Assembly (NCBI GenBank): GCA_018389105.1
Contig: JACATO010000047.1
Location: 62,001-126,000, forward strand
Length of the DNA stretch: 64,000 nucleotides
DNA from: Nautilus pompilius
Taxonomy: Eukaryota; Mollusca; Cephalopoda; Nautilida; Nautilidae
Reading direction: 5' to 3'
This document shows, piece by piece, positions 1 to 64,000 of this stretch (the stretch's first letter is position 1; each line of letters starts with the position of its first letter). The position numbers and the translations under genes were made by a program. The notes beneath the pieces were generated by a model. It had not been told where the DNA came from. It searched no databases and worked only from the letters and a program-made list of their open reading frames with translations.

Positions 1-542
1 ACTGCTTCTGTGTGTAATTTCCAAACAACAGGTAAATGTTCCTTTTAGAATCCCCTCGTAGCTCGGAGTGTCTTAGAATGGTAAACAAGCATGGGTTAAA
101 TCTTCATGATCTTCGCGGTAGGTGAAGATGCTTCTGGCCTTTTCCTGGATCGTCAGCTGGCATAGGGGCACGTGGCGCTGTGTCTGATCTTAAGCCCAGA
201 TACTCAACCCTTTTTTCCATCTTCTCGAGTGAAATATTCCTCGAACGAGGAGTTTCTGTTGCACTCATCGGTTGGGGCTGGTTGTGCAGAACTCTTTGTT
301 TTGTCTTCATTCTTCAAAATGGTCCTGATAGTAGATGTAACTAAGCCTAAGCTCCGACCAACGTCGACTTGCCGCTCACCCGCCTCGATACTCCGTATCA
401 CTCGCATCTTCACGTCCATGGCAATTCTCTTCCGTAACTGCTTGGCCGCACCACCAGCAGATTCATTTGCAGGCCTGTTTGCTCGCAAACAAACACTTGA
501 CACCAGCCAAAATGGAGACCGTATGACAGCGCAGCAGTACAC
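1..542 (-). pseudogene. Tigger/CENP-B-type transposase relic (N-terminal part, cut by window edge)
   Basis: Minus-strand reading from 542 contains a CENP-B/pogo-type N-terminal helix-turn-helix. Residues 42-80 of that frame (about 419-303) read MDVKMRVIRSIEAGERQVDV followed by a GRSLGL..STIRTILKN pattern, the psq-type DNA-binding helix used by Tigger transposases to bind their own termini. The similarity continues in a second frame (about 230-100, reading DQTQRHVPLCQLTIQEKAR), which matches the second CENP-B HTH region, so at least one frameshift lies near 200. Stops interrupt it near 180 and 80. The catalytic DDE part would lie beyond position 1. The real start is uncertain: the first Met at 542 gives a longer leader than I expect for the family. 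It is a dead copy; the family call rests on the HTH pattern. Confidence 0.7.
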
Positions 543-935
543 GATAGCGGGAAGGGTTTAAAACTGGCGCGGGAGAGGCTGATTGGACGAGTGCTGGCCG
601 GAATACACCGCTCTCATTGACTGAAAGAACAGCGCAGACACTGGTATTTCACCGAGCGGAACTTTTGAACGGGTTGATGGTTTTCTAATCCTTTTTGTTT
701 TTTATTAAAAAATTACACCCAGGACGAAAATGGCTTTGACGAACCAGTGGTCTAAGAGGTATTAATACTGTAATGAAAAAATTCGCTAAGCTCGTAAAGT
801 TAGCTGTAAAGTTCATATGAAACTACTCGGCGAACACCGTTTTTTTTCTCAGTAAGACCGGTGTTCGTTGTTCTTTAAGGTATGCTTAATTATCAAATCG
901 ATAACAAGCTACCTTGATGCATTTCGATCTTAATT
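543..935. other. Spacer between two divergent pogo-type relics
   Basis: No gene seen. An ATTGG (inverted CCAAT box) lies at 582-586, just upstream of the minus-strand Tigger relic, so the stretch may include the old promoter and left end of that element. Otherwise AT-rich with T-runs near 690-710 and 840-850. Confidence 0.3.
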
Positions 936-2179
936 GTGAGTATAAACATCCATATTACAAAATCCTTATTTATTTCCAAAATACCATCTGTTACATCGCG
1001 TAAATCCTACACCGGAATCTTTAAATTGGAAATCATAAAATTCGCCGAGAGAAAATGGAGGGAGGGACAGAATGTGGCTGCTCACCGTAAGACGTCACGG
1101 GAATGGCGCGAGGTGAAGGACGCTCCGCGCATGACAGAGAAAAATGAGAAACCAAATCGTGGGGTCGGGGTGTACACTTCGACGTAGAAACACCGAGGAG
1201 GGGTAACCGTTGGAAGAAAGAGTATATATTATCATGACCTGCTGCGTGTCGAGGACTTTATGCTGCTCAAGTGGGATTAAAAGCGAAACAAGCGGCCGCC
1301 GCCGGTGGGTCCATCTTGGTGTTTTCGCCTCATCCACAGGAAGACTGGCCGAAGACTTCGAAGAGATAATTTCTGAAAATTTGTCACGACGAAGATAGAG
1401 GAAGATAATATCGAAATGTCGAACATCATCAACATGGACGGAGTGCCGTCGACATTTGATATTCCTACGAATAAAACCATAGGAAAAGAAATAGTGACCA
1501 TCAGAACAGCAGGACGCGAAAGATCGAGTGGTGCCGACGCGGCAGGGAGTTACCTCCCCCTCCATGGTAATATTTAAAAGAAAGGCGATACCGAGGAATT
1601 TAGTGAGTGGGGTTATGATTGAAGTGAACCGGAAAGGATGGATGGACAACAACAAGAAGATGGGAAAATGCCTGGATAAGTGCGACTCGCGTTGAGCTGG
1701 TGGATTTTTCCAGACAAGGAAATCCATGCTAATCGTAGACTCTGTGCGTGGCGCAACAGTGAAAAAACAAAAGTTCGAGTGGCTGGAAAGAAGACTGTCT
1801 CAAGAATCACCCACCCACCCCAATTTGTGGGGGGGGGAGAAATTAGTACAGCCACTGGACATCTCTGTCTCTAGATGCTTCAAGTCTAAGCTGAGACAAA
1901 TATGCGAAGCGTGGATGTGCACAAGTGAACATAGTTTCACTAATATGGGCCTCATTCGTCGTGCTTCATATGTCACTATGACACGGGATCAAGCACATGG
2001 GACAGTGTGTGTGCCTGCCCTAGACAGCTAATATTTAAGGCTCCATCACAGCTGGAGTATTCAGCAGCTCGGAGGACGAGGAGAACTTCACAACTGGTCT
2101 GTCTCCTGAACTTGCCGCCATCTTCCACTCAGACACTGAAGATGAGGAATCTGAAGGCTTCCCTGAAGCTGAGTTGTGA
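936..2179 (+). pseudogene. pogo-superfamily (POGK/Tigger-like) transposase relic
   Basis: Degenerate plus-strand transposase spread over three frames. The N-terminal part (from about 996) reads RKSYTGIFKLEIIKFAER, then REWREVKDA, a Brinker/HTH-like start typical of POGK/KRBA2-related pogo transposases. The catalytic core shows all three acidic positions: Asp at 1437-1439 in NMDGVPSTFDIPTNKT, Asp at 1738-1740 in MLIVDSVRG, and Asp at 1858-1860 in QPLDISV. The first lies in a different frame from the other two, so a frameshift falls between 1500 and 1720. A third frame carries an acidic tail (SPELAAIFHSDTEDEES) ending at a TGA at 2177-2179. Stops in the core (for example after about 1395) make it non-functional. 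Terminal inverted repeats were not located. Confidence 0.75.
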
Positions 2180-3787
2180 GTGAGACAGTAAGTAATAAAA
2201 GAATGTAGATCGTGAACTTGTTTTCTTTTTTATTGATTATCATATAAATGTTATAACAGACCATAGTATGAGTCGAATATCTAAATTTTAATGTTTGCAG
2301 GGAATTTCAAAGTGCTCTCCACGATTCAAAACATCCCAAAGATTTATCTTAGCAAATGCAGAGGATTAATCCACAAAGTAGTTCACTGATAAGTTCAGAA
2401 GAGCTTATTAGTATTCATGAACACGGAAGTATTGTACATGACGTTCGTTGTTGTTGTTTTTTTTTACTGTTTTGCAAGACTCCATACAGTGCTCTGGCCG
2501 GTCTTTGTCAGCTACCTTATTTTATCTGTCTTCGTCTTATAACTTGGGAATCACAATCAAATTCTAAAAAAATAATAATAACAGGAGGAACTTTTATGCA
2601 AGATGACATCATATGTCATGTTACTGTATAAAAGATCTGACAGCTGATAACCAAAGATGTCAATTTTCGGAAACGTAATAGAAGGGTTACATCATATTTA
2701 GCCGTCTCCCAAGCAGGGCTGCGACGGCGAATGGGAAAATGCGGAGCGGAAACAATCACTGTATCTCTACCGAAGGGACTCTTGTCGTCCAGGATGGCGA
2801 GAGAGGATTTCTGAGCGCAGTGGAATCGATCTGTACATTGTCATTTGCTCTAGGACAAGTGGCATTGTTTGGAACACTTTCTTGTTTACGCTGGATGGAT
2901 ATATTCACTTATTTTCACATGACCGCTTGTCTCCGCGTAATTCTGTTGCTTCGTTGAACGGTGAAAGCTGACAACAGTAAATTCTCATAAACACTCCCGA
3001 CGCACGTTTTGAGTCTTTATAAACTCGGACATTTCATATGCGACTTCTTCGTTTCTTTCTTTCCATATCCTATACTGGTCTAAGCAAAAGGAAATCCATT
3101 AATAAACAACCTGGCAGACAGTAAGAAACAGTAAAACAATTGTTTTTAATTAATATTTTCCTGCTTTTTATTGCAGTTGTGCAGATTTTAGACAGGTCGG
3201 TTTGCGTTCGAAATCTCGTGGGAATCTTCCACGAGTCTTAGCCAGGTGGACAGAGCTCTCTTTCTTCTAATTAAAGAGTTTCGGAAAAAGCTTTCAATCT
3301 ATACCAGCTTCTGGTTAAGAAAAAGTATCCTTAAGGAGCAACGGTGGGATAACTTGCATTTCAGAACTTCTGAACGAACAACCCGTCGTAAATAAATCTA
3401 GACAAACCACTTATAGTAATGCACCTCGATATCAGCTAAGCGCCATCGGATTTTCAGTAAACAAATTTGAGGCCGACAGAATGTATTGTCATGGGGGGCC
3501 TGTAAACTAAGACGCCACCTACTGTGATAACGCATCGATGTTTTGGAAAGGAATGCAGGATTAAATGTGGGCATCTGTTTATTTTTCGCTATTACGCTAG
3601 CACTCTGCATTATCAGGATTTTCTAAATAGCATAAATGCTATTTGGATGACGTCAGTATGGATGTCACCTTCCTTTGTGCGCGATGAGTTTCTCAGCGTT
3701 ACTCTTTCATGCTGGGCACAAGACCTCGAATGCGTATCTGTGGTATTCTCTGCCATTTCTCTAACGAAGCATGGGACAGTTCAGCAA
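2180..3787. other. No recognisable gene or element
   Basis: Only short open frames (under 95 codons) with no family resemblance. A poly-T run near 2455 and a TGACGTCA palindrome at 3648-3655 are the only local landmarks, neither in a convincing promoter context. Confidence 0.3.
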
Positions 3788-4034
3788 TAACACTGGTCAA
3801 CAAGTATTTTTCCTCAAGCATATGTCAAGGTGTACTTAGTGTAGTTTTTAATGCTGATTTCAAACATACAATTAGTTTTTTGACATCCGTACAGTTTTCA
3901 AGATGAGAAAGTTTTTCGGTTTAAGCTCATGCATATATAGAAATTCAAATCAATGACGTGTATGCATGTATTTCATATTACATCATGGAAACATACCTTT
4001 AAAATAAACTACATTATTCATTGCTGCATAGTTC

Positions 4035-4165
4035 AGATGCAATATTTCATCATCTTAAATTAACAATCGAGTTTTGTCTGATGAAATAGGTATTTCAACA
4101 TCTCAAATTGTCCAGTCATAATTGGTCTGATGAAATATTTCATCATCTCAAATTCAATATAAGTA
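4035..4165. repeat. Three-fold subterminal repeat with palindromic core
   Basis: Three related blocks of roughly 45-50 bp occur in tandem upstream of the coding relic. Each has a GATGNAATA..TTTCAWCATCT core followed by an AAATT tail. The third contains a perfect 16-bp palindrome, GATGAAATATTTCATC, at 4129-4144. Subterminal repeats of this kind often bind a transposase or act as promoter elements; that role is inferred. Confidence 0.5.
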
Positions 4166-4199
4166 TAACCGTTTGTATCTATTTCCTTACTTGTTTTAC

Positions 4200-5344
4200 A
4201 GTGTTAACAATGTCAAGACAGTGTAGAATCCTCCTGATGTGTTTTGTTATGTCTGTGGACAATTTATTGTGAAAGCTCAAAAACGTACAACAACACCAGA
4301 TATCAAGAGATTTATAAGCTATACTTTGACTGTCCTCTTGGAGATCAGGAGAAGTTATGGGCACCACATTTTATCTGCTCAGCTTGCTCAAGTGGCTTAC
4401 GTGACTGGTTTAATAAGAGGAAGAAGTCCATGCCTTTTGCTATTCTAATGATATGGAGGGAGCCGAAAGACCATGATGGTATGGAACTTTTCATGCCGTT
4501 GCCTATGAAAGATACTCAAGGAAAATATGTGGAGATTTAAAAGTCATTGGAATGTTAATGGGAATGCAGTCAGGTTTCACAAAATACTGTTGTTTCTTGT
4601 GTCTATGGGATAGTCGGGCAACTGACAGACATTATTCGGAATCAAACTGACAGACAAGAACATCATTTCAGCCAGGACTGTCTAGCGTCAACAATACACC
4701 TCTTGTAGATCCATGTAATGTCCTATTGCTTCCTTTGCACATAAAGCTTGGACTGATGAAACAGTTTGTAAAGACACTAGGGAAGAGAAATGCCAGAGGG
4801 TTTGAGTATATTGTAGAAAAGTTTCCCAAAATCACATAGGAGAAGTTGAAAGAGGGTATCTTTGTCGGACCCCAAATTAGAGAAGTACTCAAAGATGTCA
4901 ACTTCAAGACAACACTGGATGAACTGGAACTGCCTTCCTGGAATGCTTTAAATTGGATCTGTGAGAATTTCTTGGGCAACAAGAAGGCAATGGACTACAA
5001 GGATGGCATCAAGAATCTTCTGAAATTTTACTCAGCAATGGGTTGTCGCATGTCACTGAAAGTTCACTTCTTGGACTCCCATCTGGATTTCTTCGCAGAT
5101 AACCCTGGAGCAGTGTCTGATGAACATGGTGAAAGATTTCACCAGAACATTAGTGGTATGGAGAAAACGGTACCAAGGCTTCTGGAATGACAGTATGCTG
5201 GCTGACTACTGCTGGACACTTTACCGTGATCAACCAGATCAGGAACACCACAGGAAATCCAAATCACAATGTTCTAACTCTGTTGTTCTAACTTTGTCTG
5301 TTTTGTCTGACCCATTTTTTGTGTATTCACTCTTTGTAGAATGA
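4200..5344 (+). pseudogene. Broken copy of a widespread, unnamed repeat-associated protein family
   Basis: Successive frames rebuild parts of one protein family that I recall as multicopy and annotated only as uncharacterised in several animal genomes. First segment: CYVCGQ (from about 4242, frame 3) then LGDQEKLWAPHFICSACSSG (from about 4340, frame 2), whose Cys/His spacing could bind zinc. Second segment: ICGDLKVIG..SGFTKYCCFLCLWDSR (4530-4630). Third segment (from 4846): GIFVGPQIREVLKD..LKVHFLDSHLDFFADN..SDEHGERFHQNISG. Lesions: an in-frame TAG at 4837-4839, a one-base shift near 5165 after which RYQGFWNDSMLADYCW continues in the next frame, and a frame change near 4300. The first and second segments abut with little sequence between them, whereas from memory relatives have a long middle region, so an internal deletion near 4500-4530 is likely. 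Biochemical function unknown. Confidence 0.65.
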
Positions 5345-5582
5345 TAGTGATGATTTTTAACTCAATAAACTCATTTACTTTCTAAAAATAATATGTCCTA
5401 TTTATTACGTTAATGATTTCATATATACAAATATGTAAATATTTGCATGTATCTACTGAAAAACTGATACGTGCTGCATACAAATGGAGTGAAATTTTGA
5501 AATCAGCATGAAAAATTAGTCTCAAAAAGTTGGTGTGCATTCATAATGAGTATAATACATTTAATTTTGTTGACCAGTGTAA

Positions 5583-6794
5583 TGTGAGCAGTAATGGCGT
5601 TAGCCCGGAGACATCATTTCACTGGTGCGGCCGCACGGTGGGTCCCAGCCTTATTGTTTGTGAATTTTGATCTAGCAGCAAGTGGACAATCGTTAAAATA
5701 AGGCGCAACCGCAGACGCGGGAATGTTTTCACGGCACCTGCTATCATTTAAAGTTCCAGGCAGAGTAACAAGACTGAGTTTACAGACACAAAATACGCGC
5801 ACAATGTCGATTCATTATCACGGGTAGAAAAAGTTGTTGGAATGTTTCCTCGACCGTAAGCTTTCGATAATAAACTTTTATTCGACCATAAACACGGTGC
5901 AGAAAACAACCGGCTTTCATCAGACCAATGCACCCTCCATCATGTCCCCAAAATCTTCAGGAAAAGTTGACTAGAATAGCCCATGTAACTATAGGTTATA
6001 TTTCGATCTGACATCTTTAGATGTTGCACACGGCGACGAGCTTGTTAACCAAGTTCATTGCTCTGACAGAAGACCTGTCGTTGGTATCACAAATTATTTT
6101 AGCGCAGTAGCATTGGAATAAAAGATTTTTTCGCATTTCATGAACAATTGCCAAGTCTTTTCTAAGAGCCGATTTTACCGGAACCTCTCTCACAAGACGA
6201 CTGCTGATGAAGTGGATTATCCTGTAGAAAAGCTCAACATTTCAATTCTAAAACTGCTTTCTCTGGGTTTGCATATAGCATCTCCGTACCATACTTGAAA
6301 ACAGTGGTAGCTGTTAAACACTCAGGTACACATGGATTTCATTTTTCCAAAGCCAACCCTAACTTTTCGCATGATCAGAAAGTGCCATTGGAAACGAGGT
6401 TCTTGTGAAAGCGGAAGTAACACAATAAATACACACGATTTTTGCCAGCATAAAAATTCTCTTTTTTTGCTGCTGCAGCGTAATGTCTCTTATTTCGAGG
6501 TGTATGTATAAAACACAACACTTAATGTTGCATGCAAATGAATAAATTTTGTTTTACTTCAATGTTACTGTCTTTTGGCGTTAATGTATCCTGTTGTCGT
6601 CGTTGTTGTTATTGTTGTTGTTGTTGTACACCATGTCTCAACAAGGGTGCTAGTAAGCGGTTTATATGTTGTGAGACCAGAAGGGTTCCGGTATTTGTCC
6701 GACTTCAGCAGAAAAATCCCTACTACAACTTCTCCTTTTCGTATGTGGGAAGAAATAGACGCGATCGAATGGTAAATAAATAACGCCAAACCAT
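5583..6794. other. No recognisable gene; GTT-rich patch
   Basis: Nothing identifiable apart from a short GTT/GTC-rich run around 6594-6640, which makes two overlapping low-complexity frames on the plus strand and one on the minus strand. I do not treat these as genes. Confidence 0.3.
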
Positions 6795-6866
6795 GGCCAC
6801 CCAGACTGGGAGTCGAACTCAGACCCTCAGCCTTCGCAGTCCAGCGAGCTAACACTAATTCTGGAA
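6795..6866 (-). repeat. tRNA-derived SINE fragment (A and B boxes)
   Basis: Read on the minus strand, this has an A-box-like TTAGCTCGCTGG (6841-6853) and a B-box-like GAGTTCGACTCCC (6808-6820), spaced as in a polymerase III internal promoter. The flanking 5-bp CCAGA/TCTGG could form a remnant acceptor stem, but total length is about 65 nt and the T stem has a mismatch, so it is not a functional tRNA. Cephalopods are known to carry tRNA-derived SINEs. The tail and target duplications were not resolved. Confidence 0.5.
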
Positions 6867-7074
6867 AGAGGAGAGGACGGGGTATAAAATGCAAATGAAA
6901 CAGGACAGAAATCACATCTCATGTATAAAAATTAAATGCTTCACGGTACAGCCGTGTGTTGGTGTAATTCACTGTGAGTAGTTCCCGTAAAAGTATAGAC
7001 GGTAATACCATTATAATTTGGTGAATGCTGTGGCTCCTGAGAAGGAAATATCACATAACAATAATATAGAAATT

Positions 7075-8240
7075 ATGGACTCAGCTATTAAAAGAGGCCA
7101 TTCCGCGCGGTAGATTGCGGCCCAGCTTCACGTTCCAGTGCCAGCTGTATGCAAGACTCCGAGGAGGATGCGCGAAACTGATACTGCCGACAACAGCCGC
7201 CATCGAGGATGGAAGCTCAAATTCTTCAAAATTGTTGTTAGGAACCCTAGGTTACGTTCTCTACGTACAGCCGCCATTGAGAATGGAAGCTCAAATTCTT
7301 CAAAATTGTTGTTAGGAACCCTAGGTTACGTTCTCTACGTACAGCCGCCATTGAGGATGGAAGCTCAAATTCTTCAAAATTGTTGTTAGGAACCCTAGGT
7401 TACGTTCTCTACGTACAGCCGCCATTGAGAATGGAAGCTCAAATTCTTCAAAATTGTTGTTAGGGACCCTAGGTTACGTTCTCTACGTACAGCCGCCATC
7501 GAGGATGGAAGCTCAAATTCTTCAAAATTGTTGTTAGGGACCCTAGGTTACGTTCTCTACGTAATAGACGACCAGCTAATAAGGATGGTAAGAATGACCG
7601 GGTTGCAAATACGAGTGTTAACGTTTCTTTGAGAACAGTAGGATAAAGTGGCCTCATCAGTTATGTATGTAGCTTCCCAAAAATTTTGCTTAAGAGGGAC
7701 AACCAAACAACGAGGCTTGAATGGGCAGGAGAATTAAAGCTGTGGAATGACCAAACCTAGAAGAAGTTCTTGACAAATGAGTCCAAGTTTGAACTGTTTG
7801 GAAATAATCAACGACGCCTTGTTCGAAGGCAGACCGGTGAGCGTTATAACAATCATTGTACAACAGTTCAATACAAGCCAAGGGCTACATATCATCCATG
7901 AAATTCAAAGATTTGTATAAAATCGAAGGTATACTGACTACCGACAGCTAAAGGCAGGAGGGTTTTTTTAATCTATGATGCCATTCCATCAGGAAGACAC
8001 TTCATTGGGCGGGGATTCATCTTCTAACGTGATAACCGGATGATCTCGAGCCAAAAGACGCTGTGATGAAAAAACATTTTAAACGTAGAGAGGCTGATGA
8101 AGTACTCACAAAGATGCCTTATCTTTCACAAAACTTTTATACGAATATTTTTTAAGGCTGTATGGGGTTGTACGGCTACTGTGAAAGTCACAGTCAAACA
8201 TTAATAGCTTCTATGAGAACATTAGTCATGCTTTGTATAA
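7075..8240 (+). pseudogene. Tc1-like transposase relic with internal tandem expansion
   Basis: An in-frame start region at 7075 reads MDSAIKRGHSAR, a TAG (7111-7113), then IAAQLHVPVPAVCKTPRRM, a Tc1-type helix-turn-helix. After the 74-bp repeat array the catalytic part resumes: RLEWAGELKLWND (from about 7714), NESKFELFGNNQRRLVRR (from 7776) and GFIF.RDN (to about 8036), then a tail resembling FKRREADEVLTKMP (near 8085). Catalytic state: the first acidic position is changed (TNES, Asp to Asn at 7776-7778), while the Asp in RDN (8031-8033) remains. Multiple stops and frame changes make it dead. Clear terminal inverted repeats were not found. It is related to the second Tc1 relic at 49.7 kb, sharing the GNNQ and LHKIEG-like segments. 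Confidence 0.75.
7194..7563 (+). repeat. 74-bp minisatellite, five copies
   Basis: Five tandem units begin at 7194, 7268, 7342, 7416 and 7490, each 74 bp and starting CAGCCGCCAT. Only three sites vary: C/T after CAGCCGCCAT, G/A in GAGGATGG versus GAGAATGG, and A/G before ACCCTAGG. Because 74 is not a multiple of three, the reading frame rotates from unit to unit. The array sits inside a Tc1-like transposase relic, between its DNA-binding and catalytic halves. Confidence 0.95.
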
Positions 8241-10140
8241 AGCAAAGAGCCCGCGAGCCTAAAAATAATGCATTGTCTAACTTATCCATTTTGTTTTTTG
8301 GTATATTTTCTGTAACAATGCATTGCGCGGGTTATAAATAGGTCTCTTGGTTGAAATTACACATTACTTGTTTATTGTGAGCTTTCCATAACTATTTACA
8401 ATACTGCAGATTAATGTAGAAGAAAATAGGAATATATGTCATTGGAACTACTTGGTGCCTTATTACAGTTCCTCGTACTAATTTGCCCTGATGTGCGCAG
8501 TTTATGCCTAGCTGTCGACTTCGACCGAATGCGCATGTACAATGTTATGAGCTCGTATCACACACATGTAAGTATGATGGGTAATTTAATGGCTTTTTGT
8601 ACGCGATTTTACGACGGCAAGTTAACGTCTACTTTATTGTGGAGTTAGTCTGCTGTTTACGCCAGCACAGGGTCCCTTCCGCTTAAGTTCTACCGAAAGA
8701 GAATGGCGCAAGATGAATCGAGAATGTTCCTTCAATACTTGGCTGATTGACAATAAAAATCGATTGCGAAATTGAAAATAACAGCTAAAATTTGTCATTA
8801 GCCAACAGAAGCACAGTGAGTTAAAACGGAGCAGCTGGGCCGGTCTTTGACAATTTTAATTACTTTAGGGGCGGAGATAAAGGGAGTGGAGAGGTAGTCT
8901 GAGACAATAGAAGGTTAAATGGCGGTGAACTTAGAAAGGAAGGTTTTTGCAGGGAGAGTGTTCTGGGAATTCCAGTTTGACGTCATTGCCCGCCTCGATT
9001 TGTTTCTGTAATTGTCGCCAGACAAGAAAATGCGGGAATTTCTGTCTCCGAGAATATCCGCGACGTACCGAAGAGCTCTCGATCTGAATAAATCCTCCTC
9101 CAAACGATTGGTCAGCTATAATTTAGAGATGAGCGATAGCACCAAAGCCCAGGCCGCATGCGTATGGGAAGACCGATACGCCACCAATTTCTCAGAGGAT
9201 TTCCTTCAGACTCCATCCGCAGCGTCTCTGTAATGGCTAAGATTTCAATCGAGGGGAAAGAACGAGGAAGCTCGGGGTACCCATAAAGATAGGCGGTATG
9301 TCCATCCGGCTTCGAGCGTTCATTGATCGGTAAGACCGTGATAAATCTGGTAAATGTCACGAAGGCGTTGTGCGGCGAAGAAACGATCTATAGTCGCTTG
9401 GTCTCAGTATACTGCGTCTATATCTTTTTCTTTTTATTGCCATCTTTGTCAGAAAGTACAGTGGCAGATTACTTTACTGTTTAGCGCAAGAACGTGAAAA
9501 CCCCAACAGGAGATTTCTTGAGAATTGGAATATTCCGGCTAAGAAATGCGTATACAGCTTAAAAACCCCAGTGTTTTTCCATAATAATTTGGAATTTTGT
9601 GTTAATATTTTGTTGTTGTTGTCATTGCAGAAAACGGCAAATAAGGAAAGCAATAGAATATCATTTCTCCTATTTTATTATTTGATCAAGTAACCTATTG
9701 AAACACAAAAATCTTTCACTCCATTTACATTAAATCAAAAGAATTTTTGTATTTCGGTCTGGTTCCGGTTCCTCATATTTACGATAGAGGTGCCTTAACT
9801 TTAGTCATATTGGCAAGATGTGGATGAATTGCTCCCAGCTGAGGGACGCGATCGGATTCACATTAGGACTTTTGAATCATGCAGAGAAGAAGCTGAATGC
9901 CTTGATTTGTCTTCAAGCCACACGAGAGATGTGGCACGTGACCTCATTTTTTTTTTAATGAACATGTGCAGAAAATTTCAGTAATGTGCCTCGTTGATGC
10001 AACGGTCGGCCTTTAAATGACGTTGTCCCAGAAAATATTGTGCTCTCTTTCTCCAATATTGTCTTTCCTCCATGACAGATTGTAGTCCACACCCTGACGC
10101 TTCTACCTCCACCCATATTTTGGCTTGGACTGAAGATATT
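8241..10140. other. No recognisable gene
   Basis: The first 200 bp may include the 3' flank of the Tc1 relic. Short frames around 8915-9360 on both strands show no family resemblance. Poly-T stretch near 9950. Confidence 0.3.
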
Positions 10141-10212
10141 ACGATTGAAGGGTTTTGTCAGGTTTTCTCCAGAACCTAACCCTAACCCCCAAATGTGATG
10201 TTCTGAAACCTG
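10141..10212 (+). repeat. Dispersed short repeat, copy 1
   Basis: Contains GATTGAAGGGTTTTGTCAGG, then TTTTCTCCAGAACCTAAC and TTCTGAAACCTG. The same word order recurs at about 20868-20922 (GATTGAAGGGTTGTGTCAGA ... TTCTGAAACCTG). Family unknown; it may be a fragment of a larger interspersed repeat. The CCTAACCCTAACCCCC inside this copy resembles about two telomere units. Confidence 0.5.
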
Positions 10213-11640
10213 GACGCAGATAAATCGTCTGATCAGACTTTTCGAATCGTTTTATTCCTATCGGGAGGAAAGAAGTTTCTGGCTTTGCTCCACTCTGCCT
10301 CAGCAGTGACATTCACCTCGGTAAATTCCGCGATAACACTGGCCACTGATCTATAAGAAATGCTGAGGCATCTGCCGCTGAATCTAACGCCCACCTGAAC
10401 GCATCCAGACCTTGGGTAAAGAGGGTAATATCGCGGAATCCGCCTGGTTTTAGACTGATGATGATACTGCAAATTTAGACGTCTAATATATACATAACCA
10501 CATTGAACATATAATAATAATATTAATAACAATAATAATTTGAATAAAACAGAATGTAAACATGAAAGAAATTTACATATTTCTAAGGTATAGTGTGATA
10601 ATTTATTGCTATTATTCTATGTCTGATGGTTCAGATGTGGAGAAGTCTTCAGACAAAACCGATTCAATGAAAACCTACAAAAGTTTTAAAAAAAACGGCG
10701 AATTTACGCATATTTTCAGCAAACGTATGGTCAAACTGATTAGTCATCTCAACAAATTGCATCGACACTTTATCGGAATAGATTCTAATGGGAGTTTTTC
10801 CGGCGGATAGTTTTGATACTGGACGCCGGAGGATCTGTCGGTATCACTGGCACGCAGACCGTGTAGCCGTTAGATGGCGTCAGCACAATTACACGGCAGT
10901 GCTGCAGTCTCGCTGCGCGAAGATCAAAAACTGAGCAGGTTCTTCCCCAAGCCATTTTTTTTAATTAAAAAAATTTTTTAGAGAAAGAAATAAAAAATGT
11001 GATTGGGACCTTAAAGCGCCACAACACCGAAGGTCCTTTGTTGGTGTGAGGCACTGAGATCCCGCCCAGACTGCTACCTGGAACATTGTAAGACGTTTCT
11101 GTTCTCAGCTCCCCGATTTGTGGGTTTTATCTTCGAACCATCTAATAAGTAACGCAGGTTGAAAAGACAGGGAACAAGTCAGCTGCTTTATGCGATTACT
11201 CGGGCCATTGGATCGGATTTGGAAAGTTTTCAATTCGACGTCTGTGTGAAGTCAGTCGTCGTCCCTGTTGTTAGTCCTAGCAACAAGCCAAAGCGGGAAT
11301 GTTGGGGATGAGGAACTCGTAAATTCTAGGCCGGTTAATCTCGCACTAAGGGCCAACAAGAAATCTGGATTGTTTAATGTTTGGCCCTGAGGTGTACCTT
11401 ACACGACAACGGCATTGTCTTTCTCTCCCTAATTAACACACCGATGACAGTCACCACGAGCGAATCTTCCAACAATACCCAAGAAACATGAGCCGGGACT
11501 TTTCTTTATTCTTTCGGTTCTCCGCCAGACTCAACAGCCACTGAGTTCCGACAGAGATTAAAATAGTGAAGTGTGAAACCAAAATAGATTGACAATCGGA
11601 CATCCACCCAATGACTTTGTATTTTTTTTTCCCTTGATAA
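10213..11640. other. No recognisable gene; short TAA-rich patch
   Basis: A degenerate TAA-rich patch lies near 10508-10545, next to a 99-codon minus-strand open frame (10233-10532) that I cannot assign. Poly-A/T clusters occur near 10958-10990. Nothing else stands out. Confidence 0.3.
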
Positions 11641-11671
11641 TTTCTTTTCTTTTCTTTTCTTCCTTTTCATT
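11621..11671. repeat. TTTTC microsatellite
   Basis: A pyrimidine run with four to five TTTCT/TTTTC pentamers (about 11641-11665), flanked by poly-T. The complementary strand is pure-purine-rich and yields an artefactual Lys-rich frame. Confidence 0.8.
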
Positions 11672-14600
11672 AATTTTTTTTTGAAAAATCCAACGGCCTC
11701 AAAGAACCATTCTTGCATAACCTGAACTTAACCGGGCACAGGTGTTATTTCTGTTAATTAGCGCAGGTCTGAGCTGACAGCGAACTGTACGCTGTTCAAA
11801 TCTACGGGTAAAAGGTCGATACGGAACAGATTCCTGTTCCACAGCGCAGATACTTGGCGGCGAAGAGTTCTGACCATACATGGGGTAGATCGTTTTCACT
11901 GTTTTGCCTGACTACAGGAAGCACTTTCAGTGACAACATTTCGGGATCAAAGGTGTCTTCTACACATAAGTTTATCCCAACCGCAGGCGAGCTAAATGAT
12001 TACGGTAAAAAGTCATGGAATGCGGCAAGTTTCGATACCCTGCTCAACCCAACTTCTTATTTTGTGTTCTGGTGTTTTAACATAGAAGCCAACAGCCGCA
12101 GAGAAGCTCTCGTGTCTATTTATATAACATCCATATTTGTAACTCGTGTAATTAAATTAAAATCCAGGTATCTGAAACGTTATTCCGGTGGTTTGACTAC
12201 CTGGACGGCTAAGGTAGTGAGAGTTGATGTCTGCCAGTCAGGACTGGCGTTACCTATCTACCGCGGTATTTCCTTTCTTCATCGTGTATCGTGAAGCTTT
12301 TCCCACACCCAACAATCAAAGGTACTAGTAGGACTTTCGCTGTCAGTGTTCATTTCATGCCATTTTCAATCTGGATCGAGTTTATATTCCTTTTAAATTT
12401 AATATTAATTTTAAACATTAAAATGCATTAGCGAAAGAAAGTTGATTAAGATCTTTAGAATACGGAAGGCTGCAGCTCGTTGCGTACCGACTGATTCGGT
12501 AACTATCAGATCAGACCAGGTGTGCATGGTTGGTGGTGATGGTGTCCCTGATACAAAGACGATCTTTGAGAAAGAACACTCACGGATGAAAGACAACAAC
12601 TTAAAATGATGACGCCTAAGACGGGTCTCATCTGAGTATGGAATTGTGCAGTACGAATCTGGCCAGTGGCTGGAAGATTTCCATATTTCGCTCGCTTTAC
12701 GTAACGACTGCTTTTTGACCAGATTATCTTCAGACACTGGTCGAGATCTAGAGTACATTTCGATAAAACTTCCCTGAACATTTTCCCGACCGTCAAACTA
12801 AATATTTAAAACCTCACTATCTTAGACGTGCCTGATTCGGCTTCTCCACAGCAGTAATCTTCGTGCTGGAACCAATCTGTCGTTGTGGGTGTGTCGGCAT
12901 GGGGCCTTGAATGGCGTCGTGTCGAGTAGATCAGATCCTGGTGTCTGCGCGAAGCAGCAGTTTGGATGCGGCGTGGCTGCTAGCCGATTTTGAATCAGAA
13001 GTGTTCGCGCTGTCAGGATGAAGACATCTACTAGAAAACTGTTTGGCGATCCAAGTGGCAGATTTTAGGCACCATTCCGCTTCCGTACTGATGCAAACCG
13101 TAAATGATCGTGCAAAAATTTTGAGTCTTTCTGTAATAGGCAATCAAGCCTGTCGGAGTTTTGAGCCATACTTGCAGATTATGAAATTTTATGTGTAGTG
13201 ATAGGTGGCTGTCTAAGCCATCCACTGTTTTGCCTTTTTACGTATACGTTTCGGATAAAATTTTATGGCTTAACCTTAGATAATAAAGAATCAGTTTGCC
13301 TGTGAGATTGAAATATATCTCTTGAGACTTTCTCGATGTTGCATAATATTAATATACTTTTAAAGCAGGAATAACACTTCGTAATTTGTAGGCATAACTG
13401 AGCATTCGCTGACTTAAGTATTCAGCTTTGGTAATCAGGGCAAGAAACAGTAAAAGCTCAGTTACTGTTATAACCTACCAAGTGTCGTTGTTGTTTGAAA
13501 GATTATATTAAACCGACATATGATGGAAACATGATATGTATTTCTTTAAAGGCGAATCCCCGTTTTGGGCGATTCGATACCGAATGCATCATCTGCGTAG
13601 AATTATTAATTTATCAATGGAAAAAGATAATTACAAAAACCAGTTGAGATCATAACGTTTCATCGATCTTCAGCTGTCACCGCTCTTTATTTACAAGCGG
13701 TGTAATGCTAAAGATAGTAACCTGTAAAATAAAATTCCGTTTGCTACCATCAGCGAACGTATTCTTCTTTATTCAAGAATAATGTTTGTTTCCATTATTT
13801 CTTCAAGATTCACAGTACATGCGTTTGCGAATTCTTTAAAAAAAATAAAAAACATTCTGAATTTATAATGTTAAAATATAAAAAGTCGTAAAACTATTGA
13901 CTTACAACAGAAATCTAGTTATCGATTGCAAGCGATGATAAAATACGATATTAAGCCTTAAACATCCCTCGAGCTTTTTTGTAGCATTCAGATGCAGTCA
14001 TGCATGTCTGAAAGATTGAGAGCCGCTTATAGCATGAATATTTTTCACCCGATGTTTTAGTTTATATCAGCAGCCCAGGCTCTCTATGACAACAGTTTGT
14101 GCTAATATATTTGACTGAGCAAATTAAACTTTCTTATCGATATTTTTGTGGCTAAAAGGATGATGTTTTAGAAGTGCGTTTGTTTTTCAGACATAAAATA
14201 CAGATATAGATATATGTTTCTAATGATGTGGATATTTACGGTTCAGTTGATGGAAAAATTAATTTAAAATTGTTGATAAGTTGCTGTTGTTGTTGATAAA
14301 TTCTATATCTTCCTCGAAATTATGTCAATAAAAGGTCTTGTGATAATTTTACAACTGCGGATGGGAGAGGGATCCGTGAAGGAAGAACCTTCAAGTCAGC
14401 CTTTCATTGTTGCTTCAGAACTAAGGTTACATCCGTCTGGCAGAGTTAAAGGAGACAACAAGAAAATTTGTAAACTGGGACTATCGTTTCAAAAACTGTT
14501 GTTAAAATTATACTAACTATAGTCGCCTTTAAACTGCACAGTACCTGTTTGTCATAGGCTTTTTTTTTAAATAAAAAGTCCTTTTCTTTGCGTATCTCCT

Positions 14601-17175
14601 GAAAAATGTGTGCATTATTAACGTGAAAGATTATTTCGAGCGGGTACTTTTAAACATTGTAGAATTATAGCATCAGTTTTTACCCCGCGTTTATTACATT
14701 CATCACTGTTGACTCTGTAATAAGCGCTATGCTTAGCAAGTAGGAACCGTGGTTGCTTTCGCGATGTGTTGATTCTATCTTCAGCAGCCTTGCCAATGTG
14801 TGTTTTTTTTTTAATATTTACTAACAAATTTGCAGGAATCATAACAACTGTTAGCAGGAGCTTCAGGCGGTTTAAAGACTGTATCAAGAAAGATTTCCTT
14901 ACCGTGGGGATTACAATAAGCTAATGTATCTTTCCCCTCTGCTTATACGTTTTGCTCTTGTCTTTCTTGTGCAGTAACTAAATACGCGTGTTCCCTGATA
15001 TCGTGAGGTTTTCCACATTTTGTATTAAAAAAAAGTTACCACGACAACTTCGATACTTTTGGAGATACGGCATTCAAATAAATTAATTTAATTTTTAGGG
15101 AAGGAAAGCATCGTCTTGAACTGGTAAGGAATAGAATCGCACAATGACAGGTGATGGGTAAAATCCCAAAAGCTCCCAGGAGTTTCTTCAGCAGTCTGTC
15201 CCGGAAGTACCTTTAAAATCCCGCCGTGTGCGGCTAACGATGGGATCGATACGTGCCAGCAGCATTCACGAAATTCCATTTGGTCAAACGAAACAGAAAA
15301 AACAAGGTAAAATTGGAAAGCGAGGTAACTATGTTAGGCCGGGCGGGGTACGATACGTTTGCGGGGGGGGGGAGGGAGGGACAAGAACCGCCCGCCTACT
15401 GCGGAGATACACAGCGCTGTTTACCTCAAAGAGAGGATTCGGCAGGGAGGAAACAACAAACCGATGGAGCGGAATGATGGCAACAAATCTCGATGACAGC
15501 GTGGAGCCTGCTTGAGTCAGCGGACCGGGAAAATAGAGCGGGGTCCGCTGCTGGACTCTCGGATCTGATAATGATACAAAAGACGACCGTGTCCCTGCTT
15601 TTCCGCTCGTTTCCCCCCCCCCTGCCCGCCAACCGTCATCTCTTAAACGATGGAGCAGTTAACTTAATGTTCTTCTCTTCCGCGTGACTCGTAGCCAGGC
15701 CGCTTTGTCACAGCAGCCACGTTCCTCGTTACGTCCGGTAAGCGGCATTCGCTTAAAAATATTACAAAATGAGATTTTGTAACCCTTTTTTCCCCTTAAT
15801 TTAGTATATATTTTAAAACAATCCTCCTATTTTGTCTTTCTCATGGTCTGCAGCAACTCGACTAAGGTTTTCATTTTTCATTCCACGTGACAAAATTTGG
15901 AGTTAGCATTTTGCAATAATTCCTGGGAGGTTCTGAAGATCGGCAAGACATAAAGGTAGACGAGATGGGATCTACGCAACAACAGCCTTCCTGTCTGTTC
16001 TAGAAACCCCCCTTTTTTTTTCATTTCGAAACACAAAGCTCTGGTTCTACCGGAGCTGTGATGACCAGGTTTTTATTCTGACTTCTGTAAATAGAAAGGA
16101 GAGAGAGAGAGAGAAAAGAACACAAAGCGACTGGAACAGCATCTCGAGGGAAGTAACTACATCTGTTTGGGGTTTGGTGGGCCCCAGGGGATATTCTGTC
16201 CCCTTCTAAGTCGCTGCTGTTGAAGAAGCGGGGCTTGCGTTCGGAAATCGCCTGGTGTTCGGTACTCGCTGAAACTAAACTATTCAAAAGCAACCCCGGG
16301 CTACGAAGAAAATCCGAAAATTCGAGGAGCTTGAAAGGGTAGTAAAAGGGGGCAGGGATCAGTGGTGCGCATGACTTATTTATAAAAACCCCAATGTTTT
16401 GCTCGCTTTGTGTGGTAGGGTGACGAGGCAAGATTTCGCTGCCTGGGACTCAAACACGAAAACGGCAGGAACAAGATAACACAATTATCTAGTACCTAAT
16501 AAGAGATTTATCTGGAATCAAGAAAACTTATCTTGCATGTGAAATGGAATGAAAACTTGCCGAGTCTTATTACAAACGTTGATTATAATTTGAAACAGTG
16601 ACCGTGTTTTGTTTTCCTTTTGTCTCGCCATTGCGTCTGCTGAAGCCAGTTTGTGGCGAAGGACTGCTAGGGGGCGCACCGCTCACTCAGGGGAGGTGAC
16701 TATAGACCGACCCACGGAACGAGCTTCGGCCGGGGAAAGGATATCGTTCACGGAAAAGGTGTTAGGGGGAGGGGATTTTAGAAAAAAAACAGCCACCAGT
16801 GAATTGGCTGAACCGAGATAAAAGAAAGGGTACTGACGCTGAATGCAGGAAGATGCCGAGGAGCATCGGCCATGATTTGGTCTAAGACTTAGACCACGTG
16901 AGAAACATTTACTTTTCGCGATTTTCGACTTTCGTCAAATCGACGGGGGCAGCTCCAAGAGTTCTAAACCTTAAAAATACAACAATAAAATAATATATTT
17001 ATCGCGTCACTTGTACTACCGAAGAAATGCTTGAAGACTCACCCAAATTCTGACATGTCTTCGAGGCAGAAAATCTACCAAAACCATGGAACCAGTTCCG
17101 TCTACCGATTATGAATCCACGTATTTAAATTTGCATTGGTTCTATGAGTCCTCAACCTTTTATCGTGTTTTTTCA
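11672..17175. other. Long stretch without an identifiable gene
   Basis: The longest open frame (11854-12294, plus, 146 codons) has no recognisable domain, no signal peptide and no clear splice context. The part around 15230-15720 is locally richer in C, G and CpG, with G- and C-runs at 15361-15373 and 15613-15622. GA-rich tract at 16097-16115. I see no transposase, RT or RNA gene signature. Confidence 0.3.
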
Positions 17176-17192
17176 ATTATTATTTATTATTA

Positions 17193-17229
<37 letters not shown>

Positions 17230-17316
17230 TTATTATTATTATTATTAGTAGTAGTAGTAGTAGTAGTCGTAGTAGTAGTAGTAGTGTAGTAGTAGTAGTA
17301 GTAGTAGTAGTGTAGA
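17176..17316. repeat. Compound ATT / AGT trinucleotide microsatellite
   Basis: An ATT array (about 17176-17246) passes directly into an AGT array (about 17247-17314) with single interruptions (TCGT, GTGTAGT). Its open frame of Ile, Leu and Val is a product of the repeat. Confidence 0.95.
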
Positions 17317-18795
17317 GTAACAATTCCTGTAGAAGCAGTTAACGTAATGATAAAAATTGGGTGTAAAATAACGGTTCAAACATTTGACCAGATCATCTGG
17401 ACTTCTAGGGTTAAGAATAAATAAAGAAATAATTCTTTTTTTTTTTTTAAAAAGTGCCGAGGTAAATTATTTTGTTGTCATCATTTCTTTTATAACTTCC
17501 AGCTCATTAGTTTTCAACTAATGAAGTAACGATCCGAGAAACTTTCTAAACAGAAGAGACATCGGCAACCCGACCTGTTAAGTTTTTCATCAAGCGGAAG
17601 TCCAGAAACACATCTTTCTGAATTATATTTTAAATTACTGGAATTTAACCGAAATAATATTGAGGGGGAAAAAATGGACAATTTAGCAAATTATAAAACG
17701 TTAGAGAAATTACGGTTAAATTCGTACATTTAATAAAAATGCGAATATCCGAAGATTTATTATTGTTTTAATTATTACTTCGGATTTTAAAAAGACCACA
17801 TTTTTGCTCCGTGGAAGCTAAAATGTGGTTCTTTTAATTAAATAAAAATAAATATGGATTGTCTGTCATTAATACAAATCTAGTCTCCAAATGAACCCAG
17901 CGACTGCAGCAACATGCTTTCAACAAATGCACATATCATAGGGAATAGAAAATGAGATTTAATAAAATTTAATCAAGAAACATTACATTTTAAGATTTAA
18001 TAACATCTTTAAAGTTCGGATATTAGTGTCTAGATTTAAATTCGTTCAACTGTTAGAAGAATAAAAGCGGAAGCAGGTTTTAAATTATATTATAACTGAG
18101 CGCCGAACGCCCTAAGCAAAGGGATGAACGATTTTCTCTAAGATCGGTGGCTGGTCGTCGTTGCTTAAATATTCAAAATTTCAGGTCTACAAATTTCGAT
18201 ATTTTCTTGCAGCAACAACAAAAAAAAATTCGATTTAAAAAATAACCAAAAAAAATGAGGAAACAACGGCTTCAGTCTGAATCATCTTTAAGGACCAAAA
18301 TGTTGGCTTCTTTGTACTTGTAATAAAGTTAATTAACTGGATAATCGTTGCTGTGTTGGCAGAAAAACGAGGGAAGAAGCTTTTCTAATTCTCTATCACC
18401 GGGCTTCAATGTTTTCGGTTCGATCTTTGCAACAGCCTCTTCTTTTTCTCTGCCGTAATAATTTAAAAAGTCTAAAATATTATATCCTGCGAGATATTGC
18501 GTTATCAAAGTTTCTTAAAGAGTTTTTTTTTTAGAATTTTAAACAATTGAAAATAACAGAACTCAAACTTTCACCATTGGATGGCCTACAGAGCAAAGAT
18601 CCAGACATCGCGATCTCCGTCCACCCTGCCTTACTTTCACGCACATCCCTGAAAATAGCGTGTGTTCCTCAGACAGGAGAACGAACTTTTTCCGTACTCT
18701 GCCAGGACTCGTCAGAATGAGAACTGTTTTTGCGCGGTGATTCTTCTTCGTCGCGATCCTCTGAGCTGGCAGCGAGGTTTCGAGGACCAGACGAA
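17317..18795. other. AT-rich stretch, no gene seen
   Basis: Several A- or T-runs and no open frame above 80 codons. The last 130 bp lead into the 55-bp minisatellite. Confidence 0.3.
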
Positions 18796-19011
18796 GCTAG
18801 AAGAGGAAGAGGGTGGAGACGGTATCAGCCTTTGTGACCAAGAGAGCGGAGCTAGAAGAGGAAGAGGGTGGAGACGGTATCAGCCTTTGTGACCAAGAGA
18901 GCGGAGCTAGAAGAGGAAGAGGGTGGAGACGGTATCAGCCTTTGTGACCAAGAGAGCGGAGCTAGAAGAGGAAGAGGGTGGAGACGGTATCAGCCTTTGT
19001 GACCAAGAGAG
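18796..19011 (+). repeat. 55-bp minisatellite, four copies
   Basis: Units start at 18796, 18851, 18906 and 18961, each beginning GCTAGAAGAGGAAGAGGG. The first three are identical over 55 bp and the fourth is identical until the array ends near 19011. Since 55 is not a multiple of three, the frame rotates and a continuous coding role is unlikely. Perfect identity points to recent expansion. Confidence 0.95.
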
Positions 19012-20867
19012 TTAAACGGAGTACCTGACCGGTAGTTCCAGTACGGGCCATACGTTTTCCCACGTAACCTACGCTGCGTGTACCCTGAAAATCTCTACTG
19101 GAACTCAGCTGTCTAGCGATGGAAGGAAACCCATACAGACAGACTGGTACAGAGGAGCAAGAATAGTTCATGCCGCCGAGAAGTCGCCAGAATCTGGTCA
19201 GATCTCAATGGGAATCGAGCCTGGAGTCCTCATCCACGTGAGGAGACTTGGTCTAAGCACCCGATCATTCACACTGATTTAGCCCCTCCCTTCCACAATT
19301 TTTTTTTTTAAATTAGAAACAGATTAATTAACTTTTCTTTTAAATTGAGGATATTTTATACTTACTTTTAAAACTCATAAAATCCCCAACAAGCCAGACA
19401 GATTAATTAGGCCGTTAAAAATATCTATTAATTCTCTCCTTCCAAACGACCCTTCTCTAATCGATTTGGTGGCGGTTTTAGACAAAACAGCACTGTAAAT
19501 CAAAAGAAAACTTCATTTCCTCCCCTGCTTAAGTGGTTAGAATGAATTACAAACGTCAGCTACTGCGATGACTTTTGCTATAATACGCACACTTTAAGAT
19601 TTAAACGAAATGAACTTAATCTAATTAATGTGGGAGCTACACGTAATCATAAACGAGATCGACGTCTCGCACATGAAATCAACCATATTATGGGAGAAGA
19701 AGCTCAACAAACCAGAAACGAATAAAGTTTTCTAAGGCGCTTTTGCCTTTACACAAGTTTGTTTGTTAATTATCCTTAATAATCGTTATATCAATAACGT
19801 TAATTAATTTTAACTGAATTATTGTGTGTTTTAACATGGGAAGTAGCTGTTTAAAGATTAATCGGTAAAGTTGGGAGGGGGAATCTTGTTCAACGTTAAC
19901 AACACGAAACTTTTCGCTGGAGATTCCAACGTCTTGTAGAAATAATTTCTTTCCTCCTCAAGTTATCCGCCCTTGTCTGGGGGACAGCGAGCAGGTGATG
20001 ACGGAAAATGTCAAGATCTATTTTCCTTTCCCTATCATTGCTAAGAAGAAAGACAAATTTTTTTATAAAATGAATAAATCTAAAAATATTTAAATAACCG
20101 ACTTGTCAAAGTCCAGGAATCTGGAGTTACTCAAAAATAAAGAAGAATAATATTAAGTGTTTAAATACCTTTAGGTATTAAATAATTCGTTTATCGACAT
20201 TGGAGGTAACACATTAAGCGAAAACATTTTTTTTCTTAAAGACTGCGTTAGGAATTTAAAAAAGATGAATTTTTATCTGACATTTGCATAACGTGTACTA
20301 TCCTTCGCCTTTACCATCAGTTAATACGTAAAGATTAGGCTTTTGGTTATTTATGTCAGCCGGTACAGAGCAGAGAAAGGTACCTGTCGATGCAGTGCTC
20401 TGGCATAATTTGATCACTTGTTGCTCTGACATTATGTTGGCTTGTGGAGGAAAAAATTTAAATAGAAGACAAGGATGGCAGTTAATTATGTTAGTATCAG
20501 CCCCGTGAGCCCCAAGACGTTGAATTAACCAGAGTTAAGTCGCCCCATACCCATAAGAATGTTTTATATGGTATGCAATCATATTAGTGGAACGACAACG
20601 ATTTGCTTTCAGTTGACTAACCAGGTGCTTAGATCACACAAATGTCAAGGTTTTGGGTACCCAGGGAAGAAGTTAAATGTCCTGATTTTTCATTCATGTG
20701 GTATATAGCGCTATTTTCTTGAAGAATATGGGCAACGAATTTTACATTGACTTCCAGCAGAAGTGAGACATTCGAAGAACAACCGTTCCCTATTCTACAA
20801 TTCCAGACTGCAGCTCATACATGAAAATTTCGGCTTCATACTTTTCCCTCAGCTGAACAAATTGAGA
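19012..20867. other. AT-rich stretch, no gene seen
   Basis: No domain, SINE box pair or terminal inverted repeat was recognised here. The segment near 19020-19290 is slightly more GC-rich but carries no assignable frame. Confidence 0.3.
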
Positions 20868-20922
20868 TTGAAGGGTTGTGTCAGATTTTCTCAGGCACGA
20901 TTTTCTGAAACCTGAAATCATC
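20868..20922 (+). repeat. Dispersed short repeat, copy 2
   Basis: Carries GATTGAAGGGTTGTGTCAGA, TTTTCTCAGG and TTCTGAAACCTG in the same order as the copy at 10141-10212, with a shorter spacing between the last two words. It falls inside a 101-codon minus-strand frame (20790-21095) that I cannot assign. Confidence 0.5.
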
Positions 20923-22671
20923 ATCAGAAAAGAGTAAATGCTACTGATACTGGAGAGTTTTTGGACAGTGAGTGCAAACGTTACAAGTACATTTCTCGTT
21001 CTTCTTTTGAAAACTTTCCAGGTTATTCTCCGAAGAGGTGTCACTCCCCACTTCTCGCAGTAGACATCGCGATGATACCAGCTACAAATCCACAAGAAAT
21101 TCTCTGATTTTTTGGCGATCTGCTGTTAGCTTCGGTTACTCCCTGAACTGCGTATAGCATGGTTTGGGGTGAACAGAAAAAATATTGTGGGTCCGGACAG
21201 TTTTCGGAGAGGTGACAATGACCACTGGTTTTCTGCCCACCTCAACATCCAATATGTTCAAAATAGCACCTGAAATTGCGGGCAGATACATTCAATTATG
21301 AAAGACCAATTCAGTGCGACGGACCGCAGTATATGAGTAATTGTGAAAATGTATGCCAAGCGATTAGTTTTGCTTATAGATAATTAATAGAGTAACTATC
21401 CAAGAGTAAGCAACGTCGTATATCAAACAGACTCCGAACTAGATTTTTTTTTTTTTTTAAAAAATCAAAAAAAAATTTTGTTTATTGCACTTTAAACTAA
21501 TTCTGGGCACCATAAAGTATTCGGATTTTTAAAAAAATTGTTTTCAAATTTCGGGGTCTGCTCTTCAATACATTCTCTGCTGTTTTTAATTAGCATGAAT
21601 TACTACGCAGACGTAAGAAATTTTACAAAAAAGTCCCTTTGAACTTGAAAGTATCTGAGCCATACTTACTTCAATAGTGGATTGCAAAACCTCTCGGACA
21701 GCCTTTGTGAATTTTACCTGCCGAAAACGCTTCCTGTATTTTATATGCGTATATATTTACACTCCCCATTTTTGGAGTAACTGACTTTGGTGAACAGACT
21801 TGTCAGTGTGCGACATTTAGGCTAAAGAGAATCATGACGTGTCTTCTTCGGTTTTCCTTAGCTCTTTGCTTTACTGCGTATTTATGACAACAAAATGTAA
21901 ACAGCATTTACTGAGCTTACAGTGTGGACAGGAAGTGCGAGTTGCCTCGTGGAGCTGTTGTTGGCGCAGACTGGTGGCGAGAAAACGAACTTATTACCCA
22001 AGACGCAAGGGCGGATATGACGCAAAACGCCTTCATACCCAAATGTTGTTCTTTTTTTTTTTTTTTCCACTTCTGCAACCGAATCCCGTAAGGCTGGGAT
22101 AAACGAAAGCATCTCGTGTACAGTTGCGGGTAATTGGTCTCGCGATTTCTTACATATCGGTTATCCAGTATTCACGTGGCACTACGCCCAGAAGAAAATT
22201 TCCCCGAGTGACTTCGCGTCAGTCCTGCATGACAGTAATATGGCGTCTTAATAGTTCTCCGGGGATCTGTAAAAGCCCGTTTACTCTTCAAAGTTAACGC
22301 ATACCTCTCTAGAGACTTTATTTGGATGCAACCGCGACCTCCCGTAGTTACACACCTGCATCTCTACCGTATACAACCAAACAGATTATCACAGGTTAAA
22401 GCAGGATCAGTTTTCACGAAAGCTCTTATCCAACATGCTGTCCACCCCACTGGAGCAGACCTGTAGCAGATCTTGCCGGAGACCTTTGACAAGGGTAAGA
22501 CAGGTAAATAAACAAAGTGCAATGCTTTATATTAAATCCCGCTTTTGTATAACTGTTGCTGTAAGTTGCGAAGCGGCACTTCATAAAAATAATTATTGGT
22601 TTATAGCCACAAACGTTCATATTAGCTATGCTATGTGCTTTTTAAATGCCTGCCTCCGGTACCTTTCTATA
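20923..22671. other. No recognisable gene
   Basis: Contains a T-run/A-run inverted pair near 21446-21476 and another T-run near 22052-22066. Short overlapping frames on both strands around 21840-22110 and 22430-22680 look like chance openings. Confidence 0.3.
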
Positions 22672-22800
22672 AGGCCCTGACTGGGCCCCCCGTCTGAAGT
22701 ACAGAGTAAGGGCGTGGAGTCGGGATTCAAAACGGATCCCTTATGAGGTAACATTGGCCGAGGAGATGCTCCAGCTGCTCCATGAACGCGAGTCTCAAAC
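22672..22800 (-). repeat. Possible tRNA-like SINE fragment
   Basis: The minus strand has a B-box-like CGTTTTGAATCCC (22722-22734) and a weak A-box-like stretch near 22766-22785. The A box departs from consensus, so this is a tentative call. Confidence 0.3.
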
Positions 22801-23046
22801 TTCTTCAGCGCTTAAAATAAATAATGAAATTTCTCTATTTAGCTTCGACTAATGTGAGATTTGAAAATTTAGAAGTAGATAAATACGTTCATGTAAAACC
22901 GATTTTATTTCCGTGGCTGTTCAAATGGGAAACGTTGTCGATCATGTCTCCGTGGTTTTCCTTGGGGGGGGCGATACGGCTTTTGATCTCATCTTTACTT
23001 CATATCTACACACGTGACTAATTGCATGGCTAATGAATTGACTATA

Positions 23047-23639
23047 CAGCCGACCCCCGCGTAATCGCGGTTCGCCATTCGCGGCCCCGGTTATTCGCGG
23101 AATTTTCCTTAGAACCTAACTAATAATTGTTCGTGGAAACCCCCGCATATTCGCGGAATCGCAAATATCTTCCGCGATTTTTTATGGTTTTTTTCGTGGC
23201 AATATATTTTTTCACGCTTTTTAATACTAAAATTATTAATAAACAATATAATTTATTAATTTTGTAATATAAATACTAACGTAAATTCAGCATAAAATAA
23301 AACGCTATTGGCTAGAGGTTTGAAAGTAGCCAATCCGAGAGCGTTATTCATTTCTCCTCGCTGCTGATTGGCTGCTGCCCACGAGGCGCTGTCTCAGGCA
23401 GATGCAGCCCAGCAGCCCCGCATCATCCCAGTTTACCGCGTGTAGCTATCTCGAGTGTTTCTCTGAGTGTTGTGTTTTTTATTAAATTATTATTATATAT
23501 TTACTTATTTTTTTTATTATATTTTACGTGATATTTTGACATTTATAGGCATTTTATGGATCACGTCCAATATTCGCGGATTTTCACTCTTCGCGGGTGC
23601 TCAAGGGACGTAACCCCCACGAATACCGGGTGACAACTG
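23047..23639. mobile_element. Short Tigger-like (pogo) non-autonomous element, 593 bp
   Basis: The left end CAGCCGACCCCCGCG (23047) and right end, read in reverse complement CAGTTGTCACCCGG, are imperfect inverted termini of the CAGTYG type used by Tigger elements. Both are flanked by TA (23045-23046 and 23640-23641), the pogo/Tc1-mariner target duplication. Both terminal regions are full of TCGCGG and ATTCGCGG words. The interior is non-coding but holds ATTGG at 23307-23311, CCAAT at 23330-23334 and ATTGG at 23367-23371, a cluster of CCAAT boxes that may be the remnant promoter of a longer parent element. It would depend on a Tigger transposase supplied elsewhere. Confidence 0.8.
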
Positions 23640-23641
23640 TA

Positions 23642-26015
23642 TATACAAAATACGGAATATGCTTTGATGAATCCACAGCAACGTGGCTCGATTATAAAAG
23701 AAAAGACTTTGGACGGTTGTGACGGGGTCGTCTCGAAGACTAGGTCAGTGCACTTGGTACCGGTGGCCACCCCTCGTTTACGCCCTTCTCGGTTCCGCCA
23801 ATCCTCGCCGGAGAACCGCCAAGGCAGGCAGGAGGAGGCTGTACCCTTCCGTGCAAACCCTGAGTCTACCACCATCACTCGGAGAGACTGCACAGCTCGG
23901 GCTGGAAGCATTCCCCCATCCCAACCTCGCCAGCTGAACGTTTGGGAAGAAAGGTCAAAGTCTCGACGATGGCTGTCTTTTTGGAACGTGCAGAAGAAAA
24001 ATGCGGTGTTTGTCGCGAGCGTGAATGTTGGCACTCTCACAGTCCGTGCTCGACCGAGTCTTCTTTACAGCTCCGCCCTCGGCATCCCTTCGGGTCCATT
24101 AAAGAGGCATCACGTGGGAGGAAAACTGTGATGAGGATGAAGCTATAAAGCGTGTACTACGAAACCAACAGAAGTAATTGCAGGCTGCAGGCATGGGCAA
24201 GTTCTGGGATAATAGGGCAAAAGCACAACTCTTGAATAAAGAGCAGGCATACCGTCCTTACTTACTGTTGGTACATGGCGAGTTCAGTTTTAGCGCTGGT
24301 GCCGGCCTCACGAAGGCTTCTATAAAAATAAAAACTGGGTAATTTGTGAAGTTTGTTTTAAAATTTTGTGGACAAAGAGAAAACGCCGGTGGTTCTCCCA
24401 GGGTGCGAATACCGGACTTAAGTAGACGTTTCTCTTCAAAGAAATAACCATAACGCTCTGAACTCGGCCATAGAAAATGAAGCCAAACACACACACACAA
24501 AAAAAAGAATTCAAAACGTTATAAATACTAAGAGAACTCAAAATAGGCGGACCCAGTCCTGCAGTCGCTCATGCTGCTTACACGGTGTGCCAAAGCTTTG
24601 TGTAGCAGTTCGTTATTAAGGGGCCGATCGAGTTAATTTAATTTAAAAAAGACAGCCAGGCAGGTTCCGTTGTTTGACCGCCTATACGGGCATTTGAAGA
24701 TCTAGAGACCGTCCGGAAATAAAGCCGATTTACCACTCTGAAGTGTTAATGTCGGCGTCACTGGACCCAGACAAATGTAACTACTCAAAGGAAACAATGT
24801 GTATCGCCAGTTATAACGCTGGAATTAATGAGGAAGTAATTAGTTAAAACCTACTTCAAAGTCGGTTTTTAAAAGCTGCCACGTCACTTTCTAATTAAAT
24901 CGCTGTGGGAAATTTTTACACAGAAAGTTTTTTGTTATTTTTTTTCTTCTGTTTAGTTCTTCGAGAGACGCAAATACTGTTTCCTAATTCCACCGAGAAT
25001 GAAGTCGGAGAGGAGCTATGAGAAAAAACAAAGAATAACAGGACGCGTAGATTCGGAAAACATTGCTAACCGCTGTTGTCACGCAGCACCGCGAAGTCTA
25101 CGGCAAGTTACATGATAACATTTAAACTTAACTGAAGAAAATTAATCTTCTAATCAGAAAAGCATCCGTCCTGTTTCCGTAGCCCTGTTGGTTATTACTA
25201 GAAGATTTCATAGCTAACTTTAAAATTCGAAACTTTTCATCCCACAAGATCGTGATTTGAAAAAAAAATGCTGCAACAAACTTTAGAAGGAAAAATGAAA
25301 GTACCTTTTAGGAGAGGTGGGTCCCAAGCGAGGCTCGTTCTTGCCCACAGAAGGGCATCTGGACACCTTAACGCACGCGTACCGTCCGCTCGAACTATAA
25401 ATTTTTTTGGGGGGGGAGAGGTTCTAGAAAAGTGGTCAATTTTTATTTTAAAAAATCTATTTTGATAAGTTATTCGATAACGCCCCAAGTTTCTGTACTT
25501 GTTAAAAACAAATATTAATAAATTAAGATGTCATCGTCGTTTTCTTTCGCGACTGAATATAACGATTGTCTTTCTTTCCCCGACTGGCAGGCGGGTACTC
25601 CGATCTGGAGTCTGAGCATCTCTCCCCACCCCCGACACCGCCAAGTTAACTTATTGATTGTTTCCCAAAACTGCAATTACTTTACACACGAAAGTCAGCA
25701 TTCAGACGATTCAACTTTTTACAAACTTGACTCGATCGCGTGTAACAAATTTTATCGTTCATTCTGTTGATTTTCCTGGTATTTGTGGCTTTTATACGCG
25801 AAGAAGATAAATCAGGAAGTGCACGCGCAGGACTTCGATCTTTCGTCCGAGGCCCCTATTTCATCGTCGTAAATAATTAAAATTGCGTTTAATGGCCATT
25901 GTACTTAAAAATAAAAATGTCGTGTTTGCCGCAAGATTCGGTAATTCTATCGATATTTTATTGATTACTAACTTCCTTTCGTCGATTTGATCCTCGGTTT
26001 CTCTAAACTGGCCGC
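23642..26015. other. No gene seen; CpG-rich open patch at 23.7-24.1 kb
   Basis: Between 23664 and 24131 three overlapping frames (155 codons plus, 159 codons minus, others shorter) are open because the sequence is locally GC- and CpG-rich. None resembles a known family, and the two long frames are antisense to each other. The remainder is AT-rich with no landmarks. Confidence 0.3.
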
Positions 26016-26480
26016 CTGACCGGTAAATGGGCGAGCGCCGTGAAGCGGTTCGTCGGAGACTGCGGGGGCCATCGATCTCGGAGCCTCTCGTTTTGGTAGC
26101 TTCCGCGTCCAGATCGCCGACTTTAATACCCACACCGGTCCCGTTCTCCTTACACCTATCGATTCGTTCGCTCGCCGATAAATATCAGTTAGTTACTGTA
26201 GACCGCCTCTTCGCTTCGATAAATGTCATCGCCGTAGCTGATTTCCGCGAGTGGAGATCTCATCAGAGCAGACAGATGGAGAGGGGTCCGCTTTTCTAAA
26301 TGACCCCGTCGCCCTCGGTCAAGGGCGGCTCTTCCGAGATACCGCCGAGTGTGTGTGATGGTGGCGGAGGGCCCCTCTCTTGGAGGAAGCCGAGCTCTTT
26401 GTTTATATGGCCAGGATTCCTGTCGGACAATCTCATGTACGTCGACATGAATCCGGCCCAATTTGCTCTAACGCAAATAC
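26016..26480. promoter_or_regulatory. CpG-dense block (possible CpG island)
   Basis: By hand count there are about 45 CpG dinucleotides in roughly 480 bp, far denser than the surrounding AT-rich sequence. Frames of about 90 codons open on both strands here, as expected from a stop-poor composition, and none has a recognised domain. Such a block could be an unmethylated promoter, a first exon or an enhancer of an unseen gene. I cannot identify a TATA box, initiator or splice donor that settles which. Confidence 0.35.
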
Positions 26481-29400
26481 GGGTTGTCTCGAGAATAGTT
26501 GATTAAATATTACTGTCTGTATTACCCCGAAGACTCAGCTCCCGCAGACATCTGCAACTTACTCTACACGGAGAGCCTCTCCAACGTAACTATACACCCT
26601 GGCTGCAAATGAGCAACTTTATGCCTGAGATGAATCGTAACACAGCTGAAATATCATTACGACGAGTACTCGGCCATTCTGTCTTTTCTTATGCGTAGTG
26701 TATATTACATCCGGGCCTTCTGGCGACAGTAGGAGGCACTTGATTATCATCATCATCGCTTACAGTCGACCTTTACTGTGCCAGCAGCTTCTTGCTAAGA
26801 TTTTCCAAGCCAACCATCACCATTTCTTCCAGATACTGATATTCAAGGCAGCCCCTATTATAGTTCTATCAGGAGAAAAATATTTAAAAAATAAATGTCG
26901 TTTTTAAAAGTAAAGGACAGAGATAATCTCGTTTCTCCGAAGTTCAGAGATGTGCAATATCGAGAATATAAGTAATTATAAGCTATGATAAACATTCTGG
27001 CCTTGAAAATACATAATTTAAACTTTAGATAATATGATTAATCTAATTGATGAAAAATTAGCAAGGGAAAGAAGAATTTGATTACTTTTCGGTATATTCG
27101 CGTACCACAGGTTGTAAATCCCCATCATAAGTTCAACAAGATCATTATTTAATAAATTTCCCAGATTGTTTATAATCGAGACAGTCTCTACAAAGAGTTT
27201 TCTTTTACAGTGAATCAGTATTTTTTTTTTTTTTTTAATTATAGAAAAGAACGATATCTCAAAGAAATTTCCATGCGAACCGCTGTACGGTATCTCGTGA
27301 ATACCACACAGTTGTAGAGGTCCAGAGCCAAAGGAAGGGATGGATGTTGACTGTTTCCGCCGCCTGCTCGCTGGCTGAAAACGTGTGAGAGATCCAGTTC
27401 CTATTCCACAAGTCCATCTCTCGGTGACTTAATTCGAGTCTGTGGAAGTAATGTGCTTTGGTACGCATTTAGCAAAAGAAAAAAAAAATTAGAAACGATA
27501 AACAGTGAAAAGAAGTACCGACTCTCTAGTAACATGGTTTTATTACAGTCTGAACGATTTGCATTCTAAGATTTTAAGCATTTGCATGGATACGATCCGT
27601 TATCTCCTTCTCAGATGGATTATTTGTCCGTGTAGGGTAAGAACACGCAAACCTCATTAAGGCATTGTGGTGGATTTGGATAGAAATCAGAGTAAAACTC
27701 CTTCGTTATTTAAGTTTTTATCGTGGACTGAACAAAAAATTTAAAGGAAATTTCCCGTCTCCGAGCTGCTGATGCATTTAAACGCTGCCACCAACATCAA
27801 TAGTTTTCAGAGAAGTTGCCCAAACACTTTTCTGCAATGATGTTCGTGTCAGAGTTTATCATCCCCTTACTGTAGTTACCAGTTACGAGTGGACTTTAAA
27901 TGATAAAAGCTGATCTTCTCGTTTCTGAGTGCATCCACTTCACGCCAAACAGGATTTTCATGTTCTCTTATTTCTACAACCAAATTTATTTTTCCTCCCA
28001 TGAAGGAGTAATGGAGTGAATCTTTGTAGCTCTTTGATTGCCAGCCACTTTTTATGATCTAAATTTATAGGTAAACTCGTCCAGGCCAAGTCTTCTTGTT
28101 TTCCCCTGGATGTCGGAAGCATCTCATTTTTAAAATGACAGCTTTTAAACGTTTATTACCACGCGTGCCACTGGAAGACTTTCTGAAGCTTTAAAATATT
28201 TCCTTACCTTACAGCGCCCCGGCAAAGTTTCTAGCAGCTTAAGGATACATTCTGTTCGAGACGTTTCTTTAGAGACTTTCAGAAACAGTGATTTCCACGC
28301 AGTTTTGGCTGCTGAGTGGATACGACTGATTATAATTAGCATTTGGCTTTATAGCTGAAATTGCTCAGCACAAATATAGAGTATTTAATTATGACAGCCC
28401 GGAGTTCACTGCCATCACCTTTGGAGCACTTTCGAAGCAAAAGCAGAAAAATGGATGCACGCAGATTCGTGAAGCAATTGATTATGTCACCGGTTTCATT
28501 CCACATCTAAAAATAAATAGTAAGAGCTCACATCGTTGGTGACACGAGGCCACTCTCATCAATCGAATTCCACCATCACGCTCACCTGTGACACACACAC
28601 GTAGCTGTTTGTGGTCTTTTTTTTACTGGTGAACGTCACCCACACAACGTTAACATCTATTAGAACTTTTCTAAAGTCATTTGTAAGTAGGTTATTATCA
28701 CAGCGTGCTTGTTGACAGCCTTCAGTGCTCCTAGGCTTTTCAGATATCTCCGTGGTACGACATCACCTAGGTAAAGTGCACAGAAAGTTGGAACTTGTCA
28801 AACAGCCATTAACGAACCCGTGTCCCTCAATCGCGACATTTTCCTTTTGACAGGCGTCAATGGAAGGTGAGGCTAAAGCTGATCCCCCTACTTAGCAGCG
28901 CCATTACTTTGTGCTAACGAGCCCTCGTCACCGACAGGTAATAAATAGTACTGGACCCACGCTAAATAAGCTCTCTTAACGAGGAACGAATGAACGAAAG
29001 AGAAAGCTAACACAGACAGCCGCGACGGCTGCCATTTTGATAGAAACCCGGTCGTTAGGAACCGGCACAGTTCCTTTAGTGCTGTGTACAAGCCACCGGA
29101 CATCCAGACCGGCCCTGCTGAGAAGCCATAATTATCAATTGTGCACGTTTCCAACGTTTCCATCTTGTACAGAATATTCACAATTTCAATAAACAGTTAA
29201 TCTACTCCATCAATGAAAATAAAGAACAGGAAAACATTGATCACGTATATAATTAAATTTAAAGGAATTTCACTGACTAGATGATTTAGATACATATCAA
29301 ACCTGCACGGATAACGGTAGAGCTCTCTAAAAACAGAAACAACTTTCTGCACCGTGTAAACGTACGCCATCGTTGTGCAGTGGCGTTTGTATAGCCTCCA

Positions 29401-31542
29401 ACATCATTAATGTTTCTACTCTCATTACAGAGAACACCACACAAATTCGTAAACAATTGGGACATTCTGTTTTCCATTCTCTTATATGGTGCTACAAACA
29501 AGCAATAAGCCAGCAGGTATCTCAGAATCTAACTACTGGCTACCAGAACTGAAACTACGGCGGATTTTGTTCTCAAGCCTGGAAGAAAGCGGCCATAGCT
29601 GCAAATGAGTCAGGTGATTTAGAAACACGCCAATTTACCCGCTGAACCGTCTCGCGATAAGTGATGATGGACTGGAAACATTATTTTCGGCATCAGAATT
29701 CGAGGGCGCCATCCAGGATTCCCTTGTTGTTTCGATTAGAGAGGTTCTGCCGTCACCACAGAAGAAGGGAACTACATACTCGAAATGTGAAAACGAGGCT
29801 GGACGACACCACCAAAGAACGTAAAAAATCTAATTTAAAATTTCAAAGAGAAAGATGGGAGATTTGTCTTTGTAGAAAACATTTCAAACCAATTTTCTGC
29901 TCTTAATCATCATTACACTGACACGTTTTTGTAAGAAAAACGAATACGAGGCACCTTAAAGCCGAAAGGGAAGCCAGACTTTTGGTATCCGGATCCATGA
30001 AGTTTGTATTGGGCCTGTCGGTAAGGATCATCTAATTTTTGGCAGGTATCCCGACCCTAAATGAAAACTTTGTTTAATAATCAACTATAACTTTATTGTG
30101 ATGATAGTAAATTGTTTTTACCTTGATTTTTTTTTTCTTCTTTCTGAAATGAACCACTTTGCCCCAGACTAACCTAACTTAGTATAAGCTTTTGCGGTTT
30201 GCAGTTAGTAATTTTAGTGTAAAAACCGAATCAGAAGGGCTTTCTTATAATGTGTGCAGCATACCTCGCTGTTCATCAAAATCGGAAATTATGCACGGTA
30301 CGGATACATCACTTCTAATGTCGAAAGTTGTTATAAATTTAGCCCCAGCACATAATAAATGGGCAAAGCGGCAGAAGAAAGCAACACGTGAGGGTAATTA
30401 ATCTTCGCTATCGTTAAGAGAACAACAAACTGCTTAATTACCGGAGGACCGGCCCTCGACAAGTTTCGGTCGGATTGCGAGAACGGGTCGTAAACTTGTG
30501 ACGTACCTTTCACACTAAGATGGGTGCACCAGCTACAGAGATGTCTGTCTACCTCTCCACAGCTCTCCTAAATGACTTTATAGTCCGGATTCCAATTTAC
30601 CAGTTGCAGTTATATCGCAAATACTTGTACAAAAATATCTGACCAATTCCGATGTTTGTGAGTAATGAATAACCCTCCTCCTACCCTCCCCCCATAGTAC
30701 GATCTCCGGGAAGACATAGATCGCAGTAAAAGGCGGAGCGAAAAGTGCTAGCCTCACGGGAAAGGAGCGAACTAATCGTTAGCAACATCAGTTTCCCGCG
30801 GACATCATTAGAAAATTTTCCGAGACGGTGCTTTTGAAACGAATACATTCCCTTTGTTCATCTGATACTTCCCTTTGACGTTCCCTTGCACCAGAGACAA
30901 ACACCATGATTCTATGGCTCACACAAGCTAATCTCATCCCTCATCTGGATACGTTGTACTATCGTGTGGTTGTCTTTCTTTAGATAATTTACCTGTTAGT
31001 CGGACGACAGTTGGCTCAGTCACTAATGGAGGTTTTTTTTTCTAATTTATTTGCCCAGAAAAGCAAGATTTTGTCAAGAAAGTAAAGATGAAAGATTACG
31101 GTTATTGGCGAAAACCAAAGAGAGGTGAATCCATTATTTCTGTTTTCCATATTTATTTTTTTTTTTTAATTTACTGTTCGTGCCTACAAAACAATGGATT
31201 TGTAACACGTGTGATCGTTGGCTAAGGTGGTCAGCCAATCAAAACTGGCGTAATCTGATCATTTTCATCCAACTAAGTACTCCACACTTAGGGGTTTAGT
31301 CTATTGTCGTGCGTTTGCTTTGAACATTTTGAAATTTAAAAACATTTTTTTTCTTTTATATTAAAACTCTAAATGAAGATTTTGTCAACAGTACCTCATT
31401 TATGATGGACTCACCTGCCGAAATATGTTGTTATAAAAAGGAAGATATGGTGTTGTTCAAATTTAATTTTAACCCTTTTACTGTCTTCGCGCAGATGAAC
31501 TCTGATGTTTTAGGTCTTTAATAAAAGTATATAGTTGAAATT
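26481..31542. other. Long stretch without an identifiable gene
   Basis: Open frames are all below 100 codons and show no family signature on either strand (for example 28888-29181 minus and 29661-29906 plus). T-runs near 27222-27236, 28618 and 31152. No SINE box pair or TIR pair was noticed. Confidence 0.3.
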
Positions 31543-31650
31543 GGCGCGTGTGTATGTGTGTGTGCGTGTGTGTACGAGTGTGCGTGTGTGGTGTGTGTGT
31601 GTGTGTACGTGTGTGTGTACGTGTGTGTGTACGTGTGTGCATGTGCACGC
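31543..31650. repeat. Imperfect TG/CA microsatellite
   Basis: Alternating GT/GC run with periodic GTAC interruptions, for example three successive GTGTGTACGT words. Alternating purine-pyrimidine DNA of this kind can adopt Z-form. The overlapping Cys/Val and His/Thr frames on the two strands are repeat artefacts. Confidence 0.9.
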
Positions 31651-33714
31651 ACAAAATGAACACAAGGATTGTTCTTTTATTCTGAATATTTTATCTTTAC
31701 GCCAGGCGATGAGAAAAGCCGACATCATTCTTCTCTCTGGGTGTAAATATATCGTTTACAACGGAAGGACCCGTGTTCAACCAGATAATCTGCTCACGTT
31801 GAACTAAATGACTTTAGAAACAGTTTACAATTTTGAAAAATAAGGAAAAAAAAATAAACAGCCTGAGAATTCAAAGTTAATCCGGCCGTTAAACTTCTGG
31901 TCCTGTCGCCCAATGATTTGCTCTGTTCTTTAGGAAACATTTCCGTTAATTAAAAGATTATGAGCTTATTTTGTAAAAATTGTAATCTCTTTAGTTTAAC
32001 TAACATTTAATACTTTGTTTTAAATGTCTTAATGTTTTGAAAGCGTTTCTGAAAAAATGTATCAGTTGGCCGGAGAGGTCCGGGCTCACTATATGAATTC
32101 AATTCTTTCCTTATTTAGGCCTTAAACGGGGGAGTTACAGAGCACAGACGTAAAAGCACCCTTTAAAACAGCCCCTTCTACGCCGCCCTTGAATATCTAT
32201 TTTGTCTTTTTTTTAAAACATTTTGAATTGTACCCACGAAGCCTTCAAAGGTAGGTGTAATATTTGCACGTGTCCGAAATGCTGCACTTATCCGCCTGCG
32301 CACCAAAACATCCCCTCTTGTGACTGGCAATGGAATTAGGGGCCCTGTCCCCAGGAGAGCGTCCCCCCAGATCATCCCTGGAAGAGAAAGAGCCGACGAT
32401 CAGGTCTCCCGGAAGACGGCAAGGGAAAATCTATTCGGCCATCTGTAGTCACTAATACTAGGAGTCATAATTAGTATTCTTCGCGAATAATTAACGAATA
32501 ATTTTTAATTGTCTGATAATATCTTTTTGTAAAAAAAAAAAAAGAAAACAGGCAGATTAGATTAAGGAAAAAACATGTAAATAATTTATAAATAATCAAA
32601 GTAGGAAGTAGATGAAGGCGATACCGTTTGGCTTAACAGACGATCGTATCAGATATTTACATTCTGTGCTATGAAATGGCTTCTGGCCGGGCTTCTTTTG
32701 AACGTCCCAAGCACATATTCAAGTGGATATTTTTCAGTTTAATGTTAAAATGTAGTTGGGCAATGAGGAAAATAGAAAACGGACAACTAACGGCTACTTT
32801 TGATCGTCTAAGACGAAAAGCAAATGGTATTGTTTAAATTTTCCTAATTGTTTGTTTTTGAAACTTTATTAAATATGAAAGAGCCTGAAATTCTTCCTCA
32901 ATATCTGCAACCTTCGAAAATGATTCGCGAAGAGGTCTACAGACCCACCGCCTGTAATATTATTCCAAGAGTGATTCTTCGTTCATTATACTCCCAGAAT
33001 CAAATTACAGCTCCGATTTGACTTCATTTGCGAATATTCAGTTAATGCGTCGTCCTTCCGAAAAGTGTCTGCTTGAGCGCTTTAGTCACTGCTTGGTTTG
33101 ATCAGTTAGAGCACAATATCTTAACTCATTTCCTTTTATTTTTTTTAATTGTGATCGATAAAACATATATCACATGATTTATAAACCAATACACGGCGCG
33201 TGATAGCATAACTGTTGCTTTTTACGTCGGCATCTATAAAGACACACACGCAGCTGATCAGTGAAAAGGCGCTAATATCTCTTAGCAAGTACAAAACATT
33301 TAAAATGCCGCTGCTGACTTCTGACAACCATTAGTTTGCTAAATTTGGTTGTCAGCCCACAGTGACGCTAATATGAGAAAATGAGCATTGTTATCCTATT
33401 TTAGTATTTCTTTTGTTCGTGATGAATCGTTCTGATTTACGAGATCTAAAGGACGCCGTACACTAGTAAACTAGAAGGTGGAGAAATGGGTTATCTACCT
33501 TGGTGACCAGGCGAGTAGTTACTTAGGTATGGTTGAGACCCCTTGAGCAGTGGTCAGGGTATGAGACAGGCGAGAAAGTTTCCAACGCACTCACTCAAAA
33601 AAATTCTGCTGAACTCTTCATTTTTAGATGTTGGAAGAAACAGAATTTCTCAGAGGAAATTTCATGCCAAATTGATAAAGGAAAGTGAATATCTCAATGT
33701 GTACGCCAACAAGT
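31651..33714. other. AT-rich stretch, no gene seen
   Basis: No domain recognised. A-run at 32530-32545. The 60-65-codon frames at 32178-32375 and 33145-33327 (minus) show no resemblance to any family I know. Confidence 0.3.
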
Positions 33715-33790
33715 CCGGTCTCGATTAGGATTCGAACTTCGGCCCTCGACTACAAAAGACAAGTAGTTTAGCCACCCAACTGCTTTATTT
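33715..33790 (-). repeat. tRNA-derived SINE fragment (A and B boxes)
   Basis: On the minus strand a good A box (TGGCTAAACTACTTG, near 33764-33778) precedes a near-consensus B box (AAGTTCGAATCC, 33728-33739). The spacing of about 25-30 bp fits a tRNA-like polymerase III promoter. No functional cloverleaf was found. Confidence 0.5.
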
Positions 33791-35600
33791 CACAAGTCTA
33801 TAATTAAATACAGCTGTTACAGCCTCCGTGACAGCCGAAAAACCTCGATAGCAGCGACACCTACCAGATTATGCATTGGAGAGATTAAAGAAATACCCTG
33901 CTCATCAAACCAAAAGTGTACCGCTCAAGACGCCAGCCCTACTTGTTTCCATAACAGGAAATTTTGCAGAAAATCGTCACTCAAAAACCTTAATCCCTGG
34001 GCCACTGCAGGATTTTAGTGTTTTTTCTTGGTTTGGGGGCGAGAATCGCTTGAAAATGCCATAAGTTTTATCGCGTTAAACATTCGCCGCCATTTCCACA
34101 CGTTTTATAACAGTTCCGATCGCACTGGGAGAAGAAGGAAGAAAGAAAAACATTCCAAAGCTGTGAGCGAGACTCGTAAGGACCGAAAAGCTGACAACAT
34201 TCTGGTCGACGAGATTAAAACCCCAACTTAATCACATTAGTCGGGATCGCTGTATGGAAGTGCGTATTAGCTAATAAATTGAATGTGATAATAAATGACG
34301 TTTTTGCAATTCTAATTTTGAACTCTCTGTCGGAGTCGGTGTCGGCCGCCGGTAGAATTCGCTCCACAGCCTGCAGGAGAACACTCAGTTTAATTGAAAG
34401 AGGTGATGCGCATTCGATACATGCACGAAAAGGCGGAGTTTTTCCTTGTTTTTGTTTACCTCAACTGCATATCCATCGTTTCACAGATGAAAATCGCTCG
34501 TATTGTTTTAACCTATCGTATTAACTTTTTTAAGCTGATTTTTTCCATATGATTTCCTTTAAAAGCTAATTTCAGGTTCATGTTATGGTACCCATCACAT
34601 TTGGAAATATTAGACCCAGCACGATACATTTTATTGCCATTCGGACTTTATTGAAACCGTTCAGCTATTTACAAGACGTTTCACATCACAAGAATGTATA
34701 AAAGTCTCTTAATGAGACATTTCGCCACTTGGCCATACATACAGTGAAAGGCTCGTGAGAAACTGGTCCGGAGTCAGAAGAGCAGACAGTACATAATGCG
34801 CAGCTACTGAAGGACGTCTGGCATTTATATCGCGATGGGACCAGTATATGTTAGCCTACTATCCAATAAAACAATCGACAAAATTAAAAGGCTGCCGATA
34901 AATTAACTCAGATCAAAGCGGTATTGATTTCACAGGTATGAAAACACGTGTCCTGTATGTGGGAAAAACAAAATCAAAAAAATCGAATGCATAGATATGC
35001 AGGAATTAAAACCAACAAATGTTGGAAGAGATTTGCACGAGTCTCCCAGAGATCCACAGGGAACGGCCACTCTTAGAAACCGTTCCCCAATTGCAGTTGA
35101 GCTGGAACCGTCTAAGAATATCTCAGAAAGTATCCACAATATACCCAGGGCAAACTGATCTTTTTGGTCAAGCTTCCCCGTTCCCAGCACTCCCGAGATG
35201 CTCTTCAGAAGTATCAAATCGACAACAAGGTTTCACCGCTTGTCTGCCGAGAAGAACACCGCGAGAGTAATACATCGAAACGTTCGGGGGGTTCGCAGGG
35301 CCAGGAAAAACGCAATACACGTGTAAGAGCACAAAACCGCTCTGGAAGTAGCTTTAGAAATTTAAAGGAAATTAGTAAATGCCTTCTGATGTCATGCAAT
35401 AAATGAAAGCAGATCCGAAATTTTCGATCGAATCCCCAGATAACAAATCCTGAATGTTTTTATTTCCTTTGGAAAATATAAGCTGTTACGAATAAAAATA
35501 GACTTTCGTCTGCATAGCCATCTTTTATTACCCTCAGGAAAAAGAGAACACCCCATCTAGAGAAGCAAATCAGTCTGGTTTATTATTTAATAGTATGAAG
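33791..35600. other. No recognisable gene
   Basis: Two overlapping plus frames at 35019-35406 (83 and 80 codons) and antisense counterparts cover a mildly GC-richer patch. None has a recognisable motif. Confidence 0.3.
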
Positions 35601-35790
35601 GAAGCATAAGATCGGCTGCTAAGCCTGAGGTCCCAAGCTCGGATCCCTGTCGGCGTACCTTTCTATATCGTTTTGTTCCTGATCAGCCGGCCGCCTGAAG
35701 TTTTTCCAGGTACTCCGGTTTACTCCCAAATCTGAAATTAGCGTTTTATCCGCGACTTTCTGCGTCCTGTTATCCTCCTCTTAGTTAAAA
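35601..35790 (+). repeat. Possible SINE with tRNA-like head
   Basis: A B-box-like AGCTCGGATCCC (35636-35647) follows a weak A-box region (about 35610-35625). Downstream is a body containing CTCCGGTTTACTCCC near 35712, a word I associate with SINE tails in cephalopods. That association is from memory and unverified. Confidence 0.35.
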
Positions 35791-37115
35791 AAACAAACAA
35801 AAAATCTTACTTCAGAGATTTTCCTTTAATAGACAGGATACCTTGTATGCCGACGTCAGAACCAAGGTTTGGGAAGGAATAATATCATTTTATCCTGGTA
35901 GGTATATTTTTTCACCCTTCTGTTTTTCTATTATTCAGTCTTTCGTAAAAATTTGATATCTGTAACTTCCGATAATGAAGTCTGTGGTGATATTCTGTGT
36001 AACTCTTCCTTTCCGCAGGGAACTGGACATACAAACTTCGTTAATTAGAAAAGTAAATGATGCATATATTTACGAGGACGCCACCTGTAAGAACAGTTTC
36101 AGAATTCTCCTACAAAGTTTGAACTCTCTCAGTTATTACCTGTGTTATTTTTAAATACCGTTTTAAAGTCAGGGATATTATATTCAGGCACTGTAATTAT
36201 CAATACTTGAAAATACAAGTGCACTCTGAAAAGTTTACTGCTTTCTGAATCTGATTTTAATCAAATGAATCAAACACTGACAAGCATCGTCCATTACCCA
36301 AGATTCACCGCGCGTTAATCAGTTACACCGTATGTAAAATAACCAGTAATCATAACCGAATCCCTGCCTGTCTTTGACTGCAAGACTCCGAAAAACCGAA
36401 GCATTCATTTCTTACGAATCCCAGGCACCAACAAGTTGATAAAATTACCGCGTTACGGTGTGGACAGAATCTGGTGGCGTTTCACGTTAAAGAAAGTGAA
36501 GGATATTTCTTCGTGATCAGAAGAAGAAGGAGGAAAAAAATCCCAGGTAACTGCACTGCTGAAGTAAGTACTTTTAGCTACGAAACCAGCGCGTTACTGC
36601 AGTTTGTCTGACATCAAGACGACTCCATCAACCGGTATGATCCTAGATGATCTCATCACGTTAATAATGCTCACTTGTCGAAAGAAATTGATCACGAAAA
36701 CCAAGAGACACGTGACCCGTGCGTTTTTAACAGCGGGAATGTCTGCTGTTAATCTTCCGAATAGATTTTGGAGTCGAGAACTGTAATGAAATCATTAGCA
36801 TGAGCGAAGGACTTTATAAACCGAAGAATGTTTACAGTTAAAACTTCTACATGTATTTATAAAATACCATTTCTTGATTGTCTAAAACAAATCAGATCTG
36901 TAGTTTTCTATCTTGAAGTTGCAGTTTATATGCCGCGCAGCCATAAAAGTCTGGCTTGGATGTGTGACTTGACTGTCTCCAGTAAAAATGAGGGAGATGG
37001 ATTTGGTTCTGAGGCTTCTGGAGTTGACACGAATTGAAAAGAGTAGCAAGCGCCATTAACGTTACTAGTTGGCAGGAGGCTAAAAGTCTGCGCCCTCTAT
37101 CATTACTGTTACTCT
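35791..37115. other. No recognisable gene
   Basis: Short frames only (36604-36786, 36828-37037), with no motif. AT-rich throughout. Confidence 0.3.
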
Positions 37116-37119
37116 ATAG

Positions 37120-37830
37120 AGGATGGTTTATTACTTTTGATGGAGCAACTCTATCATTGAAACGCTTCCGAAGCACTTAATTCCATCAGTTATGTTACTA
37201 GGATCATTGATAGCGGAATAGACCGACGGATATTGCCAGGAATATTATTATATGCATATAATTTTACTCGATTTATTCAACATAGATGCAACACACAGAA
37301 TTAACAGCCTTTTTGTATGGGCCATAGATTCTTTAGTATAGAGGCTACAGTTTATGCAAAGTATGTGGGAAAAGGACAGTTGATTTATAGAAGTCATCTT
37401 CTTTAGAAAAGTCATTGACGTCGATGGACAAAAGGAAACTATGGTTATTTGGGAGCATCAGCGCTTTGCGATGTTGTGTGGGATTTTCATACTTTTCGAG
37501 ATGTTTAAAGAAAATTATGAAGTGGTCTTCTTGCATCCAGCTTACGCCATTTACAGTACCGACACAGCCCGCCGATTTATTTGTCACAAAGTGATTTTTC
37601 TACATTTCTTGGAAAGCTAAACAGTACCGGTATTCTGTTACCAGTTAGCTGCTTTAGCATAGCTGCGAGAGTCAGTTATATTCCACGTCCTAATGGAGCC
37701 TATAGCACCGACCTCTCGGGTCTATCCTGAAAATCAGTCTATCGAGAACTTGCTGTGAAGTGTGTAAGCTCCAAACTTGAATCGACCAAGGACATCTGCA
37801 ATGGTTATCAAAGAATTTCTGACCATTCTT
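37120..37830 (-). pseudogene. pogo/jerky-type DDE transposase relic
   Basis: The minus strand from about 37810 down to 37120 shows pieces of a DDE_1-type (jerky/Tigger-like) catalytic domain in shifting frames. Upstream part: REVGAIGSIRTWNITDSRS (about 37725-37660), placed like the 'vGaitSaErg' block, then RIPVLFSFPRN (about 37640), like 'IPPLFIFPR'. The best-preserved stretch (37587-37345) reads CVGTVNGVSWMQEDHFIIFF, then KALMLPNNHSFLLSID and LFPHTLHKL, matching the GWM..., LLLDNH.SH and FPPHTSHKLQPLD motifs. In the second motif the catalytic Asp appears to be Asn (PNNHS). A tail like PFKKAVNS and DIPGIV follows near 37310-37215. No N-terminal HTH or TIRs were found. Confidence 0.65.
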
Positions 37831-38164
37831 TCAGTTAAACCTGTCAGCTGAAAAAACGAGTCGGAGATTGTGGTTTCTTTACAGAGCGCATAGCGTTTAT
37901 TCTAGAAAATTCGCTCCGGACAATTCCTTTTCGTTACCTCTCTGGTGTAATTCCATTTTATAGGACGCGGCTCTCAGACACGAAACCCGCGAACTTCACG
38001 ATCCTGTTATTTATGATTCTTCCTCCTTCGTTAGATATTTTACCAAAGACTTTTCCATTTCATCACAAAAAGAGCAAACGATAGTGTTGGAGTTTTTGGC
38101 TTATGGCTGGCGAACGGCATTGCGAATCTGACAAACTGTTTTATCCATATACAAGAAATATATA
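37831..38164. other. Spacer up to the mariner insertion
   Basis: May contain more of the decayed pogo-type transposase, but I cannot read it. It ends in TA (38163-38164), the mariner target duplication. Confidence 0.3.
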
Positions 38165-39477
38165 CGAGGGCTGTCGAAAAAGTATCCGACTTTATTTTTT
38201 CCGATGGGAAGTAACAACATTAGGAAGGCAAAAGTGTGCATAGCGGAGCCGCATGCCTTCATGCGCATGCGTGATTTTTGGCGGGCTTGCTGGATGCATC
38301 AGTCGCTGTCAGGCAGCCAGCGGGTGAGGTGCTGTACTACTTACTCGTCACATTTCCATTTCACCTGTGATGATGGAACGTGTGGAGCAATGATCTTGCA
38401 TTAAGTTTTGCCAAAAGCTTGGAGATATCCAAACGGAAACAATTCGCAAAATTCAACAGGCTTTTGGTAACAATGCCATGGGTGTTACCCAAATAAAAGA
38501 ATGGTACAACAGGTTCAAAGATGGCCGCACATCAGTGGAGAGTGACCAGCGTTCCGGGAGGCTGTCAACAAGCCACAATGCAGTTGTTATCGAGAAAGTG
38601 CGGATCTTGATGATGGAGGATCATCGTTTGACGGTGAGGGAAATTGGTGACGAGGTTGGGATCAGTAAAGATTCTGCACATGCAATTTTAAAGGAGGATT
38701 TTGGCTTGCGGAGAGTGGCAGGGAAATTTGTGCCCAAGCTGCTTTCTCAGGAACAACAACTTCGTCCTGAGGTTGCGCAGGACCTGCTGGATACTGCCAA
38801 CAGGGATCCTGAGTTCCAGAATACCGTGATAACTGGAGATGAGACGTGGATGTACGGGTACGACCCGGAAACTAAAGCTCAGTCATCACAGTGGAAGCAC
38901 CCAACGTCGCCAAGGCCCGGAGCAAAATCAAGGCGATGCTGATTGTTTTCCTCGACTACAGAGGTATTGTGCATCACGAATACGCACCAGAAGGACAAAC
39001 AGTTACAAAGGAGTACTATCAGGAAGTCCTCTGACGTCTTCGTGATGCGGTTCGGCGAAAGAGACCGGATCTGTAGGCCTCGCAAAACTGGCAGCTGCAT
39101 CATCACAACGCCCGCAGCTCATTTGTCACAGCTGATCCAAGGTTTTTTGGCAAAGAAAGGCATTTCACTCATTCGCCAGGCTCCATACTCTTCAGACATG
39201 GCTCCTTCTGACTTCTGGCTGTTCCCATAAATGAAGATGCCACTGAAAGGCTCCCGCTTTGAGAGCCGAGAGGACATCATGCGGAATGCGAAGGCGGAGC
39301 TGAGAGCTATTCCCGAAGAAGCATTCCAGGCGTGCTTCGAACAGTGGAAGGATCGCTGGGCTAAGTGTGTGGAGGCACAACGGACCTACTTTGAAGTGGA
39401 TTAGCTATTGAACCCCACCAAGTACGTAATTTTTTTTCCCCCTAGCCTAAGGTCCGATACATTTTCGACAGATCTTG
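38165..39477 (+). mobile_element. Full-length dead mariner element, 1.31 kb
   Basis: The left end CGAGGGCTGTCGAAAAAGTA (38165) and right end, reverse-complemented CAAGATCTGTCGAAAATGTA (ending at 39477), are about 26-bp imperfect inverted repeats that continue as TCCGAC / TCGGAC. TA lies on each side (38163-38164 and 39478-39479), the mariner target duplication. Length is typical for mariner. It encloses a transposase pseudogene in the same orientation. Confidence 0.92.
38370..39404 (+). pseudogene. mariner (DD34D-type) transposase pseudogene
   Basis: From ATG at 38370 to TAG at 39402-39404 the span equals 344 codons, the usual mariner length. Order: HTH region with QIKEWYNRFKDGRTSVESD, a second helix region (LTVREIGDEVGISKDSAHAI), then the catalytic domain. 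First Asp is present in ITGDETWMYGYD; the second catalytic position reads LHHHNAR, with His in place of Asp; the third Asp is present in YSSDMAPSDFWLFP. Lesions: TGA eight codons in (38391-38393), a frameshift near 38910 that is reversed near 39110, stops near 39030 and 39074, and one after WLFP (39228-39230). Loss of the second Asp alone would abolish cut-and-paste activity. This SETMAR-type subfamily is common in invertebrates. Confidence 0.92.
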
Positions 39478-39479
39478 TA

Positions 39480-40219
39480 CACATATTTAAGCACCACACG
39501 AAAAGCTTGTTGCATATTATTTTCACACTTCATTGTAAATGGAAATACTTTATTTTAGAAGGAACAAAACCAACATGAAAAATCAGATAAATTATGCATT
39601 AGAAAATATAAATCATTAACCCTGACATTACTATCACTACAAGCTTTTCTGTCAAAATAGCCGCCTTTCATGTGAATAACTGCTGCACGGGGTATCCTGA
39701 TCATGACTTTTCAAAATATTGGCTTGGAAGTAGCTTCATTTATATTGCGAATAGTGCCAAAGTTGTTTGACATTGCCAGGACCTTCTTCGTGGACTCTTA
39801 GATCTTCCTCACCGCACACAAATCCAATGATCTTTTAACACGAAGATTGATTGAGAGAGGGAGGGCACACTGAGAGTTTAAGAAGTCATTTAGATTCTTT
39901 GCTAGCTCAGGTGTCGGCGATCAAGCTTCACAGACTAGTTCAAGTTATTATTCTGATTTAGTATAGCATCAGAGGATTAATTTTTTTAACGTTTTGTAGC
40001 TGGTGCAACAGCTTACTAATCGGTGCAAAATTTCAAAAGAAATTTCCTTTTGAATTATATAAAAAAGTGATGGAGACAAAATCATTGTTTGTAATTATAT
40101 GTATCGTACCAAATTAAAATCGGTATATCGCATATAAATTGTAGAAAGGTAAATTGGTCAGTTACCGAATAAGGACTGTTATTTTTCTGTACTCAAGCCT
40201 GGATAATGTTGCTGTGTTA
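39480..40219. other. AT-rich flank, no gene seen
   Basis: Nothing identifiable between the mariner right end and the 21-bp array. Confidence 0.3.
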
Positions 40220-40627
40220 CAGAAACAATGTAATAGCTCGGATAAGCAGTGTAATAGCCCGGAGAAGCAGTGTAGTAGCCCGGAGAAACAGTGTAATAGC
40301 CCGGAGAAGCAGTGTAATAGGCAGTAGAAGCAGTGTAATAGCCCGGATAAGCAGTGTAGTAGCCCGGAGAAGCAGTGTAGTAGCCCGGAGAAGCAATGTA
40401 ATAGCCCGGAGAAGCAGTGTAATAGGCAGGAAAAGCAGTGTAGTATCCCAGAGAAGCAATGTAATAGCCCGTAGAAGCAATGTAATAGCCCGGAGAAGCA
40501 GTGTAATAGGCAGGAGAAGCAGTGTAATAGGCAGGAGAAGCAGTGTAGTATCCCAGAGAAGCAATGTAATAGCCCGGAGAAACAGTGTAATAGCCCGGAG
40601 AAACAGTGTAGTAGCTCGGAGAAAAAG
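40220..40627 (-). repeat. 21-bp tandem array (19 units), open in several frames
   Basis: About 19 units of 21 bp; plus-strand consensus AGCCCGGAGAAGCAGTGTAAT. Read on the minus strand the unit encodes LLHCFSG, YYTASPG or ITLLLRA depending on frame, and a plus frame gives ARRSSVI, because the unit is a multiple of three without stops. The longest minus frames run 40746-40162 (194 codons, Met with an ordinary 45-residue lead) and 40673-40179 (164 codons). The two commonest base changes (A/G in CAATG/CAGTG and in AAACAG/AAGCAG) are silent in the LLHCFSG frame but change Thr/Ile and Ala/Val in the YYTASPG frame. A Tyr-rich heptad could suggest a structural protein, but there is no signal peptide. 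I call it a minisatellite with possible coding role. Confidence 0.85.
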
Positions 40628-42229
40628 AATAATATTTTACAGCGTTTCTGGTGCTTAAATATTCTCCAAACACATATCAAACAATGCGCGTTGATGAATC
40701 TGCATGACGCTGCAGAATAATATACTATTTTTTGAGAGAATGCCATAAATTCTTATTGAATCATCAGCCGAATAATCAACAAAAGAAAAATCCTACTTCC
40801 AAATTTCCACTACTATGCTTAAGTATGGAGCGAGCACAACCCTCATACAATTCTCTGGCAATTCTTCTAACACAGACTTGTCTCTTAGAACCAAATATTC
40901 GAAATCTGCTTTCATTCAACCACAAAAAGTTTGCGCTACTGCTTCAGAGAGTAACTTTTTCTTGTTACCGTGGCAAAACAATGGCTTTTTATCTGGTACT
41001 CGGACAATCCATTAGAACTCTCTTAATAGTTCTATGGTGATCCAGGTTGAAATGGTCGCTGCTGCGAAGAGATTATAATCAGAAGTTAATCGGCTGCCTA
41101 TCCAGAAAGGGTTAGGCAACTTAGTTTTTCTGTTCTGCATCCTTTTCTCTTTCTTTCTCGGGTTTTTTTTTAAATTTCATGGATGAACCGCTTGAATTAA
41201 TTTTGTGCATGTATGTGTGTACATAAATACATACATACACTTGGATGCCTGCACATCAACATCTACATTACTCTATTGAGAGTAGAAGTGTTTATGAAGG
41301 GCAGCAATAGATGACTTTTTGATATCGTATTTCGTTTTTAGATGGCATTTTTATCTGCCTGAAAAAACAGTAGCTGTCATCAGTGATGCGGAAGTGTCCA
41401 GCTTTACCTCGGACAATACGAGTATTCTAGTCTACTATTTACTTTGAAGGTGTAGGTAAGGTCGAGCGATCCCGCATGTGTTAGAGTGGCAGACCTGCTA
41501 CCGATAAAAAGGCTGCCTTAAATAAACAAAGGTTCCGATTCGCAGAGCCGGCACCAGCGCCACCTGGCTACGTTTTTTGGAGAAACGGAAATGCGGAGAA
41601 CAGCCCCGACTGTCGTCACGTGTCCACGATTAGGTTTTGGCTTCGTTAAACCTCACGAGCGCAAGTAACACTGCTCGTCTCTTTTAAGAAATTTACCTCT
41701 CTTATCTGTAAGGGGGGGGGACTCCGCGCCACCAAGAAGGCAGTTTTTCGCTCTTTTGAAAAGACTCGACGGAATTTGCGAAGCCAATAGAAGACGTCAC
41801 AAATGGTAGCCGATGCGTATGTCTGTCCTCCCGTTACCGACAAAGACTAGCGTAGCAGGTCGGTGAACAGGCCTGAACACCGGGTCCAGATCTAATTGGC
41901 ATTTAAAAGACGGGAGAAAAAAATATCAAAACACCAGCATGACATCCTGATGAAGAGTTACGTGTACTGGAAGAACAAAGAAGAAGGGAAATGTGGGCCG
42001 GATGATCTAGGAAAACATCAGAACTTTCTACCTTACGTTTAAGACGAGATAAATCTTTATGCTCACTGATTTAGATTTTGAGGAATTTGTTTGTCAGGAC
42101 GAGAAGTTAACGTCTCTGACGGTTCCGGTTAGCCAATTAAACAATCCGCTATTTATGCTGTCGATCTAGATCTATTACAACGATAATCTTGAAATACTAT
42201 AAGATTTAAAACTCGATCTTATACTCTGT
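40628..42229. other. No recognisable gene; possible SINE remnant
   Basis: A plus frame of 102 codons (40732-41040) has no recognised domain. Around 41480-41560 there is a weak tRNA-like pair (GTGGCAGACC then AAGGTTCCGATTCG), too diverged to call. A G-run lies at 41711-41720. Confidence 0.3.
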
Positions 42230-42272
42230 ACTGACACATCATATCTCTGAACATCATATAAGATTGAAATAT

Positions 42273-42362
<90 letters not shown>

Positions 42363-42615
42363 CTGACCATCCTCATCAGCATCATCTCTCTCTCTCTCTC
42401 TCTCTAACTGTATCACACGCATATCTCTCTCTCTGTTATCATTTATCTATTCTCTCTCTGATGACATCATGAATCATCAAACATCTCACTGATTCATCAA
42501 TCACTCTCTCTTTACTGAAATCATCAATTCATCTCTTCTCAACACATCAAAAGCATATATCTCATCTCTGCTGTGCCGATGTCGTCTCGCTCGGGTCTCT
42601 CTGCTCTCTGTACTG
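42230..42615. repeat. Long TC microsatellite with degenerate CT/ATC flanks
   Basis: A pure TC run of about 42 repeats (42276-42359) is followed by further CT runs separated by ATCATC words. The words CTGTACTGAC occur at about 42227, 42358 and 42607, marking a larger degenerate repeat. The strands are purine/pyrimidine segregated, so triplex (H-DNA) formation is possible. The Arg-Glu open frame on the minus strand is artefactual. Confidence 0.92.
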
Positions 42616-45581
42616 ACAATCTCCAGGAAACTTCTCTTCCGTAAATGGCGAACATGTATTATCGGAGCGCAGGGTGATGAATATTATTACCATCTGCGTT
42701 AAAATCAAGAAAAAGCATGGACAGCATAGAATGCTATAAATGAAAAGAAGAACAGAAAGCGCATGATGAATACCAGCAGATAAAAATTTACCAAACAGAA
42801 CGGTTCCTAAAGGTCGAGGTTGAGGAAAGATACCCACTCCATCAACGTCAGTGGTGAGACATTGTCAGCCCCGTAAAGAGGGAAGGTTCCTGACCGGGGC
42901 TGGGAAGGTACCACCTTTACTTCAGTCCTATCTCTGTAAAAAATAGAGGTCTTTTTCTTTTTAATATTCACGGGGTCGTGTTGGCCCTGGAATGTGTGTA
43001 AATCTGGCTGATGATAAATGTTTCCAATGATACTGTAGAAAATATAGGACTGAGGCATAAGGATACGTGACCTTTATAATTACAAAAAAAGGTATATTTT
43101 TGTATCTTTCTATTTATTAATTTATTTTAGTTTTCTTGTGATTTTCGTCTGTCCTAAAGAAAATTCCCGTTAATCAGCGGATAATAAATAACAATTATAT
43201 ATATATATATATATATTTTTTTTTTTTTTAATTTCCAAAAGCTTGGCGTGGAGGAAGAATTCGGCTGAACACCGCTGGCCGAACCATCCGTTACCGGTCA
43301 AAGACTCTCGAGACAGCGCGGAACTCGGCTGGGAAAGGGTCGACGCGTTACCAGTGGTTGCAGAGCCGCACGGCGCTGATCGAAAACCTGCCGTCCAAAC
43401 GCCATCCGTCCGAAAAACGATGATGTCAATCAACGCATTCGCACAAGTCAAAATCGTTGGATAATTACCTCGAAACCTTTCCGGGGGGGCACCTGTTTCG
43501 ATTATTGGGTGTCGACAGCGAATTTGGGGTTCAGGTGGTGGTGGGGGGAGCCGATTTTTATTACTATTTCCAAATCTCTCTCTGAGCAGTGGCCGATTCC
43601 AGCTAATTAATTAATGTTTATTCTCGCAGGTTAAATAGAAATGGCTTTTCTGGGCGTTAGAGCTCGCCCCGCCGCCTCTGTGGTTTGGACCCGCATCGTC
43701 GGAAAGACGCCGAAGTTACGGCGGTTCAATCCTCGCGGAAAACCAGGCTGGTCCCTCGCTTTCTCAGACAGAGTTTCCGGACCAATTTACCGTCGCAGCA
43801 AGAAAGGCTTCATTCGCGAGCAGCATCCGTTATTCACAAGATGAAGAGCCGGACTCTGTCCGGATTCGGCCCGTGGTCTCGGGATCTAACTGGGTTCGAA
43901 CCGAAAACCATTCAAAATCGTATAAAGACTGGGTCTCGATGGAGCTAGATTACCAGCACCCCGAAGACTTTGTTATTATTAACTCGCATTAGCACTCTTC
44001 CCGTTAAGGTCAGCAGACGTTTCCAGCCTGCTGTCATTGCGATTTAATTTTAAAAAAAAAACACAAACAACTAACTAACACCCCCCCTCAGGTGTTTGAT
44101 TGGTAGTAATCATCGAAAGCCTGGAGATCTCGGTTCAGTTAGATCGACGCCACAAATGGCCTCGCTTGCTGATGGCGGCTGAGTTTTAAAAGATATTAAA
44201 CACGTTTCGGTTTTATCCTACACCCAATTTCTTCACTCGGAATTTCTGTCGATCCGGAAATTAATGACACAACTAAATTTTCTTTCTTTCTCAATACCTG
44301 TTTTTTTAATTATAGTTTTTCACGTTGCTTCATATATAAGAACATACGAGCGGAAACCTTAGCATGCAGAAAGTAAATTGAAAAGTGTAAATTTAATATA
44401 TTTCGCCTTTCGATAAACTGTTGGTGCGAGTGCAGTTCATTGGCCAGCAGAATTAGTAGAAAGGCTTAGATCTCCCGGAAGACGCTTATTTGGTAAGCGC
44501 TGTAAGGCCGCCAACACGGCAGGACGGAACGGATTATCGCAGGACAACAAAAAGGAGGGCAGGGGGCTGGGCGATTGTCAGGGTACTCCTTCTTAAGGTG
44601 TTTCGCCGTGTCATGTGCTCGTGTTTTTCTAGCCACTCCAACGACCTAAAACAGTCTTTAAAAAAGAAACAACAGAAAACATCGTCGTAGATAACAGGAA
44701 ACTTTTCAAAAGGGAAGGATCGCTGGCGTCTGGATTAGGATTTTCAAATTCCTCTTTTTTTTTGCTCATTAAAACGATCATCGCCACCCAGGTAATTAGC
44801 CTGATATTTGTATTGTCGTCTTGTTTTTCTGTCGCCGAAAATGTGTGCCACCATTAGGCTCCCGAGTTCATGAAAGATGTCATCTCTTTCCCGTGGTCAG
44901 CTGGCGATAGATCCTCACTTAAACTTAGCTGCTGTGCATGTCCGGGGTTCACAACAGTGAACCGAGAACAGAGTGACAGCAAAGATCTAATTTCCCCCTT
45001 TACGTAGAGAGAACTCGATATCGCGTTCACAGTTCTCGGTTCTTGAATATTAACTTTCCTGCAGCCAGATTTTCAAAGTACCACCCGTATGGCTCAGGGT
45101 TAGTACTTTATCAAAATCGATTATCGTCCTCTCTCTCTCTCTCTCTCTCTCGTGAAGTACGTCAAGCTACTACAGTAAAACGATGTCAGTTACCTTCCCT
45201 AGCCCTGCCTTTCATATAACATATTTCTTACATGAAAAATAACATAATAAATACTTCCACTTTATCGTGTCACGACCCTTGTTCAGGGGATTGGAATCTG
45301 TTTTTCACCATTTCTTGATAAGGCTACTTTAATTTCAAAACAACCAATTAAATGGGCTTTTAAATGAATTACTATCGAAATTAAAAGTTGATTTTCAAAT
45401 CTTTTGTTTTTCGTCTTTTTTTAAATTTAATTTAAATTTAAATTTATTTTATAGAATCACCCGGACATCATCAATTTATAAAACTAGTGTCTATAAGTCT
45501 TCTTGTTGCATCACAGAAATCGCAGGGGGAACTGCGGTGAGTTACGGTTCTTGTAAAAGTAATAATAACGTTCATCTAAAA
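42616..45581. other. No gene seen; AT array, CpG-rich patches and a CT run
   Basis: An AT-dinucleotide/poly-T tract lies at 43195-43230. CpG-rich patches follow at about 43245-43480 and 43640-43950, open on both strands without a recognisable protein. The second contains GGGTTCGAACC near 43888, a B-box-like word without a convincing A box. A CT run lies at 45130-45152 and an AT palindromic tract at 45421-45450. Confidence 0.35.
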
Positions 45582-48026
<2,445 letters not shown>

Positions 48027-48034
48027 GTCTAAAA

Positions 48035-49079
48035 GAACAAATTATATACGTGTTATTATCTATTAAATATCAGTTTAGCGAGAAACTTTCAGACCATTGC
48101 TGACGCGTGAGTCTGACTCGTAGATCCAAAGAGATAAGAGAAAATCGCCATCGCCGAACCTTGCCGCATCGTTCATCTTGAACTTCAGAAGATGGGGAAA
48201 CGAATATGCGAAAATCAGAGGGCATCTAAAAAGAACACAAAGCAGTGCAGCGTGTGTATTTGTGTTTTTCTAATGAGTGTTACCGTAACTTGAGCAATTT
48301 TTGTTTGGTTTTTACCGTAATAATGTCTGAGAGTTTGATCTTATGCAAGGATATTTCACTTCAAAACAACTCTTTTCGGCGTTACACCTGACAACAGAGA
48401 TGGTCGGAGCTGAGGTTCTGCTGGCCGGGTGGTTGGGCATGACCGAGCCGTCTAGTTTCTGAAAAGTAATCGACAACGTTCGGCTCACATCAAGTTGTTA
48501 CAACACACCGGCGACGGATAAATACGAAATAAATCTAAATCGTCTGAGCATTAAAATATTTGTTTTATTCACTTCAGCACAAAGATTTCAAATTATCTTT
48601 TACCGGCGGACAAAAAAATAATAAAGTTCTGCGCTGCTGTCTGAAACGAAGTGAAAGCACACAGTCAAACTTAAATTCCCTCATCAGTCATAACAGGGAT
48701 TTCGTTAACACGGAGTCGATAGAATAATAACGTTGAAGTATGCAAGTATTTCCGGACTATTCTACCATCATACAACTGGCTGCTGGAATATGCCCCTGAC
48801 TGTAAAGTGTACTCAAACGCCAATTAATTACTCATTGTGTGATGCAAAATTCTGCTGAATTATTATCCTACTATTTTCCACCTTCTAGTTGCTGGCACTC
48901 TGTTCTGACTTTTAGCTCTAAGGACAGCTGACAGATGTAGCCTAGGAGGGGGCAGTCTTGCCGACTGAGCAAGTTACGTAAGTATAAACGGGGAACTTGA
49001 GGCAGCGGTAAAGTGGTGAGCCAGTCAGGAGTTACTCGCAGAATATCCACTACACGTACCCTACTACTCGTCATTTTCA
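48035..49079. other. AT-rich stretch, no gene seen
   Basis: No motif, box pair or open frame of note. Confidence 0.3.
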
Positions 49080-49230
49080 AATGTGGGAGGAAACCTATGA
49101 ATCAGGGCGGTTGGGGAAGATCGAGAAGAAACCAGTCAGAGAGGTGCGTCAAACCGAACCGGTTCTGACAGGAATTCGAAGTCTGGCTCTCAACCATAGA
49201 TGCTCACTGATCTACCAACGACCACTCGTG
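49080..49230 (-). repeat. tRNA-like SINE fragment
   Basis: The minus strand has an A-box-like GGTCGTTGGTAGATCAGTGAGC (about 49223-49202, over 20 positions in all) and a B-box-like GACTTCGAATTCC (49183-49171). Downstream a body ends in TTTCCTCCCACAT (about 49093-49081). The box order and spacing of 20-30 bp fit a tRNA-derived SINE head. It ends next to a plus-strand frame that is only a shadow. Confidence 0.45.
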
Positions 49231-49698
49231 GATTATTCGCTTAAACTTGCGGAACCCCGCCGTTGTTCACGCTCACATAATCACACTTTCCGTGCAGTGA
49301 TATTTAGTGTGGCTGCCAGCTGCCTCAATGGCAGTTTTCAAGTGTTCTGGCTTGTAGGCTAAGTAAACTTCTACTCGACTCCGTCTGGGTTGACCTCCAA
49401 TCTTTGACAACTGATATATTTCAACCTACTGAAATATGTAGGGGGGCTCTTTTTATAGTTCACTTTCTTCTTTACAGAATTGGAACTAATTATGGAAACA
49501 GAGGAAAAACTTAGTATAAAATTCAAATAAGACGAGATAGAATCGAATCTCATATCTAAAATTGAAATACTCCGCAGTGCAGTCACGTGTTGATATAGTG
49601 CAGTGTGATTGGTTGTCACGCAAGCAGTCAGAAGGTGCCACACCTGCAAAAGAACTATAAAAATATGGGTAGCGATATAATTTTAGTGTAGTATATAT

Positions 49699-50690
49699 GT
49701 GAATACTACGGCTTCTGGAAATAAAATATTACGTGAAAACAAATTAAAAATCGGAGACTTAGCTAGTATAGGCTGCTCCAAGCGGGAGATTGCAGCCTGG
49801 CGTCATGCTTCAGAAGGAGCTGTAGGCGAGACTATGGAAAGAATTTGCCAAACTGCTACTGCTGACAGTAGACGCCGTCGAGGGACAGAGCCTCAACTCT
49901 CCAAAACTGATGGCAAGTACCTGTGGGTCTTCTATGTGATAAACTACCGTCCAGTATAAATCATGCAAATGACGTAGCTGCAAGTACAGGTGATAACATC
50001 TCTTCATAAACAGTAAACTACAGACCAGCAGGAAGTGGTCTCAAAGGATATGTAGCTGCCAAAGAAGCCTCCAAACAGTAAGACGTAAATGAGCAGCAAA
50101 AGTGAAATAATAAGATGTCCAAACCTGGAAGAAGTTGTTCTTTACACTCTAACTGAAGTTTTGACTGTTTGGCAATAATCAATGGCAGTTCATTTCGAAG
50201 ACGGACAAGGGATCAGTATTACAGTCAGTGTACAGCAGTTACGGTGAAGCCTTGGCGATTGATACAAGTGTGGGGCGCCAAGAGTGTAGAAGATTTGCAT
50301 AAAATCGAAGCTATACTGACTCCCTGCAGATACAGCGAGGTTCTCATCCATCAGGCCATTTCATCAGGAAGACATTTCATTTGGCCGGGTTCATCTTCCA
50401 ACATGACACCGACCCTAAGAATACAGCCAAGTAGTGAAAAACGAAATCAGAAATGTAAAGAGGCTGATGGAGCACTTACAAAGATGCCTTGGCCTGTAGA
50501 AAGTTCGGATGTGAACATCACTGAGGCTGCATGAGGTTAAATGGCTGCTGCGAAGGTCAGACAGAGGCCAATCACCTTGGATAAATCGTGGAAACTGCCG
50601 CTGGATATTTTGAACAACAGTCCGCAGTCATACATTGATAACCTGTATGGGAGCACGAAATCAAAGCGTCTCATGGTCCATATAAAGTAA
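49699..50690 (+). pseudogene. Tc1-like transposase relic, second copy
   Basis: N-terminal HTH reads NKLKIGDLASIGCSKREIA, then GAVGETMERICQTATADSRR (from about 49738), the Tc1 DNA-binding pattern. Later blocks, in alternating frames: GLKGYVAAK (about 50040), IQVWGAKSVEDLHKIEAIL (from about 50260), HQAISSGRHFI (50350), and FIFQHDTDPKNTAK (50390-50431), whose HD Asp (50405-50407) is the second catalytic residue. A tail follows (KCKEADGALTKMPWP). The first Asp region near 50140 is unrecognisable. Stops and at least three frame changes show it is dead. A weak inverted pair with a GTGCAGTGT core (about 49600, and in reverse near 50713) may mark the termini. Confidence 0.75.
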
Positions 50691-50949
50691 ATGGCTTACA
50701 TACCAGATACTGATACACTGCACAACGTATTGGTTTTGTTGTTGTTGCTCGGAGCGTCTTTTCGAGGTAGCCATCTTGTTGTGAAGCAGATGAAGCTCAC
50801 GCGACTGTCGAGTCCGCACGTTTGATGGAAAATCAAGCGAGCGCCAGTGTTGCTGGCCTGACTGTTTTATTCTCAGTTGTAGCTGAAAGGCGAGGACATA
50901 TTTAACCCTTTGTAGTTATTCATGGGGAAAAAAAACACCACGGAATCAG

Positions 50950-52091
50950 CTGGAACCTTTGTTCTGATGCATGTGCCGGTGGAGCTAAAGCAATGACATT
51001 AAAGATATAGCTCCTCACGTATAAATCAACCATTGAAATCGTCTTGGTGAATATTGTAAACCCAAGGTCCTTTAAATCCAGGCCATATTCAGTATCGCGT
51101 GAAGCGATGGGAAATGCACAGAGCGCGCTATTGCTCCTTACTGAGATACGCTGGGTGTCACGCAGTAACTTTACGTTCCTGTGCTTGAATTGCAAGAAGA
51201 GATACTTCATTCTTCTATGACTCTACCCGTTTTAACTTCCCCATAAATTTGTTGAAAGTGTTTAGGAAAAAAAAAGACTGGCATACATGGGACATATATT
51301 TCCAAGTCTGAACGGGTTAAGCTTGACTTTTTCTGTTGTTGAATGTTTTGAGCGTTCAAGATAAAATCGAATGGACGTCTCTGAAAGTGTGAATATTTCG
51401 CCTCCCTTCATTACTTTTTCCTTATCACTAATAAAGTTAAACTCGACAAACTCTTTCAAGCCTCCATGATTCAACGTCTTTATTACCTACAAAATAATTT
51501 CAGAGAATATTTTCTGATTGTAACTAAGTCACTGACTTGGGTATGCAATCGATTCAGAGAATCTGCCGTCAGCAAAGCTCAGACAAAATCCCCTGGATGG
51601 GGCAAAATCAACTCAGTGATATTTCAATGGATCCCGAACCATCGTTAACGTTAAATTTGTTGGCTACACCTCCTCAATCGTCACCCTGAAATTTCTTACT
51701 CTGCAGTTAAGTGTTGGATGTCATTTGCTACTACTTATTTATGCGAAACACCTTTCTCATACTTAATTGCAAGTAATAAACTTCGAAATAGGCCAGATGC
51801 TGCTGCAGACATATGCCTGCAGTTGACAAAAATACTGCCAAGCATCACGAAACTTTGGAAAGGAGAACAGCCGCATCTATCCAATTAAAAACAAACATAT
51901 CCAGGCATTTTGGGGGGGTACTCTGTAAAGTGTAAACAAACATAATTAAATACTTTACTGTATTATACTTATTTACATCTGTTTTTCGATTTACAAATCT
52001 TGCCACACTTTAAAATAAAGGTAGGAATCCTCTGTCAGAAGAAAAAGAAATGAAAGAGTTTCGAGTTTTGGGGAAAGTTTGAAAACCACTG
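50950..52091 (+). pseudogene. hAT transposase relic, different subfamily, right end intact
   Basis: The plus strand shows fragments of a hAT core out of the main open frames: GGAKAMTLKI near 50980 (like 'DGA.AM'), then ALLLLTEIRWVSR near 51130, the hAT HTE(V/I)RWLSRG motif. Further on, LDKLFQASM then LQNNFREYF (51440-51500) and the hATC dimerisation domain, SFATTYLCETPFSYLIASNK then LRNRPDAAADICLQL (about 51720-51830), ending near 51886. The right terminus, AAAACCACTG ending at 52091, is the reverse complement of a CAGTGGTTTT hAT end. The left end and target duplication were not found, so it is 5'-truncated or rearranged. It differs from the 45.6-kb element in sequence and orientation. Confidence 0.72.
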
Positions 52092-55000
52092 CTATAGAAC
52101 ATTATTTCAATACTGGGAGAGTTCCACTCGCTTCTTTGCAAACAGTAGTGATTCGACAAAGTTCTTCTTATCAACAAATGGTTTCTGTCTGGGTACTATT
52201 AAATGCATCCCGCTATTATACCGATTGGGAAGTAATAATGAGTGTTTACGATAGTACTCTGGTAATCTGCGAAAACAGGCTTGTTTTCCTTTTCTTTCTT
52301 TACAATTCTCTTTACCTTTTAATTGCTGTCGCGTTTCTTCCTCGGAGCCCTAACCCAGTCTCGTCGGAGACACCGCCAGTCGGGGTTTGAATTTCGTCCC
52401 TAATAACTATTTCCTCCCCTCTCATCTTCGCCGCTTCTTGTTATTCTTTACAGAACAAACGAGCCGCATTGAATTCCCTTTCCCCCGTAAATCTGATGTC
52501 AAAGAAGGTATTTACGCGAAATTCCAATCGCAGTAACGCGGAGTATATTTCTTCACATCGTTCAAAGTTTTGTTTTGTTTGTTGTTTTTTGTAAAAGAAA
52601 GTCTTTAAGAAAACTTGCCAGATGCTAATTGGACAGAAATATTTCATGGTGCAATAAACTATTCATAAAACTCACGGGAAAGCGGAGGTTTCTCGAATCT
52701 CTTACTTCTCCGCCATTTTCACGTGAAAGCATCGCGCACTTCACGGGCGTGATGAGGATTTCAGCAGCCAGCCCTGGAACAAGTTCGAATACTAGGGGGC
52801 GGATGAATACATTTTTGGGGGGAGGGGTTACTGATCAATTAACATAACACAACACCCAGATAAAATATTCAAACGCACACATATACTTACAATCAGAATA
52901 TTTAATTTTCCTTTCTTTTTCTTTTTTTTATAAAAAAAGCTTTCTCTCTCTTCCTTAAAACTGTTGATTTTATCTTATTTGGAAATAAACGTAAGAAAGA
53001 GCCGTTGTTCTTTAATTTTACTCTCCATGCTAAATGTTGCTTCTTATCTAAATCAATCTCTCTTAAATCTCTGCAGACATATTCCTTTTTTATAAATTAT
53101 TCATTTTCAAATGTATAAGATCAATTGCTGTGCCTGAAATATTTGCGGAAAGCAAATCTTCAGGATTAACCCATGCATTTCCAGTATTTCCCTTCTATTC
53201 AATAAGTTAGGAAAAAATAGATGTATATGGATACATTTCACTCTGTTCAACTTAAAGAGTAAACAAACCTCAAACTCACGACGTCGCTGCTGATGAATGT
53301 TACATTATTTTATTAAGAAGGGAACTGATAATTTCCCCCGATTTTATCGATTTAAAGTTGTTTTTTTTTTTTTTGCAAACATAGATCGATGCTAGCCTCC
53401 TGAAGTACACATCGCATGATATCTAGTTAGGGTCGCCAGTCTGCGCTCTACAAAGATTTGGCTGTGTCAGCGTCATTCACTTTGGAAATAGATGTCTGAA
53501 GGAGATCAGCTGAAAACATGATGCAGTTCATAACTCTTCTCGTCAGGGGAAAAGAACAGTTAATCAGAAAGTGGCAATCTCACTTTTAATTTTTTCAGGG
53601 TAAGGTCTACGAAGGCATTTCTTTAATGAGTCAGCAGAACCGACGGATGAGGAGAGTATAGAATCTTTCCTGCAAATGATAACCATGTCTCGGGGTCCTA
53701 GGAGAGACACGGACTTGACATTGGCCATAGAAAATTTCCAGATAGGAAATCACATTAGTGTGACTCCTCATCTACGTTCATATAATCACGTATCAGTTAT
53801 AAAAAGGATGCAGTCGACGGCCATAAATCAAACACGATAATGGCAAGGGAAATTATGAAAACAAGCGAACTACAAGTCTTGAAGAAAGACACGACACTAA
53901 TATAAAATGCTGATAGAATAATTTACCAGAAAAATACTTTCATCAGCTATTATGCCTCTTCCAAGAAATCTGTTTGTGAATGGAAAAGGATTACTAATCT
54001 TACCTGGTTTCATAATTGGATGATAAAGACAGAATATTGTAGCATTCAGGACGGAAATCAAGAAGATAAATATCTTTTTGCTTTCTTAGAAATGACCAGT
54101 ACCGCTGACGTAATTGATGCAATACTCCAAAATATTTTGCGGAATCTTTTATGTAGAATTACAAAAATCTACAAGTGCAATTATAGACATTGAAAGAAGG
54201 AATGCTTTAAACTTTTTTTCTTAGAAGATATTTAATAAATCTATATTTTTTCTGATGTTGAGTTTAGCCTCTGTTTCTTTATTTAAAATGGTTTTGCTCT
54301 GCATTAAATTATCTTTAAAAAAATCAGCCCTAGTGAAAGAAAGAAATATACTTGATGTTATATGTTGACTTATGAACGGACGGTGACCCACTGAGAGCCC
54401 GAGTTCCAATTCCGGTCGGAGTCAGCTTGATTTGGCGTAACCTCCCTATGATCGTTTCTTCTCGGTCTTCTTCACCAGCCTATAGTGTGGGTTTATTCTG
54501 GACACCCAGTTTTCCCCAACATCTAAAAAAGTTTATTGTTCAGTAGAGCTTTCCCTGCGAAAGTCGGAAGTATCTCGTCCTCGTGACTCAGGCTACGCTT
54601 CCTAGTAGATAGCGTGGCACTACGCTATCCTCAGCATTATTGTCTCCCTCGTAGGCACTAGTATATATTTTAAAAAGTGCTTACTTATGCAAGGCGATCT
54701 TATCCTTGTATAAGACATGTGTCAGTCATTGACCGAGCCGAGGAGAAGATAACTGAAAGGATATAACTGTATTCGCGCGTAATGTATTGTCAGATCAAAA
54801 TCTTTCATCCATTTGGAAGTTATACATCAATGTTCCAGTTATTTAATGAGACAAATTCGAAGAGATTTGTATAAGAAAAAACAAACACGTTTTTTTTGGG
54901 GGGGGGCAATTTTACTGCTTGTAGTTTGTCGAAAGCTGTTACACAAATAATCAAACTTTGCTGACCCGTTTCTGGTGAGGTCAAAGCCCGCATCACTTTT

Positions 55001-56215
55001 GGAAGAGTTCCCACTCTTGTGAGACGCTCTCTCAACTGAAAAATACCATTAGTTATGTTTTCTTGTGCATTAGAAATAACCCCGCATAACTGTATTGACG
55101 TTCCTACCGATGAAACAAAAATACTTGACGGAGTTATTATTAAAAATTGTAGATACTTTAACAAAATGTTTACATATTAGCACTGGAAGAGAACTTGGGA
55201 ACAATGATATGCATCATTTTCGTTCTAGAATTCACTTTGAGTTACCAGCATTATTTTTATAGTCAGTTTTTGGTCACCTCCCGAGTTTTAGGTCAAATCC
55301 AACAAGGAAATTTGGGCAACTTGGTAGAACTCTTGAACTTTTAGGCTGATGGAGAGCCGTAGATATGTGGAGTTTTAAAAGCATCCCCAGCACATCACCG
55401 GTGCAGTAAACTATGGCGTCTCTCTTCCAATATGGCCTCCGTCTAAAGCCAGTCGAACTCCAAAGGGAAAAAGTGACATGCTCGGGATACTTTTAACTCG
55501 TTTACAGATAGATATCTCGAATATAAACATAATAACGGTGTTCAGGTCCTTTCTAACTCCAATGAATTTAACCGTAAAGATATATACGAGTATATGGGTA
55601 AAAAACAAAAACAATTGATTTTGTGATTGTATCGAATTATATCTTACAAATGCGAACGTAATGAGATTTTTCGTGGATGAGGCTGTCAGGGTGCAGTAAA
55701 AATAAGCAATTTATTTAAAATTCCGCTGAGGGCGCATCACAGATGAGGAAAACTAGCTGGGCAAACTAGAAGACGGTTCTATTTTCTTGTTTTTCTGATT
55801 GATGAATGTTCAAAAACTGCACAAATCGTTATAGATTCATTTGAACAGAAGTTTTCCATTCTCTGAGATAGGTAATTTTAAATTTAAGAAAAAACAAATC
55901 AATTTTAAAAAGAAGTAAATATTTAAAACTTTTGTTTGGATAAAGTTATATAAAAATACATTTTCACAAATCACAAGACAGAATCTAACCATACATTAAA
56001 CAGACAAGGATATGCTATCTTATCCATTTCTAACTAAAGATAAACAAAATAATTTGATTAACTTAAACAACACATTCATGCGGTCTGCTGTATTATAACG
56101 TATTTCGCTAGAAAACCACGTACAAACTACTGGGTTTATCTCTCAGTTACTTTCTATACTTTTAAGAGAATTTTGTTCTTATTTAATTAAACAAGAAGGA
56201 AATTAAACACGATGA
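52092..56215. other. Long stretch without an identifiable gene
   Basis: No family signature on either strand. A B-box-like GAGTTCCAATTCC near 54400 lacks a good A box. T-run at 53360-53374 and a G-run at 54897-54906. The 103- and 114-codon frames (52079-52390 plus, 54820-55164 minus) show no domain. Confidence 0.3.
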
Positions 56216-56495
56216 AATGAACAAACACACGCACCTATCTACACACACCTACACTAACACAGCTACACACAAACATCCACACACACACACATCCATCTAC
56301 ACACACCTACACACTAACACAGCTACACACACAAACATCCACAAACACCCACACACACACCCATCTGCACACACATCTACACACACACGCACCATCTACA
56401 CACCTACACTCACAAGCTACACGCACAAACACCCACAAACACCCACACACACCCATCTACACACACACCTACACACCTGCAAACACACACACAGC
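56216..56495. repeat. Degenerate CA-rich tandem repeat
   Basis: About 280 bp of CACA runs interrupted by regular words such as ATCTACACACACCTACAC and CACAAACATCCACA, suggesting a decayed higher-order repeat of about 60 bp. The His/Thr-rich 94-codon frame is repeat-driven. Confidence 0.9.
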
Positions 56496-57533
56496 GGCTG
56501 AGCTAAACATAAATAAATTAATATAGAACTAAAACCAAATTTAGAGAATATAAACAATTGCTTGGAATATTTCAAACTGAACAACGAAAGTTGGATTAAC
56601 AACCAAGGAAACTTAAAAAAAACAGATAACTAAGAAAATTGAAGAAGATAACAAGCTGAAAAGACACAGACTATTGGGAAACAAATGGTGTCTTAAATTT
56701 CTCACAAGTTCTCCACTAACTTGCTTGTTCCTAAGTGAGAGTCAACCCTTACTCATCAGTAGCTATGTTGCTTTGTGATGTTGTTTGATTGCTTCTCCCA
56801 CAGTCAAAGAAGCAAAGGTTCGAAAAGTAAATATGTAAATAAAGAATGCAATAAAAGTTGTGTATACAACATACGCTCTTTTAAACGCTGGCACTGGTGT
56901 GTACCTTGTGTTTTCCAACACCTTACTCTTAAAACTACTTTAATCTGATTTCGCTGATATTCTTCTTTCTCGAAGACTGTTTGGATGTGTACCAAGTAAG
57001 AAACCTGTTTAATCATACTTTACAATTTTTTTACTAACCATTCCTTCTACTGCTCCAACGGGAGTTCCGTCCGTCCAATAGTGGACCAAGCCGAACTTCT
57101 TTGCTTTCTTTGCTTCTCTCGCCAGTGAGATCATTCTATTGCCCCCTCCCCTAACGGGTCCCTCAGAATCGCGAATCTAGTTTCTCTGTCTGTGAATAAT
57201 CCTTAAAAAAAAACAAACAATAGAACACAATTAGAGTGGTCTCCCCTCCAAACCTCTTCTAATATTTAAATTAAAAGTACTGTTACCGTCGCGTTTGTTT
57301 TATTTTTGTTGTTGGACATCTTTTAGCTAAGCTTTTCCAGCGTCTGAAGTGATGGCCGTGATGTACAGGTTCCGATACCTGGTCGCAGAGTTAAATCCTT
57401 AACTCTTCTAAGAGTCGCTTTCGTCTTTTTTGAAGCAGTTAATTCACAAACCGAGAAAATACATTTGTATACATTGTATAATAAAAAAAAACAAATATTA
57501 TTGTTATGATTGCATTAGAATGTTTACAACGAA
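56496..57533. other. AT-rich stretch, no gene seen
   Basis: Nothing recognisable; a weak B-box-like AGGTTCCGATACC near 57367 lacks an A box. Confidence 0.3.
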
Positions 57534-57610
57534 ACATTAATAATAACATAATAATAATAATAATAATAATAATAATATAATAATACGAATAATAATAACA
57601 ACAATAATAA

Positions 57611-57652
<42 letters not shown>

Positions 57653-57734
57653 ATAATAATAATAATATAATAATAATAATAATAATATAATATATAATAA
57701 TATAATAATAATAATAATAATAATAATCATAATA

Positions 57735-57806
<72 letters not shown>

Positions 57807-57808
57807 CT
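57534..57808. repeat. Long TAA microsatellite
   Basis: About 275 bp of TAA/ATA repeats with short interruptions (for example ACGAATAATAATAACAAC near 57585). It directly precedes an R4/Dong-like retrotransposon relic. Confidence 0.97.
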
Positions 57809-57814
57809 ATTTAC

Positions 57815-60125
57815 CGCCAGTGTGTTGTCAGCTTGAGCAAGCTCAAGTTGAAGGGCTGAGTTTCTGAGAGGAGGACATTAAGCACGAGGCATCTAGGAAG
57901 AAAGATAAGCAAAGAACCAAATGATGCTCAGATCTTTCTCGAAGGCCATGAAACAACGAGTAAGAGGCCACTACTGGAGAAATTACTGGAAACCATATCA
58001 AGCTGGGAGTTCAACATGGCCTTTGCCACTTAAATACTGCGGATACTTCCGGAAATTACAAAGAAAGGGGAGGAGGGGAAAATAGGCATTGGAAGAGTAA
58101 AAAATAGGTGATGGAATTTACCTGATAACAGGAGTAATGCACCAAAAAAAGAAATTGTAAATAACAAAATACTACCTGAAGACAGTCAAAGAAATTTAAA
58201 TAAAAGCCACGAATAGTATCCAGAAAGAAAGGGTATCCATGGTAACTGATGGTTTATAGTCAGTGATGCCATCTAAATCAGATCAAAACTGCGAAAGTTG
58301 GGAAACGGCCATAAGAACAGATTGGTAAATATATGAAAACTTTTAAAAATGTGAGGCGGAAAAGTTGGAATATGCGTTGGACATGAAAGTGGAAGACAAA
58401 CAACAAATACAGAAGATAACTAGGAACATATCTACAAAGAAAGCCATTAAGGTAGCCGGCCTGGAACAGAGTCAGGAAAGGAAGAAAGAGAACAACGACA
58501 AATGGTGAATAAATCTAAATGCAAACGAGATTCAGAAAACGGTCTAATGACTACAGAAGCGACCTCTTTCATCCTGACCGAAATAACCAATAATAGAATA
58601 GACGCCGAAAATACTGAAAAATTGAAAATGGAAGCCTCTGGACGATTTAAATAATGAAACAGGAAATACAGGTGAAGCCGCAGAGGATCGGACGTTATGA
58701 GAAACCGAGCAAGTTATGTTCCCAAAACGGTTCCTTTTTTTCAATAACTGTAAAATTAGTTTTATGGGGATTTTGGATCTAACTACAACCAAATTAAAGG
58801 ATCACCTGCTGCTATGGAAATAAGATTTTTTGAAAATATACGGGGGGAGACGAAGAGCACAAGGAGCAAGACTGAGTGGATTAAAATTAAACCGAAAAAA
58901 ATGAACACATTTTAATATAAAACATTTTCAGATTTTTTTCTAACAAAATTTAAAGAATTAATTATAAAATTACAAAATATTGGAACTCGCCCGATTTTAG
59001 TAACAGCTGGATTATTTTACTAAATAAATTTATATCCAGTTATGAAACAACTGTGAGAGGATTATCAAATTCTCCAAAAGTCTCGTAACACCACTGTCTG
59101 CGTGGTTGACGTCTTGTTTGACGATGATAATAGCAAAGAGAAAGCAGATAAGTAGCCCCCCAAAAATAGCATCTACAATATGTTAGCCAGCTCTACAAAT
59201 TTATGACATCATTTCTTAGTAAACGAACGTAGAAGTACCTGATTGAGAGCAATATAATATCTGATAATCAAAAGGGGGGATCCGGAGATGATATCATGGA
59301 CGGTTTGAGTAAAGCTTGAATTCATTATAAGTATTTGATAGTGTTCTTTGTAGCTGGATTATTAAGTGAACGCAGATGTTCAAACTTAGCCGAGTCCTTT
59401 TAAACTTCATAAACAGTGGAATAGAGAAATAGAAAAACAAAATTACCCCACAGCATAAAGGAGCTATTATCATGGCAGATAGAATTAAAAATTTAAAAAG
59501 AATCTCCAGGATTATTAATTTTTCCCTACTCATCTTCTTTACCTCTTTATTCCCTTTCAGCTCGAATCGAAAAGACGGTGAACATGGCTACCAGTTGATG
59601 TACACTACACAAACAAATGAAGTTTGCTAGCTCCAAAGGGTAAAAATGATTAAAAATTTAAAAACTGAAGAAAGTAAAGCTGTTCAGGGATGATATCAAA
59701 ATTTCATTTTGGATAACATAAATGTACCAAAACAAAACCTTTATCGACCGAAAACTTTAAAACAAGTCTGAGAGCACCAGGCCAGTCCAAAATTCACCAA
59801 TGTGAGAACTAAATCGGAATGAAGTGGGGAAAAAAAATATCTTGGAGTAGTTGAAAATGATAACATAGACATTAAACTCGTGATACTTAGAGCAGAGTTA
59901 AGTGCCAGAAATAAAATATTTGCTATTGTTGCAATTGCAATACTAGCGATAAATCTACAGAGCCTCGGTTACAGATCTAAAAGGATATTGATAGAAAAAC
60001 GCAAAAGTCGTTGACTATTCACCGCTTATGTAACCTAAAGAGCTACTGATGCAAGGTAACTGTGTGTCTAGGAAGGAAGCATCTTACAAATGGTCAATTA
60101 TAAGATTAGCTAAATACATCAAAGC
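57815..60125 (+). pseudogene. R4/Dong-like non-LTR retrotransposon relic
   Basis: Plus-strand fragments in shifting frames match one reverse-transcriptase polyprotein in order. N-terminal part: VKPQRIGRYEKPSKLCSQNG (about 58670-58730). RT region: FMTSFLS then YLIESNIISDNQKGG (about 59200-59276), the ends of the 'YRPITCL...ISENQKG' block. The catalytic box appears as KLFRDDIKI (about 59670-59700), at the place of the usual YMDD or FMDD. Thumb/linker: KYLGVVENDNIDIK (59836-59880) and DRKTQKSLTIHRLC (about 59990-60035), then a trace of RKEGGRG. This linker pattern is typical of the R2/R4/Dong group with a restriction-like endonuclease; the endonuclease itself is not readable. Stops are very frequent, so the copy is ancient. 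The 5' side begins immediately after the TAA array. Confidence 0.75.
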
Positions 60126-62155
60126 AAAACCTGAATGATGCTTAGTATCAGAATAACAGAAAAGTGTAAAACTCAGGGGGAAAATCCCGAATTTTTCCAA
60201 TTACCAGACAAACCATGCAAGAATGTGTCATTTATCATAGAGAAGTATAAAGCAGCTCGACTGCAGCAACAAAAAGCTACATATGGATTGAAATTTCTCC
60301 GTAAAAAGAAAATGACGTTCCACAAGGAAGATCATCGATTCTTCTGCTACTCACCAGATCGTTCTTGTGATCATTCTTCTCTTTCTTCACTGATTATAAA
60401 TCTTTCTCCACTCCAAGAAGTTATCGGGTAACCGGGCAGAATTTACCGCTGATCTACTGTTCTGAAAGCCAAAAGCTCAGCTGCTCTCATATAATGTTCA
60501 TTCCTCTCGTCCTGCCATACGCAGAGATTTTACCAAATTTTACCCTTCTACAAATAACGGATCTTCAGTGGTCATCGCAAAAACCAACCAGACGCCCTGA
60601 GGTGCTCTTCCTCCATGCCTCGTCTTTCCTCAGCAAGTACCATTCTCTTAGTAACCCTTTGTTGTCAGCCATCATCGAAAAGCGCTCCTCCTGATCGACA
60701 CCAGCTGCGTCTCTCTGACGATTTGTGTCGGCGTTCGACAAAAAAGGAGAAAGGAACCTTCACGTCTGGTTTAACTCCCGGACCTGACGCACCCCGGAAG
60801 AAGGGTTAAGCGCACACCTGAGAACGAAAAGGTGGCTGGAGACTCGCAATGACGCCATTGCTCGTAATCAGAACCCACAAGAGTTCATCACCTGCTCGGT
60901 GGAGAAGCTGGCCGGTAGAAAGCTTCATTTTGATGATGGACGAGATGGTAATTGGCAAAGCGGATTCTGGGTTCAAGTCAAAGAAAACGTGGCAAAGATA
61001 ATTTAAAATAACTTTTTCACCATTATAATTAGGTGCACGTAAATAAGGTTCCTAAAATGACACCTGTTCCTTTGTCCTTCTCCAAGTTAACTTAGCAATA
61101 CAACAAAGAATAAAACGTTTCTTCTTCTATTTTTTTTATTAAATATTTCGAAACGATTTACAGAGCACCTGACATTTCTCCCCCCTTCAGGGACGTAAAT
61201 AGAAGTCTTTACAGTTTTCTAAATTACGGTTTTCCTATTAAACCTACGTACATCTTAGAGGGACTGGAAACCTTCGAAATAACACTTGATTATTTAGAGC
61301 TGCAAAAAATTCTTATTCCTTAAAATCTGTTGTGGTACTCGGATGTTAAACTACATCAATAAATTTGCTTACATCCATTTATTCGGACGGCTGAATTAAA
61401 TGCTGACGTCTCTTTGTTGGTATAGGGAAACCGAATGATACTGTGTCCCCTACATGTATCGATCAGGGTATAGTCGCTGTAATTTCAACATCGCGCGAAA
61501 TGCAAATGGTGTGAACTGTATATCATTCGTTGCTTTTTAAGTATTTTTTTAAAAATTAATATCTTCGTCCACTTCAAACTGAATAACTTCTTATAAATTT
61601 GGGATTTTGCAAAAAAAAAAATGGCTTTCATCTGGTTTCTAATTTATAAGAGACAGTTATATAACGGAACATGCAAATGGTTTATCAAGAACCGGTCTGA
61701 ATATAAAGACAAATCTAGTTAGAATAAATCAACAACTAAATTAATGATAAATTCGTATACTAAAGCGAGCTAAAGCCCTTTTGTCAAACATAATAAATAA
61801 ATAATAATCGCGAAAATGTTGTTAGTTGGGGTTGGACGCTGTAATAGGTTCTTTAATGGGAACATGTCCAGAGGTAATAATTCTGCTGTGGAAAGTAGCT
61901 ATCAAAATGCTAAGTGCAAGATAATCGGATGTTTCCCAGCCATCTACGTGAACTATTACAGGGATACTGCAAACAAACGAATTAACAAGAGGTAGGCAGA
62001 CAAATATATAAATAAACTTTAATGCATTTTAATGAGTTTCAAAATTAAATATCTTTTTGACTAGTTTTTTTTTTGGGGGGTCGGTGTGTGTGGAAAACTT
62101 CTTGGATATTTTCACGTTAATAATGGAAATTGATATAAGGTCGAGAAAGGACGGG
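60126..62155. other. No recognisable gene; possible 3' remnant of the retroelement at its start
   Basis: A 98-codon Lys-rich frame at 60135-60431 follows the RT relic and might belong to its 3' region, but I cannot match it. The rest is AT-rich, with an A-run at 61608-61621. Confidence 0.3.
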
Positions 62156-62560
62156 TCTTTTTTGGTTCTCCCTGACGTGTTTATTGTCCTGTCACGCGAG
62201 GATTTCTCTCGTTTTCGGTTACAAAACTGAATCGAGATACGAGATTCTCGAGAGAAAGAGAAAGCAGCAGGCAGGCCGGCGCGGCAGGGATTTCTCTTTT
62301 TACCGGAAGCCAGTCTCTTACCGGAGGGGGGGGGAAGAGAGAGAGAAAATGCTGAGCCTATTTAAGGGGGACGTCAGGGGGGCGCGCTACCAGGTGTGTC
62401 ATAGCGCCGCGACCGGCAGCATCTGTACTCCGGGGATGACAATAAGATGGGACCTCTCGTTTTGTCTCTCGTGAAATCACGTGTACCGTTTAATCTCACG
62501 ATAACCCGGCTTCGATCGGCGTTTAGAAAAAGGGGTCATCGGGGACTTTGAGTGTAATTC
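62156..62560. promoter_or_regulatory. CpG-dense block with GA/G tract
   Basis: Clustered CpGs (many in TCTCGAG, GGCGCGG and GCGCGC contexts), plus a G9-GAGAGAGAGA tract at 62325-62347 and a CACGTG-like TCACGTG near 62477. Composition contrasts with the AT-rich neighbours. A 96-codon plus frame (62184-62474) is open, without a recognised domain. It may be a promoter or CpG island, but no transcript start can be fixed from sequence. Confidence 0.3.
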
Positions 62561-63904
62561 CGGCTTGCGGCTTAGAACTTCTGCAAACGTTTTTTTTTTT
62601 TTCCTTTTTACCATTAACATTAACCCGTTAACGGCAAACGAGGTTTTAAAAAGCTATTGCCGTAAATACTTTCCCTTGTTTCTTGTACCTAGGATGAGGC
62701 TTAGCTTCAGGGTAGCTTGAATTTATTTATTTCGTATTGGGACCGATAATAAAATACGGATGTCGGACCCTGATGCCTTAAATGAGATGTTGTTCCTGTT
62801 TACCAGGTTCGACAACCTTTGGCGTCGACGAGAATACCGCCCGATGGCCGCTAAACACGCTCACAGAATCTACCAAAGCCAGGATCACAGAAACGCGGCA
62901 GGGGAAGGTTCCGAACAACCCTCTATGCGTAGAAAGCGGGACTCGTTAGGGCCCCGCCACCTGATAATCACCGAAGGTTCGGAAGGCCATGGGTTAAACC
63001 CGAAGGAGGCATCATCAACCGAGTAGGCCTTTCCAGCTTCACACAACATTACACCGACAGCAACGAATGACTGCTCCGGGTGTTTTGAGACGACAGGACA
63101 GCGGGCACACGTTGGGGGCTGGGCGACCATTCCCGCCGAGTGTACAGCCGTTCACATGGGTTAACAAGCTAGCAGCGTGCGGGTCCCGCCACTGCCACGA
63201 GCCTCTGTCTGGCTGAACCGCCGACCGACTATCAGCCTATTGTTTTTTTCTTTTTGAAACCATATTACGATACGATGGAAATAAAACAGCTGCATCGATT
63301 TTTCATCGTTAAAATTAGTAAAGGGCGATTTGTGATATCTCTTCAGTAGTTCATTAGATCCGCTTTCTTTCGATTCTCTTCTGTTTTATTTTCGACAAAT
63401 TTCTGAGGAGAAACGCCAACAGGGATCACGGAGTGCGCAGTAGGGGTCGGTCTCGCCCGTATCTCCCCCGTCTTTGAGTGGACTCTGCTGAGCCAGTGCT
63501 ATTTATATCTGAGGGGAAATCTCCAAAAATACAGCGGCCACTGGGATTTTGTCTTTCTTTACTAAATTCCTAAATAATAAACGTATTCTAATTTTTATCG
63601 CAGATGTTTGTCCTTCTTGTTTTCAAGGATGACGTTGACGACGAATTGATATTAGATTTTTCTAGAAAATAGCAATAAAAACAAATGCATCTCCATATTC
63701 TGAAGAGCCCAGAAAAAAGAAACAATAAGAACAATCGTTAATATTGTGTTTTTCATGTAAATTCGGCGATCAGCTGTTTGCTGAGTTTATAACCGAAGAT
63801 AAAGGTCAACTTCCGGTATCCGGTTTGGTTTGCATTCATCACGGAAGTCATCATCTCCGGCGACGGTTACACGCAAAAAACAACAACAAACAAACAATAA
63901 TAAA
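62561..63904. other. No recognisable gene
   Basis: T-run at 62590-62602. A moderately GC-rich part (62760-63240) has overlapping 88- and 81-codon frames on opposite strands that resemble nothing known to me. Confidence 0.3.
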
Positions 63905-64000
63905 TAAGAGGGGAGAGGGAGAGGGAGAGAGATGACGTCAGTACAGAGGGGGGGAGGGAAGAGAGAGATTACATCAGTAGAGAGAGGGAGAGAGATGACG
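63905..64000 (+). repeat. GA-rich tandem repeat with CRE-like sites, cut by window end
   Basis: Units of roughly 27-36 bp consist of a GGGAGAGAGA tract followed by TGACGTCAGTA (63933-63943), then TTACATCAGTA (63969-63979), then TGACG at the last five bases. The first is a perfect TGACGTCA CRE palindrome. The array continues past the window. Confidence 0.7.

What the first reader, a model, noticed from the sequence alone, without database searches (positions are those of the whole stretch)
3791..5579. Unnamed multicopy gene family sits inside a TIR/TSD-bounded unit
A broken copy of a protein family I know only as repetitive and uncharacterised lies between perfect 12-bp inverted ends (CACTGGTCAACA), a second inverted match 60-70 bp inside, and TAA on both sides. 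That would explain why the family is multicopy: it would be the cargo or the transposase of a DNA transposon. The conserved SDEHGERFHQ..MEKRYQG..MLADYCW region contains invariant acidic and His residues that could be a catalytic core.
Basis: partly seen in the sequence, partly recalled or inferred. Interest (0 to 1): 0.75.

Follow-up and report, generated by a model that had tools for sequence, protein, structure and literature searches.

The report
Deleted copy of a Chapaev3 transposon
This stretch is a shortened, decayed copy of a recently active animal cut-and-paste transposon of the known Chapaev3 group, and the 'uncharacterised repetitive protein' it carries is that transposon's own transposase, a distant relative of the RAG1 enzyme of our immune system.

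Summary
Window 3791-5579 is a 1,789-bp unit with perfect 13-bp inverted ends, inner inverted boxes and TAA on both sides. Its own genome holds at least 40 copies of this form, itself included. Gene copies found by protein alone lie between the same ends (at most 2 mismatches each) in 30 of 30 fetched loci. Of 61 independent insertions, 44 have an exact 3-bp duplication, 42 of them TAA or TTA. The full element is about 2.39 kb with a 554-aa ORF, the transposase; the window's class lost 591 bp in frame, including the first catalytic Asp. A model of an intact relative matches RAG1 and Transib. TWA duplication between A and T, CAC ends and the C(2)C, LH and H(4)H motifs are published hallmarks of Chapaev3. 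So it is a new member of a known kind; protein-family libraries lack a model for it. No tree with named Chapaev3 proteins could be made. Most novel open point: an inner box lies one helical turn further from one end than from the other, recalling RAG signal spacers, but this rests on one family.

The parts
3788..3790 (.). left 3-bp target site duplication, TAA
3791..3803 (+). left terminal inverted repeat CACTGGTCAACAA
3842..3864 (+). left inner inverted box; core TGCTGATTTCAAA starts at base 62 of the element
4043..4154 (+). direct repeats spaced 48 and 45 bp in the untranslated leader
   Evidence: family D1
4210..5275 (+). remnant of the transposase gene, frameshifted, internally deleted
   Evidence: ATG read on the sequence at 4210, end approximate
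4472..4473 (+). junction of the 591-bp in-frame deletion (about residues 89-285, including the first catalytic Asp)
   Evidence: position read
4534..4536 (+). codon equivalent to D308 (CGDLK), second catalytic acid
4591..4602 (+). C(2)C motif (C327, C330)
4735..4740 (+). LH motif (L375, H376)
5065..5082 (+). H(4)H motif (H485, H490)
5122..5124 (+). codon equivalent to E504, most likely third catalytic acid (E507 at 5131-5133 is the alternative)
5496..5518 (-). right inner inverted box; in the window copy its core starts 72 bases from the right end
5567..5579 (-). right terminal inverted repeat
5580..5582 (.). right 3-bp target site duplication, TAA

Best explanation
The unit is a non-autonomous, internally deleted copy of a cut-and-paste DNA transposon of about 2.39 kb of the Chapaev3 group (CMC/Transib clade). 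The full element encodes a transposase of about 554 aa: N-terminal domain with conserved Cys pairs (taken to bind zinc), RNase-H-type DD-E core with a long, mostly helical insertion, short C-terminus. Inferred mechanism: the transposase from complete copies elsewhere in the genome binds the ends (13-bp CAC terminus plus inner box), cuts the element out, and joins it at A-TWA-T sites, duplicating TWA. Copies with the 591-bp deletion cannot make the enzyme, having lost the first catalytic Asp, but keep both ends and were moved in trans. Shown here: copy number, shared ends, duplications, the link of gene and ends, the deletion, the predicted fold, conserved acids. Inferred: binding, cutting chemistry, movement in trans.
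Confidence: 0.94

Rival explanations
1. The protein is a host gene captured as cargo by a transposon whose transposase lies elsewhere.
For: The window copy alone is broken and small; its pieces match no Pfam family beyond weak, sub-threshold hits.
Against: The gene lies between the ends in 30 of 30 fetched loci found by protein. It is the longest ORF of the full element where intact. The modelled fold is a transposase fold with conserved DD-E.
Confidence: 0.02
2. It belongs to another CMC or neighbouring superfamily (EnSpm/CACTA, Transib, Harbinger), or to an unnamed sister group of Chapaev3.
For: 3-bp duplications and CAC ends also fit EnSpm (PMC12730594, passages); the best structural matches are Transib and RAG1, and no Chapaev structure is in the rows shown.
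Against: A-TWA-T target, element and protein size, uninterrupted ORF and the C(2)C, LH, H(4)H set are those reported for Chapaev3; the ends read CACTGG, not CACTA.
Confidence: 0.04
3. An addition to the best explanation: the in-frame deletion class was kept because its 357-aa product represses the transposase, as P-element KP does (recalled).
For: The deletion is exactly 197 codons long; the 357-aa ORF is open in 9 of 30 copies (two of the nine, L006 and L007, are one duplicated insertion).
Against: N/S ratios relative to a neutral expectation are 1.0-1.5 in the deletion class and 1.1-1.2 in the full class: no sign of constraint after insertion; a deletion is in frame by chance in 1 of 3.
Confidence: 0.07

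Closest known systems
Chapaev3 group of DNA transposons (Repbase; Merrow, Garfield, Conan in PMC4079192)
   Same: CAC..GTG ends, TWA duplication between A and T, transposase of about 556 aa with C(2)C, LH, H(4)H, internal-deletion derivatives amplified beside full copies (paper; here)
   Different: 2.39 kb, ends CACTGGTCAACAA, ORF uninterrupted in genomic DNA (Merrow and Garfield have two exons per PMC4079192); no named Chapaev3 sequence could be aligned here, so how far it differs from those families is unknown
Transib transposase (HzTransib) and RAG1
   Different: 10-14% identity; 3-bp instead of 5-bp duplication (5 bp recalled)
EnSpm/CACTA
   Same: CMC clade, CAC ends and 3-bp duplication
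   Different: Ends read CACTGG instead of CACTA

Membership tests
Chapaev3 | ends 5'-CAC...GTG-3' | tested here: met
   exact at both tips in 52 of 63 loci; the other 11 differ at one tip, by one or two of its three bases
Chapaev3 | TWA target site duplication between A and T | tested here: met
   44 of 61 exact, 42 of those TWA, 36 A-TWA-T; hallmark from PMC4079192
Chapaev3 | C(2)C, LH and H(4)H motifs | tested here: met
   C327/C330, L375/H376, H485/H490 conserved in 73-74 of 74 relatives
Chapaev3 | DDE acids in an RNase-H-type fold | tested here: met
   D254 on strand 249-255, D308 after strand 304-307, E504 on helix 504-519; fold matches; activity not tested
Chapaev3 | N-terminal 'Chapa' zinc finger (PMC4411706) | tested here: inconclusive
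   Cys 57/60 and 93/96 in 74 of 74, Cys 13/16 in 71 of 74 with 3 gaps, but no Chapa sequence was at hand to compare; weak zf-AD similarity only
Chapaev3 | transposase clusters with named Chapaev3 transposases in a tree | not tested
   no named Chapaev3 sequence was obtained
Transib | 5-bp target site duplication (recalled) | tested here: not met
   3-bp duplication
EnSpm/CACTA | CACTA core at the ends | tested here: not met
   ends read CACTGG
PIF/Harbinger | second Myb-like protein besides the transposase (recalled) | not tested
   only the longest ORF per element was listed

The most novel reading that the evidence does not exclude
Chapaev3 ends carry a RAG-signal-like code: a CAC terminus and a conserved inner box whose distance from the terminus differs by one helical turn between the two ends (62 against 72 in 42 of 61 independent copies; difference 9-11 in 54 of 61). 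Unlike ends would be paired by the transposase in the way of the 12/23 rule, a feature that would then predate RAG. Not excluded, but the copies are one family and so one evolutionary event; no second family could be examined because the genome search did not complete.
Probability: 0.1. Interest if true: 0.65.

Novelty: new member of a known kind. Interest (0 to 1): 0.27.

Why it matters
It indicates what a very large family of 'uncharacterized' animal proteins is: transposases of Chapaev3, to be masked as repeats rather than counted as genes. There were 2707 hits at E <= 0.001, none of the 120 listed with a precomputed Pfam domain; 74 members gave no Pfam match better than E 0.0014, and 4 members none in NCBIfam at E <= 0.1. 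The model places the protein structurally next to Transib and RAG1, in line with the published grouping. The family here is recent (copies about 1.5% from consensus), so its ends and insertion sites are well preserved for study.

Tried and rejected
Relatives of P0002 or of alignment A1 in viral contigs and of A1 in prokaryote genome contigs: none confirmed. Viral structure library: no match at E <= 0.001. PDB sequence profile search: two chance-level hits to Scarecrow-like protein 3. Cargo-gene reading: rejected by the gene-within-ends result. Selection on the truncated ORF: not seen. Older sister copies: three lower-scoring loci proved to be the same family, 94-97% DNA identity to L033 over their long matches. 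zf-AD (ZAD) relationship of the N-terminus: 20 of 74 members at E <= 1, best 0.0014, P0001 at 10.4 bits against a cut-off of 28; left as a lead, not claimed. Not answered: a search of the own genome for more distant Chapaev3 families with P0085 (17 attempts) and one for empty sites with four joined flanks (2 attempts); both questions stay open. Host not identified. No tRNA found in the window. PIF/Harbinger was thought of because of TWA duplications; not pursued after the fold result.

Full report
What is there. The window lies in a 727.6-Mb unnamed assembly, G000:C47:62001-126000. At 3791-5579 is a 1,789-bp unit with perfect 13-bp inverted ends CACTGGTCAACAA, a second inverted pair of 23 nt at 91% (3842-3864 / 5496-5518), and TAA on both sides.

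It is a family. A DNA search of the same genome scored 40 of 1314 first-look candidates: 40 copies with the window copy included, the others at 92-96% identity; 37 of 40 align in one piece from base 1-3 to base 1787-1789. In the 30 fetched (L001-L030) the ends are the same apart from scattered mismatches.

The gene belongs to the ends. The broken protein, its pieces joined with X, found 2707 relatives at E <= 0.001, of which 120 were listed; most of the listed are about 550-566 aa, and none bears a precomputed Pfam domain. Where a name is given it is 'uncharacterized' or 'hypothetical protein'; the four organisms named in the list are a mantis shrimp, a frog, a pseudoscorpion and a moth. The closest, P0001 (554 aa), was used to search the genome by protein alone: 78 of 8204 candidates were scored, the best at 85% identity, several without inner stops. 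In 30 of 30 fetched loci (L031-L060) both 13-bp ends are present with at most 2 mismatches each, 2,294-2,416 bp apart, and also in 3 of 3 lower-scoring loci fetched later, which proved to be the same family. Ends without any part of the gene were not searched for.

Target site. After removal of one of each of two duplicated pairs (L006/L007 and L058/L060, whose flanks are 98% identical or more), 61 insertions remain: 44 have an exact 3-bp duplication (23 TTA, 19 TAA, 1 ATA, 1 TCA), 12 differ by one base, 4 by two, 1 by three. Random position pairs in the same flanks agree at 2.2%. Among the 44, A precedes in 40 and T follows in 42; 36 read A-TWA-T, a 5-mer with a background of 0.7% per position. 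Of 63 joined sites, compared only with the 63 loci and the window, one has a paralogous empty site: the L016 insertion against a repeat beside L005, 76% identical over 550 columns; the left side of the filled site holds three extra bases between duplication and end.

What happened to this copy. The 1.8-kb class equals the 2,389-bp class minus 591 bp (element bases 687-1277), the class consensuses being otherwise identical. The loss is in frame and removes about residues 89-285, including the first catalytic Asp. The resulting 357-aa ORF is open in 9 of 30 deletion copies, the full ORF (545 aa or more) in 11 of 33 full-length loci (the latter were chosen by protein score, so that share is biased). 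Copies lie about 1.5% from consensus, and N/S ratios relative to the neutral expectation are 1.0-1.5 (deletion class, 29 copies) and 1.1-1.2 (full class, 29 copies): a recent burst of both classes followed by decay without visible constraint. The window copy has since also shifted frame several times.

Which group. PMC4079192 (passages and one section read) gives for Chapaev3: CAC/GTG ends, TWA duplication between A and T, motifs C(2)C, LH and H(4)H, mostly one exon, Garfield_BM 2,289 bp with a 556-aa transposase, and amplified internal-deletion derivatives. All of these are matched here. [quoted passage not shown] PMC4411706 (passages) groups Chapaev3 with Transib and RAG1 and reports an N-terminal 'Chapa' zinc finger in Chapaev3; conserved Cys pairs 13/16, 57/60 and 93/96 would fit but were not compared with it. 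PMC3630058 (one passage) lists Chapaev3 copies in a fly. What is untested is a direct tree with named Chapaev3 proteins.

Mechanism. The best-supported reading is cut-and-paste movement: transposase from full copies binds both ends, cuts at the CAC terminus and joins at A-TWA-T; the deletion class moves in trans. Binding, cutting and movement in trans are inferred from anatomy and relatives, not shown.

Open and possibly new. The inner box TGCTGATTTCAAA starts 62 bases from the gene-upstream end and 72 from the other in 42 of 61 copies; the difference is 9-11 in 54 of 61. About one helical turn is what separates the two RAG signal types (12 and 23, recalled), so the resemblance deserves a test in other Chapaev3 families. 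All copies here descend from one element, so this counts as a single observation. The N-terminal domain shows weak similarity to zf-AD in 20 of 74 relatives (E <= 1, best 0.0014); no claim is made.

Verdict.

Noticed in passing
window 7193-7563: Tandem array of a 74-bp unit, 5 copies, 97% matches; overlapping repetitive ORFs at 7115-7389 lie partly in it.
   Followed up: no
L006 with L007, L058 with L060: Two pairs of insertions have near-identical flanks (98% or more over 400 bases each side), so they are duplicated loci and not separate insertions.
   Followed up: partly
window 4043-4154: Direct repeats spaced 48 and 45 bp in the element's leader; some full-length copies differ in length by about that amount (e.g. 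2343 against 2389), which may be unit-number variation.
   Followed up: no
P0001 residues 25-72 and relatives: Weak similarity of the N-terminal Cys-pair domain to zf-AD (ZAD) in 20 of 74 relatives, best E 0.0014; a possible link between the ZAD domain and a transposase zinc domain, untested.
   Followed up: partly
right ends of L004, L012, L014, L028: The last base reads A instead of G in these four copies (CCAGTA), three of them with an intact TTA duplication next to it.
   Followed up: no
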